Assembly: GCF_900112815.1 (NCBI RefSeq)
Contig: NZ_FOND01000003.1
Span: 186,001 to 250,000 of the forward strand
DNA length: 64,000 bases
Direction: 5' to 3'
Source: Blastococcus tunisiensis
Lineage (GTDB): Bacteria; Actinomycetota; Actinomycetes; Mycobacteriales; Geodermatophilaceae
In this document: piece by piece, positions 1 to 64,000 of the stretch
How positions within the stretch are numbered: position 1 is the first letter of the stretch
Layout of the letters: every line of letters starts with the position of its first letter
Notes under the pieces: model-generated
Database searches by the model: none
What the model saw: the letters and a program-made list of their open reading frames with translations, nothing else
Told to the model about the DNA's origin: nothing
Translations under genes and position numbers: made by a program

Positions 1-144
1 GACCGGGTCGCCACGGTCGCGCAGGAGGGCGTGCAGGTCCTGGGCGCTGCGGAAGCCGTCGAGGTCGTCCAGGAGGGCGAGGACGGCGCTGCGCTGCCGG
101 CTGGGACGCCGGGCGCCGGCCCCGGCCGGCTCCGGGGCGCTCAT
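1..144 (-). CDS. zur: Fur-family regulator, probable zinc uptake regulator Zur (partial, C-terminus outside window)
   Basis: The reverse strand from the ATG at 144 encodes about 48 residues starting MSAPEPAGAGARRPSRQRSA, followed by a helix pattern (VLALLDDLDGFRSAQDLHA) typical of the N-terminal winged helix of Fur-family proteins. The start overlaps the znuB stop (ATGA), so it is the last gene of znuA-znuC-znuB-zur. Fur-family proteins encoded with znu genes are normally Zur, a zinc-sensing repressor. That fits the Fur/Zur-type box at the znuA start. The metal-binding C-terminal domain lies beyond base 1, so metal specificity is inferred from context only. Confidence 0.8.
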   Translation of the reverse strand, partial: MSAPEPAGAGARRPSRQRSAVLALLDDLDGFRSAQDLHALLRDRGDPV

Positions 145-1166
145 TCGGCACCTCGTCCCGGGGACGCCGGGGCGGCGGCCTGATCCCCGTGCTCGTCGTA
201 GTGCACGCCCGCGCCCGTCAGGTGCGGTGCGTGCCGGTGGCCGTCGTGGTCGTAGTCGACGTGGTCGCCGTGCGGCACCGGCTCGTGCCCGCACCCCGCG
301 CCGTGCTCGTGCGGGTGGGCGGCGTGGACGTCGCCGCGCCGGTGGTGCCGGCGGTGCGCCGTCAGGTCGCGGAGGGCCACGCCGAGGGAGACCAGCAGGA
401 ACAGCGCGATGGCCAGCAGCACGATCGTCCCGCCGGACGGCGTGCCCGTGTAGTAGGACGCGGTCGTGCCGGAGAGGCTGACGACCAGCCCGATCGCGCA
501 GGCGAGGTACAGCGCCTGCCGGAAACTGCGGGCGAGGAGCTGGGCGATCGCGCTGGGGACGATCATCAGCGCGCTGATCAGGAGCAGACCGACCACCCGC
601 ATCGAGAGCACGACGGTGGCCGCGACCAGGGCGGCGAGCAGGACGTTCAGCGCGAGCACCGGCAGACCCACGGCCCGGGCGTACTCCTCGTCGTCGCTGA
701 CCGCGTAGAGCCGCTGGCCGAGCAGCCCCACGACGGCGAGGACGAGGACGGTGATCACGGCGAAGACCGCGAGGTCGGCGGGTGCCGTGGTGGTGATCGC
801 CCCGAACAGGTAGGCGTCGAGGTTGGTGGCCTGCCCGCGCGGGGCCAGGCTGAGCAGCACCACGCCACCGGCGATCCCGCCGTAGAACAGGACGGCCAGC
901 GCCACGTCCCCGCTGGTCCGCCCGCGCGCCCGGATCAGCTCGATCAGGACGGCGCCGAGGACGGCGGCGACGAGAGCCGCACCGACCGGCGCGGTCGAGG
1001 TCAGCACGCCGACCGCGACACCGGTGAGGGCCACGTGCCCAAGCCCGTCGCCGAGCAGCGAGAGGCGCCGCTGGACGAGGAAGATGCCCACCGCCGGGGC
1101 GACCAGGCCGACCATCAGGGAGGCCAGCAGGGCGCGCTGCATGAAGCCGTACTCGAGCACCTCCAC
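141..1166 (-). CDS. znuB: Zinc/manganese ABC transporter permease (ZnuB/TroC family)
   Basis: This integral membrane protein of 341 residues has about eight to nine hydrophobic segments and matches the ABC-3 permease family. Motifs such as LSLLGDGLGHVALTGVA near residue 37 and GLLLISALMIVPSAIA near residue 192 are typical. The cytoplasmic C-terminal tail is unusually rich in histidine (HPHEHGAGCGH, DHDGHRHAPH), consistent with metal binding. The GTG start at 1166 lies next to the znuC stop and the gene overlaps zur at its 3' end, so the genes are translationally coupled. It is inferred to form the channel of a zinc importer. Manganese cannot be excluded from sequence alone. Confidence 0.9.
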   Translation of the reverse strand: MEVLEYGFMQRALLASLMVGLVAPAVGIFLVQRRLSLLGDGLGHVALTGVAVGVLTSTAPVGAALVAAVLGAVLIELIRARGRTSGDVALAVLFYGGIAGGVVLLSLAPRGQATNLDAYLFGAITTTAPADLAVFAVITVLVLAVVGLLGQRLYAVSDDEEYARAVGLPVLALNVLLAALVAATVVLSMRVVGLLLISALMIVPSAIAQLLARSFRQALYLACAIGLVVSLSGTTASYYTGTPSGGTIVLLAIALFLLVSLGVALRDLTAHRRHHRRGDVHAAHPHEHGAGCGHEPVPHGDHVDYDHDGHRHAPHLTGAGVHYDEHGDQAAAPASPGRGAE

Positions 1167-1167
1167 G

Positions 1168-1980
1168 TCAGCGGCTCCCGCGCGACCCGGTCGTGACGGT
1201 CGGCTGGTCGAGCCGGTAGCCGGTGCCGGCCGGCTCGGCCGGCGGGCCGCAGTGGTCGTGCCGTCCGGGGCCGGCCGCGGCGTCGGCGCCCGCCAGCGGG
1301 CCGTCGTAGCGGATGCGCCCGTGGTCGACCACGACCGCCCGCGTCAGCACACCGGACAGCGGCCCGGTCTCGTGGGTGACCACGAGCAGGGTGGTGCCGG
1401 TGGCGGACACGCGGGCGAGGACCGCGGCCAGGGCGTCCTGGCTCGCCGCATCCACGCCGGCGGTGGGCTCGTCCATGATCAGCAGCTCGGGCTGGGCCGC
1501 CAGGGCCCGCGCCACGAGCACCCGCCGCTGCTGCCCGCCCGAGAGCGAGGCGACCGGCTCCTCCATGCGGTCGGCCAGGCCGACGGCCGCCACGGCCTCC
1601 CCGACGGCGGCGCGGTCGGCGGCGCCGAGCCGGCGGAAGAGGCCCAGCCGGGCCAGCCGTCCGACCGCCACCACCTCGCGGACGGTGGCCGGCACCGCCC
1701 CGCTGACCGTGTGCCGCTGCGGCACGTACCCGACGCGGCCGCGCTCGCGCAGCCGGCCGACCGGCGCCCCGAGCAGCTCCACCTCGCCACCGAGGACCGG
1801 TGCCAGGCCGAGCAGGCCGCGGGCGAGGGTGGTCTTGCCCGAGCCGTTGGAGCCCAGGACCGCCAGTGCCTCGCCGTAACGGACGGTCAGGTCGACGCGC
1901 GAGACGATCGGGACGTCGCCGTAGCCGATGCTGGCATCACGGAGTCGGACGGCGGTCCCGGCCGCGGGGTGCTGGCTCAT
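1168..1980 (-). CDS. znuC: Zinc ABC transporter ATP-binding protein
   Basis: This 270-residue ABC ATPase has a Walker A motif GSNGSGKTT (about residues 44-52), a signature SLSGGQQRR and a Walker [11 protein letters not shown], all intact. It powers the importer formed with ZnuB and ZnuA. Its ATG at 1980 overlaps the znuA stop (ATGA) and its stop sits just before the znuB start, so the three genes form a tight operon. The C-terminal tail after the ABC domain contains HDHCGPP, a possible metal-binding patch. ABC importers of this subfamily take up Zn or Mn. The Zn assignment rests on the linked zur gene and operator. Confidence 0.9.
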
Positions 1981-2927
1981 GCGCAGGACTGGCCTTCCTG
2001 CAGGGTGGCGAGGTTCGCGCGCATCACCTGCAGATAGTCCTCGCCGTCCGACTCGTCCGTCAGCCCCTCGATCGGGTCGAGCACCGCCGTCCGCACGCCG
2101 GCCTCCTCCGCCACCGTCTCGGCGACCGCGGGGTCGACCAGCGTCTCGGTGTAGACGGTGGTGACCCCGCGCTCCCGGACCAGCGTCGACAGCTCGGCCA
2201 GCTGGGCGGGCGACGGCTCCTGCGACGGGCTCAGCCCGCTGATGCCGACCACCTCCAGACCGTAGCGGTCACCGAGGTAGCCGAACGCCTCGTGCCCGGT
2301 GACCAGGGTGCTCACCGCACAGTTCGACAGGCCCGTCTCGATCTCCCCGTCGAGCTCCTCCAGGTCGGCCCGCAGGGCGGCCGCGTTCTCCTCGTAGGTG
2401 GCGGCGTTGTCCGGGTCGAGGTCGGCCAGCCGGTCGGCGAGCGCGTCACCGACCGATGCCAGGCGGGTCGGGTCCAGCCAGAAGTGCGGGTCGACGGCGT
2501 GCTCGTCCTCGCCGTGCTCGCCGTCCTCGTCCTCCGCGTGCTCGTGCGGGCCGCCCTCCACGAGGTCGGCCGCCTGGCCGGCGTCCCAGGCGGAGTCACC
2601 GCCCTCGGACCCGGCGGCCTCGTCCAGCGCCGGCTGGAAGCCGTCGAGGTAGACCAGCAGGTCGGCCTCCGAGACGGCGGCGACGTCGCGAGGTGCGAGC
2701 TCCAGGTCGTGGGCCTCGGCCCCGGGCGGGGTGAGCGAGGAGACGGAGACCAGGTCCCCGCCCACCCGGGCCGCCGTCCACTCGAGCGGGTAGAAGCCGG
2801 CCAGGACGGTGAGCCGGTCGGTCCCGCCGTCGGTGCCCGCGCTGTCGCCGGCTGCGCCGCAGCCGGTCAGCAGGGCGGCGGAGGTCGCGGTGAGGACGGC
2901 GGCCCAGCGGGCGGCTCGGGTGCTCAT
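1977..2927 (-). CDS. znuA: Zinc ABC transporter substrate-binding lipoprotein (ZnuA family)
   Basis: This 316-residue protein starts with an export signal ending in the lipobox LLTGC, so it should be a lipid-anchored binding protein. A stretch rich in His, Asp and Glu ([16 protein letters not shown], followed by DPHFWLDP) is the typical ZnuA metal-loading loop, and DPHFWLDP is a family hallmark. The ATG at 2927 gives a normal signal peptide. An in-frame ATG three codons upstream (2936) is an alternative. Both starts overlap the Zur box, so the transcript may be leaderless and directly blocked by Zur. It is the first gene of the operon. Confidence 0.9.
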
Positions 2928-2941
2928 GAGAATCATTCTCG
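2927..2941. promoter_or_regulatory. Zur/Fur-type operator at the znuA start
   Basis: The sequence TGAGAATCATTCTCG has a perfect 13-base inverted repeat core (GAGAAT-C-ATTCTC, 2928-2940). This is the 6/7-1-6/7 layout known for actinobacterial Zur and Fur boxes. It covers the znuA start codon region and lies about 60 bases upstream of the divergent proA gene. Repression of znuACB-zur by zinc-loaded Zur is inferred. Confidence 0.8.
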
Positions 2942-3002
2942 CATACGCGGGACGATGGCTGCCGGGGCCGTGCGCGGCGGGCATCCGCGTACCCTCACGG
3001 GC

Positions 3003-4256
3003 GTGTCCGACGTCTCTGCACTGCCGCTGATCGGTGCCGCCGCGCTGCGCGCGCGGGCGGCCGCCCGCACCCTGCGCACCCTGCCGACCGACGTGAAGGA
3101 TGCGGCCCTGGGCGCGATGGCCGACGCGCTCGTCGAGCGCACCGAGGAGGTGCTGGCCGCCAACGCCGCCGACGTCGACGCGGCGGCGGCCGACGGCACG
3201 CCCGAGTCCGTGCTGGACCGGCTCCGCCTGGACGCCGGCCGGGTGGCCGGCGTGGCGGCCGCGCTGCGCGACCTGGTGGCCCTGCCCGACCCCGTGGGTG
3301 ACGTCGTGCGCGGCTCGCGGCTGCCCAACGGGCTGCAGCTGCGCCAGGTCCGGGTGCCGCTCGGCGTCGTGGGCATCGTCTACGAGGCGCGTCCCAACGT
3401 GACCGTCGACGCCGCCGGGCTCTGCCTCAAGAGCGGCAACGCTGCGCTGCTGCGCGGGTCGGCCTCGGCCTTCCGCACCAACGCCGCGCTGGTCACCGTC
3501 CTCACCGAGACCGCCGAGAAGGCCGGGCTGCCCGCCGGCTCCGTCGAGCTGCTGCCGGCCGACCGGGCCTCGGTCGGGGAGCTGCTGAACGCCCGCGGCC
3601 TGGTCGACGTCGTCATCCCGCGCGGCGGGGCGTCGCTGATCGAGCGCGTCGTCCGCGAGTCGACGGTGCCGGTGATCGAGACCGGCGTCGGCAACTGCCA
3701 CGTGTACGTCGACGCCTCCGCCGACGCCGCGATGGCCGAGGCCATCGTGCTCAACGCCAAGACCCACCGGGTGAGCGTCTGCAACTCCGCCGAGACCCTG
3801 CTGGTGCACCGCGACGTCGCCTTCCTGCCCCGCCTGCTCGCGGCGCTCGCCGACGCCGGGGTCACCCTGCACGGCGATGACCGGGCGCGGGCCGCGCACG
3901 ATGCCGTCGTCCCGGCGACCGACGAGGACTGGGCCACCGAGTACCTGTCGATGGACATGGCCGTCGGGGTCGTCGACGACCTCCCGGCCGCGCTCGAGCA
4001 CATCGACCGCTGGGGGAGCGGGCACAGCGAGGCGATCGTCGCCGACTCCGCGTCGGCCATCGCCGACTTCACCGCCGGGGTCGACGCCGCAGCCGTGCTG
4101 GTGAACGCCTCCACCCGGTTCACCGACGGCGGGGAGTTCGGCTTCGGCGCCGAGATCGGCATCTCCACCCAGAAGCTGCACGCCCGCGGGCCGCTCGGCC
4201 TGCCCGAGCTGACGTCCACCACCTACGTCGTCACGGGCAACGGCCACACCCGCTGA
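3003..4256 (+). CDS. proA: Gamma-glutamyl phosphate reductase
   Basis: ProA reduces gamma-glutamyl phosphate to glutamate semialdehyde with NADPH, the second step of proline synthesis. The 417-residue product has the usual length. It shows [21 protein letters not shown] for cofactor binding and [12 protein letters not shown], with the catalytic cysteine near residue 260. The GTG at 3003 ([11 protein letters not shown]) is chosen because homologues start just before the first helix. The open frame extends upstream into the divergent znuA control region, which is not credible as coding. The proB kinase gene is not adjacent in this window. Confidence 0.95.
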
Positions 4257-4281
4257 CCCGTCCCCCTCGAGGAGCCCTGCC

Positions 4282-5181
4282 TTGCCCCGTCCGCCGTCCC
4301 AGTTCCCGCAGTTCTCCTCGGTCGCGGACGTCAGCAAGCGACTGTCGTCGGCGGGCTACCTGCCCGACGCGCAGATCGCGACGACCGTCTTCCTCGCCGA
4401 CCGGCTGGGCAAGCCGCTGCTGGTCGAGGGTCCGGCGGGGACGGGCAAGACGGAGCTGGCCAAGGCGCTGGCCACGGCGACGGGCTCGGAGCTGATCCGG
4501 CTGCAGTGCTACGAGGGCCTGGACGAGGCGCGGGCGCTGTACGAGTGGAACTACAAGAAGCAGCTGCTGCGCATCCAGGCGTCCCAGGGGAGCTCCGGCG
4601 ACGGTGGGGGCGCGGACTGGGACACCGTGCACGACGACATCTTCGGCGAGGAGTTCCTGCTGTCGCGGCCGCTGCTGACCGCGATCCGCCGCACCGAGCC
4701 GACCGTGCTGCTCATCGACGAGACCGACAAGGCCGACGTCGAGGTCGAAGGGCTGCTGCTGGAGGTGCTCTCGGACTTCCAGGTGACCATCCCCGAGCTG
4801 GGCACGATCACCGCCGCCCGACGGCCGATGGTCGTGCTCACCTCGAACGCCACCCGCGAGCTGTCCGAGGCGCTGAAGCGCCGCTGCCTCTACCTGGCCC
4901 TGGACTACCCGTCGGCCGAGCGCGAGCGGGAGATCGTGCTGTCCCGGGTGCCCGACCTCGCGCCCGGGCTGGCCGAGCAGCTCGTGCGCACCGTGCGGGC
5001 CATGCGTGCGCTGGAGCTGAAGAAGTCGCCGTCGATCTCCGAGACCCTCGACTGGGCCCAGACCCTGCTCGAGCTCGGGCTGGACACCCTGGACGAGTCG
5101 GCCGTGCGCTCGACCCTCGGCGTGGTGCTAAAGCACGCCAGCGACCAGGACCGCGCCGCCGCCGAGCTCCGGCTGAACTGA
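4282..5181 (+). CDS. MoxR-family AAA+ ATPase
   Basis: This 299-residue ATPase has Walker A GPAGTGKT (residues 50-57), Walker B VLLIDETD (142-149) and a sensor motif LTSNATRELSEALKRRC. MoxR ATPases act as chaperones that assemble or activate metalloenzyme or envelope complexes together with a VWA-domain partner. That partner is the next gene: the stop TGA at 5179-5181 shares its A with the ATG of the VWA gene. The client is unknown. In CO-dehydrogenase clusters the pair is called CoxD-CoxE, but no cox genes are visible here. Confidence 0.9.
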   Translation: MPRPPSQFPQFSSVADVSKRLSSAGYLPDAQIATTVFLADRLGKPLLVEGPAGTGKTELAKALATATGSELIRLQCYEGLDEARALYEWNYKKQLLRIQASQGSSGDGGGADWDTVHDDIFGEEFLLSRPLLTAIRRTEPTVLLIDETDKADVEVEGLLLEVLSDFQVTIPELGTITAARRPMVVLTSNATRELSEALKRRCLYLALDYPSAEREREIVLSRVPDLAPGLAEQLVRTVRAMRALELKKSPSISETLDWAQTLLELGLDTLDESAVRSTLGVVLKHASDQDRAAAELRLN

Positions 5182-6620
5182 TGACGGTCTCGGCCGCGCG
5201 CGACGCCGAGCCCGGCGGGCTCGCCGGTCACCTGGACGGGTTCGTCCGGGCGGTCCGGGACGCCGGCATCCCGGTCGGCATCAGCCAGGCCGTCGACGCC
5301 GCCGAGATCCTCACCGTCGTCGACCTGCTCGACCGCGAGCAGCTGCGGCACGGCCTGGCGGCGGTGCTGCTGCAGCGCGCGGCGCAGCGCCCCACCTACG
5401 ACGTCCTGTTCGATCTCTGGTGGCCGCTGTCGGACCGGCCACGTCCCGGCGGGGAGGACGGTCCGGAGGGCGAGGCGGAGGGCGACCCGGGGGATCCCAC
5501 CCTGGACGTGCCGGGGGACGACGGCGCCGACCTGGCCGTACTCATGCGGGAGAAGCTGCTCCAGCTCCTGCTGGACGGCGACCCCGAGGCCCTGCGGCGC
5601 TTCGCCCGCGAGGCCGTCGAGCTGCTCGGGCGCGGCCAGCCCTCGCCGTCGGGCCAGTCCTTCTTCAGCTACCGGGTCCTGCGCGCGCTCTCCCCGGACA
5701 CCCTGGTCGCCCAGCTGCTCGCCGGGCTGCTCGCCGAGGGTGACCGCGGCGGCCTGGCCGAGCAGGTCGCCCGCCAGACCATCCGGGAGCGGCTGACCGC
5801 GCTGCGCGCGGCGATCGAGTCCGAGGTCCGCCGGCGGACCGCTGCGGAGAAGGGCCGCGACAAGGTGGCGAAGAACGCCGTCCGGCCGCTCGCCGACCAG
5901 GTCGACTTCCTGCGTGCACAGGCTGCCGACCTGGCCGAGCTGCGCCGGGCGGTCGCACCGCTGGCCCGCCGGCTCGCGGTCCGGCTCTCGGCCCGCCGGC
6001 GACTGGGCCGGGAGGGGCGGTTGGACTTCCGCAAGACGGTGCGCGCCTCGCTGGGCACCGGGGGAGTGCCGGTGGTGACCCACCACCGGCCGCGCAAGGT
6101 GCACAAGCCCGAGCTCGTGGTCCTCTGCGACGTCAGCGGCTCGGTGGCCGGGTTCAGCCACTTCACCCTGATGCTCACCCAGGCGCTGCGCGAGCACTTC
6201 ACCGGCGTGCGGGCGTTCGCGTTCGTCGACACCACCGACGAGGTGACCCGGTTCTTCCGGCCGGGTGCCGACGTGGCCGACGCGGTGTCCCGGATCGGCC
6301 GCGAGGCCGACGTCGTGGGCTTCGACGGGCACAGCGACTACGGGACGGCGTTCGAGGTGTTCGCCGACCGGTACGCCTCGGCCGTCGGGCCGAAGACGTC
6401 TCTGCTGGTGCTCGGTGACGGCCGGACCAACTACCGGCAGCCGGGCCTGCCGGTGCTCGCGGACCTGGTCCGCCGCTCCCGCTCGGCGCACTGGCTGAAC
6501 CCGGAGCCGCAGCGGCTGTGGGGGAGCGGGGACTCGGCGGCGAACCGGTACGGCGAGGTCATCGACATGGTGGAGTGCCGCAACGCCGCCCAGCTGGCGG
6601 ACTTCGTCACCACGCTCTGA
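5181..6620 (+). CDS. VWA-domain protein, CoxE-like partner of MoxR
   Basis: This 479-residue protein has a helical N-terminal half and a C-terminal von Willebrand factor A domain. The metal-ion-dependent adhesion site DVSGSVAG is near residue 317, and a further MIDAS-type stretch (GFDGHSDYGTAFE) lies near residue 383. It matches the CoxE/YehP-like group that works with MoxR ATPases. The ATG at 5181 overlaps the moxR stop, so the two are co-translated. The substrate complex cannot be told from the sequence. No signal peptide or membrane segment is seen, so it should be cytoplasmic. Confidence 0.85.
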   Translation: MTVSAARDAEPGGLAGHLDGFVRAVRDAGIPVGISQAVDAAEILTVVDLLDREQLRHGLAAVLLQRAAQRPTYDVLFDLWWPLSDRPRPGGEDGPEGEAEGDPGDPTLDVPGDDGADLAVLMREKLLQLLLDGDPEALRRFAREAVELLGRGQPSPSGQSFFSYRVLRALSPDTLVAQLLAGLLAEGDRGGLAEQVARQTIRERLTALRAAIESEVRRRTAAEKGRDKVAKNAVRPLADQVDFLRAQAADLAELRRAVAPLARRLAVRLSARRRLGREGRLDFRKTVRASLGTGGVPVVTHHRPRKVHKPELVVLCDVSGSVAGFSHFTLMLTQALREHFTGVRAFAFVDTTDEVTRFFRPGADVADAVSRIGREADVVGFDGHSDYGTAFEVFADRYASAVGPKTSLLVLGDGRTNYRQPGLPVLADLVRRSRSAHWLNPEPQRLWGSGDSAANRYGEVIDMVECRNAAQLADFVTTL

Positions 6621-6990
6621 CCCCGGCGCGCCGCCGGGCCGACATGTCGCCGTGTCGGCTGGTCGATCCGGCGCTCCGTCGCCTGGTCGCCTCGTCGCCT
6701 CGTCGCCTCGTCGATCCGTCCGGCGCCTAGCGCAGGTGTGTCGACCGCCACGAGGCGACACGCCGAAGGGCCGTAACCCATCCCGTGACGGTGCGTTGGT
6801 CAGCGCGGCGCCGGGGTGACCGACCGCGCCGAACGATCCGTGCGACGACGCACGGCGCGGACTGCGACCGGCTGCACGGGGGAGCCGGTCGCGGCGGATC
6901 CGTGGTCCCGCCTGCGGGCGGGCGCCCGGACCGTGCACCGGGGCCGGTCCTGGCGGGGCCGGCCCCGGGGGTCCCGGCTAGGCTCGTGCG
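6621..6990. other. Non-coding interval of 370 bases before nadD
   Basis: No frame here shows convincing codon use or a start with a ribosome-binding site. It holds a short octamer repeat (6678-6717) and a 6-bp inverted repeat GTGTCG/CGACAC (6738-6743 with 6756-6761). It probably carries the nadD promoter, but no clear -35/-10 pair could be chosen. Confidence 0.5.
6678..6717. repeat. Five tandem octamers of GTCGCCTC type
   Basis: Consecutive units read GTCGCCTG, GTCGCCTC three times, and GTCGATCC. They lie just downstream of the VWA gene in non-coding DNA. The array looks like slippage-generated simple sequence, and no function is evident. Confidence 0.7.
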
Positions 6991-7659
6991 GTGGCAGGTG
7001 GCCGGGTCGGGATCATGGGCGGGACGTTCGATCCCATCCACCACGGCCACCTGGTCGCCGCGAGCGAGGTCGCCGGGCTCTTCGGTCTGGACGAGGTCAT
7101 CTTCGTGCCGACCGGCCAGCCGTGGCAGAAGAGCGAGCGCGAGGTCAGCCCGGCCGAGGACCGCTACCTCATGACGGTCATCGCCACCGCATCCAACCCC
7201 CGGTTCTCCGTCAGCCGCGTGGACATCGACCGGGGAGGGCCGACGTACACCATCGACACCCTCACCGACCTCCGGCAGCAGCGGCCCGACGCCGAGCTCT
7301 TCTTCATCACCGGCGCCGACGCGCTGGCCCAGATCGTCAGCTGGCGGGACAACCAGCAGCTGTTCGACCTGGCCCACTTCGTCGGGGTGACCCGGCCCGG
7401 ATTCCACCTCGCCGACGCCCACCTGCCCGAGGGGGTCGTCAGCCTCGTCGAGGTCCCTGCCCTGGCGATCAGCTCCACCGACTGCCGTGACCGGGTGGGC
7501 CGCGGGATGCCCGTCTGGTACCTCGTGCCCGACGGCGTCGTGCAGTACATCGAGAAGCGGGGGCTCTACCGCGAGCCCCCGCGCCGCGCGGTCGCCGACG
7601 GTGCCCGCCGGCACGAACCCCAGCCCCCCACCGACCACCTCCAGGAGGTACCCCGATGA
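6991..7659 (+). CDS. nadD: Nicotinate-nucleotide adenylyltransferase
   Basis: NadD joins nicotinate mononucleotide and ATP to give deamido-NAD, the penultimate step of NAD synthesis. The 222-residue product has the nucleotidyltransferase signature [11 protein letters not shown] (residues 10-20, with the HxGH site) and the C-terminal ISSTDCRDR motif. The GTG at 6991 is used because it places GIMGGTFDP at the expected distance from the N-terminus. The 3' end overlaps the start of rsfS. The nadD-rsfS-phosphatase order is a common bacterial arrangement. Confidence 0.95.
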
Positions 7660-8141
7660 CCGCCTCGGCCGAGGCGCGGGACACCGCGCTGCTCGCCGCA
7701 CAGGCGGCTGCGGACAAGCTCGCCACCGACGTCTCCATCGTCGACGTGAGCGACCGACTCGCCATCACCGACGCCTTCGTGCTGGCCGCGGCGCCCAACG
7801 AGCGCCAGGTGCAGGCCATCGTCGACGCGGTGGAGGAGAAGCTCCGCGAGCGCGGGATCAAGCCCGTCCGCCGGGAGGGGGTCGCCGAGTCACGGTGGGT
7901 GCTGCTCGACTTCGTCGACGTCGTGGTGCACGTCCAGCACGCCGAGGAGCGGGCCTACTACGCCCTCGAACGGCTCTGGAAGGACTGCCCGACCATCCCG
8001 TTCGTCGACAACGCGCGGTCGGCGACCGCGGGCGACTCCGCGCCGGTGCCCGCGGACGCCCCGACGTCGGGCAGCACGGCGCCCGACGGTACGACGCCGG
8101 ACCACGCGGCTCCCGGCGACGGGGAGACGGCCACCCGGTGA
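7656..8141 (+). CDS. rsfS: Ribosomal silencing factor RsfS
   Basis: RsfS binds ribosomal protein uL14 and blocks subunit joining when nutrients are scarce. The core of about 120 residues contains [20 protein letters not shown] and an ADVVVHV-like segment ([19 protein letters not shown]), both typical of the DUF143/RsfS family. The C-terminal 40 residues are a disordered tail rich in Ala, Pro and Asp. A strong Shine-Dalgarno (CAGGAGGT) precedes the ATG at 7656, which overlaps the nadD stop. Confidence 0.93.
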
Positions 8142-8872
8142 CCCCCGGAGCGCTGCCCGCCCTGCCCGTCCCGCGCCTCGTCCTGTGGCGGCACGGGCGG
8201 ACCGAGTGGAACGCGGCCGGCCGCTTCCAGGGCCAGCTCGACCCGCCGCTGGACGAGCGGGGCCGGCGCCAGGCCGCCGCGGCGGCGCCGTACGTCGCCG
8301 CCGGGCTCGCCCCGCAGGACACCGTCGTGGTCTCCAGCGACCTGGTCCGGGCGGCGGAGACCGCGCGGACGCTCAGCGGGCTGCTCGGTGTCGAACTGCG
8401 GCTCGACGAGCGCCTGCGCGAGCACGGGATGGGTTCCTGGGAGGGGCTTACCCGCGACGAGGTCGCCGACCGGTTCCCCGAGCAGTACGCCGACTGGGTG
8501 GCCGGTCGACCTGTCCTGGGCCGCGGAGGGGAGCTTCCCGCCGAGGTGGCCGAGCGCGCGGTGGCGGCGCTGGCGGATCTTCCCCCGGCGGCGACCGCCG
8601 TCGTCGTGACGCACGGGGGCACGGCCGGGCGGCTGCTCGAACGACTGCTCGACCTCGGGTCGGACCACCGTCGCGTGTTCGGCCCCCTGGGCAACTGCGC
8701 CTGGAGCGAGCTGGTCGTCCAGGGTGACCGCTGGCGGCTGCTGCGGCACAACAGCGCCGTGCAGCAGCCCGCAGGGCGGGTGGAAGGCCTCGGACCGGCG
8801 CCCGCCGCGGATGCCCGGGCGACACCGGAGGCCGGTGCTCCGGCGCCACCCGGGGACGCCGACGCCGTGTGA
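8138..8872 (+). CDS. Histidine phosphatase family protein (phosphoglycerate mutase-like)
   Basis: This 244-residue member of the histidine phosphatase superfamily has RHGRTEWN (residues 18-25) carrying the catalytic histidine and a second-histidine motif VVVTHGGTAG. The GTG at 8138 overlaps the rsfS stop (GTGA), so the two are translated together. Proteins in this position are often annotated as phosphoglycerate mutase or GpgP-like. The true substrate is not decided by sequence. A Pro/Ala-rich tail follows the domain. Confidence 0.88.
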   Translation: MTPGALPALPVPRLVLWRHGRTEWNAAGRFQGQLDPPLDERGRRQAAAAAPYVAAGLAPQDTVVVSSDLVRAAETARTLSGLLGVELRLDERLREHGMGSWEGLTRDEVADRFPEQYADWVAGRPVLGRGGELPAEVAERAVAALADLPPAATAVVVTHGGTAGRLLERLLDLGSDHRRVFGPLGNCAWSELVVQGDRWRLLRHNSAVQQPAGRVEGLGPAPAADARATPEAGAPAPPGDADAV

Positions 8873-8934
8873 GCAGCCGGCCTGACGTCCGCGGCCCGTG
8901 CGGGTGCCCGCGGACGGCGGGCTAGCCTCGCCGC

Positions 8935-9819
8935 GTGTCCGTCGCCGTCGTCACCGATTCGTCGGCCTACCTCCCCGACGAGCTGGTCGAGGGCTACGGG
9001 ATCCACCTGGTCCCGCTCTACGTGGTGCTGCCCGGCTACTCCGGCCGCGAGGGGCAGGAGATCGGACCCGACGAGGTGGCCCGGACGCTCGCCGTGCGCG
9101 GGCAGACGGTGTCCACCTCCCGCCCCACCCCCGGCGATTTCGTCGCCGCCTACCGCCGGGCGCTGGACGAGGGCGCGGAGCGGCTGGTCTCGATCCACCT
9201 GTCCGCCGAGCTCTCGGGCACCTGGGACGCCGCCCGGCTGGCAGCCTCCCAGGTGGGGGAGCACATCGTCACCGTCGTCGACTCCCGGTCGGCGGCCATG
9301 GGCGCCGGGTTCGCGGTGCTCGCCGCTGCGCGGGCCGCTGCGGCGGGTGCCGACGCGGACGCCGTCGCCCGGACGGCGCGGGACACCGCCGCGGCGACCA
9401 CGACGCTGTTCGTCGTCGAGACCCTCGAGCACCTGCGCCGCGGGGGGCGCATCGGCGCGGCCGCCGCGGTCCTGGGCTCCGCCCTGGCCGTGAAGCCGGT
9501 GCTGCACGTGCAGGACGGCCGGGTCGTCCCCCTGGAGAAGGTGCGGACGTCGGCGCGGGCGCTGAACCGGCTCGTGCAGCGGGCGGTCGAGGCGGCCGGC
9601 GAGGGCGCGGTCTCCATCGCGGTCCACCACCTCGCCGCACCGGAGCGGGCGGAGCGGCTGGCCGCGGAGCTGCGCGACCGGTTGCCGCAGCTGCGCGAGC
9701 TCCACGTCAGCCAGCTCGGCGCCGCGATCGGGGCACACGTGGGACCGGGTGCCGTCGGCATCGTCGTGGCGCCGTTCTGGCAGGGCGCCGACAGCGACGT
9801 CTTCCCGGCGGAGGGCTGA
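8935..9819 (+). CDS. DegV family protein
   Basis: This 294-residue DegV-fold protein has the hallmark start VAVVTDSSAYLP and TVSTSRPTPGDF in the first 70 residues, then LSGTWDAA and an ETLEHLRRGGRIG motif. Family members bind a fatty acid in a buried cleft and in some bacteria deliver it to the FakA kinase. No fakA is seen nearby. The GTG at 8935 is preceded by a gap of about 60 bases after the phosphatase gene. It probably belongs to the same transcription unit. Confidence 0.9.
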   Translation: MSVAVVTDSSAYLPDELVEGYGIHLVPLYVVLPGYSGREGQEIGPDEVARTLAVRGQTVSTSRPTPGDFVAAYRRALDEGAERLVSIHLSAELSGTWDAARLAASQVGEHIVTVVDSRSAAMGAGFAVLAAARAAAAGADADAVARTARDTAAATTTLFVVETLEHLRRGGRIGAAAAVLGSALAVKPVLHVQDGRVVPLEKVRTSARALNRLVQRAVEAAGEGAVSIAVHHLAAPERAERLAAELRDRLPQLRELHVSQLGAAIGAHVGPGAVGIVVAPFWQGADSDVFPAEG

Positions 9820-9960
9820 ACGCGGGGCCTGGCTGGGCATGCGGAGCAGCCTCCCGCCCCGCTGGGCGAAGCGGTCGGCGGTCGTCCACAGGTGGCACCC
9901 CGATCCACAGATCCATCGACCGACCGGCCCCGCGCGACCCGGCTCCCTAGCGTCCCGTCG

Positions 9961-10914
9961 GTGCGCTTCCCTCCCCGCCGCAGTGACGACGCCGACGTCA
10001 TCCGGGCGCGGCTGCGGCTCCTGCTGGCCGAGCGCGACCGTGCGAGCGGCTGGGTGCCCGAGGACGCGGAGGAGGGCCTGGACGCGGAGGGCCTGGACGC
10101 GGAGGGCCTGGACGCGGAGGGCCTGGACGCGGCCGAGCGCCGGACGGCGGGGGGTGGCCCGGAGGCATCCGAGGGCGTGCGGAGCGCTCCCCGGTCGTCC
10201 GGCACCCGCCGGCCGGGGGAGGACACCGTCACCGGACCGCTGACCGACGGGTCCCCGACCGGCACGGACCTCCCCGGCGGGATCGGGCGGCACCGGGTCC
10301 CCGGCACGGCGGCGCGCTGGGACCCGGGCCGCCCGGGCGCGCGGGCGCTGTGGCTGTCCGGTCTGATGGCCGCGCTGGCGCTGGCCGGCTGGACGTGGCT
10401 CGAGCGGCCCCGGGTCGAACCCGTGTCGGGGGTGCCCGTGCCGTCCAGCGCCCCGGCCACGACGGCCGTGGGTGAGGCGGCCGAGACGTCGGAGACCGTC
10501 GTGGTGTCCGTGGTCGGGCAGGTCACCAGTCCCGGTCTGGTGACTCTCCCGACCGGTGCACGGGTGGCCGACGCGCTGGCGGCCGCCGGCGGGCTCCTGC
10601 CCGGGGCCGATCCCGCGTCGGTCAACCTCGCCGCCGTGGTGGTCGACGGCGAGCAGCTCGCGGTCGGGCTCCCCGGCGCGCCACCCCCGGCCGCGACCGG
10701 TCCGGCCGGCGCGGGCTCCGGGGGGCGGGTCGACCTCAACACGGCGGACGTCGGCGCGCTGGACGCGCTGCCGGGGATCGGCCCGGTGCTCGCCCAGCGG
10801 ATCGTGGAGCACCGCACCCGCGAGGGCCCCTTCCGGAGCGTCGACCAGCTCGACGACGTTCCCGGCATCGGGCCGACGATCGCCGCGGAGCTGGCCGACC
10901 TGGTGGACGTGTGA
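9961..10914 (+). CDS. comEA: ComEA-like helix-hairpin-helix DNA-binding protein
   Basis: The 317-residue product has a low-complexity cytoplasmic N-terminus, one membrane segment (WLSGLMAALALAGWTW, about residue 126), an SLBB domain (VVSVVGQVTSPGLVTLP) and a C-terminal double helix-hairpin-helix (LPGIGPVLAQRIV and VPGIGPTIAAEL). ComEA binds incoming DNA at the cell surface during natural uptake. The GTG at 9961 is chosen; the open frame extends 23 codons further upstream. It overlaps comEC by four bases, the usual pair. A 15-base tandem repeat sits in the N-terminal region. Confidence 0.9.
   Translation: MRFPPRRSDDADVIRARLRLLLAERDRASGWVPEDAEEGLDAEGLDAEGLDAEGLDAAERRTAGGGPEASEGVRSAPRSSGTRRPGEDTVTGPLTDGSPTGTDLPGGIGRHRVPGTAARWDPGRPGARALWLSGLMAALALAGWTWLERPRVEPVSGVPVPSSAPATTAVGEAAETSETVVVSVVGQVTSPGLVTLPTGARVADALAAAGGLLPGADPASVNLAAVVVDGEQLAVGLPGAPPPAATGPAGAGSGGRVDLNTADVGALDALPGIGPVLAQRIVEHRTREGPFRSVDQLDDVPGIGPTIAAELADLVDV
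10081..10125 (+). repeat. Three exact 15-bp tandem repeats inside comEA
   Basis: The unit GACGCGGAGGGCCTG occurs at 10081, 10096 and 10111, is preceded by a slightly longer variant at 10063-10080 and is followed by a partial copy. It encodes the pentapeptide DAEGL repeated in frame. Copy number could vary by slippage without breaking the frame. Confidence 0.9.
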
Positions 10915-13900
10915 CGGCGCCCGGGACGGCGCGCTGGACCTGGGTGGACCTGCGCCTGGTCCCGGCGGCGGCCGCGATCTGGGGGACGACGCTGCTGGCA
11001 CCAGGGCTCGGAACCGTGGCATCCGGCTGGCTGGGCGTCGTGGCGTGCTTCGCGGCGCTGGCGGTCCGGCGGCGTCGGGAGCGGGCGACCGCCGCGGTGC
11101 TGGTGCTCCTGGCCGGGGTGGTGGCCGCGTCGTGGACGGCGGCTGTCCGGGGCGCCGCCCGCGACGTCTCTCCGCTGCGCGTCGTCGCCGAGGAGGAACG
11201 GACCGTGGAGGTCACCCTGGAGCTGGACGGTGATCCGCACGTCCTGGCGGGCGCCGGAGCCGTGCGGGCCGTCGTCGACGCGACGGTCACCCGGTTCGGT
11301 GACGGCGCGACGACGGTGGTGCTGCACGCGCCCGTCGTGCTCTTCGGGCCGGCGGCCGACTGGCGGGAGCTGCTCCCTGGCCAGCGGGTCCGTGTCCGGG
11401 CCGGGGTCAGGCTGCCCGGGGCAGGGGACGACGCGGTGGCCGTGCTCTCTGCCCGCGGGCCCCCGCGGCCGGTCGGCGGACCCGGCCGGCTGCAGTCCGC
11501 GGCGGGGAATCTCCGGACGGGGCTGGCCGCCTCCGCTCAGCGCGTGCTCGAGCCCTCGGCCGCCGGGCTGCTGCCGGGGCTGGTCGTCGGGGACACGCGG
11601 GCCATGGACCCGGTGCTGACGGAGGACTTCCGCCGGGCCGGCCTGGCACACCTCACGGCGGTGTCCGGTGCGAACGTCGCGATCGTGCTGGCCGGCGTCC
11701 TGCGGCCGCTGCGCCGTCGGGCGGTGGACCGGAGGGTGCAGGCCGTCGTCGCCGGCCTGGCGCTCGCCGGGTTCGTCGTGCTGGCCCGTCCCGACCCGAG
11801 CGTCGTCCGCGCGGCCGCGATGGGTGCGGTGACCCTGCTCGCGCTCGCGTCGGGCCGTCCGCGCGCGGCCGTCCCGGCCCTGAGCGCGGCGGTCTGCGTC
11901 CTCCTCCTGCTCGATCCCGGGCTCGCCACCGAACCCGGGTTCGCGCTGTCGGTCGCGGCCACCGCGGGGATCGTGCTCCTGGCCCCCGGCTGGTCGCGCC
12001 GGCTCCGCGCACGCGGCTGCTGGCCCCTCCTCGCCGATGCGGTGGCCGTGAGTGCCGCTGCGGGCGTCGTGACCGCCCCTCTCGTCGCCGGGGTGTCGGG
12101 AACGGTCAGCCTGGTCTCGCTGCCGGCCAACCTGCTCGCCGCGCCCGCGGTGCCCGTCGCCACGGTCCTCGGGCTGCTGGCGGCGGTGGTGGGCGTGCTC
12201 CTGCCCTGGGTGGCCGACGCGCTCGCGTGGGGGGCGGGGTGGCCGACACGGTGGCTCGTCCTCGTGGCCGAGCGGGCGGCCGCCGTGCCGGACGGCGCCA
12301 CGGCCTGGCCGGCGGGGACGGCCGGTGCCGCCCTGTTGACCGCCCTGCTGGTCGCCGGCGGCTGGATGCTGTGGCGGTTCCGGGCGCTGCGCCCCCTCGC
12401 GCTCGCCGCGCTGGTGGGGCTGCTCGTGCTCGGCTGGCCGGTGCGGCAGGCCGTCCGGGGCTGGCCACCGGCCAGCACCCTGGCCGTCGGCTGCGACGTG
12501 GGGCAGGGGGATGCGTTCGTGCTGCCCACCGGCGCCGGCTCCGGGGTGCTGATCGATGCCGGGCCCGATGTGGCGGCCGTGGACCGCTGTCTCGACCGGC
12601 TCGGCATCGACACGCTGCCGCTGGTGCTCGTCTCGCACCTGGACGCCGACCACGTGGCCGGCCTGGCCGGTGCGCTCGCCGGACGCGACGTGGGCGTCGT
12701 CGCGACCGGCACCCTGTCGCCGGCCGACGACCGGGCGGGCGCCTTCGCGACCCTCGTCCGGCGCGCCGGCGGCCGGTCCGCAGTGCTGGTCCCCGGTGAC
12801 CGGCGGATCGTGGGCGACGTCGACGTGGAGGTGCTGGCCCCCGCTCCCGAGCGGGCCACCGCCGCGGCGGAGGCCAACGACCTCTCCCTCGTCGTCCGGG
12901 TGACGGTGCGGGGCGTGCGGATCCTCTTCACCGGCGATCTCGGCGCCGAGGCCGAGGCGCGCCTCGTGTCGGCCGGGACGGACCTGCGCGCCGACGTCCT
13001 CAAGGTGCCGCACCACGGCAGCGGGGACGCCGATCCCGGCTTCCTCGCCGCGAGCGGCGCCCGGGTCGCGCTGATCTCGGTCGGCGCCGACAACACCTAC
13101 GGGCACCCGACGGGCCGGCTGCTCAGCTGGCTCACCCGGGCCGGCATGCGGGTGCACCGCACCGACCGGGAGGGCGACCTGGCGGTGGTCGGCACGGGGG
13201 AGAGCTGGGGAGTGGCGGCACGGGGTGACACGTCCGGGCGGTCGGCCGCCGCCGGGCCGGGAGAGGTGCCCGGCCGGCCGGTCGGCATCGAGGTCGGCCG
13301 CCCCGCGCCCCGGCGGGACCGTCGGCCCTCCGTGGCACCATGCGGACGTGGCCGCTCAACCCGTGGAACCCACCTCCCGGCTGCGCGTCGTGATGGGGGA
13401 GGAGGAGCTGCTGCGGTCACGGGCCGTCGGCGCCGTCCGCACCGCCGTGCTCGGCCGCCACCCCGACGCCGAGGTCCACGAGCTGCCGGCCGCCGGGCTG
13501 CCGATCGGTCAGCTGGCCGACGTCCTGGCGCCGTCGCTGTTCGGCGAGCACCGGCTCGTCGTGGTGCTCGGCGTCCAGGAGGCCGCCGCCGCGCTGTCGG
13601 ACGCCCTGATCGGCTACGCGAAGGACCCCGACCCGGAGCTGACGCTCGTGATCGTCCACTTCGGCGGGAAGCGGAACGAGGCGCTGGTCAAGGCCTTCAC
13701 CGCGGCCGGGGCAGCGCTCGACGAGTGCCCCAAGCTGAAGTCACCCGGCGACCTGGCGGCGTTCGCCCGCAACGAGGTGCGCCGGCTCGGCGGTCGCATC
13801 ACCGGGGACGCGCTGAGCGCCCTCGTCGACGCGATCGGCAACGACCTGCGGCAGCTCTCGTCGGCGGCGAGCCAGCTGGTGTCGGACTTCGGGGGCAGCA

Positions 13901-14120
13901 TCGATGCGGACGCCGTGGCCCGGTTCCACCGCGGCCAGGCGGAGGTCTCCGGCTTCACGGTCGCGGAGCGGGTGCTGGTGGGCGACCGGGCCGGCTCGAT
14001 CGAGATGCTGCGCTGGGCGCTGGAGCGTGGGGTGCCGCACGTCCTCATCGCCGACGCCATCGCCGACGGCGTGCGCACGGCGGCCCGCGTCGCCTCGCTC
14101 AGCTCGACCAACATCGGTGA
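10911..14120 (+). CDS. comEC: ComEC/Rec2 family DNA uptake channel (frame has no stop at the expected end)
   Basis: ComEC forms the inner-membrane channel for single-stranded DNA. The first about 770 residues fit the family: a multi-helix Competence domain containing HLTAVSGANVAIV, then a C-terminal metallo-beta-lactamase-like domain with VLVSHLDADHVAGL and KVPHHGSG. The recognisable protein ends near 13225 (GESWGVAARG). The frame then stays open to a stop at 14120, running through holA in another frame, where the translation is Arg/Pro-rich and meaningless. One extra G in the run at 13222-13225 would end the protein at the TGA at 13226-13228, giving a normal length. A sequencing undercall or a natural frameshift is likely. 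The start overlaps comEA. Confidence 0.8.
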   Translation: MTAPGTARWTWVDLRLVPAAAAIWGTTLLAPGLGTVASGWLGVVACFAALAVRRRRERATAAVLVLLAGVVAASWTAAVRGAARDVSPLRVVAEEERTVEVTLELDGDPHVLAGAGAVRAVVDATVTRFGDGATTVVLHAPVVLFGPAADWRELLPGQRVRVRAGVRLPGAGDDAVAVLSARGPPRPVGGPGRLQSAAGNLRTGLAASAQRVLEPSAAGLLPGLVVGDTRAMDPVLTEDFRRAGLAHLTAVSGANVAIVLAGVLRPLRRRAVDRRVQAVVAGLALAGFVVLARPDPSVVRAAAMGAVTLLALASGRPRAAVPALSAAVCVLLLLDPGLATEPGFALSVAATAGIVLLAPGWSRRLRARGCWPLLADAVAVSAAAGVVTAPLVAGVSGTVSLVSLPANLLAAPAVPVATVLGLLAAVVGVLLPWVADALAWGAGWPTRWLVLVAERAAAVPDGATAWPAGTAGAALLTALLVAGGWMLWRFRALRPLALAALVGLLVLGWPVRQAVRGWPPASTLAVGCDVGQGDAFVLPTGAGSGVLIDAGPDVAAVDRCLDRLGIDTLPLVLVSHLDADHVAGLAGALAGRDVGVVATGTLSPADDRAGAFATLVRRAGGRSAVLVPGDRRIVGDVDVEVLAPAPERATAAAEANDLSLVVRVTVRGVRILFTGDLGAEAEARLVSAGTDLRADVLKVPHHGSGDADPGFLAASGARVALISVGADNTYGHPTGRLLSWLTRAGMRVHRTDREGDLAVVGTGESWGVAARGDTSGRSAAAGPGEVPGRPVGIEVGRPAPRRDRRPSVAPCGRGRSTRGTHLPAARRDGGGGAAAVTGRRRRPHRRARPPPRRRGPRAAGRRAADRSAGRRPGAVAVRRAPARRGARRPGGRRRAVGRPDRLREGPRPGADARDRPLRREAERGAGQGLHRGRGSARRVPQAEVTRRPGGVRPQRGAPARRSHHRGRAERPRRRDRQRPAAALVGGEPAGVGLRGQHRCGRRGPVPPRPGGGLRLHGRGAGAGGRPGRLDRDAALGAGAWGAARPHRRRHRRRRAHGGPRRLAQLDQHR

Positions 14121-14355
14121 GCTGGCGCGCACCCTCAAGATGCCGCCGTGGAAGGTGAAGAAGGCGCAGGCCCAGTCGCGGGGCTGGAGCATCGACGGCC
14201 TCCAGCAGGCGATCGGTGTCGCCGCCGGGCTCAACGCCGACGTCAAGGGGGTCGCGGCCAGCGCCGACTACGCGCTCGAACGGGCCGTCCGCCGCATCGT
14301 CACCATCCGGGCCGAGACCGGCCGCGGTGGCCGCGCGCCCTACACCGGGCGCTGA
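13348..14355 (+). CDS. holA: DNA polymerase III subunit delta
   Basis: HolA opens the beta sliding clamp within the clamp loader. The 335-residue protein has the family's N-terminal region (SRLRVVMGEEELLRSRAV), the middle TLVIVHFGGKRNE segment and the C-terminal helical domain (PPWKVKKAQAQSRGW). The GTG at 13348 starts VAAQPVEPTSRLRV; an ATG at 13393 is a less likely alternative. It follows comEC, the widely conserved comEA-comEC-holA-rpsT order. The open comEC frame overlaps it, which is attributed to a frameshift rather than real overlap. Confidence 0.92.
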   Translation: MAAQPVEPTSRLRVVMGEEELLRSRAVGAVRTAVLGRHPDAEVHELPAAGLPIGQLADVLAPSLFGEHRLVVVLGVQEAAAALSDALIGYAKDPDPELTLVIVHFGGKRNEALVKAFTAAGAALDECPKLKSPGDLAAFARNEVRRLGGRITGDALSALVDAIGNDLRQLSSAASQLVSDFGGSIDADAVARFHRGQAEVSGFTVAERVLVGDRAGSIEMLRWALERGVPHVLIADAIADGVRTAARVASLSSTNIGELARTLKMPPWKVKKAQAQSRGWSIDGLQQAIGVAAGLNADVKGVAASADYALERAVRRIVTIRAETGRGGRAPYTGR

Positions 14356-14365
14356 CCCCCCGGAA

Positions 14366-14409
14366 CGCGACGAGCCCCCCGTCCCGCAGGGGGAGGGGGG
14401 CTCGTCGCG
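14366..14409. terminator. Bidirectional terminator hairpin between holA and rpsT
   Basis: A perfect 15-bp stem pairs CGCGACGAGCCCCCC (14366-14380) with its complement at 14395-14409 around a 14-base loop. It lies between the convergent holA and rpsT stops. There is no clear T tract on either side, as is common for actinobacterial hairpin terminators. Confidence 0.85.
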
Positions 14410-14435
14410 GCCGCGCCGGAGCACGGCTCACCGGC

Positions 14436-14696
14436 TCAGAGGCCGGCGACCTGCTTGGCCAGACCGGACTTGCGGTTGGCCGCCTGGTTCTTGTGGATGA
14501 CGCCCTTGCTGGCCGCCTTGTCGAGCTGCTTCGCGGCGACCTCGTAGGCGGTCGCCGCGGCGGCGGCGTCACCGGACTCGGCAGCGGTGCGGACGCGCCG
14601 GACGGCGGTCTTCAGGGCGGACTTGACGGCCACGTTGCGCTGGCGCGCCTTCTCGTTGGTCTTGATCCGCTTGAGCTGGGACTTGATGTTCGCCAC
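14436..14696 (-). CDS. rpsT: Small ribosomal subunit protein bS20
   Basis: The 86-residue basic protein begins [20 protein letters not shown], the standard bS20 start, and ends in the [18 protein letters not shown] region. bS20 binds 16S rRNA in the 30S body. The GTG at 14696 is chosen because homologues start at exactly M/V-A-N-I-K. A GAGG motif lies seven bases upstream. It is transcribed against holA and diverges from lepA. Confidence 0.97.
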
Positions 14697-14783
14697 GCGT
14701 GAGCCTCGGTGTCTCGACAGGAGGGAGTACTTCTGACAGTCGTTCGTGCGTCCGGGCGGCATGCGCCACAGGACCGGCCTGCA

Positions 14784-14813
14784 AGATTACCAGCGTCGTC
14801 CTCCGGAGCCCAA
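14784..14813 (-). promoter_or_regulatory. Probable rpsT promoter
   Basis: On the minus strand TTGGGC (14808-14813) and TAATCT (14784-14789) are separated by 18 bases. They fit actinobacterial housekeeping -35 and -10 boxes and would give a leader of about 80 bases before rpsT. Ribosomal protein leaders are often regulatory, but no specific structure was established here. Confidence 0.5.
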
Positions 14814-14929
14814 CCCGCCGTCCGGCGACCCTCGGCACATGCCGCGCGGCCGGCCGTGCGGCCCCGGGGCGCACCGGTTTCGCGGTACTCGCCCGGGCCG
14901 GCCCCGGGCCGTGGGACGATGGCCGCACT

Positions 14930-16774
14930 GTGACGACTCCTGCCACCACCGATCCGGCCCTCATCCGGAACTTCTGCATCATCGCCCACATCGACCACGG
15001 CAAGTCGACGTTGGCCGACCGGATGCTCGAGGTCACCGGACTCGTCGAGGGGCGGCACATGCGCGCCCAGTACCTCGACCGCATGGACATCGAGCGCGAG
15101 CGCGGCATCACCATCAAGGCGCAGAACGTCCGGCTGCCGTGGACCCCGCGCTCGGGCGCGCACACCGGCACCGAATACGTGCTCGACATGATCGACACCC
15201 CGGGCCACGTCGACTTCACCTACGAGGTGTCCCGGTCGTTGGCGGCCTGCGAGGGCGCCGTGCTGCTGGTCGACGCGGCCCAGGGGATCGAGGCCCAGAC
15301 GCTGGCCAACCTCTACCTGGCGCTGGAGAACGACCTCACGATCATCCCGGTGCTGAACAAGATCGACCTGCCGGCCGCGCAGCCGGAGCGGTACGCCGAG
15401 GAGATCGCGCACATCATCGGCTGCGAGCCCGACGACGTGCTGCGGGTCAGCGGCAAGACCGGGATCGGCGTGCCGGAGCTGCTCGACCGGATCGTCGAGG
15501 AGATCCCGGCGCCCACCGGAGAGGCGCAGTCCCCGGCCCGGGCGATGATCTTCGACTCGGTCTACGACATCTACCGCGGCGTCATCACCTACGTCCGCGT
15601 CGTCGACGGTCGCATCTCCGCCCGGGACAAGATCAAGATGATGTCGACCGGAGCGACCCACGAGCTGCTGGAGATCGGCGTCATCTCGCCCGAGCCCAAG
15701 CCGGTGGAGAGCCTGGGCGTCGGCGAGGTGGGCTACTTCATCACCGGCGTGAAGGACGTCCGCCAGTCCCGCGTCGGTGACACGGTGACCCTGCAGCACA
15801 AGCCGGCGGCGGAGTCGATCGGCGGCTACCGCGACCCCAGGCCGATGGTCTACTCCGGCCTGTACCCGATCGACGGCAGCGAGTACCCGCTGCTGCGCGA
15901 GGCGCTGGACAAGCTGCTGCTCAACGACGCCGCCCTGACCTACGAGCCGGAGACGTCGGCGGCCCTGGGCTTCGGCTTCCGCGTCGGCTTCCTCGGCCTG
16001 CTGCACCTGGAGATCGTCCGCGAGCGGCTGGAGCGCGAGGCCGGGATCAGCCTGATCTCCACCGCGCCGAACGTCGTCTACCGCGTGGTCATGGAGGACG
16101 GCACCGAGATCACGGTGACCAACCCCAGCGACTGGCCGGCCGGCAAGATCGCCGCCATCTACGAGCCGATCGTCAACGCCACGATCATCGCGCCGAGCGA
16201 CTACACCGGCGCGATCATGGAGCTGTGCCAGGCCCGTCGCGGCCAGCTCGGCGGGATGGACTACCTGTCGGAGTCCCGCGTCGAGCTGCGCTACACCCTG
16301 CCGCTCGGTGAGATCATCTTCGACTTCTTCGACGCGCTGAAGTCGCGCACCCGCGGCTACGCCTCCCTCGACTACGCCGAGGCCGGTGAGCAGGAGTCGA
16401 AGCTGGTGAAGGTCGACATCCTGCTCCAGGGCGAGGCCGTCGACGCGTTCAGCGCGATCGTGCACAAGGACAAGGCCTACAGCTACGGCGTGATGATGGC
16501 CGGCAAGCTCCGCGAGTTGATCCCGCGCCAGCAGTTCGAGGTGCCGATCCAGGCCGCCGTCGGCTCCCGGGTGATCGCCCGGGAGACGGTCCGCGCCATC
16601 CGCAAGGACGTCCTCGCCAAGTGCTACGGCGGTGACATCACCCGCAAGCGGAAGCTGCTGGAGAAGCAGAAGGAGGGCAAGAAGCGGATGAAGATGGTCG
16701 GCCGCGTCGAGGTCCCCCAGGAGGCGTTCGTCGCCGCGCTCTCCACGAACGAGTCCACCGCCAGCAAGAAGTGA
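14930..16774 (+). CDS. lepA: Elongation factor 4 (LepA)
   Basis: LepA is a ribosome-bound GTPase related to EF-G that assists translation under stress and subunit assembly. The 614-residue protein carries the G1 motif AHIDHGKST, the switch motif [18 protein letters not shown] (G3) and NKIDLP (G4), and ends in the LepA-specific C-terminal domain ([20 protein letters not shown]). The GTG at 14930 ([15 protein letters not shown]) is taken as the start, since the upstream open frame would run through the divergent rpsT promoter. The MOSC gene starts within its stop. Confidence 0.97.
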
Positions 16775-17469
16775 GCGAGCGGGCGAGCGCACCGGTGAAC
16801 GGCACACCGGGCGGAACCGGCCGTCTCGAGGCGGTCTGCGTCTCCGCGGCGCGGCCGATCCGGCTGCCACGGGCAGGGGACACGCAGAGCGCGATCGACA
16901 AGCGGCCGGTCGACGGGCGGGTCACCGTCGGCCCGCTCGGCCTGGACGGTGACGTCCAGGTCAACCAGAAGTTCCACGGCGGGGAGGGGCAGGCGCTCTA
17001 CGCCTACGCCCAGGAGGACGCCGACCGGTGGGCCGCCGAGCTCGACCGCGACCTCCCGGCCGGCCGCTTCGGCGAGAACCTCCGGACCAGCGGCCTGGAC
17101 CTGACCGGCGCCGTCCTCGGTGAGCGCTGGCGGATCGGCGGGGTGCTCGTGGAGGTCACCGCCCCGCGCACCCCGTGCGCGAAGCTCCAGGCGCACTGGG
17201 GCGTGCCCCGGCTGATCAAGCGCTTCACCGAGCGCGGTCTGCCCGGTGCCTACCTGCGGGTCCTGCAGACCGGTGACCTCGGCGCCGGGGACGCCGTGGA
17301 GATCGTCGAGCGGCCCGACCACGGGATCACGATCGGCACGACGTTCCGCGCGTTCACCACCGAGCGAGCGCGGCTCGCCGACCTGGCTCCCGCGCGGTCC
17401 GCCCTGCCCGCGCGGAACCGGCCCGCGGTCGACGCCGCGGTGGCCGCGCGGGCGGACGTCGGCGGCTGA
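16771..17469 (+). CDS. MOSC domain-containing protein
   Basis: The 232-residue protein matches the YiiM-type MOSC family, which handles sulfur or molybdopterin-bound sulfur through a conserved cysteine. Typical motifs are present: [27 protein letters not shown] and the [10 protein letters not shown] segment with the conserved cysteine. No molybdenum cofactor genes are nearby and the substrate is unknown. The GTG at 16771 overlaps the lepA stop (GTGA), so it is translated downstream of lepA. Confidence 0.88.
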
Positions 17470-17537
17470 CGACGGCCGGCGCGCTACTGTCCGCCGCGGT
17501 ACGCCGGGACCCGGAACCCGGCCCACGGGAGGTCTCC

Positions 17538-18242
17538 ATGCGCCGCACGGCGGTACCCCTGCTCGCCCTCGCGCTGCTCGCCGGCACGGCGCTGACCGCC
17601 TGCGGGGGATCCGACGCCGCCGACACCGAGTCGGCCGCCGACCTGCTGGCGCAGGCCAAGCAGACCCTCGACGAGGCCGACAGCGTGCACTTCCTGCTCG
17701 ACAGCGAGGGCGCGCCCGACACCGGTACCGCGCTGGTCGGTGGCGAGGGCGACATCGCCCGGCCGGCCTCGTTCGAGGGCACGCTCCAGGTGCTCGCGAT
17801 GGGTTCCACGCTGGACCTCGCGGTCGTGTCGGTCGACGGCACGGTCTACGCCGAGCTGCCGTTCACGTCCGGCTTCAGCGTGGTCGACCCGGCGCAGTTC
17901 GGCTTCGGGGACCCGGGCGAGCTCATCGACGCCGACACCGGCATCTCCCAGCTGCTGTCGTCGGCCGAGTCCGCCGAGCTGGGCGAGGAGCGGCGGGTGG
18001 ACGGCGAGGTCGTCCGCGAGGTGACGGCGGAACTCCCCGGGGAGCTCGTGGAGCAGCTGCTCACCAGCGAGGACCCGAGCCGGCCGGTGCAGGCCCGCTT
18101 CTCCATCGCGGCCGACAGCGGGGAGCTGCTGCGGGCCGACCTGACCGGGCCGTTCTTCACGGCCGAGGACGACGCGACGTACACCCTCGAGCTGAGCGAC
18201 TACGGGGCCGATGTCGAGATCACCGCACCGACCACCGGCTGA
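17538..18242 (+). CDS. lprG: LppX/LprAFG-family lipoprotein, LprG-like
   Basis: The 234-residue protein has a signal peptide ending in the lipobox LTAC (residues 18-21), then an LprG/LppX-type beta-sheet domain (ADSVHFLLDSEG, LDLAVVSVDGTVYAELPF). Members bind lipids in a hydrophobic pocket. In mycobacteria LprG works with the MFS exporter P55 in moving triacylglycerides and lipoglycans. Here too the next gene is an MFS transporter and it overlaps by 32 bases, which supports the same pair. A ribosome-binding GGGAGG precedes the ATG at 17538. Confidence 0.8.
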   Translation: MRRTAVPLLALALLAGTALTACGGSDAADTESAADLLAQAKQTLDEADSVHFLLDSEGAPDTGTALVGGEGDIARPASFEGTLQVLAMGSTLDLAVVSVDGTVYAELPFTSGFSVVDPAQFGFGDPGELIDADTGISQLLSSAESAELGEERRVDGEVVREVTAELPGELVEQLLTSEDPSRPVQARFSIAADSGELLRADLTGPFFTAEDDATYTLELSDYGADVEITAPTTG

Positions 18243-19956
18243 GCAGGCGGTCGGTGCGCGTCGACCGGCACCCGGCCTCCCGCTCGTCGTCCTCGCCACG
18301 CTGGCGGTGCTCGTCACCGCGGCCGACACCTACGTCGTGGTCCTCGCGCTGCCCGACATCCTCGCCGGCGTGGGCGTGGGGCTCGACGAGCTGCAGCGGG
18401 CCACCCCGATCGTCGGCGGCTTCCTGCTCGGGTACACCGCCACGCTGCCGCTGCTGGGGCGCCTGGCCGACCTGCGCGGCCGGGTGCCGGTGCTGGTCGG
18501 CTGCCTGCTGCTGTTCGCGCTCGGCTCGCTGCTCACCGCCACCGCGGACACCCTCGGTCCCGCCGTCCTCGGGCGGGGTCTGCAGGGCGTCGGCGCCGGC
18601 GGGCTGGTGCCGGCAACCCTCGCGCTCGTCGCCGACCGCTGGCCGCCCGAGCGGCGGGCGCTGCCGCTCGGGGTGGTGGGCGCGGTGCAGGAGGCCGGCG
18701 CGGTGCTCGGCCCCCTGGCCGGGGCCGCCGTGCTGGCGTTCGCGGACTGGCGGGCGATCTTCTGGCTGAACCTGCTGCTCGGGCTGGCCCTCGCGGTCGG
18801 CGCCGCCGTGACCGGAGGGGTGCGCCGCCCGGATCCGTGGGGGCTGGTCCTCGCCGTGGTCACCGCGGTCGCGCTCGGTCTGCAGCTCGCGGCGCCGGTG
18901 GCGCTGGCGGAGGACGTGACCCTCGGCCTGCTCTACGTGCCCGTCGTCGGATCCCTGGGATGGACGACACCGCTCTGGCTGGCCGCGATCGTGACCGGGG
19001 CCGCCCTGGTGGTGCGCAGCCTGACGGCGCCGGTCCGCGCGGTGCTGCCGCTGCGCGGGCTGCGGCGGCTGGCCCGGCAGATCGACGTGCTCGGCTCGGC
19101 GCTGGCCGTCGTCGCGCTGGGCAGCCTGGTCTGGGCGTTCGCCGCCGCCGACCCGGCCACCCAGGTCGTCGCGCACGGCCCGGTGCTGCTCCCGGTCGCC
19201 GTCCTGGCCACCGCCGCCTTCTTCTGGCACGAGCGCCGGACGGCCGAACCGGTCCTGCCCCTGCGCGCGCTCCGGCCGGTCGGCGCGTGGGGCGCCCTGC
19301 TGGTCAACCTGCTGGTCGGGGTGGCGCTGGTGGCCGCCCTCGTCGACATCCCGCTCTTCGCCCGCGCCACGACGACGCCAGGCGACCAGCTCGGCGCCGC
19401 GCTCGTGCTGCTGCGGCTGCTGGTCGCCGTCCCGGTCGGTGCGGTCGCGGGCGGCTGGCTGTGCCGCACGGTGCCCGCCCGCGCCGTCGCCGCCGGCGGG
19501 ACGGGGCTGACCGCGGTCGCCTTCGTGCTGATGACCACCTGGGACGCCCGGTCCCTGGACGGGGCCGCCTCGACCGTCGTCCTGCTGGCCGCCGGTCTCG
19601 GGTTCGGGCTGGCCATCGCACCGGTCAACGCGGTGCTGCTGGGCGTGACCCGCGCCGAGGTCCACGGCAGCGCCAGTGCGCTCGCCGTCGTCGCGCGCAC
19701 GGTGGGCATGCTGACCGGGCTGTCGCTGCTGACCGCGGTGGCGCTGCGCCGGTTCACCGCCGAGGTGGACGCCATCGGCAGCCCCTTCGAGCTGTGCCCC
19801 GACACGCCCGCCGACTGCGCCGCCTTCGACGCCGCCACCGACGCCGCACTGCTCACCCAGCTGCACACCGTGTTCGCCGGGGCGGCGGTCGCGGCCGGGC
19901 TGGCCGCCGTCGCGGCGCTGGTGCTCCTCCGCGACGAGCGGCACCCGGCGAGCTGA
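18211..19956 (+). CDS. MFS transporter, P55-like partner of LprG
   Basis: The 581-residue membrane protein has about 14 hydrophobic segments and the MFS loop motif GRLADLRGRVPVLV after the second helix. GAVQEAGAVLGPLAGA resembles motif C of DHA2-type drug/proton antiporters. An exterior segment near residue 525 holds two cysteines (ELCPDTPADCAA). The ATG at 18211 lies inside the end of the lprG-like gene. By analogy with mycobacterial Rv1410c it may export lipids handed to the lipoprotein. Drug export is the alternative reading. Confidence 0.75.
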   Translation: MSRSPHRPPAEQAVGARRPAPGLPLVVLATLAVLVTAADTYVVVLALPDILAGVGVGLDELQRATPIVGGFLLGYTATLPLLGRLADLRGRVPVLVGCLLLFALGSLLTATADTLGPAVLGRGLQGVGAGGLVPATLALVADRWPPERRALPLGVVGAVQEAGAVLGPLAGAAVLAFADWRAIFWLNLLLGLALAVGAAVTGGVRRPDPWGLVLAVVTAVALGLQLAAPVALAEDVTLGLLYVPVVGSLGWTTPLWLAAIVTGAALVVRSLTAPVRAVLPLRGLRRLARQIDVLGSALAVVALGSLVWAFAAADPATQVVAHGPVLLPVAVLATAAFFWHERRTAEPVLPLRALRPVGAWGALLVNLLVGVALVAALVDIPLFARATTTPGDQLGAALVLLRLLVAVPVGAVAGGWLCRTVPARAVAAGGTGLTAVAFVLMTTWDARSLDGAASTVVLLAAGLGFGLAIAPVNAVLLGVTRAEVHGSASALAVVARTVGMLTGLSLLTAVALRRFTAEVDAIGSPFELCPDTPADCAAFDAATDAALLTQLHTVFAGAAVAAGLAAVAALVLLRDERHPAS

Positions 19957-19986
19957 GACACTGGTCGGCGAGCCGTGATCCGGCTC

Positions 19987-20036
19987 CCGGACGAGGGGTG
20001 CCGTACCCGGAGTGCGACAAGACGGCGCCGGGGAGG
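19987..20036 (+). promoter_or_regulatory. Guanidine-III riboswitch (ykkC-III) with ribosome-binding site
   Basis: From CCGGACGAGG (19987) through CCGTACCCGG and CGACAAGACGGCGCC (to 20029) the sequence follows the conserved guanidine-III aptamer nearly base for base, including the ACGAGG, CCGTACCCGG and GACAAGACGGCGC segments that form its pseudoknot. The ribosome-binding site GGGGAGG (20030-20036) follows directly, with the GTG of the SMR gene at 20042. Guanidine binding is expected to expose this site and turn on translation of the exporter. Confidence 0.9.
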
Positions 20037-20041
20037 CCGTC

Positions 20042-20356
20042 GTGTCGTGGTTGGTGCTCGTCGTGTCCGGCGTGCTGGAGGCGGTCTGGGCCACGGCCCT
20101 GGGCCGGTCGGAGGGCTTCAGCCGCGTCGTCCCGTCGATCGTGTTCGGGATCGCGCTGGTGCTCAGCATGGCCGGGCTGGCGTACGCGATGCGGGAGCTG
20201 CCGGTCGGCACGTCCTACGCCGTCTGGGTCGGCATCGGCGCCTCGCTCACCGTCGTCTACGCGATGGTGACCGGCACCGAGCCGGTGTCGGTGGTCAAGG
20301 TGCTGCTGATCCTCGGGCTGATCGGGTGCGTGGTCGGGCTGAAGCTCGTCCACTGA
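20042..20356 (+). CDS. gdx: SMR-family guanidinium exporter (Gdx/SugE type)
   Basis: The 104-residue protein has four membrane helices and the SMR signature with the essential glutamate in VSGVLEAVWATALGRSEGF. The WAxxLxxSxGF pattern fits the Gdx subgroup that exports guanidinium in exchange for protons, rather than the EmrE drug pumps. The guanidine-III riboswitch directly upstream supports that substrate. The GTG at 20042 is the start: a longer reading from 20012 would place the N-terminus inside the riboswitch aptamer. Confidence 0.9.
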   Translation: MSWLVLVVSGVLEAVWATALGRSEGFSRVVPSIVFGIALVLSMAGLAYAMRELPVGTSYAVWVGIGASLTVVYAMVTGTEPVSVVKVLLILGLIGCVVGLKLVH

Positions 20357-20368
20357 GCCCGCCGCCGG

Positions 20369-20908
20369 TCAGTCCGCTGCGAGCGTGGCGGTCAGGTCGC
20401 GGCGGAGCTCGACGGGATCGACGCCGCGATCGGTCAGCACCCGCATGGCCAGTCCCTCGCTCTCGCGGAGCAGCCCCAGGGTGATGTGCCCGTCGGAGAT
20501 GCTCTTCGACTTCATCGCGAGGGCCTCCCGGAGAGCCAGTTCCAGCACCTTCTTGGCCCGGGGGGTGAACGGGATGTGCCCCGTCGGACCGCGGGAGCCC
20601 GCCGGCCGGTCCAGGGCGCCCGGACCGAAGCTCGCCTCGACGGAGCTGCGGACGGCATCGAGGTCGATGCCCAGCACCGTCAGCGCCCCGGCGTCCAGGT
20701 CGTCCGATCCGACGTATCCGACGACGGCCTCGGCGACGGCGTCCTGGCTCAGCCCGTGGGCCTTGAGCACGGCCGCGCTGGCGGTCGGCTGGCGGACCAG
20801 GCTGAGCAGCAGGTGCTCGGTGCCGATGCGCCCGGAGTGCAGCCGGCGTGCCTCGTGCTGGGCACCGACCACGGTCTGCCGGGCCTCGAGGGTGAAGCGC
20901 TCGAACAT
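20369..20908 (-). CDS. Clp N-terminal-domain protein (ClpC-N-like, no ATPase)
   Basis: The 179-residue protein consists of two Clp-N repeats like the N-domain of ClpC: MFERFTLEARQTVVGAQHEA near the start and FTPRAKKVLELALREA near residue 115. IGTEHLLLSLV and ITLGLLRE are the matching motifs. There are no AAA+ modules, so it cannot unfold proteins itself and may act as an adaptor or decoy for ClpC substrates. It lies three bases downstream of the HTH gene, in one transcript with it. Such pairs are common in actinobacteria, but their role is not known to me. Confidence 0.8.
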   Translation of the reverse strand: MFERFTLEARQTVVGAQHEARRLHSGRIGTEHLLLSLVRQPTASAAVLKAHGLSQDAVAEAVVGYVGSDDLDAGALTVLGIDLDAVRSSVEASFGPGALDRPAGSRGPTGHIPFTPRAKKVLELALREALAMKSKSISDGHITLGLLRESEGLAMRVLTDRGVDPVELRRDLTATLAAD

Positions 20909-20911
20909 GGG

Positions 20912-21145
20912 TCAGTCCTTCCGCCGGAGCGGCCCGCGACCGCTCGCGTACTTCTTGTGCACCGCCTGCCGGGTCACGCCCAGGAGCTGGGCGATCTGCT
21001 CCCACGTCCAGCCCTGGTCGCGCGCATTGCCGACCTGGAGCGCCTCCAGCCGCTCGACGAGCGTCCGGAGGGACCGCACGGCCCGCAGGCCGATCGCCGG
21101 ATCCCGGCTGCCGGCGGCCGATGCCACCTGCGCTGTGTCCGCCAT
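20912..21145 (-). CDS. Small helix-turn-helix protein
   Basis: This 77-residue protein has a C-terminal helix-turn-helix (WTWEQIAQLLGVTRQAVHKKY, about residues 46-66) and an N-terminal helix that may dimerise. ATG at 21145 is the first good start; it coincides with the predicted transcription start, so the mRNA is probably leaderless. Two GTCAAC-N4-GTTGAC-like sites overlap its promoter, which suggests autoregulation. The Clp-N gene follows after three bases. The target beyond its own promoter is unknown. Confidence 0.8.
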   Translation of the reverse strand: MADTAQVASAAGSRDPAIGLRAVRSLRTLVERLEALQVGNARDQGWTWEQIAQLLGVTRQAVHKKYASGRGPLRRKD

Positions 21146-21149
21146 GGCT

Positions 21150-21193
21150 GTCAACGTAAGTTGCCTCAGGGCGCCGTGTCAACCTTTGTTGAC
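21150..21193 (-). promoter_or_regulatory. Promoter with two operator-like repeats for the HTH/Clp-N operon
   Basis: On the minus strand TTGACA (21177-21182) and TACGTT (21153-21158) are 18 bases apart and would start transcription at or next to the ATG at 21145. Overlapping them are a perfect inverted repeat GTCAAC-CTTT-GTTGAC (21178-21193) and a near-perfect copy GTCAAC-GTAA-GTTGCC (21150-21165). Their centres are 28 bases apart. The HTH protein itself is the likely ligand. Confidence 0.65.
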
Positions 21194-21287
21194 TCGGCGC
21201 TCGAGGGAGCAGTTGCGGGTCGCCGACACGCGCGGACGCGCCGAACGGAACGACCACAACTGCACGCTCGTCCGGCCGGGGCGCCGC

Positions 21288-21599
21288 TCAGGGTTCGGGG
21301 TGCACCTCGAAGTGCGTCGCCGTGGTCTCCCGGTCGACCAGGTACCGGTCGTCCTCGGGGTAGAAGACCGCGCGGGCGATGTCGCTCCCGGCGAAGCCGA
21401 CGATCACGTCTCGGGAGTCCCAGAAGCTGAGCGTCACGATCTCGGTGCGGCCGTCGTCGAGGTCGCGGGTGAGCAGGTGGGCACCGCGATTGTCCGGTGT
21501 CCGGCGGTACTCCGCCATGCCGGTGTCCTCGACGTAGCCGGCGTAGGCGTCGCGGTCCACGGTGGCGACCCATCCCCGCCACATCCGAGCGATCACCAC
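21288..21599 (-). CDS. Antibiotic-biosynthesis-monooxygenase-like (ABM/DUF) small protein
   Basis: The 103-residue protein (VVIARMWRGWVATVDRDAYAG at the start) resembles dimeric alpha-beta-barrel ABM-domain proteins: VTLSFWDSRDVIVGFAGSD and ARAVFYPEDDRYLVD fit that fold. Catalysis is not shown, and many members are uncharacterised. A good ribosome-binding site (GGAGGT) lies just upstream of the GTG pair at 21599/21596. It sits 14 bases downstream of the zinc-binding dehydrogenase gene and is probably co-transcribed with it. Confidence 0.7.
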   Translation of the reverse strand: MVIARMWRGWVATVDRDAYAGYVEDTGMAEYRRTPDNRGAHLLTRDLDDGRTEIVTLSFWDSRDVIVGFAGSDIARAVFYPEDDRYLVDRETTATHFEVHPEP

Positions 21600-21613
21600 G
21601 CCACCTCCGGGTC

Positions 21614-22579
21614 TTACAGCGTGAAGACGATCTTTCCGTTGGTGCGGCCCTCGAGCATCCGCTCGAAGCCCTCGCGGGCCTGGGGCAGCGGCAGCTCGAC
21701 GTCGATCTGCGGCCGGATCCCGGTGACGCTGCACAGCTGGATCAGCGACTCGAGCTCCGACTTCGTACCCATGGTCGAGCCGATCACCGACAGCTGGGTG
21801 AAGAACACCCGGTTGAGCTCGGCGCCGGGATTGAAGCCCGTCGTCGCTCCGGAGGTCACGATCACGCCGCCGGGCTTGAGCGACTTGACGCTGTGCGACC
21901 AGGTGGCTTCACCCACGGTCTCCATGACGCCGTCCACCCGCTCGGGCAGCCGGGCACCGGACTCGAACGCCTGGTCCGCGCCGAGGGCGAGCGCTGCGGC
22001 GCGCTTCTCCTCGCTGCGGCCGGTCACCCAGATCCGGTAGCCGGCGGCACGGCCGAGCACGATCAGCGCCGTCGCGACGCCGCCGCTGGCGCCCTGCACC
22101 AGGACGGTCTGGCCCGGACGGAGCCCGGACTTCACGAAGAGCATCCGGTAGGCCGTGAGCCAGGCCGTGGGCAGGCAGGCGGCCTCGGCGAAGGAGAGCT
22201 CCGCCGGCTTGGGCAGCAGGTTCCGCGTCGGGACGGCGACCTTCTCCGCCATCGAGCCCTGGTGCACCTCCGACAGCAGCGAGCGCTTCGGGTCGAGGGT
22301 CTCGTCGCCCGTCCAGCCGGGGGTGGAGATGACGCCGTGCACGACGACCTCGTTGCCGTCCTCGTCGATCCCGGCGGCGTCGGTGCCGAGGATCATCGGC
22401 ATCCGCTCGGCGGGCAGCCCGATGCCCTGCAGGCTGAACAGGTCGTGGTGGTTGAGCGACACGGCCTTCACCTGGATCGTCGTCCAGCCCTCGGGCGCCT
22501 CCGGTTCCGGCCGGTCGCCGACCTCCAGCACGGAGAGCGGGTCCTTCGGGGCGGGGGCGGAGACGAAGGCAGCGAGCAT
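21614..22579 (-). CDS. MDR-family NAD(P)-dependent oxidoreductase (zinc-binding dehydrogenase family)
   Basis: The 321-residue protein has the GroES-like N-terminal domain (NHHDLFSLQGIG) and a Rossmann domain with VLVQGASGGVATALIVLG (about residue 154). The cysteines and histidines that bind catalytic zinc in alcohol dehydrogenases are not in place, so it is more like quinone oxidoreductases or enoyl reductases of this superfamily. The ATG at 22579 starts MLAAFVSAPAPKDPLSV. Substrate is unknown. It lies near selD but no functional link is evident. Confidence 0.85.
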   Translation of the reverse strand: MLAAFVSAPAPKDPLSVLEVGDRPEPEAPEGWTTIQVKAVSLNHHDLFSLQGIGLPAERMPMILGTDAAGIDEDGNEVVVHGVISTPGWTGDETLDPKRSLLSEVHQGSMAEKVAVPTRNLLPKPAELSFAEAACLPTAWLTAYRMLFVKSGLRPGQTVLVQGASGGVATALIVLGRAAGYRIWVTGRSEEKRAAALALGADQAFESGARLPERVDGVMETVGEATWSHSVKSLKPGGVIVTSGATTGFNPGAELNRVFFTQLSVIGSTMGTKSELESLIQLCSVTGIRPQIDVELPLPQAREGFERMLEGRTNGKIVFTL

Positions 22580-22648
22580 GATCGGACGCTAACCGAGTCG
22601 GCGGCCGGCAGCGACGTCGGGGACCGTCGTCGCGACCGGTCCCGGCGG

Positions 22649-23656
<1,008 letters not shown>

Positions 23657-23682
23657 GCCCCGACCGTAGCCGCGGCCGTCGC

Positions 23683-24315
23683 TCAGCCGCGCCCGCCCCG
23701 GAGGACGACCAGGCGGGGCGGCCCCTCCGGCTCGCCAGCGGGGCGCCGGGCCCGGCCGGCCGGATGCCGCTCGCGGGCGCTCGCCGGGGATGCGCCGGCG
23801 GGTCGGGCGGCCGGGCCGGCACCGGCCGGCGGGGCACCCAGGCCGGTGAGGTCACGCCGGGGAGCGGTCTCCCCGGTCAGGTCGGCGGCCTCGATGCGGT
23901 CCAGCCGGAACCAGCGGAGCGCGTCGCGCTCGCGGCACCACGCCACCAGGAAGGACTGGTCGCTGCTGCGGACGAGCAGCTGCGGTTCCACCTGGCGCCG
24001 CGACGGCCTGCCCTTCCCGTCGTGATAGCGCAGCGACACGACGAGCCGACGGGTGACGGCGTGCTCGACGACCGCGCGGATCTCCGCGGACCGGCCCGCC
24101 TCCGCGCTCACCCAGAGACTGGTGGCCAGCAGCTCGGCCCGCCGGCGCGGATCGGGTTCGAGGACGGCGAGCACCTTCTCCAGGGCGCCCCGCCCGGCAT
24201 CGGCGTACGGGCCGTCCGGCCGGGACGCGAGGGCGACCGCGACGGCTGCCGCCTCCTCCGGGCCGAGGCTGACCGGTGGGAGGGAGGCGGCGGGGCGGGA
24301 CTCGGAGTGGTTCAC
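23683..24315 (-). CDS. WYL-domain protein lacking an N-terminal DNA-binding domain
   Basis: The 210-residue protein matches the central and WYL parts of YafY-type regulators: LGPEEAAAVAVALASRPDG near residue 17 and the WYL core LVVSLRYHDGKGRPSRRQVEPQLLV with FLVAWCRERDALRWFRLDRI. The usual helix-turn-helix of about 60 residues is missing, and the region upstream of the GTG at 24315 is the selC promoter, so there is no room for it. The last 60 residues are low-complexity. WYL domains bind nucleotides or other ligands. A role near selD/selC is only suggested by position. Confidence 0.75.
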   Translation of the reverse strand: MNHSESRPAASLPPVSLGPEEAAAVAVALASRPDGPYADAGRGALEKVLAVLEPDPRRRAELLATSLWVSAEAGRSAEIRAVVEHAVTRRLVVSLRYHDGKGRPSRRQVEPQLLVRSSDQSFLVAWCRERDALRWFRLDRIEAADLTGETAPRRDLTGLGAPPAGAGPAARPAGASPASARERHPAGRARRPAGEPEGPPRLVVLRGGRG

Positions 24316-24372
24316 GGGTCGGATGCTGGCACCGGCCTCCGACAGTTTCGCCGCGCACGTACAGTCTGCGGC

Positions 24373-24468
24373 GGAGGCGTCAGGGTGTCTGGTGACCCCC
24401 GCGGCCTCTAAAGCCGACGTGGCCGAGCATCTCGGCCAGGCGGGTTCGATTCCCGTCCGCCTCCGCCA
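24373..24468 (+). tRNA. selC: tRNA-Sec with anticodon CUA (reads UAG)
   Basis: The 96-base gene folds as a bacterial selenocysteine tRNA. The acceptor begins GGAGGCG and pairs with CGCCTCC, followed by discriminator G (24465) and encoded CCA (24466-24468). The T stem GCGGG/CCCGT has loop TTCGATT. Acceptor plus T stem give a helix of about 13 bp, allowing one weak junction pair. The long D stem closes a TGGT loop with one internal mismatch. The variable arm TGGCCGAG/CTCGGCCA is 8 bp with a 3-base loop. The anticodon stem CGGC/GCCG closes the seven-base loop CTCTAAA, so bases 24408-24410 are anticodon CUA, not UCA. It lies 83 bases upstream of selA. A possible -10 box TACAGT is at 24360-24365. 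Confidence 0.93.
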
Positions 24469-24551
24469 GACTGCCTCGGGAGCGGTCCCGATCCGGCCGC
24501 CGGTGCCGACGAACCGCTGGGAACGACGCGGCTCCGCCTACGATCCGGGCG

Positions 24552-25862
24552 ATGAGCGCCGATCCACGCCGGCAGGTGCCGCGCACCGACACCCTGCTCG
24601 CCGACCCCCGGCTCGCCGCGGCCGGCGAGCGGCTGGGCCGCGGCCTGGTGAAGGGCGCCGTGCAGCGGGTGCAGCAGCGGATCCGGGACGGCGAGGTCGC
24701 ACCCCCGCAGGCGGTCGAGGCGGTGCTCGCCTCGCTGCCCGGCACGGCGAGCAGCCTCCAGCCGGTGCTCAACGTGACCGGCGTCCTCGTGCACACCAAC
24801 CTGGGCCGCTCCCCGCTGTCGCCGGCCGCCGTCGACGCGATCACCGCGGCCGCGGGGACCACCGATGTCGAGCTCGACCTGTCCACGGGGCGCCGTGGCC
24901 CGCGGGGAGAGGCGGCCATCGCCGCGCTGCTGGCCGCGGTCCCCGCCGCCGAGGCCGCGATCGTCGTCAACAACTGCGCGGCGGCGCTGGCCCTGGTCGC
25001 CACCGCGCTCGGGCAGGACCGCGAGCTGGTGCTGGCCCGCGGCGAGCTGGTCGAGATCGGTGACGGGTTCCGCATCCCCGAGCTGCTGACCGCCACCGGC
25101 GCCCGGCTGCGCGAGGTGGGCACGACGAACCGGGTCACGCTCGCCGACTACCGGGGGGCGCTCGGCCCGGAGACCGGCGCGGTGCTCAAGGTGCACCCCT
25201 CGAACTTCGTCGTCCGCGGCTTCACCCGGCAGGTCGAGGTCGGCGAACTAGCAGCGGCACTGGCCGGCACGGGCACCCCGCTGGTGGCCGACGTCGGGTC
25301 CGGGCTGCTCCGGCCCCACCCGCTGCTGCCCGAGGAGCCCGACCTGCAGTCCACGCTCGCGGCCGGCGCCGACGTCGTCCTCGCCAGCGGGGACAAGCTG
25401 CTCGGCGGCCCGCAGGCGGGGCTGGTCCTGGGCCGCGCCGACCTCGTGCAGCGGCTGCGCCGGCACCCGCTCTACCGCGCGCTGCGGGTGGACAAGACCA
25501 CCCTCGCCGCGCTGGAGGCGACGCTGCGCGGCCCGCTGCCGCCGGTGCAGGAGATGCTCGCCGCGGACCTCGACGGGCTCCGGGCCCGGGCGGGGGCCCT
25601 CGCCGCGCGGCTCACCGAGGCCGGCCTCGACGCCCGGGCCGTCGACGCGGACGCGCGCGTGGGCGGGGGAGGGGCGCCCGAGCACCCGCTGCCGAGCGCG
25701 GCGGTCTCGCTGCCGGGGTCCTTCGCCGAGCTGCTGCGCCGCGGCACCCCGCCGGTGGTCGGCTACGTCGAGGGCGACCGCACCCTGCTGAACCTGCGCA
25801 GCCTCCCGACGTCCGCCGATGAGCAGCTCGCCGGCGCCGTCCTGGCCGCCGCGGCGCGATGA
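24552..25862 (+). CDS. selA: L-seryl-tRNA(Sec) selenium transferase
   Basis: SelA converts seryl-tRNA-Sec to selenocysteinyl-tRNA-Sec using pyridoxal phosphate and selenophosphate. The 436-residue protein has NVTGVLVHTNLGRSPLS, the VNNCAAALALV segment and the PLP-lysine motif ASGDKLLGGPQAG, with Lys near residue 282. All match the family. It follows selC closely and overlaps selB by four bases (ATGA), so selC-selA-selB is one locus. Nothing in SelA itself depends on the anticodon, since SelA recognises the tRNA body. Confidence 0.97.
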   Translation: MSADPRRQVPRTDTLLADPRLAAAGERLGRGLVKGAVQRVQQRIRDGEVAPPQAVEAVLASLPGTASSLQPVLNVTGVLVHTNLGRSPLSPAAVDAITAAAGTTDVELDLSTGRRGPRGEAAIAALLAAVPAAEAAIVVNNCAAALALVATALGQDRELVLARGELVEIGDGFRIPELLTATGARLREVGTTNRVTLADYRGALGPETGAVLKVHPSNFVVRGFTRQVEVGELAAALAGTGTPLVADVGSGLLRPHPLLPEEPDLQSTLAAGADVVLASGDKLLGGPQAGLVLGRADLVQRLRRHPLYRALRVDKTTLAALEATLRGPLPPVQEMLAADLDGLRARAGALAARLTEAGLDARAVDADARVGGGGAPEHPLPSAAVSLPGSFAELLRRGTPPVVGYVEGDRTLLNLRSLPTSADEQLAGAVLAAAAR

Positions 25863-27640
25863 CGTCCACCGACGGGGCCCCGGACGTCAACCACATGGAC
25901 GTCGTCGCGACGGCCGGGCACGTGGACCACGGCAAGTCGGCCCTGGTCCGTGCGCTGACCGGGATGGAGCCCGACCGCTGGGCGGAGGAGCGGCGCCGCG
26001 GGCTGACCATCGACCTGGGTTTCGCCTGGACGACGCTGCGCTCCGGCCGCCGGGTGGCGGTCGTCGACGTGCCCGGGCACGAGAAGTTCGTGGGCAACAT
26101 GCTGGCCGGGGTGGGCCCGGTGCCCGCGGCGCTGCTGGTGGTGGCCGCCGACGACGGCTGGTCGGCGCAGACCGCCGAGCACGTCGCGGTGCTCGACGCG
26201 CTCGGCGTCCAGCACGCGCTGGTCGCGGTGACCAAGTCCGACCTGGCCGACCCGGCACCCGTCGTCTCCGACGTCCGCCGGCGGCTCGCCGACACCTCGA
26301 TGGGCGTGGTGCCCGCCGTGCCGGTGAGCTCCGTGACCGGGGACGGGGTCGCCGAGCTCGGGGTCGCCCTCGAGGCGCTGCTGTCCGAGCTCCCACCGGC
26401 GGACCCGGACGCACCGGTCCGGCTGTGGATCGACCGCGCCTTCACCATCCGGGGGGCCGGCACGGTCGTCACCGGGACCCTCGCCGCCGGCAGCGTGGCG
26501 GCCGGTGACCGGTTCCTGCTCGGGGAGCGTGAGGTGGTGGTCCGCCGGGTGCAGTCGCTCGGGGCGCCGGTGGAGCACGCGAGCGCGACCGCCCGGGTGG
26601 CCCTGAACCTCCGGGACGTCGCGGTGGAGGACCTCTCGCGCGGCGACGTGCTGCTCACGCCGGGAGCCTTCCGGGTCACCGACGTGGTCGACGTGACGCT
26701 CGACGCCGAGCCGGGGGAGCGGCTGCCGGCCGAGCCGGTGGTGCACATCGGCTCGGCGACGGTCGGCGCCCGGCTGCGGCCCCTGGAGGGAGCGGCGGTG
26801 CGGCTCCGTCTGGCCGGCGCCCTGCCGCTGCGGGTCGGCGACCGGGTGCTGCTGCGCGATCCGGGGACCCGGCGGGTGCTCGGGGCCGACGTCCGCGACG
26901 TCGACCCGCCGGAGCTGCGGCGCCGGGGTGCCGCCCGGGCGCGGGCGGCGGACCTGGTCGCCCAGCCCGGCGGCGCCGCGGGTGCCGCGGTGGATCTGGC
27001 GCGCCGCCGGATCGTCCGGGTCGAGGACTTCACGGCCATGGGCTGGCCGGTGCCGGAGGGCGCCACCGTCCACGGGCCCTGGCTGCTGGCGGCCGGGCTG
27101 CGGGACGACCTCGTCGCCCGGGTGCCCGACGTCGTCGCCCGCTACCGGCGGCTGCGGCCGCTGGAACCGGGCCCGCCGGTCGAGGTGGTGCGCCGGGCCC
27201 TGGACCTGCCCGACGCGGACCTGGTGGCCGCCGTGGTCCGGCCGCCGCTGGAGCTGCGCGGGGGCCGGGTCGTCGACGGGACCGCCGCGCTGCCGCCGGA
27301 GGTGCAGCGCGCCGTCGAGGAGGTCCGGGCCCGGCTGGCCCAGGACCCGTTCGCGGCACCCGAGGCGCCGGACCTGGTCGCGGCCGGTCTCGGCGTCCGG
27401 GAGCTGGCGGCCGCCGTTCGCAGCGGCCAGCTCGTGCGGATCGCCGACGGCGTGTACCTCGCGCCCGGGATCGCCGAGGTGGCCAGGGCCCGCCTGGCGG
27501 ACGTGCCGCAGCCGTTCACGCTCAGCCAGGCCCGGCAGGCGTGGGGCACCACCCGGCGCGTCGCCGTCCCCCTGGCGGAGTGGCTGGACGCCCAGGGCGT
27601 CACCGTCCGCCTCCCGGACAACACCCGCCGGCTGGCCTGA
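25859..27640 (+). CDS. selB: Selenocysteine-specific elongation factor SelB
   Basis: SelB is the GTPase that carries Sec-tRNA to the ribosome and binds the mRNA SECIS hairpin. The 593-residue protein has P-loop GHVDHGKS (residues 20-27), DVPGHEKFVGNM, and TKSDLAD for guanine recognition. EF-Tu-like beta-barrel domains follow, then a C-terminal run of winged-helix domains (about residues 380-593, ending VPLAEWLDAQGVTVRLPDNTRRLA) that bind SECIS RNA. Length is normal for bacteria. SelB does not read the codon, so it can serve a UAG-decoding tRNA. Confidence 0.96.
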   Translation: MTSTDGAPDVNHMDVVATAGHVDHGKSALVRALTGMEPDRWAEERRRGLTIDLGFAWTTLRSGRRVAVVDVPGHEKFVGNMLAGVGPVPAALLVVAADDGWSAQTAEHVAVLDALGVQHALVAVTKSDLADPAPVVSDVRRRLADTSMGVVPAVPVSSVTGDGVAELGVALEALLSELPPADPDAPVRLWIDRAFTIRGAGTVVTGTLAAGSVAAGDRFLLGEREVVVRRVQSLGAPVEHASATARVALNLRDVAVEDLSRGDVLLTPGAFRVTDVVDVTLDAEPGERLPAEPVVHIGSATVGARLRPLEGAAVRLRLAGALPLRVGDRVLLRDPGTRRVLGADVRDVDPPELRRRGAARARAADLVAQPGGAAGAAVDLARRRIVRVEDFTAMGWPVPEGATVHGPWLLAAGLRDDLVARVPDVVARYRRLRPLEPGPPVEVVRRALDLPDADLVAAVVRPPLELRGGRVVDGTAALPPEVQRAVEEVRARLAQDPFAAPEAPDLVAAGLGVRELAAAVRSGQLVRIADGVYLAPGIAEVARARLADVPQPFTLSQARQAWGTTRRVAVPLAEWLDAQGVTVRLPDNTRRLA

Positions 27641-27646
27641 GCCGCC

Positions 27647-28423
27647 TCAGTCCGCGGTGGGAACCCAGCGGGCGGGGCGCTTCTCGCGGAAGGAGGCGAT
27701 GCCCTCCTGACCCTCCTCGCCGGCGAAGAACCGCGCGGAGAGGTCGAGCAGCTCGTCGAACTCCAGGGTCGTGCCGGCCCGCAGCAGGCGCTTGGTCTCG
27801 GCCAGTGCCGCCGGTGCGCCGGCGGTCAGGTGCACCAGCTGGGCGCGGACCTCCGCGTCGACCACGTCGTCGGGCACGACCAGGTCGACGAGCCCGCCGT
27901 CCACCGCGAGCGAGGCGTCGAACACCTGGCCGGTCAGCATCAGCCGGTGCGCCACGTGCGGCAGCATCCGGGGGAGGACGACGGCGGAGATCACGGCCGG
28001 GACCAGCCCCAGCCGCACCTCGGAGAAGGCGAACGTGGCTGAGCTGCCCGCGACCACCACGTCGCAGGCCGCCAGGAGCCCCACCCCGCCCGCCCGCGCC
28101 GGGCCGCGGACCACCGCGACCACCGGCTTCGGTGACGACCAGATCAGCTCGAGCAGGTCGGGGAACTCGCGGACTCCCTGGTCCTGCACGCCGCCGCCGG
28201 CCGCCTCGGCCAGGTCCATCCCCGAGCAGAAGACCCGGCCGGTGTGGTCGAGCACCACCGCCCGCACCGCGTCGTCGGCGAGCGCCTCGGCCAGCGCCGC
28301 CCGCAGCTGCGCGCGCATCGCCCGGGACAGGGCGTTGCGGTTGGCGGGGGAGTCGAGCGTCAGGGTCGCCACCCCGCGCGCCACCTGGACCTGGACCACA
28401 CGATCGGACGTCACAGACGGCAT
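27647..28423 (-). CDS. Enoyl-CoA hydratase/isomerase family protein
   Basis: The 258-residue crotonase-fold protein begins MPSVTSDRVVQVQVARGVAT and has the CoA-binding/oxyanion motifs ALSRAMRAQL, FCSGMDLAEAA and PARAGGVGLLAACDVVVAG. It ends with FFAGEEGQEGIASFREKRPARW, common in enoyl-CoA hydratases. The glutamates expected for hydration are not clearly both present, so isomerase or other CoA chemistry is possible. ATG at 28423 is used; GTG at 28414 is an alternative. It converges on selB and diverges from hemW. Confidence 0.88.
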   Translation of the reverse strand: MPSVTSDRVVQVQVARGVATLTLDSPANRNALSRAMRAQLRAALAEALADDAVRAVVLDHTGRVFCSGMDLAEAAGGGVQDQGVREFPDLLELIWSSPKPVVAVVRGPARAGGVGLLAACDVVVAGSSATFAFSEVRLGLVPAVISAVVLPRMLPHVAHRLMLTGQVFDASLAVDGGLVDLVVPDDVVDAEVRAQLVHLTAGAPAALAETKRLLRAGTTLEFDELLDLSARFFAGEEGQEGIASFREKRPARWVPTAD

Positions 28424-28463
28424 CCTGCCGGTCCCGCAGCCGGGCGCGGCACACTGGGAGCAG

Positions 28464-29702
28464 ATGACCACCGTCCTGCCGCTGCTGCCGGCCCCCGGGT
28501 TGCCGGCCGGGTCGCCCGGCCCCGACGCTCTGCCCGACAGCGCGCGCGAGCACCTCACGGCCACGCCCTTCGGGCTCTACGTGCACGTGCCCTTCTGCGC
28601 GACCCGCTGCGGCTACTGCGACTTCAACACCTACACCTCCGACGAGCTCGGCCCCGGTGCCAGCCGCGCCGAGTACGCCGGGACGGCGATCGCGGAGCTG
28701 CGCCGGGCCGCCGCGACGCTCGGCCCGGACCTGCCCACCGTCTCCACCGTCTTCGTCGGTGGCGGCACCCCGACCCTGCTCCCAGCCGACGACCTGGCCG
28801 CCGTCCTCGCCGAGGTCCACCGGCTGTTCCCGGTGGCCGGCGACGTCGAGGTGACCACCGAGGCCAACCCGGAGACCGTCGACCGCGGCTACCTGGCCCG
28901 GCTGCGCGAGGCCGGCTTCACCCGGGTCAGCCTGGGCATGCAGTCCGCCGCCGAGCACGTGCTCGCGGTGCTCGACCGCCGGCACACCCCGGGACGGGCG
29001 CTCGAGGCGGCGCACGAGGCGCGGGCCGCCGGCTTCGAGCACGTCAACCTCGATCTCATCTACGGGACACCGGGGGAGACCGACGCCGACTGGGCGGCCT
29101 CGCTCGACGCCGTCCTGTCCGGCCCCGTCGACCACGTGAGCGCCTACGCCCTCATCGTCGAGGACGGCACCCGGCTGGCCCGCCGGATCTCCCGCGGCGA
29201 GCTGCCGATGCCCGACGACGACGTGCTGGCCGACCGCTACGAGCAGGCCGACGCGACGCTCCGGACGGCGGGGTTCGACTGGTACGAGGTGTCGAACTGG
29301 GCCACCTCGGACGCTGCCCGGTGTCGGCACAACGAGCTGTACTGGGCCAACGCCAACTGGTGGGGCGTCGGGCCGGGGGCGCACAGCCACGTCGGCGGGC
29401 TGCGCTGGTGGAACGTCAAGCACCCGGCCGCCTACGCCGACCGGCTCGCGGCCGGGACGAGCCCGGCGCAGGACGCCGAGCTGCTGGACGAGGCCGACCG
29501 GGCGCTGGAGACGATCATGCTCGGCCTGCGTCTCCAAGAGGGGCTGGCCCTGGGGCTGCTGTCCGACACCGGTCGGGCGCGGGCCGCGGCCGCCGTCGAG
29601 CGGGGGCTGCTCGACGCGGACGCCCACGAGGCGGGTCGCGCCGTCCTCACCGACCGGGGCCGACTGCTGGCCGACGCCGTCGTCCGCGACCTGACCGACT
29701 GA
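28464..29702 (+). CDS. hemW: Radical SAM heme chaperone HemW
   Basis: HemW is a radical SAM protein that hands heme to target proteins; it is often mislabelled oxygen-independent coproporphyrinogen oxidase. The 412-residue protein has the iron-sulfur motif CATRCGYC (Cys45, Cys49, Cys52), the GGGTPTLL motif, and the C-terminal HemW domain (NELYWANANWWGVGPGAHSHV). It lacks the extra N-terminal region of true HemN. The ATG at 28464 is chosen because upstream codons overlap the divergent gene's promoter. In many actinobacteria hemW precedes hrcA and dnaJ, as here at a distance. Confidence 0.93.
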   Translation: MTTVLPLLPAPGLPAGSPGPDALPDSAREHLTATPFGLYVHVPFCATRCGYCDFNTYTSDELGPGASRAEYAGTAIAELRRAAATLGPDLPTVSTVFVGGGTPTLLPADDLAAVLAEVHRLFPVAGDVEVTTEANPETVDRGYLARLREAGFTRVSLGMQSAAEHVLAVLDRRHTPGRALEAAHEARAAGFEHVNLDLIYGTPGETDADWAASLDAVLSGPVDHVSAYALIVEDGTRLARRISRGELPMPDDDVLADRYEQADATLRTAGFDWYEVSNWATSDAARCRHNELYWANANWWGVGPGAHSHVGGLRWWNVKHPAAYADRLAAGTSPAQDAELLDEADRALETIMLGLRLQEGLALGLLSDTGRARAAAAVERGLLDADAHEAGRAVLTDRGRLLADAVVRDLTD

Positions 29703-29859
29703 GGAGGGGCGCGGACGCCGTTCCGCACGGGGTCCCACCCCGCTCGGCGGGAGTTGCGACACTCCCATCACCCGAAAGGGCCGGGTAGCCTCGGCCGTTC
29801 TCGGCTAGAGTGCTGGGTTCTCGGCAACGGCGCCGGGTCGTGCAAGGGGGTGACCGGCG

Positions 29860-30036
29860 ATGGACGCGTACACGTTCCGAGACGCCGGCTCCCCGCCCGG
29901 CTTCCGCGCCGCCGCCGTCCCCGCCCTCTCCGGCGGGATGCTGCTCGCCCTGGCGATGAATCGGCGAGCACGCGGCCTCCGAGGACTCGACGTCCTCCGC
30001 CGCAGCCAGGACAGGGCCCCGCCCCAGGCCGCCTGA
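29860..30036 (+). CDS. Hypothetical small protein, 58 residues
   Basis: A short frame from ATG 29860 encodes MDAYTFRDAGSPPGFRAAAV and ends in an Arg-rich helix (NRRARGLRGLDVLRRSQD). It shows strong G/C third-position bias and an AAGGGGG ribosome-binding site eight bases upstream. A TAGAGT -10-like box lies about 50 bases upstream (29813-29818). The middle (LSGGMLLALAMN) is mildly hydrophobic. I recognise no family. The rest of the 418-base interval 29703-30120 holds no other supported feature. Confidence 0.4.
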   Translation: MDAYTFRDAGSPPGFRAAAVPALSGGMLLALAMNRRARGLRGLDVLRRSQDRAPPQAA

Positions 30037-30120
30037 CTCCCTCCCGGAGTCCCGACCGCCCGTCCTGACGCGACACCCACCGGTGACCGCGTCTTCCCGC
30101 GTTGCCCGAAGGAGTTCCAC

Positions 30121-30441
30121 ATGTCCACCTCGCTCGACACCCAGACCGTCCCCTCCGGCTCGTCCGACCGGTTCCGCGCCCTGCTCGAGGAGCACCGCGC
30201 CGACGCCGTCCGCCAGCGGGACGAGGCGCTCGCCGAGTGCGCCCAGTCCGTCCCCGACCCGGTCGCCCAGCGCCGCAGCGCAGACCTGGCGGACACCATC
30301 GAGGCGATCGACGCCGCGCTCGCCCGGATCGAGGCCGGCACCTACGGCCGGTGCACCGGCTGCCAGCGCGAGATCCCGGAGGAGCGCCTCGAGCTGCGGC
30401 CGTTCGCGGGCACCTGCGTCGCCTGCAGTTCCGCGCGCTGA
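30121..30441 (+). CDS. TraR/DksA-type C4 zinc-finger protein
   Basis: The 106-residue protein has a coiled-coil N-terminal half and a C-terminal C4 zinc finger: Cys78, Cys81, Cys99, Cys102 in GRCTGCQRE and GTCVACSS. DksA/TraR proteins insert into the RNA polymerase secondary channel to modulate initiation. This is the short actinobacterial version, and the acidic DxxDxA tip of true DksA is not clear, so regulatory activity is inferred from the family. An AAGGAG ribosome-binding site precedes the ATG. Confidence 0.88.
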   Translation: MSTSLDTQTVPSGSSDRFRALLEEHRADAVRQRDEALAECAQSVPDPVAQRRSADLADTIEAIDAALARIEAGTYGRCTGCQREIPEERLELRPFAGTCVACSSAR

Positions 30442-30442
30442 C

Positions 30443-31693
30443 GTGCCCGGCGGCCGCCCTCGGGACGTCGCCGTCGTCGGCGCCGGCATGGTCGGCCTGG
30501 CGACGGCCTGGTTCCTGCAGGAGGGCGGGGCGGCGGTCACCGTCTACGAACGGGACCGGGTCGGGGCCGGGGCGTCGTGGGGGAACGCCGGCTGGCTCAC
30601 CCCCGCCCTGGCCGCGCCACTGCCCGAGCCGGCCGTCCTCCGGTACGGGCTGACGGCCGTCCTCGACCCCAGCTCGCCGGTCTACCTGCCGCTGCGGGCC
30701 GACCCCCGCCTGCTGCGCTTCCTCGTCTCCTTCGCCCGCAACAGCACGCACCGGCGGTGGCGCCGGGGCATGGCCGCCCTCGTGCCGCTCGACGAGCGGG
30801 CGCTGGACGCCTTCGATGCGCTGGCGGCCGGTGGGGTGACGGCCCGGACTCCGCGCAGCGAGCCGTTCCTCGCCGTCTACCGGTCCGAGCGGCAGCGGGA
30901 GGGGCTGCTCGCCGAGCTCCGCGGCGTCCGGGAGGCCGGGCAGCGCGACGTCCGGTTCAGCCTTGTCTCCGGCGCCGAGGCACGGTCGATGGAACCGGTC
31001 CTGACGGCCGAGGCCGGCTCCGCCATCCGCATCTCCGGCCAGCGCTACCTGGACCCGCCGGCGTTCCTGGCGTCGCTCGCGGCGTCCGTCCGGGCCCGGG
31101 GCGGTGCCGTCGCCGAGGGGCACGGGGTGACCGGCATCGCCGACACGGGGGACGGCGTGGTCGTCGGCACGGGCGCAGGCGAGCAGCGGCACGACGCCGT
31201 CGTCGTCGCGACCGGCGCCTGGCTCGGGACGCTCGCCCGGCGGTTCGGCGTCCGGCAGCCGGTGCAGGCCGGCCGCGGCTACAGCTTCAGCGTGCCGGTC
31301 CGGCGGATGCCGGGCGGACCCCTGTACTTCCCGGTGGAGCGGGTGGCCTGCACGCCGCTCGGCGACCGGCTGCGGATCGCCGGGATGATGGAGTTCCGCC
31401 GCCCGGACGACGCCCTGGACCCCCGCCGGATCGACGCGATCGTGGCCGCTGTCCGGCCGTTCCTCTCCGACGTCGACCTCGACGACCGGCAGGACGAATG
31501 GGTCGGTTCCCGGCCGGTCACCGTCGACGGCCTGCCGCTGCTGGGCGCCACCGCCTCACCCCGGGCCTTCCTCGCCGGCGGGCACGGCATGTGGGGCATC
31601 GCGCTGGGGCCGGTGACCGGCCGGCTCCTGGCGCGCGCCGTGCTCGACGGGGAGGCGCCCCCGGAGCTGCGCCCGTTCGACCCGCTGCGCTGA
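30443..31693 (+). CDS. FAD-dependent oxidoreductase, D-amino-acid dehydrogenase (DadA) type
   Basis: The 416-residue flavoprotein starts with the dinucleotide-binding motif VAVVGAGMVGLATAWFLQ and has the DAO-family end VTVDGLPLLGATASPRAFLAGGHG. WGNAGWLTPALAAPLPEP near residue 50 is typical of DadA-type D-amino-acid dehydrogenases. It probably oxidises an amine or amino acid at the membrane or in the cytosol; the substrate is not determined. GTG at 30443 follows the DksA-like gene immediately. Confidence 0.85.
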   Translation: MPGGRPRDVAVVGAGMVGLATAWFLQEGGAAVTVYERDRVGAGASWGNAGWLTPALAAPLPEPAVLRYGLTAVLDPSSPVYLPLRADPRLLRFLVSFARNSTHRRWRRGMAALVPLDERALDAFDALAAGGVTARTPRSEPFLAVYRSERQREGLLAELRGVREAGQRDVRFSLVSGAEARSMEPVLTAEAGSAIRISGQRYLDPPAFLASLAASVRARGGAVAEGHGVTGIADTGDGVVVGTGAGEQRHDAVVVATGAWLGTLARRFGVRQPVQAGRGYSFSVPVRRMPGGPLYFPVERVACTPLGDRLRIAGMMEFRRPDDALDPRRIDAIVAAVRPFLSDVDLDDRQDEWVGSRPVTVDGLPLLGATASPRAFLAGGHGMWGIALGPVTGRLLARAVLDGEAPPELRPFDPLR

Positions 31694-31770
31694 CCCCTCT
31701 GACGGATGTCAGACACGACCGGCGACGTTCCGCACTACTGGCCGGACCGCCGGTCCACCAGCCTGGAGCC

Positions 31771-32670
31771 GTGCCTGACTCGCCAGCCCTCGACGTCCGC
31801 GGCCTCACCGTCCGCTACGTCGGCACCGTCGCCGTGCACGACCTCGACCTCACCATCCCGGCCGGCCAGACCGTGGCCCTGCTCGGTGCCAACGGCGCCG
31901 GCAAGTCCTCGGTCGTCAACGCCGTCCTCGGCCTGATCACCCCCGCGGCGGGCGCCGTGCGCGTCCTCGGCCGGACCCCGCACGACGCGGTCCGGTCCGG
32001 GTGCGTCGGCGCGATGCTGCAGCACGGTGGGCTGCCCGGCGAGGCCCGCGTCGGGGAGGTCCTCGACCTCGTCCGCCGCAGCTACCCGACCTCGTGGCCG
32101 CTGGACGACCTCGTCGTCACCGCCGGCATCGACGGCCTCCTCGCCCGCCCGGTCGACGCCCTGTCCGGTGGGCAGCGCCAGCGCGTGCTGCTCGCCCTGG
32201 CGCTGGCCGGCGCCCCGCCGCTGCTGCTGCTCGACGAGCCGACGTCGGCCATGGACGTCGAGGGCCGGCGCGCCTTCTGGACGACGATGCGCGGGCTGGC
32301 CGGGGGCGGGCACACCGTCGTCTTCGCCACCCACCACCTCGAGGAGGCCGACGCCGTCGCCGACCGGGTGGTCGTCGTGGCGGACGGTCTGGTGGTGGCC
32401 GACGGGTCCACCGCGCAGGTCAAGGCGCGGGTCGCGGGCCGCACCATCGCCTTCACCGCCACCCCCGGCCGCCGGCTCGAGGGCCTGCCCGCCGTCACCG
32501 GCGTCACCCGGCAGGGCACCACGGTCACCCTCGCCACCGCCGACGCGGACGCGACGCTGCGCGCGCTGCTGGCCGACGGCGGGCTGCCCGACCTGGAGGT
32601 CCGGGGCGCCACCCTCGAGGACGCCGTCCTCTCCATCGTCAGGGACCACCCGATCGGAGCCGCACGATGA
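31771..32670 (+). CDS. ABC transporter ATP-binding protein (exporter)
   Basis: The 299-residue ATPase has Walker A GANGAGKSS, signature LSGGQRQRV and Walker B LLLLDEPTSAMD, plus a C-terminal domain typical of drug or lipid export ATPases (DrrA-like). GTG at 31771. It overlaps the permease gene by four bases. With the next three genes it forms an ATPase-permease-kinase-regulator set of the kind that senses and exports envelope-active compounds. The substrate is unknown. Confidence 0.88.
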   Translation: MPDSPALDVRGLTVRYVGTVAVHDLDLTIPAGQTVALLGANGAGKSSVVNAVLGLITPAAGAVRVLGRTPHDAVRSGCVGAMLQHGGLPGEARVGEVLDLVRRSYPTSWPLDDLVVTAGIDGLLARPVDALSGGQRQRVLLALALAGAPPLLLLDEPTSAMDVEGRRAFWTTMRGLAGGGHTVVFATHHLEEADAVADRVVVVADGLVVADGSTAQVKARVAGRTIAFTATPGRRLEGLPAVTGVTRQGTTVTLATADADATLRALLADGGLPDLEVRGATLEDAVLSIVRDHPIGAAR

Positions 32671-33413
32671 CCCCGCTGTTCGCCTTCCAGCTGCGCCGCG
32701 TCGGCCGCAACAAGCAGTTCCTCTTCTTCACGGTGGCCCTGCCCGCGCTGTTCACCGTCTTCATCACGAAGATCATCGGTGGGCAGATGGGTGACGCGGC
32801 CGGGTTCCAGGACGTCGCCGCGTCGGTGATGGTCTCGATGATGGCCTACGGCGCGCTCGGAGCCGCCCTCGGCGCCACCATCCGGGTCTCCTTCGACCGG
32901 GCGTCGGGCTGGCTCCGGCAGCTGCGCGTCACGCCCGTGCCGCAGACCCGGGTGGTCGCCGTCGACGTCGCCGTCGGGGGGCTGCTGACCCTGCCCGGCC
33001 TGCTCGTGGTCGCGCTCGTCGGCCGGTTCGTCAACGGCGTCGCGCTGCCGCTGGGCACGTGGATCGCCCTGGTGGGGGTGCTCTGGGCCGGCTCCGTCGC
33101 CTTCGTGGCGCTCGGGCTGCTGATCGGCTGGAGCCTCGAGGAGAAGGCGGCCGGCGGGGCGATCGGCATCCTCGGGGTGATCCTGGCCGCCCTCGGCGGG
33201 CTGTGGTGGCCGGTGGAGCTGTTCCCCGGGCCGATGCAGGTCCTCGCCCGCTTCATGCCCTCCTACTGGTACGCCGAGATGGGCCGCGACGTGGCCGCGG
33301 GCGGTTCGCCGGCGGTCCTGACGGTGGCGGCGCTGGCGGCGTTCACCGCGGTCTTCGCCGTCCTCGCGGTGACGGTGGCGAGGCGGCGACCGCTGCATGC
33401 CGTCTCCGGATGA
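32667..33413 (+). CDS. ABC-2 type transporter permease
   Basis: The 248-residue protein has about six membrane segments and the ABC-2 family pattern: an N-terminal FQLRRVGRNKQFLFFTVALPALF and a later GLWWPVELFPGPMQVLARFMPSYWYAEM, characteristic of linked exporter permeases. ATG at 32667 overlaps the ATPase stop, and its own stop overlaps the kinase start (ATGA). It forms the export channel with the preceding ATPase. Confidence 0.88.
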   Translation: MTPLFAFQLRRVGRNKQFLFFTVALPALFTVFITKIIGGQMGDAAGFQDVAASVMVSMMAYGALGAALGATIRVSFDRASGWLRQLRVTPVPQTRVVAVDVAVGGLLTLPGLLVVALVGRFVNGVALPLGTWIALVGVLWAGSVAFVALGLLIGWSLEEKAAGGAIGILGVILAALGGLWWPVELFPGPMQVLARFMPSYWYAEMGRDVAAGGSPAVLTVAALAAFTAVFAVLAVTVARRRPLHAVSG

Positions 33414-34537
33414 CCCGGGCTAGCGTCGCCGTCATGGACCCGCAGTCCCCGTGGCACCGCCTGGGCTGGGCGGCGCCGTGGCTGCTCTTCCAGGCCTTCC
33501 CCGTCGCCGACCTCGTCCGCACCCCGCGACCGCCGCTGGTCATCGCGGTGGCCGCGCTCGCCCTGCTGCTGTTCACCGTGGCCTACCTGCGGATCTTCAA
33601 CCGGATGTTCGGCGGGTGCGGCGGCGTCCAGCGCGAGATGGTGCTGGTCGCCGTCGTGGGCGTCGCCCTCGCGGTGTGGCTCGGACCCGCCTGGTCGGGC
33701 CTGATGATCTACGTGTCCGCCGCCGCGGCAGCCAGCCTGCCCGAGCGCTGGACGTGGCCCGCGGTGGTCGGTGCGGCCGCCGTGTGCGCCGGCGTCATCG
33801 GCGCGCACGGGGAGCTCGGGGGCATGTTCATCCTCCCGGTCATCTGCCTGCTCACCGCGTTCGCGCTGCGCGGCACCCGCTACCTCGTGTCGGTCAACGC
33901 GGAGCTGACCCAGGCGCGGGAGGAGCTGGCCCGCAGCGCCGTAGCCGAGGAACGGATGCGCTTCGCCCGGGACCTGCACGACCTGCTGGGTCACAGCCTC
34001 TCCCTGATCGCGCTGAAGAGCGAGCTCGCCGGCCGGCTGGCCGAGCGTGACCCGGCCCGGGCGCGGCAGGAGATGGCCGACGTCGAGGACGCCGCCCGGC
34101 GGGCCCTCGCGGAGGTCCGCGACGCGGTGAGCGGGTACCGGCAGGTGAGGCTCGCGCAGGCGCTCGTCGAGGCGCGGTCGGCCCTGTCGGCCGCCGGGAT
34201 CGGCCTGCGCGCCCCGGCCGTAGGCGAGCCGCTGCCGGCCGCCGCGGACGCTGTCCTCGGCTGGGTGGTGCGAGAGGCGACGACGAACGTGCTGCGGCAC
34301 AGCGGCGCCCGCTCGGTGGTGGTGGACCTGGCCACGACGGACGACGACGTCAGGCTCACGGTCACCGACGACGGCCGGGGCGGCACCGGACCGCGCGGGG
34401 CGGGGCTCTCGGGCCTGGAGGAGCGGGTCGAGGCCGTGGGTGGTCGGCTGGAGGCCGGTCCGGTCGACGGGCGGGGGTTCCGGCTGGCCGTCGTCGTCCC
34501 GGTGCGGCTGGCCGCCGAGCCGGCGGTGGCGCGGTGA
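33410..34537 (+). CDS. Sensor histidine kinase, DesK/NarX-like (HisKA_3)
   Basis: The 375-residue protein has about four to five N-terminal membrane helices, a HisKA_3 dimerisation helix with the phospho-accepting histidine in FARDLHDLLGHSLSLIALK, and an HATPase domain with DDGRGGTGPRGAGLSGLEERV. It resembles the DesK group that senses membrane state. ATG at 33410 overlaps the permease stop; an ATG at 33434 is an alternative. It is coupled to the response regulator gene by overlap. Confidence 0.87.
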   Translation: MTRASVAVMDPQSPWHRLGWAAPWLLFQAFPVADLVRTPRPPLVIAVAALALLLFTVAYLRIFNRMFGGCGGVQREMVLVAVVGVALAVWLGPAWSGLMIYVSAAAAASLPERWTWPAVVGAAAVCAGVIGAHGELGGMFILPVICLLTAFALRGTRYLVSVNAELTQAREELARSAVAEERMRFARDLHDLLGHSLSLIALKSELAGRLAERDPARARQEMADVEDAARRALAEVRDAVSGYRQVRLAQALVEARSALSAAGIGLRAPAVGEPLPAAADAVLGWVVREATTNVLRHSGARSVVVDLATTDDDVRLTVTDDGRGGTGPRGAGLSGLEERVEAVGGRLEAGPVDGRGFRLAVVVPVRLAAEPAVAR

Positions 34538-35139
34538 TCCGGGTGCTCATCGCCGAGGACCAGGCCCTGGTCCGCGGTGCGCTCCGGGCCCTGCTGGAGC
34601 TCGAGGACGACCTCGAGGTGGTCGCCGAGGTCGGCCGGGGCGACGCCGTGGTGCACGCGGCCCGGGAGCACCGGCCCGACGTGGCGCTGCTCGACATCGA
34701 GATGCCCGGTGGCGACGGCATCGAGGCGGCCCGCGCGCTCGGCGCCGCCGTCCCCGGTTGCCGGGCGGTCATCCTCACCACCTTCGGCCGTCCGGGCTTC
34801 CTCCGCCGAGCCATGGAGGTCGGCGCGGCCGGCTTCCTCGTGAAGGACGCGCCGGTCGCCGAGCTGGCCCGGGGCATCCGGGCGGTGATGGCCGGGGAGC
34901 GGGTCATCGACCGCGATCTGGCGGCCGCCGCGCTGGCGATCGGGGCCACGCCGCTGTCCACCCGGGAGGCCGACGTGCTGCGCGCCGCGGTGGACGGCGC
35001 GACCGTGGCCGACATCGCCGGGAGGCTGTTCCTGTCGGAGGGGACGGTCCGGAACTACCTGTCCTCGGCGATCGGCAAGACCGGCGCGCGGACCCGCGTC
35101 GAGGCGGCGCGGGTGGCCGCCGAGAAGGGCTGGCTCTGA
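34534..35139 (+). CDS. Response regulator, NarL/LuxR family
   Basis: The 201-residue regulator has a receiver domain with the phospho-accepting aspartate in VALLDIEMPGGDG (about residue 54) and a LuxR helix-turn-helix (PLSTREADVLRAAVDG to SEGTVRNYLSSAIGKTGART). GTG at 34534 overlaps the kinase stop. It probably controls the upstream ABC exporter operon. A TGACGGATGTCA imperfect inverted repeat just upstream of the ATPase gene (about 31700-31711) could be a binding site, but this is not established. Confidence 0.9.
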   Translation: MIRVLIAEDQALVRGALRALLELEDDLEVVAEVGRGDAVVHAAREHRPDVALLDIEMPGGDGIEAARALGAAVPGCRAVILTTFGRPGFLRRAMEVGAAGFLVKDAPVAELARGIRAVMAGERVIDRDLAAAALAIGATPLSTREADVLRAAVDGATVADIAGRLFLSEGTVRNYLSSAIGKTGARTRVEAARVAAEKGWL

Positions 35140-35236
35140 GCAGGTTGCCCCCGGGACGTCGTGCGCGGATCGGCAGTTACCGGGCGGGAAACTGCTGATC
35201 CGCGCACACTGTTCGACCGCGACGGGGCGAGCGGTC

Positions 35237-35662
35237 CTAGAGGCGGCGCGGGTTCGGGACGGGCGGCTGGGCCGGGATCGACGCCGTCGCGGGGTGGGCA
35301 GGCGCCTGCACCGGGGTGAGCGCGTCGAGGTCGAGCACCCGGACGTGGATGACGTTGCGCTGCTGCAGCGCCGCCCGCAGCGCGCGGTGCAGCCCGTCCT
35401 CCAGGTAGAGCTCGCCGTGCCACTGCACCGCGTGCGGGAACAGGTCGCCGTAGAAGGTCGAGTCGTCGGCGAGGAGGGCGTCGAGCGCCAGCTCCTTCTT
35501 CGTCGTCGTCAGGGTGTCCATCCGCACCTGCCGCGGCGGGATCATCGCCCAGTCCCGGGTGGACAGCCCGTGGTCGGGATACGGGCGGCCGTCACGTACC
35601 GCTTTGAAGATCAGGGAACCGACCTCCGCTCTCTGCCCCGTGCGGGGCGCCGACGGACCCAC
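35237..35662 (-). CDS. Conserved actinobacterial protein, VapB-type annotation in databases (function uncertain)
   Basis: The 141-residue protein contains GSLIFKAVRDGRPYPDHGLS, WAMIPPRQVRMDTL and STFYGDLFPHAVQWHGELYL, a pattern strongly conserved across actinobacteria. As I recall, databases often label it a VapB-family antitoxin, but no toxin gene is adjacent. The ParB-like DGLHRALRAALQQ stretch suggests a small globular fold. GTG at 35662 is the nearest valid start; the true start may be an unusual codon nearer GSLIF. A TAGGGT -10-like box overlaps the start. The C-terminal tail is Pro-rich. Confidence 0.6.
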   Translation of the reverse strand: MGPSAPRTGQRAEVGSLIFKAVRDGRPYPDHGLSTRDWAMIPPRQVRMDTLTTTKKELALDALLADDSTFYGDLFPHAVQWHGELYLEDGLHRALRAALQQRNVIHVRVLDLDALTPVQAPAHPATASIPAQPPVPNPRRL

Positions 35663-35769
35663 CCTAGCGGCCGGACGGGGTGGACGTCGCCGCCCTCGAC
35701 GCCCCCGGACAGCGGCTCGGCACGGGCGCGCGAACGCTGAGGAGGGTGGGGTCCGTCGCGTATGCTGGG

Positions 35770-35796
35770 CTGGCACTCTGCCCGTGCGAGTGCCAG
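35770..35796. promoter_or_regulatory. CIRCE operator upstream of hrcA
   Basis: CTGGCACTC and GAGTGCCAG are separated by nine bases, a perfect 9-N9-9 inverted repeat matching the CIRCE consensus that HrcA binds. It sits 70 bases before hrcA, so heat-shock repression of hrcA-dnaJ by HrcA is inferred. Confidence 0.92.
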
Positions 35797-35865
35797 TGAG
35801 ATCGGGGTGCGACACCTGGACCACGGCGCCGCACGGCACGTCGACCGGTACGGGGAGGTGTCACC

Positions 35866-36888
35866 GTGGCGCACGACGAACGCCGCCTGGAGGTCCTCCG
35901 GGCCATCGTGCAGGACTACGTCTCGACGAACGACCCCGTGGGCAGCAAGGCCCTCGCCGAGCGGCACGACCTCGGTGTCTCCCCGGCCACCATCCGCAAC
36001 GACATGGCGGTGCTGGAGGAACAGGGCTACATCACCCAGCCGCACACCAGTGCCGGCCGGGTGCCCACCGACAAGGGCTACCGGCTGTTCGTCGACCGGC
36101 TGTCGGCGGTCAAGCCGCTGTCGACGGCCGAGCGCCGGGCGATCGAGCGCTTTCTCGACGGCGCCGTCGACCTGCATGACGTGCTCAGCCGGAGCGTCCG
36201 CCTGCTGGCGCAGCTGACCCGCCAGGTCGCCGTCGTCCAGTACCCGGCGCTGTCGCGCAGCGCCGTCCGCCACCTCGAGGTCGTGCAGCTGGCGGCCGCC
36301 CGGCTGATGCTGGTGCTCATCACCGACACCGGCCGCGTCGAGCAGCGGATCGTCGACACGCCCGTGGACGTCGGAGCCGATGCCGTCGCCGAGCTGCGCA
36401 CCCTGCTGAACGCCGCGTTCGCCGGCGCCAAGCTCGTCGACGCCGGCGGCAAGGTGCCCGACCTGCTGGACACCGCCCCGCCGCACCTGCGCGGGCTGGT
36501 CGCGACGGTGAGCGCGACCCTGCTGGAGACCCTCGTGGAGCCCGGCGAGGACCGCCTGGTCATCGGCGGGACGGCGAACCTCGCCCGCGGCAACGCCCTC
36601 GACTTCCCGGGCACCCTGCAGCCGCTGCTGGAGGCGCTGGAAGAACAGGTGGTCGTCCTGCGGTTGATGACCCAGGTGGACGCGAGCACGGTGCTGGTGC
36701 GGATCGGTGAGGAGAACGCCCACGAGGCGCTCACCGGCGCATCCTTCGTCTCCGTCGGCTACGGCGCCGGCGACCGTGCCCTCGGCGGGCTCGGCGTCGT
36801 GGGCCCCACCCGCATGGACTATCCGATGAACATGGCCGCGGTTCGCGCCGTGGCCCGCTACGTCGGCCACCTGCTGGCCGAGAGCTGA
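35866..36888 (+). CDS. hrcA: Heat-inducible transcription repressor HrcA
   Basis: HrcA represses chaperone genes through CIRCE elements and loses activity on heat stress. The 340-residue protein has an N-terminal winged helix ([49 protein letters not shown]) and the family C-terminal domain ending [24 protein letters not shown] at 35866 with GGGGAGGTG upstream. It lies 15 bases before dnaJ, and the CIRCE site lies upstream. Confidence 0.97.
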
Positions 36889-36903
36889 GGCTGAGAACCC
36901 CCG

Positions 36904-38040
36904 ATGGCAACCGACTACTTCGCCGTGCTGGGCGTCTCCCGTGACGCCAGCGACAGCGACCTCAAGCGCGCCTACCGGAAGCTGGCGCGGGACCTGCATC
37001 CCGACGTCAACCCCGACCCGGGGGCGAAGGAGCGGTTCCAGGAGGTCACCCGCGCCTACGAGGCGCTGACCGACCCGGAGAAGCGCCGCATCGTCGACCT
37101 GGGCGGCGACCCGTTCGACGCCGCCGGGGCCGGCGCCGGGGCCGGGGGCTTCGGCGGTGCCGGGTTCGGCGGGCTCGGCGACATCATGGACGCGTTCTTC
37201 GGCGGCGCGGCCACCCGCGGGCCGCGCAGCCGCACCCGGGCCGGCCGGGACGCGCTCATCCCGGTCGAGCTGGACCTGGACGAGACGGTCTTCGGGACGA
37301 CGAAGGACATCACCGTCGACACCGCCGTCCTCTGCACCGTCTGCACCGGCGCCGGCACGGCGCCCGGCACCCACCCGACCACCTGCACGACCTGCTCGGG
37401 TCGCGGCGAGGTGCAGAGCGTGCAGCGCGGCTTCCTCGGCCAGGTGGTCTCCAGCCGGGTCTGCCCCACCTGCGCCGGGACCGGCCAGGTCATCCCCGAG
37501 CCGTGCCCCGAGTGCGCCGGCGACGGGCGGGTCCGCTCCCGTCGGACGCTGCAGGTCAAGGTCCCCGCGGGTGTCGAGGACGGCATGCGCATCCGGCTGA
37601 CCGGCCAGGGCGAGGTGGGCCCCGGCGGCGGGCCGGCCGGCGACCTGTACGTGGAGATCCACGAGCGGCCGCACGATGTCTTCACCCGGGACGGCGAGGA
37701 CCTGCACTGCCGCGTGACGCTGCCGATGACGTCGGCGGCCCTCGGCACGACGCTGAACCTCACGACCCTGGACGGCGACGAGGACCTCGACATCAAGCCG
37801 GGCACCCAGTCCGGCAGCGTCCTCACCCTCCGGGCGCACGGCGCGCCCCGGCTGCGCGGCACCGGCCGCGGCAACCTGCTGGTCCACGTGGAGGTCGCCA
37901 CGCCGACCCGGCTGGACGCCGAGCAGGAGAAGCTGCTGCGCGAGCTGGCCGCACTCCGCGGGGAGGACCAGCCCGACTCCCACCGCGAGGCGCAGGGCGG
38001 GCTCTTCTCCCGGGTCCGTGACGCGTTCAACGGGCGCTGA
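36904..38040 (+). CDS. dnaJ: Chaperone DnaJ (second, HrcA-linked type)
   Basis: This Hsp40 co-chaperone of 378 residues has a J domain with HPD at residues 32-34, a Gly/Ala/Phe-rich linker, four CxxCxGxG-type zinc motifs ([32 protein letters not shown]) and the C-terminal substrate domain. Its place after hrcA is that of DnaJ2 in actinobacteria; a separate dnaK-grpE-dnaJ operon is expected elsewhere. rsmE follows after one base. Confidence 0.95.
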
Positions 38041-38041
38041 G

Positions 38042-38797
38042 ATGACCGAGGTCGGCGTCCCGGAGCTCGACGGCGCCCCGCTCTTCCTGCTCGACGCCCT
38101 CCCGGAGACCGACGAGGTGCTGGTGGACGGCGCCGAGGGCCGGCACGCCGTCGACGTGCTGCGGCTCGCACCGGGGGAGCGGGTGCGGGTGGGGGACGGC
38201 CGGGGCGCGGTCGCGGAGGGCGCCGTCGTGGCCGCCGGGGCGGAGGGCCTGCGGGTCGCCGTCACGGCCCGCTTCGAGGTGCCCGAGCCGGATCCGGAGT
38301 TCGTGCTGGTGCAGGCGCTGCCGAAGGGCGACCACGGGCCGCTGGCCGTCGACCTGGCCACCGAGCTCGGCGTGGACCGCATCGTGCCGTGGACGGCCGC
38401 CCGCTGCGTCACCCGCTGGCGCGACGACCGGGTGGCGAAGGGCGTGGCCAAGTGGCGCGCGGCGGCCCGTGCGGCGGCGAAGCAGTCGCGGCGGCCGCGG
38501 GTGCCCGAGGTGGCCGAGCCGATGACCACCCGCGAGGTGTGCGGCGTGCTCGCCGACGTCGACCTGGCCGTGGTGCTGCACGAGCAGGCGCGCCGGCCGC
38601 TGTCGGGATTGCAGATCCCGCGCACCGGCACCATCGCGGTGATCGTCGGCCCCGAGGGCGGGCTCACCGACGGCGAGGTGGTGGCCTTCCGCGCGGCCGG
38701 CGCCGAGGCGGTCCGGCTGGGGCCCGAGGTGCTGCGGACGTCGACGGCCGGTGCCGCCACCCTGGCCGCCCTGAGCATGCGCACCCGCTGGGCCTGA
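38042..38797 (+). CDS. rsmE: 16S rRNA (uracil1498-N3)-methyltransferase
   Basis: RsmE methylates U1498 of 16S rRNA with SAM. The 251-residue SPOUT-family protein has an N-terminal PUA-like barrel (AEGRHAVDVLRLAPGERVRVGDG) and the SPOUT core with IAVIVGPEGGLTDGEV and LGPEVLRTSTAGAATLAAL, the knotted SAM site. ATG at 38042 lies directly after the dnaJ stop; an in-frame ATG at 38018 would overlap dnaJ. The hrcA-dnaJ-rsmE order is widely conserved. Confidence 0.95.
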   Translation: MTEVGVPELDGAPLFLLDALPETDEVLVDGAEGRHAVDVLRLAPGERVRVGDGRGAVAEGAVVAAGAEGLRVAVTARFEVPEPDPEFVLVQALPKGDHGPLAVDLATELGVDRIVPWTAARCVTRWRDDRVAKGVAKWRAAARAAAKQSRRPRVPEVAEPMTTREVCGVLADVDLAVVLHEQARRPLSGLQIPRTGTIAVIVGPEGGLTDGEVVAFRAAGAEAVRLGPEVLRTSTAGAATLAALSMRTRWA

Positions 38798-38801
38798 CCC
38801 G

Positions 38802-38859
38802 CCCTCGCTGACGATCGAGGGAGGACGGCGCGCGCGGGGCCTGCGCAGAGTCAGCGCAG
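38802..38859. terminator. Hairpins between convergent rsmE and permease genes
   Basis: CCCTCG (38802-38807) pairs with CGAGGG (38816-38821) over an 8-base loop, and CTGCGC (38841-38846) pairs with GCGCAG (38854-38859) over a 7-base loop that includes the permease stop. Either or both could end transcription from the two converging units. The stems are short and lack T tracts. Confidence 0.45.
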
Positions 38860-40464
38860 GGCGGTCCGGGTGCGCTCGCTGAGCAGGTCGACGGCCAGGC
38901 TGAGCAGCACGATCGTGGCGAGCACCGTGGTGACGGCGGCCCAGTCGAAGGCCGCGATCCGCCCCGACAGCAGGACGCCGATCCCGCCCGCGCCGAGCAG
39001 CCCGACGAGCACGGTGTCGCGGATCGCCACCTCCCAGCGGTAGAGCGCCAGCGCCAGCACCGGCCCGCTCAGGGCCGGCAGCACGCCGTACAGCCACCCC
39101 CCCAGCCGCGAGGCGCCGGCCACCCGGAGCGAGGCCCGCGGCCGGGGGTCGACCTCCTCGGTCGCCTCGGCCACCAGCCGGCCCAGCACGCCGAGCGTGT
39201 ACACCCCGAGTGCGAGCGCCCCGGGCAGGACGCCGGGCAGCAGGACGAAGAGCAGCACGAGGGCCCACACCGGGGGAGGGACCGCGCGCAGGAGGAGCAG
39301 GGCGAAGCGGATCCCGGCGCCCAGCGCCCACCGCCCCGGGCCGGCTCCCGGCCGCCGGGCGGCGAGCCCGGACACGCCGAGGGCGCTGGCCGTCGCCAGG
39401 GCGATGGCGATCACCGACATCTGGACGGTGTCGACGGCGGCCACCGCGACGGCGGCCAGCAGGTCGCCGTCGGCCGCCGGGGGCCATGCCGCGCGCAGCA
39501 CGTACCCCAGCTGGTCGAGCGTGCGGCCGGCGGTGAGCGTCGCCGGCGTGAGCGCCAGGAACCACCACGACCACGCCATCAGCGCGAGGCTGCCGACGAC
39601 GGCTCCGGTGAGCAGTGGGTCACGGGTCGGGGCCTGCCCGCCGGCCGGGCGCGGCGCGGCCACCCGGCGGCGGACCGCGCGGCCGCCGAGGTCGGCCAGC
39701 ATGCACAGGGCGGCCAATGCGTAGACGGCCGCCCACACCTGCTCCCAGCGCAGCGAGGCGAACGACAGCGCGAGCTGGTAGCCGAGCCCCCCGGCCCCGA
39801 TCAGGCCGAGGACGACGGCCGACCGGACGGCGCACTCCAGCCGGTAGAAGGAGTAGGAGAGCAGGCCGCCGGCCGCCGACGGGAGCAGGCCGTACAGCGC
39901 CGCGCTGCCGCGTCCGGCGCCGGCGGCGAGCAGCGCCTCGTAGCCGCCCCGGGGCACCTCGTCGAGCAGGTCCGCGAAGACCTTGGCCGTGACGGCGCCG
40001 TAGGGGATGCCGATCGCGAGGACGCCGACCCAGGGGTCCAGGCCGAGCACGTTGAGCAGGAGCAGCCCCCACACCGCCTCGTGCAGCCCGCGCGGCACCG
40101 CGAGCAGGCTCCGGCTCACCGTCCAGCCCGCGCGGCGTCGTCCCCAGGTGGTGCGGGCCAGGCCCACCGCACCGATCGCGCCCAGCGCGACCGCCAGGGC
40201 CGCGCCGAGGGCGGCGTAGGCGACCGTCACCAGGGTGGCCTCGGCGAGCACCCCGAGGAACTCGGCGTCGTGGGCGGGGGAGAGCGCCGCGGAGGCGAAC
40301 CGGCCGAACTGCCGCACGCCCGCCGGGTTCACCACGGGCCCGGAGAAGAGCCCGGCCCCGGCCAGCGACCAGCCGAGGACGGCGACACCCCCGAGGCCCC
40401 ACGCCCACCGCCGCCGGTCGCGCCGCAAGCGCGGCGCGACCGGTGGGGTGCGGACCGCGGTCAC
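38851..40464 (-). CDS. ABC transporter permease, fused double PhnE-type domain
   Basis: The 537-residue protein contains two consecutive binding-protein-dependent permease domains. Each has an EAA-type loop (VPRGGYEALLAAGAGRGSA near residue 180; VDPRPRASLRVAGASRLG near residue 450) and a GAGGLG/GAGGIG segment at its end. It is of the PhnE type used for phosphonate, phosphite or selenate uptake. Two domains in one chain replace a homodimer or two genes. GTG at 40464 overlaps the ATPase stop. With the ATPase and binding protein it forms a complete importer. Confidence 0.85.
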   Translation of the reverse strand: MTAVRTPPVAPRLRRDRRRWAWGLGGVAVLGWSLAGAGLFSGPVVNPAGVRQFGRFASAALSPAHDAEFLGVLAEATLVTVAYAALGAALAVALGAIGAVGLARTTWGRRRAGWTVSRSLLAVPRGLHEAVWGLLLLNVLGLDPWVGVLAIGIPYGAVTAKVFADLLDEVPRGGYEALLAAGAGRGSAALYGLLPSAAGGLLSYSFYRLECAVRSAVVLGLIGAGGLGYQLALSFASLRWEQVWAAVYALAALCMLADLGGRAVRRRVAAPRPAGGQAPTRDPLLTGAVVGSLALMAWSWWFLALTPATLTAGRTLDQLGYVLRAAWPPAADGDLLAAVAVAAVDTVQMSVIAIALATASALGVSGLAARRPGAGPGRWALGAGIRFALLLLRAVPPPVWALVLLFVLLPGVLPGALALGVYTLGVLGRLVAEATEEVDPRPRASLRVAGASRLGGWLYGVLPALSGPVLALALYRWEVAIRDTVLVGLLGAGGIGVLLSGRIAAFDWAAVTTVLATIVLLSLAVDLLSERTRTALR

Positions 40465-41195
40465 CGCACCACCCCGTAGAACCGCTCCAGCCCGGCGACG
40501 GTCAGTGCCGACGCCGGGGCGTCGAGGGTGACCCGGCCATCGGTCAGGCCCACGACGCGGTCGCAGTGGCGAAGCGCGAGAGCCGGGTCGTGCAGGCAGG
40601 CGAGCAGGGCGCCGCCCCGGTCGGCCGCGAGCCCGGCCAGCAGCTCGAGCGCCTGGTCGGCCAGGGCCGGATCCAGGGCGGAGGCCGGCTCGTCGGCCAG
40701 TACCAGCTCGGGGCGCTGCACCAGCAGGCGGGCCAGGGCCACCCGCTGCCGCTGCCCGCCGGAGAGCCGGTCGGTGCGCTCGAACATCCGGTCGGCCAGG
40801 CCCACCCGGTCCAGCGCCGTCCGGACGTCGTCCAGCCCCTGGGGCTGCACGAGCGAGCGGAGCGCCCGGGCCGCCGACCAGGTGCCCAGCCGTCCGGCGT
40901 TGACGTTGTGCACCACCCGCAGCGGGCCGACCAGTTCCAGGTGCTGGTGCACGGTGCCCGTCCGGGCCCTCAGCCGGCGCAGGGCCGGTCCGCGCAGCCC
41001 GGCGGGATCGGCGCCGAGCACGCGCACCGATCCCGCCGTCGGGGGAACCGACCCGTTCAGCACACCGAGGAGCGTCGACTTGCCCGCCCCCGAGGCGCCG
41101 ACGACGGCGACGCGTTCACCCGCGGCCACCGTGAGGTCCACCCCGGCCAGGGCCGTCGTGGCGCCGAAGCGGACCTCGAGATCGGTGAGCCGCAC
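40461..41195 (-). CDS. ABC transporter ATP-binding protein, PhnC type
   Basis: The 244-residue ATPase has Walker A GASGAGKST, signature LSGGQRQRV and Walker B ELVLADEPASALD, and the PhnC-like pattern TGTVHQHLELVGPLRVVHNVNAG where the Q loop leads into the helical domain. It energises the double permease encoded next, whose start overlaps its stop. GTG at 41195, eight bases after the binding-protein gene. Phosphonate and selenate ATPases are not told apart by sequence. Confidence 0.87.
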   Translation of the reverse strand: MRLTDLEVRFGATTALAGVDLTVAAGERVAVVGASGAGKSTLLGVLNGSVPPTAGSVRVLGADPAGLRGPALRRLRARTGTVHQHLELVGPLRVVHNVNAGRLGTWSAARALRSLVQPQGLDDVRTALDRVGLADRMFERTDRLSGGQRQRVALARLLVQRPELVLADEPASALDPALADQALELLAGLAADRGGALLACLHDPALALRHCDRVVGLTDGRVTLDAPASALTVAGLERFYGVVR

Positions 41196-41203
41196 GGCCT
41201 CGC

Positions 41204-42154
41204 TCAGTTGACCAGCCCGAGGTCGCGGCCGATCCGCTCGATCTGGTCGTAGTTCGAGGCCTCGGTCGGGACGAAGGAGCCGGCGCCGAACAACTCGAGC
41301 ACCTCGGCGTCGGCGGGGTCCTCGGCGGACAGGCCGGTGAAGTACCCGGTCAGCCGGTCGGGGAGGTCCTCGCCGAAGCGGTCGATCGCGCCGGGCCCGA
41401 GCAGCCAGTGGTAGTCGTGGTACGCCGGGGTCCGCGCGTAGCGGACGACGGACGGGTCGATCTCACCCGCCGCCGCACGGGCCTCGTAGACCTGCTCGTT
41501 GAGCACCCCGGCCTCGTAGGTGCCGGAGGCGACCAGCGCCAAGGTGGCGTCGTGCGACCCGGAGAATCCCGGGCCGCCGGGGAAGCCTCCCGGCTCCACA
41601 CCCTGCTCGGTGAGGAAGTGGGCGGGCATCAGCCGGCCCGAGGTGGAGGTCTCGCTGCCGTAGGTGAACCGCAGCCCGGCCAGCGGCGCGAGGTCGTCGG
41701 AGGGGGCCAGCCCGGTGGCGGAGTTCACCACGAAGACGGAGTGGAACTCCTCGTCGATGTCGCGCTGGGCGATCGGGACGGCGCCCGGCGTCTGGAGCCG
41801 GGCCTGGACGCCGGTGAGCCCGCCGAACCAGACGAGGTCGAGGTCGCCGGTGCGGAAGAGCGAGACCGCCGCGGCGTAGTCGGTGACCGGCACGTACTCG
41901 ACGTCGACGTCGAGGGCGTCGGCGAGGGAGTCGGCGACGGTGCCGTAGAGCCGCTGCAGGACCTCGGGGTCCTGGTCGGGGATCGCTCCGATGCGCAGCG
42001 GGCCGGCCGTGGACGAGGTCTCCTCGGCGGAGTCGGAGACGGGGGAGGTGCGGCCGCAGCCGGCCAGTGCGGCGACGAGCAGCAGGTAGATCAGCAGCAG
42101 GGAGGAACGGTGGACTCTGGCGACGGGGCCACCCGACCGGGCGGCGCGGGGCAT
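41204..42154 (-). CDS. Substrate-binding lipoprotein of PhnD family, putative selenate/selenium-oxyanion binding type
   Basis: The 316-residue protein has a signal peptide with lipobox LAGC, then LRIGAIPDQDPEVLQRLYG, YVPVTDYAAAVSLFRTGDLDLVWFGGLTG and GSETSTSGRLMPAHFL. As I recall, this strict pattern marks the group annotated as putative selenate ABC transporter binding proteins, which track with selenium-using genomes, more than true PhnD. That fits selD/A/B/C 14 kb away. Selenate binding itself is inferred. ATG at 42154 is chosen; GTG at 42160 has a slightly better ribosome-binding site. First gene of the importer operon. Confidence 0.75.
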   Translation of the reverse strand: MPRAARSGGPVARVHRSSLLLIYLLLVAALAGCGRTSPVSDSAEETSSTAGPLRIGAIPDQDPEVLQRLYGTVADSLADALDVDVEYVPVTDYAAAVSLFRTGDLDLVWFGGLTGVQARLQTPGAVPIAQRDIDEEFHSVFVVNSATGLAPSDDLAPLAGLRFTYGSETSTSGRLMPAHFLTEQGVEPGGFPGGPGFSGSHDATLALVASGTYEAGVLNEQVYEARAAAGEIDPSVVRYARTPAYHDYHWLLGPGAIDRFGEDLPDRLTGYFTGLSAEDPADAEVLELFGAGSFVPTEASNYDQIERIGRDLGLVN

Positions 42155-42303
42155 GGGCACTACGTCCTCGTGCAGGGACGGGGAGCGGGCACGGGTCGAA
42201 CCTCCGGAGTCGGGGCCGGCCGAGATCGCCGGCCTGCTCATCCTCCCCCGGCCGTCGAGGCGCCGCGGCGACCGGGTGCGGGTTCGCTTTCCACGCATGC
42301 TGT

Positions 42304-42317
42304 TGACGTCGGTGTCA
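42304..42317. promoter_or_regulatory. Candidate TetR operator upstream of the SDR gene
   Basis: TGACG-TCGG-TGTCA is an imperfect 5-4-5 inverted repeat. It lies 41 bases before the SDR gene at 42358 and within the divergent interval to the importer operon. It resembles sites at 45994 and 49825. Binding by the TetR protein encoded at 47972-48643 is inferred. Confidence 0.5.
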
Positions 42318-42357
42318 CTTTCTCGGAGTATCCGGCGATGGCGACGAGGGAGGCGCG

Positions 42358-43113
42358 GTGCAGCACGCACATCGACCGGACCTGATGGACAAGGTGGTCC
42401 TCGTCACCGGGGGCAGTCGCGGTCTGGGACGCGAGATGGCACTGGCCATGGCGGCGGCGGGGGCCCACGTGATCGTCGCGAGCCGGAACCTCGACAGCTG
42501 CCGAGCGGTCGTGGCGGAGGTGGAGGCGCTCGGCAGGTCGGCCCTGCCCTATTCGTGCCACGTCGGGAGGTGGGACGACCTCGATGGTCTGGTGGAGGCC
42601 TCGTACGCCCGGTTCGGCCGGGTGGACGTCCTGGTCAACAACGCCGGGAAGTCGCCGCTCTATCCATCCCTGCCAGAGGTCACCGAGGCGATGTACGACA
42701 GCGTCTTCGGCCTCAACCTCAAGGGTCCGTTCCGGCTCTCGGTACTGGTCGGCACGCGCATGTTCGACGGGGCCGGGGGCACGATCGTGAACATCTCGAG
42801 CATGGCCTCCCTCCGCCCCCGACCCGATGTCGTGCCCTACGCCGCGGCGAAAGCGGGGCTCAATGCGACGACCGTCGCGCTGGCCCACGCCTTCGCGCCC
42901 AAGGTCCGGGTCAACGCGATCGTCGCCGGCGGCTTCCGCACCGACATCAGCAGGCACTGGACTGCCGAGTTCGCCGCGGGCCTGGCCGGTCAGGCGGCGC
43001 TGGGTCGGCTGGGCGAGCCGAGCGAGATCGTCGGGGCAGCCCTGTTCCTGGCGGGGGAGGCCTCCAGTTTCACCACGGGTGCACTCGTCCCGGTGGACGG
43101 CGGGACGATGTGA
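42358..43113 (+). CDS. SDR-family oxidoreductase
   Basis: The 251-residue short-chain dehydrogenase has the cofactor motif TGGSRGLGREMA, NNAGKSPLY, a catalytic serine in NISSMASLRP, and YAAAKAG with the Tyr-Lys pair, ending FTTGALVPVDGG. It would reduce or oxidise a ketone/alcohol with NAD(P). GTG at 42358 with GGGAGG upstream. It is the first gene of the accessory catabolic region. Substrate unknown. Confidence 0.88.
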   Translation: MQHAHRPDLMDKVVLVTGGSRGLGREMALAMAAAGAHVIVASRNLDSCRAVVAEVEALGRSALPYSCHVGRWDDLDGLVEASYARFGRVDVLVNNAGKSPLYPSLPEVTEAMYDSVFGLNLKGPFRLSVLVGTRMFDGAGGTIVNISSMASLRPRPDVVPYAAAKAGLNATTVALAHAFAPKVRVNAIVAGGFRTDISRHWTAEFAAGLAGQAALGRLGEPSEIVGAALFLAGEASSFTTGALVPVDGGTM

Positions 43114-43191
43114 GCCGGGCACGCCGGTCGCGACCCCCGGCCGGTACCGCCGGGCACCCTGCCGCTCCGGCGGGGGAGGCGGAGGCTGTCG

Positions 43192-44229
43192 ATGCCTGGC
43201 TCGCCTAGGACTTTCGACGCCGAGACGATCCGGCCCCTCCTCCAGCGATGGGCACGGGCGGTCGTCCGGCCGGACGCCCGGGTCGAGGCTATCCGACCGA
43301 TGCCCGGCAACTCGGGCATCAGCTTCGGCTTCACCACGGTGCAGGACGACGGCGGGCGGGAGACCTTCGTCGTCCGGCTGGCGCCTCCCGGCGTGCGCCG
43401 TCGGGGCAACACGGACGTCCTTCGACAGGTCCCGCTCCTCCGCGCCCTCCACGAGCACTCGGTGCCCATCGCGCAGGTGCGGTGGTGGACCGACGACCCG
43501 GACTGGTTCGGGACGGACGCGCTCGTCCAGGAGTACGTGCCCGCGCTTCCGCTGCACATGACGGACGGATCGCTCAGCGCCGGCGTGCCGGAGACCAGGG
43601 TGCCCGTCCTGCTCGACCGCGCGGTGGACACGCTGGTCGCGATCCACCGGGTGCCGGTCGCATCGCTGTCCGGCTGGGAGGAGCCCCGCTCCATCGACAC
43701 GGAGCTCTCGTTCTGGGGCGACGTGCTCAGGTCCGCCGGCGACGCCGCCCGGCTCGCGGCCGGCCGTGACCTGCGAACGCAGCTGGCCGACGCCGCGCCG
43801 CACGCCCCCCGTGCGGGCCTCTTCCACGGCGACTATCAGACCAACAACATCCTCTTCGACGACCGTGAGCAGGTGGCCGCGGTGGTCGACTGGGAGATCG
43901 CGGGGATAGGGCCCCAGGGACTCGATCTCGGCTGGCTGATGATGATGTGCGACCCGACGTGCTGGCATCCGAGCTACCGGGCCCGGATGCGCGTCGTGGC
44001 GCGGCCGCAGGATCTGCTGCGCCGTTACGAGGCCACCGACGGCGGCGAGGTGGACCGGCCGCACTGGTACCAGGCTCTCGCGTGCTATCGGTTCGGAGCG
44101 ATCGCCGCCTATAACTACCGCCTGCACCGCACGGGGCGGCGGATCGACGAGTTGTACGCCGCCATGGCGCCGTCCGTCGGCGTCCTCCTCGGGCGGGGGG
44201 TGCAGCTGCTGCGCGAACTCGACGGCTAG
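43192..44229 (+). CDS. Aminoglycoside phosphotransferase-fold family protein
   Basis: The 345-residue protein has the kinase-fold catalytic loop FHGDYQTNNILFDD (about residue 211) and the metal-binding VVDWEIAGIGPQGLDLGWL. It belongs to the APH/ACAD10-like group often found in acyl-CoA catabolism gene sets, where it may phosphorylate a hydroxyacyl compound rather than an antibiotic. ATG at 43192. It ends at a UAG codon (44227-44229) that acts as an ordinary stop: a UGA follows within three codons. Confidence 0.8.
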   Translation: MPGSPRTFDAETIRPLLQRWARAVVRPDARVEAIRPMPGNSGISFGFTTVQDDGGRETFVVRLAPPGVRRRGNTDVLRQVPLLRALHEHSVPIAQVRWWTDDPDWFGTDALVQEYVPALPLHMTDGSLSAGVPETRVPVLLDRAVDTLVAIHRVPVASLSGWEEPRSIDTELSFWGDVLRSAGDAARLAAGRDLRTQLADAAPHAPRAGLFHGDYQTNNILFDDREQVAAVVDWEIAGIGPQGLDLGWLMMMCDPTCWHPSYRARMRVVARPQDLLRRYEATDGGEVDRPHWYQALACYRFGAIAAYNYRLHRTGRRIDELYAAMAPSVGVLLGRGVQLLRELDG

Positions 44230-44238
44230 GTGTACTGA

Positions 44239-44253
44239 CCGGTGGATCACCGG
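44239..44253. repeat. Inverted repeat CCGGTG-GAT-CACCGG
   Basis: A perfect 6-3-6 inverted repeat sits ten bases after the APH-fold gene stop and 80 bases before the next gene. It could be a weak terminator or an operator. Its GGTGGATCACC core slightly resembles the palindrome at 47113. Confidence 0.5.
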
Positions 44254-44332
44254 TGGGACCCACCCCGATCCACGGGGCTCCTTCGCGGCCCGGTGCCCGG
44301 AGGCCCCGGACCCCACACGCTTCGGAGGGCAG

Positions 44333-45313
44333 ATGAAGTTCGACCTCAATCTCGTCACCGCGTCGCTGGCCGAGATGCCGGATCGAGTCGACCAGGCGCG
44401 GTCGGCTGGCTACGACGGGCTCTTCGTCGCCGAAACCCGCCAGGATCCGTTCTCCGCCTTGGCCATCGCGGGTAGCCGGGTGAACGACATCGACCTGGGC
44501 AGCTCCATCGCGCTCGCGTTCACGCGAAGCCCCATGACGACGGCGGTCGCCTCGTGGGAGCTGCACCGTCCCCACGGCCGATTCATCCTGGGATTGGGCA
44601 GTCAGGTCCGCAAGCACATCGAGCGCCGCTACTCGTGCGCCTACGACCCCCCGTTGCCTCGGCTCCGCGAGTACGTCGCCGCCGTGCGCCACATCTGGGG
44701 CGCCTTCCAGGGCGTGCACCCGCTCGACTTCCAGGGCGAGTTCTTCACGCTGGATTTCCTGCCCGACGTCGTCAACCCCGGGCCGATCGAGCACCCGGAG
44801 CCCGAGATCTACCTGGCCTCCTTGGGGCCGCTCATGTACAGGACGGCGGGGGCCGTGGCCGATGGCGCGTTCGTGCACCCCTTGCACACGGTGGACTACC
44901 TCAGGGACGTCGCCGAACCCGCCATCGCCGAGGGGCTGGCGGTGCAGGCCAAGGACCGCGAGCGGTTCGCGTTGTCGGTCACGGTCTTCACGGTGATCGG
45001 TACCGGGGAATCGGCTGATCGCATGCGGGAGTCGGTGCGCAGCCAGCTGGCCTTCTACAGCTCGACACCGACGTACCGACGCGTCCTGGAGCATGCGGGT
45101 TGGGACGGGGTCGGGGAGCGACTCCAGGGCCTCGTCAGGGCCGGTCGCCATGCCGAGATCGCGGCCGAAGTGCCCGACGACATGCTCGACGAATTCTGCA
45201 TCGTCGCCGAGACGTGGCCGGAGGCGGCCGACGTCGCCCGCGCCCGGTACGCAGGCGTCGCAGATCGCATCTCCTTCTACAACCCGCCTGCGCCGGGGCA
45301 GGCGCTGAGGTGA
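44333..45313 (+). CDS. LLM-class flavin-dependent oxidoreductase (F420/FMN) 1
   Basis: The 326-residue protein is a luciferase-like TIM-barrel oxidoreductase: MKFDLNLVTASLAEMPDRVD at the start, ALAFTRSPMTTAVASWELHR and LGLGSQVRKHIERRYS inside. Such enzymes use reduced F420 or FMN for hydride transfer or oxygenation. AGGGCAG precedes the ATG. It overlaps the MaoC-like gene by four bases, which suggests consecutive steps in one pathway. The cofactor is not decided by sequence. Confidence 0.85.
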   Translation: MKFDLNLVTASLAEMPDRVDQARSAGYDGLFVAETRQDPFSALAIAGSRVNDIDLGSSIALAFTRSPMTTAVASWELHRPHGRFILGLGSQVRKHIERRYSCAYDPPLPRLREYVAAVRHIWGAFQGVHPLDFQGEFFTLDFLPDVVNPGPIEHPEPEIYLASLGPLMYRTAGAVADGAFVHPLHTVDYLRDVAEPAIAEGLAVQAKDRERFALSVTVFTVIGTGESADRMRESVRSQLAFYSSTPTYRRVLEHAGWDGVGERLQGLVRAGRHAEIAAEVPDDMLDEFCIVAETWPEAADVARARYAGVADRISFYNPPAPGQALR

Positions 45314-45795
45314 GCGGCGATCAGGCGGCACCCCGGACCGGCCAGGTGCGTGACCTCTACGGGGAGGACATCGAGGTGGGTGTCGACCTCGTGACGGGTG
45401 CCTACACCCTCACCGCCGACGAGATCGTCGACTTCGCGAGCGTGTGGGACCCGCAGTACTTCCACGTGGACGCGGGCGCCGCGGCCGAAGGACACTTCGG
45501 TGGGCTCATCGCGAGCGGGGTGCACACGCTGGCCGTCTACCAGCGGCTGGCCGTCCAGGCGCACTTCGCCCGTTGGAACGTCATCGCCGGACGGCGCATC
45601 CGCGACCTGCGCTTCCTCGTGCCCGTTCGTGCCGGCGACCGGCTCACCGGCCGCCTCGTCGTCGACGCCATCGACGAGGATGACCGCGGACGGGCCGTTC
45701 TCCAGGTTCGGGGCGAGCTAACCAACCAGCACGGTGCGGTCGTCATGTCGCTGACCATGGAGACGCTCATCCTCATGAGGCCCGCCACGCCGTAG
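45310..45795 (+). CDS. MaoC-like hotdog dehydratase
   Basis: The 161-residue protein has the hotdog-fold hydratase pattern: LTADEIVDFASVWDPQYFHVD with the hydratase Asp/His, AAAEGHFGGLIASGVHTLAV and DLRFLVPVRAGDRLTGRL. MaoC proteins hydrate enoyl-CoA substrates. GTG at 45310 overlaps the LLM gene stop. It ends at a UAG used as a normal stop. The 253-base interval after it holds a candidate operator but no supported gene. Confidence 0.85.
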   Translation: MSGDQAAPRTGQVRDLYGEDIEVGVDLVTGAYTLTADEIVDFASVWDPQYFHVDAGAAAEGHFGGLIASGVHTLAVYQRLAVQAHFARWNVIAGRRIRDLRFLVPVRAGDRLTGRLVVDAIDEDDRGRAVLQVRGELTNQHGAVVMSLTMETLILMRPATP

Positions 45796-45993
45796 GTGGA
45801 CGGGCGGCACCGCCCAGAACCCGGCCGGACACCGGACGCTCCTGGTCCGATGGGGGCTGCCCGCCCCGGCTCGACTGCCGGGGCCACCCCGTGTGAGCGG
45901 GTCTGGAGATTTAGCGGCGAGGTGCTTCGGCGGACCTCACTCCGGGTGGCTCTGAGGCGAGGCGCCGCAGGCTCGCCCACCGTCGGCAATAAC

Positions 45994-46007
45994 TGATACA
46001 CATGTCA
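45994..46007. promoter_or_regulatory. Candidate TetR operator upstream of the MBL gene
   Basis: TGATA-CACA-TGTCA is an imperfect 5-4-5 inverted repeat 42 bases before the MBL-fold gene. Read on the minus strand it gives TTGACATGTGTATCAGTTAT, which shares TTGACA and TCAGTTAT with the site at 49824-49843, a stronger match than the repeat alone. Confidence 0.55.
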
Positions 46008-46048
46008 ACATGACCCGTGCAGCCGCCTCGAGCCTCGGTGGGTGACCA

Positions 46049-47080
46049 GTGAGTGGACGCGCCGGAAGAGACGGTTGGGCGGACCAAGGCGTCTTCGAGG
46101 TGGCGTCCGGGGTGCACCGGATCCCGCTCCCACTGCCCGATGACGGTCTTCGCGCGGTCAACGTTTACGTGGTGGATGGCGACGACGGTCCGGTCCTCAT
46201 CGACTCGGGCTGGGCGATCGCCGCCGCGCGGGAGCAACTGGAGATGGGCCTGCGCCAGCTGGGCTACCAACTGGGGGACGCCCGCCGCTTCCTCGTCACG
46301 CACGCGCATCGCGATCACTACGAGCAGGCGATCTTCCTCCGTCGAGAATTCGGCACGGCGATCAGCCTGGGGAGCGGGGAACAGCCTGCGCTCGACGTCC
46401 TCCAGGCCGGGAAGCGTCACCCCTTCGAACCGCAGCTGCAATTGCTCTCCATGATGGGAGCGGACTCCCTCGTCGACGAACTCACGGCCGCGGTGGCGTT
46501 CGTGCAGCCCGATCCGGAGAACTGGCAGTCGCCGGACACCTGGCTGGCGGCCGACGACGTCGCGGTCGCGGGCCGCCGAGCACTGTCCGTCGTGCCGACG
46601 CCTGGGCACACGGCGGGACACGTGGTCTTCCACGACGCCGCGGACGCGTTGCTCTTCACCGGTGACCACGTGCTCCCCACCATCACTCCCTCGGTGGGCT
46701 TCGAGCCCGTCCTCTCCCCGACGGCGCTCAGCGACTTCCTCGGGTCGCTCGCACGCGTCCGGCAGCTCCCGGACGCGCTCATGCTGCCCGCTCACGGACC
46801 GGTGTCGCCGAGCGTCCACGCGCGGGTGGACGAGTTGTTGGAGCACCACGACATCCGGCTGGCGGAGGTGCTCGCCTTCGTCCGCGGCGGAGCCCACACG
46901 GGGCTGGAGGTGGCCAAGGCGATCCGGTGGACGCGGCGGGAGCTCTCGCTGAGCGATCTCAACGCTTTCAACCAGTTGCTGGCGCTCGCGGAGACGGCCG
47001 TCCACCTCGACCTCCTGCAGGCGCAGGGGCGCGTCACCTTCGCGACGGATGGCGAGGTCCGCCTCTACCAGGCCTCGTGA
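46049..47080 (+). CDS. MBL-fold metallohydrolase
   Basis: The 343-residue protein has the metallo-beta-lactamase metal motif THAHRDHYEQ, the GHTAGHVVFHD motif and LFTGDHVLP, and is related to the LACTB2/flavin-independent hydrolase group. It probably hydrolyses a thioester, lactone or similar product of the pathway. GTG at 46049 is taken as the start. It lies downstream of a candidate TetR site. Confidence 0.85.
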   Translation: MSGRAGRDGWADQGVFEVASGVHRIPLPLPDDGLRAVNVYVVDGDDGPVLIDSGWAIAAAREQLEMGLRQLGYQLGDARRFLVTHAHRDHYEQAIFLRREFGTAISLGSGEQPALDVLQAGKRHPFEPQLQLLSMMGADSLVDELTAAVAFVQPDPENWQSPDTWLAADDVAVAGRRALSVVPTPGHTAGHVVFHDAADALLFTGDHVLPTITPSVGFEPVLSPTALSDFLGSLARVRQLPDALMLPAHGPVSPSVHARVDELLEHHDIRLAEVLAFVRGGAHTGLEVAKAIRWTRRELSLSDLNAFNQLLALAETAVHLDLLQAQGRVTFATDGEVRLYQAS

Positions 47081-47112
47081 CCCGTCGACCTCGGCGGCAC
47101 CCGCATTCACCC

Positions 47113-47128
47113 GTCACCGATCGGTGAC
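47113..47128. promoter_or_regulatory. Perfect 16-base palindrome before the second SDR gene
   Basis: GTCACCGATCGGTGAC is a perfect palindrome centred 28 bases before the SDR start at 47148. The position fits an operator rather than a terminator, because it has no loop. The regulator is unknown. Confidence 0.5.
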
Positions 47129-47147
47129 TCCTCGAAAGGGACCAGGC

Positions 47148-47936
47148 ATGTCGGATCTGCTGGACCTGAAGGGCCGTGTGGCCATGGTGACCGGCGCCGG
47201 GCAAGGCGTCGGTCGTCAGGTCGCGCTCGACCTCGCGGCGCACAACGCCGGCGCCGTCATCGTCAACGACTTCTTCCCGGAACGGGCCGAAGCCGTCGCG
47301 GAGGAGATCAGGTCCGACGGCGGCAAGGCCGTCCCGGTGTCCTTCGACGTGACCGACCACCAGGCCGTACTCGCAGGCGTGGCGGCGGCGGTCGACGGAT
47401 CGGGGCCGGTGGACATCCTGGTGAACAACGCCGGGAACGCCGGGCCCGAGCACTCGATCTCCGATGCGCGGCCGTTCTGGGAGACCGGGCCGGAGGAATG
47501 GGCCCCGTGGATCGGGTCGAACTTCTTCGGTGTCCTGAACTGCGCCCGGGCGGTGGTCCCCGAGATGGTGTCTCGGGGATACGGCCGGATCGTCACGGTC
47601 ATCTCGGACGCGGGACGGGTCGGGGAGCCGAACCTCGTCGTCTACTCGGGGGCGAAGGCCGGTGCGGCCGGCTTCACGCGCGGGCTGGCCAAGGCAGTCG
47701 GGCGGCACGGGGTCACGGCCAACTGCGTCGCACTGTCGGCGATGCGCACGCCCGCCAGCGAGCCGCTGCTGGGCGACCCCGAGATGGTGCACAAGATGCT
47801 GCGCAGCTACGTGATCAAGCGGCTCGGCGAGCCGTCGGACGCGTCGGCGATGGCAGTGTTCCTGGCTTCCGACGCAGCGTCCTGGATCACCGGTCAGACG
47901 TACCCGGTCAACGGTGGCTACGCCTTCGCCCAATGA
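47148..47936 (+). CDS. SDR-family oxidoreductase (FabG-like)
   Basis: The 262-residue short-chain dehydrogenase has TGAGQGVGRQVALDL (cofactor site), NNAGNAG, VVYSGAKAGAAGF with the catalytic Tyr-Lys and a C-terminal TGQTYPVNGGYAF. AAAGGGA precedes the ATG at 47148. It lies between the MBL gene and the convergent TetR gene and probably acts in the same pathway. Substrate unknown. Confidence 0.88.
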   Translation: MSDLLDLKGRVAMVTGAGQGVGRQVALDLAAHNAGAVIVNDFFPERAEAVAEEIRSDGGKAVPVSFDVTDHQAVLAGVAAAVDGSGPVDILVNNAGNAGPEHSISDARPFWETGPEEWAPWIGSNFFGVLNCARAVVPEMVSRGYGRIVTVISDAGRVGEPNLVVYSGAKAGAAGFTRGLAKAVGRHGVTANCVALSAMRTPASEPLLGDPEMVHKMLRSYVIKRLGEPSDASAMAVFLASDAASWITGQTYPVNGGYAFAQ

Positions 47937-47971
47937 GGTCCCGGACGATCCCGTCGACGCTCGGACGAGTG

Positions 47972-48643
47972 CTACTCCTCCGGGGCGGCGACCGGACCGG
48001 CGGGGACCCCGTTGGACAGGTACCCGACCGTCCGGCCCCACACGGTCACGATGTGGTCGACCAGTACGTCCTGGGGCCAGGAGCGGCCCCTCAGGAACCG
48101 GGCGGTGCAGGCCTCGTCCACCATGCCGGCGAGGAGCTCGGCGACGATCCCCGGTTGCATGCCGTCCATCCGGGCACGGGCACCGGAGCTCTCGATGCCG
48201 CGCTCGATCTTGCGGACGAACTGCCGTCGGTAGTCGTCGCGGAGCCGGGTGAAGCGCGGATTGGTGGCCGACATCTGATCGAGCAGGAGCCACAGGTCGA
48301 CGTTGTCCGCGAAGCCGGACACGTAGCGGGCGACGGTGACGCGGACGCTCTCCAGCGGGGTGTCCCGGCGCCAGACGCTGCGCGACTGCTCCTTGAGATC
48401 GGTCCACATGTTCTCGAGCAGGAGCGAGTAGATGTCCTCCTTGTTCTCGAAATAGAGGTAGAAGGTGCCGTGCGCGCGGCCGGCGACGCGGGCGATCTGG
48501 GCAACGGTCGCGCGCGCGTAGCCGTGCTCGTTGAGGACCGTTCGCGCGGCCGCGAGCAGGGCCCGTCTGGTCGCCTCGGTGCGTCGCTGCTGGCCCGTCG
48601 GCGGTGGCTGTTCCGTCAGGCTCAGGTCCGGCCGAGATGTCAT
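47972..48643 (-). CDS. TetR-family transcriptional regulator
   Basis: The 223-residue repressor has an N-terminal TetR helix-turn-helix (RRALLAAARTVLNEHGYARATVAQIA, RAHGTFYLYFENKEDI) and a helical ligand domain. TetR proteins in such clusters usually sense an acyl-CoA or pathway substrate and repress the catabolic genes. Three TGACa-N4-TGTCA-like sites in this region are candidate targets. ATG at 48643 is used; ATG at 48655 is in frame and possible. It diverges from the second LLM gene. Confidence 0.9.
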   Translation of the reverse strand: MTSRPDLSLTEQPPPTGQQRRTEATRRALLAAARTVLNEHGYARATVAQIARVAGRAHGTFYLYFENKEDIYSLLLENMWTDLKEQSRSVWRRDTPLESVRVTVARYVSGFADNVDLWLLLDQMSATNPRFTRLRDDYRRQFVRKIERGIESSGARARMDGMQPGIVAELLAGMVDEACTARFLRGRSWPQDVLVDHIVTVWGRTVGYLSNGVPAGPVAAPEE

Positions 48644-48734
48644 CGCATTCCCCATCGTCCTGAGAGCAGAGCTGCTCGCGGTCACATCCCGTCCGGCAGG
48701 CCGCGCCCACCACTATCGATTGCAGAGGTTACCG

Positions 48735-49772
48735 ATGACGAAAGAGTCACGGCGGGCCGGAATGACCCTCGGGGTGCAGAACGGGCTCCGGGTGGAGCAT
48801 CTCCCTGAGGTCGCCCGAGGGGTGGAGGCGCTCGGTTTCACCGAGCTCTGGAGCGAGGAGGCCGGAGGCGGCGACGCGGTGACGGGCCTCGCGGCAGCCG
48901 CCATGACGACGCGCTCGGTAACCCTCGGCACGGGCATCGTCCCCGTCTTCGGGCGGGCGCCGGCGGTCGTCGCCATGGAGGCGGCAAGCCTGCAGCTGCT
49001 GTCCGGCGGGCGGTTCCGGCTCGGTCTCGGGGCCTCCACGCCCACGATCGCCACCTCCTGGCGAGGCGAGGTCTACGAGCGGCCGCTCGCTCGACTCATG
49101 GAGTACGTGGACGTCGTGCGGCGACTGCTGGCGGGCGAGAAGGTGACCCATCACGGTCAGGTCCACCTCGACGGCTACCGCCTCCAGCTGCCCACCCCTC
49201 TGCCACCGGTGCCACCCCTCTACCTCGCGGCGCTGGGCGAGCGGGCGCTCACCCTCGCCGGGCAGCACGCCGATGGAGCGATCCTCGGCAACATGACGCC
49301 GCGGGGCGTGGCCCAGGCAGTGGAGGTCCTGCGCAACGCGGCCGCCGACAGCAACCGGGCACCGGCCGCCGTCGACGTCATCGGCCGCGTCACCCTGCTC
49401 GTCGACGAGGACCTCGACCGTGCCCGCGCGCGCGTCCGGCGCATCGCCGGGTTCTACCTCAGCACCGACGTGTACCGGCGGTCGCTGACCCGGCAGGGGT
49501 TCGGCGACGAGGTGGGCCGCTTCGCGGCGAGCTGGGACGCCGGCGAGCGGAGCAGGGCGGTCGAGCAGCTGAGCGACGAGGTCCTCGGCGCCTTCGCCGT
49601 CTTCGGGGACGAGCAGACGGTCAGGAGCGGGATCGCACGGTTCCGGGAGGCGGGGCTCGAGGCGCCCATCCTCTACCCGATCGTCTCGGTCGAGGGTGCG
49701 CCCGCCACCGACGGCGAGGGCGACGGTGCCGCGCGGCTGCTGGCCGTGGCGTCCCGCCTTCGAGAGGCGTGA
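48735..49772 (+). CDS. LLM-class flavin-dependent oxidoreductase 2
   Basis: The 345-residue luciferase-like protein shows MTLGVQNGLRVEHLPEVARG near its start, LGTGIVPVFGRAPAVVAMEAAS and LSGGRFRLGLGASTPTIATSW, with the usual flavin or F420 binding region. GAGG lies 10 bases before the ATG. It is related to, but clearly distinct from, the other two LLM genes in the region. It may act on the same compound or its products. Confidence 0.87.
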   Translation: MTKESRRAGMTLGVQNGLRVEHLPEVARGVEALGFTELWSEEAGGGDAVTGLAAAAMTTRSVTLGTGIVPVFGRAPAVVAMEAASLQLLSGGRFRLGLGASTPTIATSWRGEVYERPLARLMEYVDVVRRLLAGEKVTHHGQVHLDGYRLQLPTPLPPVPPLYLAALGERALTLAGQHADGAILGNMTPRGVAQAVEVLRNAAADSNRAPAAVDVIGRVTLLVDEDLDRARARVRRIAGFYLSTDVYRRSLTRQGFGDEVGRFAASWDAGERSRAVEQLSDEVLGAFAVFGDEQTVRSGIARFREAGLEAPILYPIVSVEGAPATDGEGDGAARLLAVASRLREA

Positions 49773-49824
49773 CGCGCGGCAAGTCACAACACGGCCTCGA
49801 TTGCAGCCGCCCACGGCAAACTCT

Positions 49825-49838
49825 TGACACCGATGTCA
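49825..49838. promoter_or_regulatory. Candidate TetR operator upstream of livG
   Basis: TGACA-CCGA-TGTCA is a perfect 5-4-5 inverted repeat about 50 bases before the livG start at 49890. It is the best of three similar sites in this region and stands before the transporter and ligase operon. Confidence 0.6.
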
Positions 49839-49889
49839 GTTATGCAACAGCCTCCTGTGAGCCACCTCACCCGACAGGGGGATCGCTTC

Positions 49890-50705
49890 GTGCAGCCAGC
49901 AACCGCCAGCCAGCCGACAGTCGCTGATCGCGTACCGTCGCCCGCTCTAAGCGCCGAGGGTCTGTCGCTCTCCTTCGGCGGCGTGAAGGCCCTGCAGGAC
50001 GTCGCGATGGAGCTCCGCAAGAGCGAGCTGCTCGCCGTCATCGGGCCGAACGGCGCGGGGAAGACGTCGCTCCTGAACTGCCTGACCGGGTTCTACCGGC
50101 CTCAGCAGGGCCGGGTCGTGCTCGACGGCGACAAGGTGATCTCAGGGCTGCCGACGCACAAGATCGCGCGGCTCGGCGTGAGCCGAACGTTCCAGGGGAC
50201 GCACCTGTTCACCGGGATGACGGTGCTCGACAACATCATGATCGGCCGCTACTCCCACATGCGGACCAACCTGGCGCAGGCCTTCCTCTACGTGCCGTGG
50301 ACGCGGCGCGAGGAGGTGCAGCACCGGGAGTTCGTCGAGGACATCATCGACTTCCTCGAAATCACCACGGTGCGCAAGCGGGTCGTCGGTGAGCTCGGCT
50401 ACGGCCTGCGCAAGCGGGTCGACCTCGCCCGCGCGCTGGCGATGGAGCCGTCGGTCCTCCTGATGGACGAGCCGATGGCCGGGATGAATCTGGAGGAGAA
50501 GGAGGACCTTGCCCGATTCATCCTCGACGTCCGCGAGGCGCGCGGCATCCCCATCGTCATCGTCGAGCACGACATGGCCGTGGTCATGGACATCGCCGAC
50601 CGGATCGTCGTCCTCGACTTCGGTCGCAAGATCAGCGAGGGCACGCCCGCCGAGGTCAGCGGCGACCCGGTCGTCATCAAGGCCTACCTCGGGGAGGCGC
50701 ATTGA
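49890..50705 (+). CDS. livG: Branched-chain-amino-acid-type ABC transporter ATP-binding protein
   Basis: The 271-residue LivG-type ATPase has Walker A GPNGAGKTS, YGLRKRVDLARALA in place of the signature and LLMDEPMAGMN as Walker B. The GTG at 49890 has a GGGGGA ribosome-binding site; in-frame starts at 49842 and 49857 lack one and lie close to the operator. It starts an operon with an acyl-CoA ligase, livH, livM, the binding protein and livF. Liv-type transporters carry amino acids, amides, urea or aromatic acids. Confidence 0.88.
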   Translation: MQPATASQPTVADRVPSPALSAEGLSLSFGGVKALQDVAMELRKSELLAVIGPNGAGKTSLLNCLTGFYRPQQGRVVLDGDKVISGLPTHKIARLGVSRTFQGTHLFTGMTVLDNIMIGRYSHMRTNLAQAFLYVPWTRREEVQHREFVEDIIDFLEITTVRKRVVGELGYGLRKRVDLARALAMEPSVLLMDEPMAGMNLEEKEDLARFILDVREARGIPIVIVEHDMAVVMDIADRIVVLDFGRKISEGTPAEVSGDPVVIKAYLGEAH

Positions 50706-52702
50706 GCGCGCACGGCTCGACCGCTACGGCCCCCGCCGCCGGGACCGGGACCGGCGCCGAGGTCCGCACCCTGCCGCAGATCCTGCTCGACCAGGCGCGT
50801 CGTCGACCGGCGGACATCGCGCAGCGCGACAAGGACTTCGGGCTGTGGCGCCCCCACACGTGGACCGACGTCGTCACCCAGGTCCGGAACTTCGCGCTCG
50901 GCCTTCGGGAACTGGGGCTCCAGCGGGGAGAGACCGTCGGGATCATCGGGGAGAACGAGGTCGAGCACTTCTGGACCGAGTACGCGGTCCAAGGGCTCGG
51001 CGGCAAGGTCGTCTCGATGTACCCCGACCTCACGCCGGACGAGGCCAAGTTCCTGCTCGAGGACTCCGAGGCCGTCGTCGTGGTCGCGGAGGACCAGGAG
51101 CAGGTGGACAAGATCCTCGAGATCCTCGAGCAGCTGCCCAAGGTGCGAGCGGTCGTCTACTGGGACGACCGCGGCATGTGGTCCTACTCCGACACCCGGC
51201 TCAAGACGTTCCAGGAGGTCCAGGCCGCGGGGGCGACGGTCCACCAGGCCCAGCCCGAGCTCTTCGAGAGCATCGTCGGCCAAGGCACTCCCGACGACGT
51301 CGCCGTCCTGAGCTACACGTCCGGCACCACGGGCCGCCCGAAGGGCGTCGTGACCACCCACCGGATGCTGCTGGACAACGCCTACCGGGTGCTCGACGCC
51401 CACTCGCTCAAGCCCGGGAGCGAGTACCTCAGCTACATCTCCCCGGCGTGGGCCACCGAGCAGATCTTCGGCGTCACGATGGGGTTGGTCGTACCTTTCG
51501 TCGTCAACTTCCCGGAGGAGCCGGAGACCGTCCGGGACAACATCCGCGAGTTGGCCGTCGACGCCCTGGTCTTCAGCCCCCGGCAGTGGGAGAGCCTCGC
51601 CGCCTCCGTGCAGGGGAAGATGGCCGAGGCCGGCCGGGTGCGCCGGGCGGTCTATGGCTGGGGCCTCAAGGCCGGGCACGCCTACAAGGTCGCCCGCCTC
51701 GACGGTAGGCAACCCGGCCTGATGGCGCGGCTGAACCACGCGCTCGCCCGCTGGGTCGTGCTCCGCCCCGTCTTGGACCAGCTGGGCCTGATCAAGGCCC
51801 ACTTCGCCGTCTCCGGCGGTTCCTCCATGGCGCCGGACGTCTTCCGCTTCTTCCACGCCCTGGGCGTCCCCCTGCGCAACATCTACGGCACCAGTGAGAT
51901 GGGGTTGTTCACTCTGCACCAAGGCGACGCCTACAACGTGGAGACCGTCGGCCACTGGATGAAGACGCGGCCCACGGTCGGGCCGCCGCTGGAATCGCGC
52001 ATCAGCGAGGAAGGCGAGCTTCAGGTGCGCGGCGGAGCCGGCTTCTCCGGCTACTACAACCAGCCGGAGAAGAGTGCCGCGAAGTACACGCCGGACGGCT
52101 GGTTCATGACCGGCGACGCGGTTACCGAGACCGACGACGGCGAACTGGTCTTCCTCGAGCGGCTTGAGGACATGCGGCGGCTGGCCACCGGCGTGCCGTT
52201 CCCGCCCCAGTTCATCGAGATCCGGCTCCGATTCAGTCCCTACATCCGGGACGTCATGGTGCTGGGTGACGAGACCCGCGACTTCGTGGCGGCGCTGGTC
52301 AACATCGACAGCGAGATGATCGGCAACTGGGCCGAGGAGCGGGGTATCGGCTACACGACCTTCCAGGACCTCTCCCAGAAACCGCAGGTCCGGGAACTGA
52401 TCCGTCGCGAGATCGACCGGATCACCGAGCTGCTGCCCGAGGGAAGTCGAGTACGGCGCTTCATCAACCTGCCCAAGGAACTCGACGCCGACGAGGGCGA
52501 GTTGACCCGTACCCGCAAGCTCCGCCGGGACTTCCTCGAAGTCCGCTACAAGACCCTCATCGACGGCATCTACGACGGGAGCTCCACCGTCGACGTCGAG
52601 ATCCCCATCACCTATCAGGACGGGCGCAAGGGCGCGCTTCGCGCGACGACCGTAGCTACCGACGTCGACCAGCCCGTTGCGGGCGGAGAGGAGGTCCGGT
52701 GA
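50702..52702 (+). CDS. AMP-dependent long-chain-type acyl-CoA synthetase
   Basis: The 666-residue adenylate-forming ligase has the P-loop SYTSGTTGRPKGVV, the A5 motif NIYGTSEMG and TPDGWFMTGDAV. It resembles the long-chain FadD15-like group. It would activate a carboxylic acid with ATP and CoA. The TTG at 50702 overlaps the livG stop, and its stop overlaps livH. Its place between transporter genes suggests the imported compound, or a product, is activated as a CoA ester. Confidence 0.88.
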   Translation: MSAHGSTATAPAAGTGTGAEVRTLPQILLDQARRRPADIAQRDKDFGLWRPHTWTDVVTQVRNFALGLRELGLQRGETVGIIGENEVEHFWTEYAVQGLGGKVVSMYPDLTPDEAKFLLEDSEAVVVVAEDQEQVDKILEILEQLPKVRAVVYWDDRGMWSYSDTRLKTFQEVQAAGATVHQAQPELFESIVGQGTPDDVAVLSYTSGTTGRPKGVVTTHRMLLDNAYRVLDAHSLKPGSEYLSYISPAWATEQIFGVTMGLVVPFVVNFPEEPETVRDNIRELAVDALVFSPRQWESLAASVQGKMAEAGRVRRAVYGWGLKAGHAYKVARLDGRQPGLMARLNHALARWVVLRPVLDQLGLIKAHFAVSGGSSMAPDVFRFFHALGVPLRNIYGTSEMGLFTLHQGDAYNVETVGHWMKTRPTVGPPLESRISEEGELQVRGGAGFSGYYNQPEKSAAKYTPDGWFMTGDAVTETDDGELVFLERLEDMRRLATGVPFPPQFIEIRLRFSPYIRDVMVLGDETRDFVAALVNIDSEMIGNWAEERGIGYTTFQDLSQKPQVRELIRREIDRITELLPEGSRVRRFINLPKELDADEGELTRTRKLRRDFLEVRYKTLIDGIYDGSSTVDVEIPITYQDGRKGALRATTVATDVDQPVAGGEEVR

Positions 52703-53583
52703 TCCAGCTCATCGAGTACGCCCTGAACGGGGCGCTGCTCGGCCTGCTGTACGCCCTCATCGCCATGGGCTTTGTGGTGATCTACCGGGCGTCGAAGGTC
52801 TTCAACTTCGCCCAGGGCGAGCTGGTCGTCGTCGGTGCATTCCTGGTCTGGTTCTTCACCCTCGACCTCGGGCTACCGCTCTACGTCGGTTTCGCGCTCG
52901 CTCTCATCGGAGCCGCGATCTTCGGACTCATCATCGAGCCGCTCCTGTTCCGGCGCCTGGTGGGCCAGTCGACCTTCTCGATGGTCATGGTGACGATCGG
53001 GCTGCTGATCCTCCTGCGCGGGCTGGTACTCGTAATCTTCGGGCCTTCGGTCCGGCCCTTCCCCGACCTCATCTCCACCGCGCCCATCACCTTCGGGGAC
53101 ATCACGCTGAACCGCGGACTCGCCTACGGTGGCATCTTCACGATCCTGCTGGCGATCGGCGTCTCGCTGTACTTCTCCCGGACGAGGCCGGGTCTGCGGA
53201 TGACCGTGGTCGCCGAGGACCACCAGATCGCCCAGTCCATGGGGATCTCGGTCCGACGTTCCATCGCCTACGCGTGGGGCATGGGCATGGTCCTGTCGAC
53301 GCTGGGCGCCGTCTTCTACCTGAACGGAAAGTCGGTCACTTTCCTGGTCGCCGAGATCGGTTTCGCGGCCCTGCCGGTCGCGCTGCTGGCCGGCCTCGAG
53401 TCGGTGGGTGGACTGATCCCGGCCGGAATCATCGTCGGAGTGGCCCAGGGCCTCGCGGCCGGCTACATCGACCCCGTCGTCGGCGGAAGTTTCTCCGCCG
53501 TCTTCCCGTATCTGGTCATGGTGATAATTCTGTTTCTTCGGCCGTCGGGTCTGTTCGGCTGGCGAATTGTCGAGAGGGTTTAG
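52699..53583 (+). CDS. livH: Branched-chain-amino-acid-type ABC transporter permease
   Basis: The 294-residue membrane protein has about eight helices and the LivH pattern: NGALLGLLYALIAMGFVVIYRA at the start and a later FAALPVALLAGLESVGGLIPAGI loop. It forms half of the channel. GTG at 52699 overlaps the ligase stop. It ends at UAG (53581-53583), directly followed by the livM ATG, where UAG must act as a normal stop. Confidence 0.92.
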   Translation: MIQLIEYALNGALLGLLYALIAMGFVVIYRASKVFNFAQGELVVVGAFLVWFFTLDLGLPLYVGFALALIGAAIFGLIIEPLLFRRLVGQSTFSMVMVTIGLLILLRGLVLVIFGPSVRPFPDLISTAPITFGDITLNRGLAYGGIFTILLAIGVSLYFSRTRPGLRMTVVAEDHQIAQSMGISVRRSIAYAWGMGMVLSTLGAVFYLNGKSVTFLVAEIGFAALPVALLAGLESVGGLIPAGIIVGVAQGLAAGYIDPVVGGSFSAVFPYLVMVIILFLRPSGLFGWRIVERV

Positions 53584-54642
53584 ATGTCCATGCAACCGGC
53601 GGGCGTCTTCGCCCAGAGCTACGTACGGGACATGGCCATCTTCCGGACGTGGAAGCAGGGGGCGGCCCTCGGCTTCTTCGTGCTGGCGCTGCTCCTCGTC
53701 CCCACCATCCTGGGCCCGCGCTACGTCGCCATCGCCAACATCATGTTGATCACCTCGGTGGTGGTGCTGGGCCTGCAGATCACCACGGGCCTGGCCGGGC
53801 AGGTGAACCTCGGGCAGGCCGCATTCATGGGAATGGGGGCCTACACCGCTGCCGCGCTGTCATCGGGGCAGCAGTGGCCCTTCCTGGTGACGGTTCCGCT
53901 CGCGGGCCTCGTCGCGGCACTGTTCGGCGCCATCTTCGGGCTGGCGGCGGTCCGGATCCGGGGCTTCTACCTCGCCCTAACGACGATCGCGGCGCAGTTC
54001 ATCTTCGTGTTCGCGATCCTGAACCTGCCGGCGTCCTGGACCGGCGCGGCCCAGGGACTCCGGGTGGAGACCGCCTCGGTCTTCGGATTCGTGTTCAACA
54101 CCGACAACCGGATGTACTTCTTGATCCTGGCAATCACCGCGATCATGACCGTGGGGGCCTACGGCATCGCCCGAAGCCGGCACGGGCGCGCCTTTGTCGC
54201 CGTCCGTGACGACGACCTCGCGGCCGGCTTCACGGGTGTGAACGTCGTGCGGGCCAAAGCGACGGCCTTCTTCGTCGGTGCCTTCTACGCGGGCGTCGGC
54301 GGTGCTCTGTGGGCGTACTACATCCGATTCGTGGCAGTCGACCAGTTCAGCCTCTTCAACTCGGTCTACTACATGGGAATGGTCATCGTCGGTGGTCTGG
54401 GCTCCATGGCGGGAGCGTTCGTCGGCGTGTTCCTGATCCGGGCCGCTCAGGAAATTCTCACCTCGGTCGGGCCATCGGTCGCCGACATCTTCCCGGCGCT
54501 GGGCAGCAGCGTCGTGTTCGCCAGCGTCAACATCATCCTAGGAGCCGCGATCGCGCTCATGCTCATCCTCGAACCGCGAGGCGTGATGCACCGGTTCAAC
54601 ATCCTCAAACGTGCCTTCAGACTCTGGCCATATCCGCATTGA
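53584..54642 (+). CDS. livM: Branched-chain-amino-acid-type ABC transporter permease
   Basis: The 352-residue protein has about ten helices and the LivM hallmark GLAGQVNLGQAAFMGMGAYT near residue 74, then YYMGMVIVGGLGSMAGAFVG. It pairs with LivH. ATG at 53584 immediately follows the livH stop. Codon use here is slightly less GC-rich than in the housekeeping half of the window, consistent with an accessory origin. Confidence 0.92.
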   Translation: MSMQPAGVFAQSYVRDMAIFRTWKQGAALGFFVLALLLVPTILGPRYVAIANIMLITSVVVLGLQITTGLAGQVNLGQAAFMGMGAYTAAALSSGQQWPFLVTVPLAGLVAALFGAIFGLAAVRIRGFYLALTTIAAQFIFVFAILNLPASWTGAAQGLRVETASVFGFVFNTDNRMYFLILAITAIMTVGAYGIARSRHGRAFVAVRDDDLAAGFTGVNVVRAKATAFFVGAFYAGVGGALWAYYIRFVAVDQFSLFNSVYYMGMVIVGGLGSMAGAFVGVFLIRAAQEILTSVGPSVADIFPALGSSVVFASVNIILGAAIALMLILEPRGVMHRFNILKRAFRLWPYPH

Positions 54643-54713
54643 TGGATTGTTGACCGGCCTTTTCAGCGCGATCCCATGCACGCCCCAGCGAATCTCTAGA
54701 AGTGGAGAACACA

Positions 54714-55973
54714 GTGGTCACAAGAATGAACGGCCGTGCACTCGCGGCCACGGTGGCGGCAACGACCCTGCTCACCGCCTGCGGCGGAGGGGACGAGGAC
54801 TCCGGCGGTGACGCCGGCGCGGGGGGTACGACGTACAACCAGGCCTGGCTCGTCGACTTCTCCGGCCCGTACGCCGACGTGTACAACGAGCTCCAGGCCG
54901 CCCGTGAAGCCACCAACGAGTGGTGGAACGAGACGGTCGGCAGCGAGATCGGCGTGCAGCTCGCCGGTGAGCCCTACGACCACCGCTACGACGCCGCTCA
55001 GGTAGCCAGCCTCTGGCCGGGCATCCTGTCCGAGCTCGAACCGATCATGGCCATGGGCGTCGGCGGCCCCGACGTCGCGGCGCTCCAGCAGCGACTTCCG
55101 CAGGACCAGGTCCCGCTGCTGATGAACACCGCCGGCTACGGCTATGCCTGGTCGGCGGACCAATGGGTGTTCAACCCGCGGGCCACCTACGCGCACGAGG
55201 CCACCGGGTTCGTGGACTGGTTCAAGGAGGACCGAGGCCTCGACCGGCCGGTTCGAGTCGCCATGATCTCCTCCGAGGCGGCGCCTGCCTACGTCGACAT
55301 CGTCGACGGGATGGAAGCCTTCGCCGAGGACTTCCCTGACATGGCCGAGGTCGTCGCGGTCGAGTTCGCCGACGTGCAGCCCGCCGCTCTGAACAGTCAG
55401 GTGAGCCGGATCGTCGACGCCGAGGCCGACGTGATCATCATCCAGACGAACACGACGCAGGCGGTCGTGACCAAGCAGGCACTGGAATCTCTCGGCGTCG
55501 AGATTCCGATCATGCTGAGCTCGCACAACAGCCTGCAGGCGACCGGTGCGGCCGCCGGCGGCATTGAGGAGCTGGAGGGCGACTACGAGTCGTACGGTTT
55601 CGTCGTCCCTGCTGCTCAGGAGGGCACCGCGTACGACTTCTACCAGATGCTGGTCGAGGACTACGGCCTCGAGGCGGAGTGGACCGTCCCGACTGTCCAG
55701 GGGATCGCGCACCAGCTGTACGCGAACCGCACCGTGGAGCACGCCGTGGAGATGGTGGGGGCGGAGAACCTGACCGGGCAGGCGATGTACGACGCCCTGC
55801 TCGACGTCGAACTCACCGCGGAGGACCTGTTCGAGTTCCTGCCGCCCCTCGACTGGACTGAAGAGGCGCCGTTCCCGACGTCCGGACTCACGACCAGCAT
55901 CGGCACGATCGAGGACGGGGAGTACGCGCGGGCGGAACTGGACCACGAGATCCCGGAGCTCGAGAAGTGGTAG
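54714..55973 (+). CDS. Branched-chain-amino-acid-type ABC transporter substrate-binding lipoprotein
   Basis: The 419-residue protein has a signal peptide with lipobox LLTAC and a Liv-type periplasmic binding domain (VDFSGPYADVYNELQAAREA, HSLxxxN-like LSSHNSLQATG). GTG at 54714 is chosen for the GGAG six bases upstream; GTG at 54702 is in frame but less well placed. The ligand is unknown and need not be a branched-chain amino acid. It ends at a normal UAG stop. Confidence 0.88.
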   Translation: MVTRMNGRALAATVAATTLLTACGGGDEDSGGDAGAGGTTYNQAWLVDFSGPYADVYNELQAAREATNEWWNETVGSEIGVQLAGEPYDHRYDAAQVASLWPGILSELEPIMAMGVGGPDVAALQQRLPQDQVPLLMNTAGYGYAWSADQWVFNPRATYAHEATGFVDWFKEDRGLDRPVRVAMISSEAAPAYVDIVDGMEAFAEDFPDMAEVVAVEFADVQPAALNSQVSRIVDAEADVIIIQTNTTQAVVTKQALESLGVEIPIMLSSHNSLQATGAAAGGIEELEGDYESYGFVVPAAQEGTAYDFYQMLVEDYGLEAEWTVPTVQGIAHQLYANRTVEHAVEMVGAENLTGQAMYDALLDVELTAEDLFEFLPPLDWTEEAPFPTSGLTTSIGTIEDGEYARAELDHEIPELEKW

Positions 55974-56857
55974 CAGGCCCAGGAGCACGGCCCGGGGGTG
56001 CCCTCACCGAGGGCGCCTCCGGCTCCGCGCCATCGACCGAGAGCTCCGGCGGGCCGGGTGGGTCACCTCTGCTGGAGTTGAGCAATGTCGAGGTGACCTA
56101 CAGCGGCGTGATCCTCGTTCTCAAGGGCATCAACATCATCGTGCCCGAGCGTGGCTGCGTGGCGCTCCTGGGCCCCAACGGCGCCGGCAAGAGCACCACT
56201 CTCAAGGCGGTCTCGGGGGTGCTCAAGACCGAGGAGGGCCTCGTCAGTGCGGGGCAGGTGCGGTTCGCCGGCGAGCGGATCGACACGCTCGCGGCGGAAC
56301 GGACCGTGCGCAGGGGCATCCTCCACGTGATGGAGGGCCGCAAGGTCCTCGAGCACATGACGGTCGAGCAGAACCTCGTGGCCGGTGGGCACCTCCAGCG
56401 CAGCAGGGACGCCAAGGAGTCGCTCGAGCTGACCTACGAGTACTTCCCGCGCCTGGCCGACCTGCGCGGCCGGACGTCCGGCTACCTCTCCGGCGGCGAG
56501 CAGCAGATGCTCGTCATTGGCCGCGCGCTCATGGCCAGGCCGAAGCTCATGATGATCGATGAGCCGTCACTCGGCCTGGCGCCGCTGATGGTGGAGGAGA
56601 TCTTCTCGATCCTGCACCGGCTCCGTCAGGAGGATCTGGCGCTGGTGATCGTGGAGCAGAACACCGCCGCGGCCCTGGCGCTGGCCGACTACGGGTACGT
56701 CCTGGACAACGGGCGCATCGTGCTGGACGGCACGGCGGAGAGCCTCCGGTCCAACGAGGACATCCGCGAGTTCTACTTGGGCCTCGGCGCCACGGGTGAG
56801 CGCAAGAGCTTCCGCGACATCAAGCACTACCGCCGTCGCAAGCGGTGGCTGGGGTGA
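55967..56857 (+). CDS. livF: Branched-chain-amino-acid-type ABC transporter ATP-binding protein
   Basis: The 296-residue LivF-type ATPase has Walker A GPNGAGKST, signature LSGGEQQML and Walker B LMMIDEPSLGLAP. About 35 extra N-terminal residues rich in Gly and Ser precede the domain; GTG at 55967 is the only clear start and overlaps the binding-protein gene. It completes the transporter. Its stop overlaps the start of the GrdB/PrdB-like selenoprotein gene, so that gene is in the same operon. Confidence 0.9.
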   Translation: MVAGPGARPGGALTEGASGSAPSTESSGGPGGSPLLELSNVEVTYSGVILVLKGINIIVPERGCVALLGPNGAGKSTTLKAVSGVLKTEEGLVSAGQVRFAGERIDTLAAERTVRRGILHVMEGRKVLEHMTVEQNLVAGGHLQRSRDAKESLELTYEYFPRLADLRGRTSGYLSGGEQQMLVIGRALMARPKLMMIDEPSLGLAPLMVEEIFSILHRLRQEDLALVIVEQNTAAALALADYGYVLDNGRIVLDGTAESLRSNEDIREFYLGLGATGERKSFRDIKHYRRRKRWLG

Positions 56858-57786
56858 GCGGCGACGGCGTGGACGCCGGCGAGGGCGACCCGGCCCCGGT
56901 CGACTACATCGCCCGCACGCGGGACACGTACACCAAGCTGGGCTACCGGCCCTATGCATGGGTGCACAGCGACGAGGACCCGCCCATGGCGGAGCTGTCG
57001 AAGCCGCTGTCGGAGTGCCGGCTCGGCCTCGCCTCTTCCGGAGGCGTGTACCGCGTCGGCCAGGTGGCCTTCCACTACAAGGACGACACGAGCTTCCGGG
57101 CGATCGACACCGCGGTGCCGACCTCGGAGCTCCGGGTGACCCACTTCGCGTACGACACCACTGACGCACGCCGCGATCCCAACTGCGTCCTGCCGTTGGA
57201 CCCGCTGCGGCACCTCGTGTCCCAGGGGCGGATCGGCGCGCTAGCGCCCACCGCCTTCGGTTTCATGGGCGGCATCTACTCCGCGCGCCGGGTTCGGGAG
57301 CAACTCGCTCCCGAACTCGCCCGCCACATGCTGGCCGAAGGCATCGACGCCGCCCTGCTGGTGCCCGTCTAGCCGGTGTGCCATCAGTCAGTTGGACTGA
57401 TCGCGCGTCATCTGGAAGCCGCCGGCATCCCCACGGTCACGCTCTCGAGTGCGCGGACCATCACCGCTGCCGTTCGTCCTCCACGGAGCGTGTTCGTGGA
57501 CTTCCCCCTCGGCCACACCGCGGGGCCCCCCGGCGACCCGATCGCCCAGACCGCCATCGTGGGAGCGGCGCTCGACTGCCTCGAGCGGGTACGAAGCCCA
57601 GGAACGATCATCGACCTGGACCTGGCTTGGCCCGGCGACCGTTCCTGGAAACGCGCGGACGCCGGCGAGACGCGGAAGCCACGGGACGACACGCCGCAAT
57701 ATCAGAGCGACGACGACCGTGCGGCCGCCGAGGAAGTCCACCGCGCCGGGCGCTGCCGACTCTGCCTGGGCATCGATGGACAGTGA
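56854..57786 (+). CDS. GrdB/PrdB-like selenoprotein with selenocysteine encoded by in-frame UAG
   Basis: Read through the single UAG at 57370-57372, the frame gives 310 residues matching the glycine/sarcosine/betaine/D-proline reductase selenoprotein B family end to end. The first part has MAELSKPLSECRLGLASSGG, THFAYDTTDARRDPN and GRIGALAPTAFGFMGGIY. After the UAG come PVCHQSVGLIARHLEAAGIP and VFVDFPLGHTAGPPGDPIAQ. The UAG replaces residue 173, the redox selenocysteine of the U-x-x-C-H-Q-S motif. A hairpin directly downstream fits a SECIS. GTG at 56854 overlaps the livF stop; GTG at 56845 is also possible. In this family Sec attacks a C-N or similar bond during reductive cleavage; the substrate here is unknown. 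A C-terminal CRLC pair may bind metal. Confidence 0.9.
57375..57409 (+). promoter_or_regulatory. SECIS-like hairpin immediately after the UAG Sec codon
   Basis: Upper stem ATCAGTC (57383-57389) pairs with GACTGAT (57395-57401) around loop AGTTG. Below a single C-C mismatch a lower stem joins 57375-57381 with 57403-57409 (7 pairs including three G-U). The loop starts 17 bases after the UAG and has G at its second position, within the bacterial SECIS rules I know (loop 16-37 bases after the codon, G in the first two loop bases). SelB binding is inferred. Confidence 0.75.
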
Positions 57787-58034
57787 GGGGTAGGCGCCCC
57801 CGCAGCGGTCGTTCCAACCCCTTGGGCTGGCGCCCCAGAGGCGGGCCGCAGAAGGTCCTGTCGGCGCTCCTGCCCCTGGTGCAGGAGCTTCTGGCAGACG
57901 GCTCGACGGTCTCGCTGACGGCGCCCGCTGTGAAGAAACTAACAGGGTTGACACGGTCGGGGGCACTCGACAAACTCGGTCTGTACCGATCAGTCAGTAC
58001 GTCCTGCTGCGGAGAAGTGGTGCGCGCAGGGTGA
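57783..58034 (+). CDS. Hypothetical small basic protein, 83 residues
   Basis: A GTG at 57783 overlaps the stop of the selenoprotein gene (GTGA). The frame has a basic Arg-rich start and a helical part LSALLPLVQELLADGST followed by VKKLTGLTRSGALDKLGL. Third-base G/C bias is good to about 57920, then weakens, and the C-terminus includes STSCCGEVV. I recognise no family. It may be a real small partner of the selenoprotein or chance coding. A promoter-like pair lies inside its end. Confidence 0.35.
   Translation: MRGRRPRSGRSNPLGWRPRGGPQKVLSALLPLVQELLADGSTVSLTAPAVKKLTGLTRSGALDKLGLYRSVSTSCCGEVVRAG
57948..57976 (+). promoter_or_regulatory. Possible promoter for the hydantoinase-like genes
   Basis: TTGACA (57948-57953) and CAAACT (57971-57976) are separated by 17 bases, a good -35 and a moderate -10 box. 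Transcription would start near 57984, about 95 bases before the hyuA-like gene. It lies within the weaker part of the small frame 57783-58034. Confidence 0.45.
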
Positions 58035-58077
58035 CCTTTCTTGCGATGTCGAGATGCAGCAGAAGGAGTTGAGGTCC

Positions 58078-60156
58078 GTGGTAGACGTGCCGACTCGAGG
58101 GCCCTGGTGGTTCGGCATCGACGTGGGTGGCACTTTCACCGACGTCGTGGGCATCAACCGGGAGACCGGTGAAACGCGGGAGCACAAGGTGCTCACGACC
58201 AAGCCTCGGCTCGAGGAAGGCGTCATCGCGGCGCTGCGCGAGACGGGGGTCCCCATCGGCGATGTCGCCGAGATCGTGCACGGGCACACCAGCGGCATCA
58301 ACGCCGTGCTCAGTCGGACGGGTGCTCGTGTCGCCCTGCTCGCCACGGCGGGTCACCGCGATCTGCTGGACATCGGACGGCAGGACCGCGAGTTCGGCCC
58401 TGACTTCTACGATCCGAGCTGGCTGCGTCCCCACCAGGCCCGGCCGATCGTCAAGCGACAGGACCGCTACGGGATCGTCGAGCGGATCGGGTGGGACGGC
58501 ACGCAGGTGCTCCCACTCGATGAGAACCAGGTCCGCACGGCCGCCCGCAAGCTCCGCGACGAGGGCATCGAGTCCGTTGCCGTGTGCTTCCTGAACTCCT
58601 ACATCTCACAGGAGCACGAGCAGCGCGCAGCCGCCATCGTGCGTGAGGAGCTTCCCGAGGCCTATGTGCAGACGTCAGCCCTCTACCCGGTGACGAAGGA
58701 GCACGAGCGGACGGCGACCATCGCCCTGGATGCCTACGTCGGCCCGATCGTCACCCGCTACCTCGAGCGACTTGTCGAGGGACTGGACGGCACGGGCTTC
58801 TCCGGCTCGCTCTGGATCATGACGATGAACGGCGGAATCGGTACGGTCGCCGAGACATCGAAGGCGCCCGTCTTCCAGCTGGTTTCTGGGCCGGTCGGTG
58901 GCGTGAACGGCGCGGTGCACCTCGCCCGTACGGCGAAGAGCCCGAATCTGCTCACGATGGACGTCGGCGGCACCAGCACCGACATCGCCGTCGTGCAGGA
59001 CGGCGAGGCGCCGATGACCGACCTGTGGTCCATCGAGAACGGCCTCACGATGACGATGCCGGTCCTCGACATCCACAGCGTCGGGTCCGGCGCCGGAAGC
59101 ATCGTCCACATCGATGCCGTGGGCAATCTCCGCGTCGGTCCCCAGTCGGCGGGTTCCACCCCAGGTCCCGCCTGCTACGGCCGCGGTGGCACCGAACCCA
59201 CGCTCACCGATGCCTGTGTGGCGTTGGGCATGCTGCAGCCGGACCTGTTCGCCGGCGGGGCCATCACACTGGAAGTGGAGCTCGCCCGCAAGGCGCTGGG
59301 AACGGTGGCCGACCAGCTGGGCATGTCCGTGGAGGAGCTGGCCGACGCGGCCTACCGACTGGCGTGCAGCGACATCGCCGGCTCGATCCGATCCATCTCG
59401 ACCTACCGCGGTCTGGATGTGCGCGATTTCGGATTGCTGGCCTTCGGTGCCGCGGGACCGATGGTGGCAGACCGGGTGGCACGCGAGCTCGGCTCACGGA
59501 AGGTACTCGTCCCCGCGAGCCCCGGAGAGTTCTCCGCTTTCGGGCTGCTGACCAGCGATCTGCGCGTGACCCGTGCCCGTTCGCCGCTCACCACGCTCGC
59601 CGACCACGACCCCGATGCACTCGAGGTCGCCTACGGCGAGATGGAGAAGGACATCATCGAGGACCTCGGCCGACAGGGCGTCGCAGCGGATGCCATCGAG
59701 TTCGAGCGGGCGTTCTTCGCCATGTACCGCGGCCAGACCTGGGACAACCGGCTCCCGCTCCAGAGCGGGACGATCGACTCGGAGAGCATCGGCAGGATGC
59801 TCCGTCAGGTCCACGAGCTCTACGAGCAGCGGTACGGATTCAGCGCCGAGGAGATCCCCGTGCTGGTGAGCACGCTCGAGGTGACCGGTGTGTCGCGCCG
59901 GCCGGAGATGACGACAGCGTTCCGGCCATCGGCCGCAGCGGTTTCGACAGAGCCGCAGCGCCGGGTGAGCCTTCGCCTCGCCGGCCAGGTCCACGACGAT
60001 TCGCCGGTCTACACGCGTGAGCAGCTGTCCGGCGGTCTGACGGTCAGCGGTCCGGCGATCATCGTCGAGTCCTACGCGACCACCGTCGTGAATGCCGGAT
60101 CCACCGCTTCAGTCACCGACACCGGTGAACTTCTGCTGACGCTCGACCAGGCCTGA
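58078..60156 (+). CDS. Hydantoinase A / acetophenone- or acetone-carboxylase-like ATPase subunit
   Basis: The 692-residue protein belongs to the HyuA family: N-terminal FGIDVGGTFTDVVG phosphate-binding loop, HGHTSGINAVLSRTGAR, MDVGGTSTDIAVV and GSIVHIDAVGNLRVGPQSAG. These subunits use ATP to activate a carbonyl or lactam, as in N-methylhydantoinase, 5-oxoprolinase and acetone carboxylase. GTG at 58078 with GAGG upstream is preferred; ATG at 58054 is in frame. It forms an operon with the B subunit and a small zinc-ribbon protein, an acetophenone-carboxylase-like set. Confidence 0.88.
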   Translation: MVDVPTRGPWWFGIDVGGTFTDVVGINRETGETREHKVLTTKPRLEEGVIAALRETGVPIGDVAEIVHGHTSGINAVLSRTGARVALLATAGHRDLLDIGRQDREFGPDFYDPSWLRPHQARPIVKRQDRYGIVERIGWDGTQVLPLDENQVRTAARKLRDEGIESVAVCFLNSYISQEHEQRAAAIVREELPEAYVQTSALYPVTKEHERTATIALDAYVGPIVTRYLERLVEGLDGTGFSGSLWIMTMNGGIGTVAETSKAPVFQLVSGPVGGVNGAVHLARTAKSPNLLTMDVGGTSTDIAVVQDGEAPMTDLWSIENGLTMTMPVLDIHSVGSGAGSIVHIDAVGNLRVGPQSAGSTPGPACYGRGGTEPTLTDACVALGMLQPDLFAGGAITLEVELARKALGTVADQLGMSVEELADAAYRLACSDIAGSIRSISTYRGLDVRDFGLLAFGAAGPMVADRVARELGSRKVLVPASPGEFSAFGLLTSDLRVTRARSPLTTLADHDPDALEVAYGEMEKDIIEDLGRQGVAADAIEFERAFFAMYRGQTWDNRLPLQSGTIDSESIGRMLRQVHELYEQRYGFSAEEIPVLVSTLEVTGVSRRPEMTTAFRPSAAAVSTEPQRRVSLRLAGQVHDDSPVYTREQLSGGLTVSGPAIIVESYATTVVNAGSTASVTDTGELLLTLDQA

Positions 60157-60170
60157 GGGGATTGAGCACC

Positions 60171-62141
60171 GTGACCATCGATATCGACATCGACGACAAC
60201 CAGCATCTCTCGAATCTCGATGCCAAGGACATCGCCCGCCGGTACGGCGCGGAGCTGGTCGAGCTGGAGACACTCCGGTACGGCCTGCTCGAAGTTGCGC
60301 GGGACATGCACGAGTCACTCGTCCGCAGCTCGTTCTCGCCGATCGTGCGTGACATCCAGGACTGCACGGCGGCGATCCACATGCGCACGGACGCAGGCTG
60401 GGAGACCGTCGCATCCCGTGAAGGCGCCATGCAGCACGCCTTCACCGCGCAGCACATGTGCAACTTCCTCATGGAGGAGTGGGACGAGGCGTCGCTGCAG
60501 CCCGGGGACACGATCTTCGTCAACGACCCGTGGCGTGGCGCCATCCACCAGTCCGACGTCAACCTGTTCCGGCCGATCATCATCGATGGGCGCGTCGAGT
60601 TCGTGCTGCACTCGACCTCCCACGTCCTGGACCTGGGCGGCGCCGTTCCCGGCGGTTTCGCCAACGGCGTCCAGACGCACTTCGAGGAGCAGCTGAAGTT
60701 CCCGCCGACGCTGCTCTACGCGGGGGACGTCCCCGTGCGCCCCGCGTTCAACTACATCCTGGAGAACACCCGGGTCCCGTCCAGCCTGCTCGGGGACCTC
60801 AGGGCGCTCTACGGCTGCCTGGCCGTGGGCGATGCGCGCCTTCGGGAGCTGGTCGACCGCTTCGGCCTCGCCTTGGTGCGCGCCGGCGGTCAGTACGGCA
60901 CGGACCGCATCGAGCAGTCGATGCGAGCGGCCATCGCCGCGCTGCCCGATGGCGACTACCCCGTCGAGGACTTCATCGACGAGGACGGCGTTACCGACGA
61001 GGAGTTGAGGATCGCGGCCACGGTGCGCGTTCGCGGGGACTCCATCGAGGTCGATTTCTCGGGGACCAGCCGTCAGCCGCTGGGCAACGTGGGGACGGCG
61101 TGGATCGAGGGCACCCGATGCGTGCAGGGCATCAAGATGGTCCTCGACCCGCACTCGCCAGTGAACAGCGGAACCCTCCGTCCGATCGAGGCCCTGCTGC
61201 CTGCCGGTAGCGCGGTGTGCACCCTTCCGCCGTCGAGCGTGTCCAACCACCTCGACATCGGCAGTCGCAACATCAACATGATGACCACCGCGATGAGCAT
61301 GGCTCTTCCCGAGCACGGCGTCGCGCCCGACAGCGGCAACTTCGCCGCGATGATGATCGGCGGGTTCGACGACCGTCATGGGCACGAGGGCCCGTGGGCC
61401 GGGGCCATCCTGCCGGGCGGTGCGTGGGGAGGTACCTACAAGTCGGACGGGCTCACGAGCGTCACGCCCGCGATCGGCGCCTGCCGCTCCTCGGTGTGGG
61501 AGCACATCGAACGGGAAAGCCCGATCGTGCCGCTGATGCACGAATTCCTGCCGGATTCGGCCGGTGCCGGCTTCCACCGCGGCGGATTCGGCGGCATCTT
61601 CACGCTCCTGCCGCTGGCCACGACGTACGCCACTATCACCGGCGACCGGAGCAAGCGGGGCGCCCCCGGCGTCAACGGCGGTGGCTCAGGCTTTCCGTTC
61701 TACGCCTGGCTGGTACCGGGGGACGACCCGTCGGTGGTGCTCGATCCGTTCGACCTTCGCGGGTGCGAGCCGCTCTTCGGGGTGTTCGACGGGCAGGGCC
61801 GGCCAGTCGCGGATGACGGTGTGTTCGGCCGCGGTGCCCGGTACCAGACGGCGAAGGTCGCCGGCCTGGAGCTGAAGCCGGGATACGCCCTGCGGGTCCT
61901 GTTCGGTGGCGGCGGCGGATGGGGCGACCCGCTCGAGCGCCCGGTGGACCGGGTTCTCGAGGACGTCCAGGCCGGTCTGTACAGCCCGGAGTTCGTCGAG
62001 CGTGCCTACGGCGTCGTCCTCTCCTCCTCGGACGAGGTCGACGTCGATGCGACGACGCGTCTGCGCGCCGAGCTGGCCGACGCCCGCAAGGACGGCAAGT
62101 GGACTGTGCCGGCGGCCTGTCCCACCAACTGGATCGTCTGA
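60171..62141 (+). CDS. Hydantoinase B / carboxylase-like B subunit
   Basis: The 656-residue protein is of the HyuB family: RDIQDCTAAIHMRTD, GDTIFVNDPWRGAIHQSDV, NYILENTRVP, and the Gly-rich end GVNGGGSGFPFY plus LFGGGGGWGDPLERP. It partners the A subunit in an ATP-dependent hydrolase or carboxylase. GTG at 60171 has AGGGG about ten bases upstream; TTG at 60162 is possible but too close to the ribosome-binding site. The A stop is 14 bases before this start. Confidence 0.88.
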   Translation: MTIDIDIDDNQHLSNLDAKDIARRYGAELVELETLRYGLLEVARDMHESLVRSSFSPIVRDIQDCTAAIHMRTDAGWETVASREGAMQHAFTAQHMCNFLMEEWDEASLQPGDTIFVNDPWRGAIHQSDVNLFRPIIIDGRVEFVLHSTSHVLDLGGAVPGGFANGVQTHFEEQLKFPPTLLYAGDVPVRPAFNYILENTRVPSSLLGDLRALYGCLAVGDARLRELVDRFGLALVRAGGQYGTDRIEQSMRAAIAALPDGDYPVEDFIDEDGVTDEELRIAATVRVRGDSIEVDFSGTSRQPLGNVGTAWIEGTRCVQGIKMVLDPHSPVNSGTLRPIEALLPAGSAVCTLPPSSVSNHLDIGSRNINMMTTAMSMALPEHGVAPDSGNFAAMMIGGFDDRHGHEGPWAGAILPGGAWGGTYKSDGLTSVTPAIGACRSSVWEHIERESPIVPLMHEFLPDSAGAGFHRGGFGGIFTLLPLATTYATITGDRSKRGAPGVNGGGSGFPFYAWLVPGDDPSVVLDPFDLRGCEPLFGVFDGQGRPVADDGVFGRGARYQTAKVAGLELKPGYALRVLFGGGGGWGDPLERPVDRVLEDVQAGLYSPEFVERAYGVVLSSSDEVDVDATTRLRAELADARKDGKWTVPAACPTNWIV

Positions 62142-62177
62142 CCCGAACCCTCCGCAACTACTGAAAGGACAACCGTC

Positions 62178-62438
62178 ATGGGAGTCGAACGGCTGATCTT
62201 CGCGCCCCCCTCGGAGCAATTCCTGCACGTACAACGCACCCCCGTCGAGGCGACCTGTCCACAATGCGGTTCCGGTGACGTGGCTCGCTATCCGGTAGCC
62301 AACTACGTCGGACCGCGCATCGTCACCAAGTGCCAGACGTGCTTCCACCACCTGTCCGTGGACGTGCCGACCGCGGACGACCACTGGCCGCCGTGGCGGT
62401 CGGCCACGCTGGACTGGCCCTCGTCGCGGGCCGGCTGA
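62178..62438 (+). CDS. Small zinc-ribbon protein, third subunit of the hydantoinase/carboxylase set
   Basis: The 86-residue protein has one C4 zinc ribbon: Cys27, Cys30, Cys52 and Cys55 (CPQCGSG and KCQTCFHH). Small zinc-binding subunits follow the A and B genes in acetone and acetophenone carboxylases, so the same role is likely. AAAGGA precedes the ATG at 62178, 36 bases after the B subunit stop. The sequence is too short for firm family assignment. Confidence 0.7.
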   Translation: MGVERLIFAPPSEQFLHVQRTPVEATCPQCGSGDVARYPVANYVGPRIVTKCQTCFHHLSVDVPTADDHWPPWRSATLDWPSSRAG

Positions 62439-62590
62439 GCCGCCGGACGTCACCCGGATCGATACCCCGAGGAGAGGCATGGTCTTCGCCGCACGCCGGC
62501 CATTGAGCGGCCGTCGCGTCGTCCGGTCCGGACGACCCTTGTGCAGGGCTCGTGCGGCGAAGCACCTTCGCCGGAGAGGGAGCGATTCGG

Positions 62591-63625
62591 GTGAACAGTG
62601 AGCCGCAGGTGATGAACCGGCTCGGGCTGGCAGTGGGGCTCCGCAACCTGGGGGCCCTCGAACTGGCGGACCTCGCGCAGGCCGCCGAGAGCACCGGGCT
62701 GGGCCGGTTCGTCGCCATGGAGGCGTGGCGGGAGACGGTCGTGCCGTTGTCCGCGTGCGCCATGCGCACGGAGCAGATGGGGCTGGGTACGGGGGTGATG
62801 CAGATCTTCCCTGTCAACCCGGTCATGGTGGCCCTGCAGGCAAGCGCGCTGCAGGAGCTCAGCGGCGGCCGCTTCTCGCTCGGTCTCGGACTCGGTGCGG
62901 CCTTCGTGGTGCCGCGATGGTTCGGCGTGCCGTACGAGCGTCCGATGACCCGGATGCGGGAGTTTCTGGAGATCGTGCGTGGGGTGCATGCGTCGGCTGG
63001 TGCCGCACCGTTCTCCTATGACGGGGAGCTGTTCACCATCCGCAAGTACAGCCTTGGTGATGCTCCTGTGCGCCCGGTTCCACTGCACATCGCTGCCATC
63101 GGCCCCAAGATGCTGGAGCTGGCCGGCGAGCTCGCTGACGGAGTGATGGTGGGGGCGCTGTACTCGCCGGACCACCTCGTGGACGTGCGCGAGCGGCTCG
63201 CCGTCGGTGCCGCGCGAGCTGGTCGGGATCCTGCCGAGGTCGAGATCTCCTATCACCTGATCGCGGCGTGCGACGACGACGGCGATCGCGCCCGTTCGCT
63301 GGCACGACGGTCGATCACGTACTGCACGCAGTACCCCCACTACCTGAAGCGGTTCGCTGCCGAGGGATTCGGGCCGCTGGCAGAGGAGATCGGCCAGCTG
63401 ATCCGGGCGCACGAGAACGACGCGGCCGAAGCGCGGGTGAGCGACGCCATGCTGGAGAGGTTCGCCGTCGCGGGCACGCCGGCCGAATGCCGCGACCAGC
63501 TGCGCCGCCATCTGGCGGGGGAGGCTCTTCCCTCGCTGACGCTCTTTCCGTTCCGGGTGTCGGAGCAGGACGTCATGTCCTCGCATTACCTGTTGCTGAA
63601 GGAGCTGGGCAGTCTGGCGGTGTGA
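62591..63625 (+). CDS. LLM-class flavin-dependent oxidoreductase 3
   Basis: The 344-residue luciferase-like protein has MNRLGLAVGLRNLGALELADL, LGTGVMQIFPVNPVMVALQAS and LSGGRFSLGLGLGAAFVVPRW. GTG at 62591 follows a GGAGAGGGAG site; ATG at 62612 is an alternative. The open frame extends upstream to 62552 without a ribosome-binding site. It is the third LLM oxidoreductase of the region and probably acts on the compound handled by the hydantoinase-like enzyme. Confidence 0.87.
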   Translation: MNSEPQVMNRLGLAVGLRNLGALELADLAQAAESTGLGRFVAMEAWRETVVPLSACAMRTEQMGLGTGVMQIFPVNPVMVALQASALQELSGGRFSLGLGLGAAFVVPRWFGVPYERPMTRMREFLEIVRGVHASAGAAPFSYDGELFTIRKYSLGDAPVRPVPLHIAAIGPKMLELAGELADGVMVGALYSPDHLVDVRERLAVGAARAGRDPAEVEISYHLIAACDDDGDRARSLARRSITYCTQYPHYLKRFAAEGFGPLAEEIGQLIRAHENDAAEARVSDAMLERFAVAGTPAECRDQLRRHLAGEALPSLTLFPFRVSEQDVMSSHYLLLKELGSLAV

Positions 63626-63641
63626 CAACAGCACGAGCCGA

Positions 63642-63666
63642 CTGTGTACGACCGGACGCTACACAG
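63642..63666. repeat. Inverted repeat CTGTGTA-N11-TACACAG
   Basis: A perfect 7-base inverted repeat with an 11-base spacer sits 17 bases after the LLM gene stop and 84 bases before the dehydrogenase gene. It could be an operator for the latter or a terminator. No T tract follows, so an operator is somewhat favoured. Confidence 0.45.
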
Positions 63667-63749
63667 GTGAGGACTTCTCAGCGTGATGAACCGGTCGGTA
63701 TCTGCCGGGCGCGGCGTCCAGCCGCGGCAACGGGGTGAAGGAGCTGGTT

Positions 63750-64000
63750 GTGCAGGGCCTGATGCGAGCAGTCCGCCTCGACAGCGTGGGCGTGGACCCG
63801 TCACTGGTGGAGGTGCCGGTCCCCGAGCCGGGCGGGGGAGAGGTGCTCATCGCGATGCGGGCATGCGGCATCTGCGGCTCGGATCTGCACGTGATCGAGG
63901 GCTCCACGCGCACGGCGCATCTGCCCATGACGATGGGCCACGAGCCCTCCGGTGTGGTGCATGCGCTCGGCGCCGGAGTCGATTCTCTGTCGACCGGTCA
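63750..64000 (+). CDS. Zinc-dependent alcohol dehydrogenase family protein (3' end outside window)
   Basis: The first 83 residues show a GroES-like domain with ACGICGSDLHVIEG, carrying the catalytic-zinc cysteine, and MTMGHEPSGVVHALG with the conserved His-Glu. This is a medium-chain zinc alcohol dehydrogenase of the sorbitol/threonine dehydrogenase type. GTG at 63750 has AAGGAG six bases upstream; GTG 63735 and ATG 63762 are in frame. The coenzyme domain lies beyond the window. Confidence 0.85.
   Translation, partial: MQGLMRAVRLDSVGVDPSLVEVPVPEPGGGEVLIAMRACGICGSDLHVIEGSTRTAHLPMTMGHEPSGVVHALGAGVDSLSTG

Follow-up and report, generated by a model that had tools for sequence, protein, structure and literature searches.

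The window analyzed here, a stretch of 64,000 nucleotides from Blastococcus tunisiensis (contig NZ_FOND01000003.1, positions 186,001 to 250,000), contains a frame that reads from a GTG at 56854, overlapping the livF stop by 4 bases, to a TGA at 57784-57786 and whose sole internal stop is a TAG at codon 173 (Table 1). The single interruption of an otherwise continuous frame, noted in an earlier sequence-only reading, was thus confirmed, and the mechanical ORF list cuts the gene in two. The truncated product of 172 residues anticipated in that reading holds for the GTG at 56854, but the longest mechanical ORF of the first half starts at GTG 56845 and yields 175 amino acids. At the 73% G+C of the window, an open frame by itself proves little. 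Both halves belong to the same family, as had been proposed: searched separately against TIGR04483 (PrdB), the first half matched with an E value of 2.6e-31 (109 bits) and the second with 1.2e-9 (38 bits); with the two joined, the score was higher than for either half (163.4 bits, profile positions 17 to 230 of 238). This score is under the TIGR04483 equivalog cut-off of 300 bits. The protein exceeds the gathering score of PF07355 (GRDB; 39.8 versus 22 bits) and scores 52 bits with TIGR01918 (GrdB), below the cut-off of 65. Judged by these profiles, it is nearer PrdB than GrdB (163 versus 52 bits), so that the initial GrdB/PrdB-like label can be shifted toward PrdB, short of equivalog assignment. 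Solved structures gave no match by sequence at an E value of 0.01 and, by profile, two chance-level matches only (E values of 0.61 and 0.95).

Table 1. Features of the window that bear on the interrupted PrdB-like gene
Feature	Coordinates	Strand	Basis or remarks
Predicted PrdB-like selenoprotein gene	56854..57786	+	310 residues, Sec at 173; frame, profile matches, alignment A1, tree
In-frame UAG, predicted Sec codon	57370..57372	+	Frame reading and aligned codon in 57 named relatives
Candidate SECIS-type hairpin, 6 nt after UAG	57379..57405	+	Covariation, RNAalifold, covariance model
Branched-chain-type ABC transporter genes and AMP-binding ligase	49824..56857	+	Directly upstream; some named by similarity and position only
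selD, selenophosphate synthetase	22649..23656	-	TIGR00476, 389.4 bits (cut-off 125)
tRNA-Sec, anticodon CUA	24373..24464	+	Rfam RF01852, 69.1 bits (gathering 47); ARAGORN anticodon cta
selA, L-seryl-tRNA(Sec) selenium transferase	24552..25862	+	TIGR00474, 418.6 bits (cut-off 267.9)
selB, Sec-specific elongation factor	25859..27640	+	TIGR00475, 279.4 bits (cut-off 242.25)

The Sec/Cys-x-x-Cys motif is present in the joined protein as UPVC. In alignment A1, the motif C/U-P-V-C-H-Q does not vary among the 32 sequences, which are the window sequence and 31 loci picked by hand from the 57 relatives that a single scan of named genomes retrieved; outside this alignment, Ile replaces Val in locus L085. 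The earlier reading placed the UAG at a position held by Sec or Cys in the family and called for an alignment of residue 173, which bore the proposal out: the aligned codon is TGA in 51 of the 57 loci, a Cys codon in four (TGC in three, TGT in one), TAG in one, and unreadable in L087, whose match stops before the site. The sole TAG among these loci is that of Blastococcus mobilis DSM 44272 (G027, same genus; copy on NZ_FZNO01000011.1), which shares with the window not only the codon but also identical 39-nt surroundings. The C that follows the UAG had been interpreted as a weak termination context. The base is indeed C, but the argument carries no weight: a conserved Pro follows the site, and C accordingly stands after the codon in every one of the 58 readable rows, in Cys copies as well; these rows comprise the window, 56 loci, and the B. 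mobilis gene fetched a second time. The C is thus no evidence of selected weak termination.

Codon differences between the two Blastococcus copies indicate how the region downstream of the UAG has evolved. After the UAG, 34 synonymous and 22 nonsynonymous differences were counted, and before it, from residue 76 on, 20 and 5, respectively, whereas a single change made at random would be synonymous in 27% of cases. Since synonymous differences exceed the random expectation, the part after the UAG is selected as protein; by this measure, it is under purifying selection. With homology on both sides, the invariant motif, and this synonymous excess, the pattern at the interruption is beyond chance as far as sequence comparison goes. 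The B. mobilis copy (L033, 8200 to 8240) misses one base near codon 75, which leads to an in-frame TAA, and may therefore be either a decaying gene or affected by an assembly error.

Genes for Sec synthesis and delivery are located in the same window, approximately 30 to 35 kb upstream of the PrdB-like gene. The selD frame has no internal stop, and its GGGCACK stretch carries Cys, not Sec. ARAGORN labels the CUA tRNA as tRNA-Pyl, whereas Rfam scores the same molecule as tRNA-Sec. In the source genome (G000, a 5.0-Mb draft with the window on contig C26), seven tRNA-Sec matches were found; besides the CUA tRNA, a single one scored above gathering (49.7 bits), and ARAGORN takes it for a tRNA-Ser. 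Because of this, the sole clear Sec tRNA of the genome is, by annotation, one that reads UAG. Two formate dehydrogenase (FDH) genes elsewhere in the source genome, L128 (G000:C42) and L129 (G000:C19), have a TAG within ARI-TAG-HS, which we take to be the usual Sec site of the enzyme. A crude codon-position scan for further read-through covered about 40 TAGs in the window and, judged by eye only, revealed no interrupted-looking gene besides that at 57370; a stricter version of the scan missed 57370 itself. The TAG at 53581 was rejected as a read-through site, as it ends livH just before livM. Elsewhere in the window, a guanidine-III riboswitch (19967-20031, 64 bits) lies just upstream of a frame for a small membrane protein, presumably resembling a guanidinium exporter.

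Codon and anticodon were also compared across genomes of the Geodermatophilaceae. A PrdB-like match at an E value of 0.001 was obtained in 8 of 112 genomes of the family. Seven genes in five of them carry TAG at the Sec site (G000, G027, G029, and, twice each, G043 and G104), those of G066 and G067 carry TGA, and G087 has a short, weak match without a stop. The second match of G104 (L020) is additionally listed with a TGA inside the match range. A CUA tRNA-Sec is present in each of the five TAG-bearing genomes; the tRNA-Sec of G066 has the anticodon UCA, and none was found in G067. The five TAG genes beyond the two Blastococcus copies (L013, L014, L015, L020, and L021, in G029, G043, and G104) show 37 to 43% identity to the window gene and fall into three clades. 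More broadly, a tRNA-Sec match occurs in 108 of the 112 genomes. Among the 47 whose anticodon was read, 40, from nine genera, have CUA (one of these, G058, also UCA), and UCA alone was read in seven, all from genera g5, g6, and g7 (L099, L022, L100 to L103, and L106). FDH, sought in 22 genomes, gave 15 matches in 13 of them, all with CUA, and each of the 15 has one TAG inside, the exact position of which was checked for the two source-genome genes; the other nine genomes, all from g5 to g7, gave no FDH match. Judged by the anticodons, the Sec codon switch seems to be located inside this bacterial family. In a class-wide sample of 394 genomes, matches at an E value of 1e-20 were limited to the source genome and G280, the latter with 37% identity and no internal stop.

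The sequence that follows the UAG folds into a 27-nt hairpin with a 3-bp lower stem, a mismatch, a 7-bp upper stem (57383-57389 pairing with 57395-57401), and a 5-nt loop (57390-57394). Among 60 Sec rows (53 close and 7 distant, 57 of them distinct), all have a G among the first two loop bases, and 542 of 600 cells are paired versus 19 to 37% when the partner strand is slid; the corresponding figure for the four Cys rows is 24 of 40 cells. Of the seven upper pairs, 5 to 7 are kept in the 53 close Sec copies versus 3 to 4 in the Cys copies. The distant paralogues L016, L017, and L021 also fit the hairpin poorly (3 to 4 upper pairs). Alignment A2 comprises 52 rows, namely all close ones except L043, which is similar to L041; in it, 91.7% of the cells are paired versus 20 to 36% when slid, and covariation reached 0.242 versus 0.140 in shuffled alignments, a value attained by none of 500 shuffles, with the caveat for this tool that relatedness alone can exceed shuffles. 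Pairs 15-31, 18-28, and 19-27 change on both sides. The number of double-change pairs (3 versus 2.6; reached by 286 of 500 shuffles) and that of further pair types (6 versus 7.4; reached by all 500) were no higher than in shuffles, and the upper stem contains two mismatches in 7 of the 52 rows. Part of the covariation tracks Ser/Thr and Gly/Ser changes in the protein, and synonymous Gly codons follow it as well (L068 beside L037). RNAalifold recovered the same upper stem unasked, and single-sequence folding was modestly stable (z scores of -2.5 and -1.5). A covariance model built from A2 scored the site at 51 bits in both window and genome, a value that follows by construction since the window row was included; the next-best matches reached 14.4 bits in the window (E value of 0.09) and 20.5 bits in the genome (E value of 0.24), and neither source-genome FDH gene matched. 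On this comparative evidence, the hairpin is conserved with compensatory changes in Sec copies and broken in Cys copies, and it represents a candidate SECIS element for SelB.

These observations argue for a genuine selenoprotein gene in which UAG serves as the Sec codon, a conclusion that we regard as almost certain, with Sec insertion itself deduced. The UAG-programmed selenoprotein suggested at the outset is thereby supported by the CUA tRNA-Sec together with selA, selB, and selD, by the aligned codons, the covarying hairpin, and the FDH TAGs. If the UAG were instead an ordinary nonsense mutation, the locus would be a pseudogene from which the first half alone is made. The B. mobilis copy, apparently frameshifted near codon 75, fits such decay, as does the sparse distribution of the gene (8 of 112 family genomes at an E value of 0.001 and 2 of 394 class genomes at 1e-20). 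We nonetheless consider this very unlikely, because the TAG occupies a site at which relatives have TGA or Cys, is common to the window and B. mobilis, precedes a conserved hairpin and sequence under purifying selection, and has a matching CUA tRNA-Sec in the genome.

Still less credible is the insertion of a different amino acid at the UAG, whether by a suppressor tRNA or by a pyrrolysine tRNA. The ARAGORN label points in that direction, and the available part of PMC3639795 lists Geodermatophilus obscurus as a pyrrolysine tRNA candidate, among organisms not used. The Rfam tRNA-Sec match of 69 bits against a gathering score of 47, the location of the CUA tRNA directly before selA and selB, and the Sec (TGA) or Cys found at the site in relatives render this reading highly improbable. 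A sequencing or assembly error turning a Cys codon or TGA into TAG can be dismissed with similar confidence, as two genomes have the TAG within the same 39-nt surroundings, five further PrdB-like genes from three family genomes have TAG at the Sec site, and so do the two FDH genes of the source genome. Comparison across genomes thus supports the UAG-as-Sec reading in four respects: the codon itself, the decoding machinery, the hairpin, and the agreement of codon and anticodon.

Decoding of this UAG as Sec would proceed as follows. SelA would make Sec on tRNA-Sec with selenophosphate provided by SelD, and SelB would bring the Sec-tRNA-Sec (CUA) to the ribosome, guided by the hairpin 6 nt after the codon. 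The UAG at 57370-57372 would thus be read as Sec, whereas the ordinary UAG stops of livH and the binding-protein gene, both of which end in TAG, have no match to the hairpin. A PrdB-like protein is predicted, in which Sec-Pro-Val-Cys-His-Gln forms the redox motif; by analogy to PrdB, it is probably a selenol/thiol-dependent reductase of a small molecule. It may carry out a selenol-dependent reduction during the breakdown of a small compound, perhaps one that the neighboring ABC transporter brings in. The upstream gene order is kept in B. mobilis, which is the only one of the 57 loci with the full transporter order and with the ligase, livH, and binding-protein neighbors. Other neighbors of the window gene recur among these loci at low counts (livG-like, 8; two luciferase-like, 6 and 5; livF-like, 4; livM-like, 2), and clustering of the relatives' neighbors, based on mechanical frames named by eye, gave small clusters only and no conserved partner. 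A search of the source genome for PrdA yielded no match, with a control that was silent everywhere too. A role in a hydantoinase/caprolactamase-like pathway was considered and not adopted, as the downstream pair is unmatched in the 8 kb after the gene in B. mobilis.

Usage of UAG for Sec in Geodermatophilaceae, mentioned in the sequence-only reading for Geodermatophilus and Blastococcus, is documented in the available part of PMC5330540, which describes three genomes of the family with a CUA tRNA-Sec, places UAG in genes for formate dehydrogenase and the UGSC protein, for which it cites Mukai et al. 2016, and adds a UAG in AhpC of B. saxobsidens. Our gene shares with those selenoproteins the CUA tRNA-Sec, the UAG at a conserved Sec site, the hairpin, and the family of origin. 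The list in that part of the article comprises formate dehydrogenase, the UGSC-motif protein, and AhpC, without a PrdB-like gene; for this reason, the gene seems to represent a new gene family for a code variant already known. A literature search, covering titles and abstract openings among the matches listed and with most subscription papers outside its reach, retrieved no UAG-coded PrdB-like gene, and Mukai et al. 2016 or its supplement may name one. In the text available, PMC2398784 reports that the PrdB selenoprotein family is abundant in marine data (GOS: 235 copies with Sec and 110 with Cys), PMC13188914 and PMC2398784 describe the UxxC motif of PrdB, the selenoprotein subunit of D-proline reductase, and PMC13188914 and PMC9312934 include D-proline reductase among the selenoprotein families; neither Geodermatophil nor Blastococcus occurs as a term in those portions of PMC13188914 and PMC9312934. 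The window protein resembles PrdB in the Sec and Cys of UxxC and over profile positions 17-230 of 238. Unlike PrdB, it scores 163 bits against a cut-off of 300, extends some 55 C-terminal residues beyond the matched part, has no conserved adjacent partner gene among those found, and uses UAG instead of UGA. Its likeness to the GrdB family (PF07355, TIGR01918) concerns the C-terminal part, above the Pfam cut-off, but the match is limited to positions 266 to 421 of 431 and, for TIGR01918, falls short of 65 bits. With this gene, the few known natural UAG-encoded selenoproteins would be joined by a further family of redox enzymes. Genes of this kind readily escape notice, because the ORF list splits the present one and the tRNA is labeled tRNA-Pyl by ARAGORN.

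A tree of 64 rows places the two Blastococcus copies with five TGA copies from Acidimicrobiia (support of 94/85, just below the firm-support mark); the 57 rows that enclose this group otherwise carry TGA or Cys. L021 (G043, TAG) forms one clade with the TGA copies L016 and L017 (100/99), L021 being short and on a long branch. As UGA is the codon in the closest relatives from other genera, UAG is probably the derived state in the PrdB-like gene. A change from TGA to TAG takes two substitutions, via TAA or TGG. A close orthologue is found in only 2 of the 112 family genomes searched, and the codon may have arisen either by rewriting after transfer or by an ancestral switch in the family followed by losses. 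That UGA was rewritten to UAG to match the host tRNA-Sec while the SECIS was kept is a tentative proposal that we consider somewhat less probable than its negation. Since the family holds UCA genera, CUA genera, and one genome with both, the switch could be traced gene by gene, and comparison with UGA relatives, whose hairpins are intact, and Cys relatives, in which they are broken, offers a clean natural experiment on Sec codon change. A single cell might even use two Sec codons. The genome with both anticodons, G058, has two tRNA-Sec genes, CUA in L126 (G058:C11, 2997-3092) and UCA in L127 (G058:C17, 1169-1263), and one SelB above the cut-off was found in it. Two Sec codons in this one cell would be striking if true; the UCA gene lies amid ORFs that, by eye, resemble transposases.
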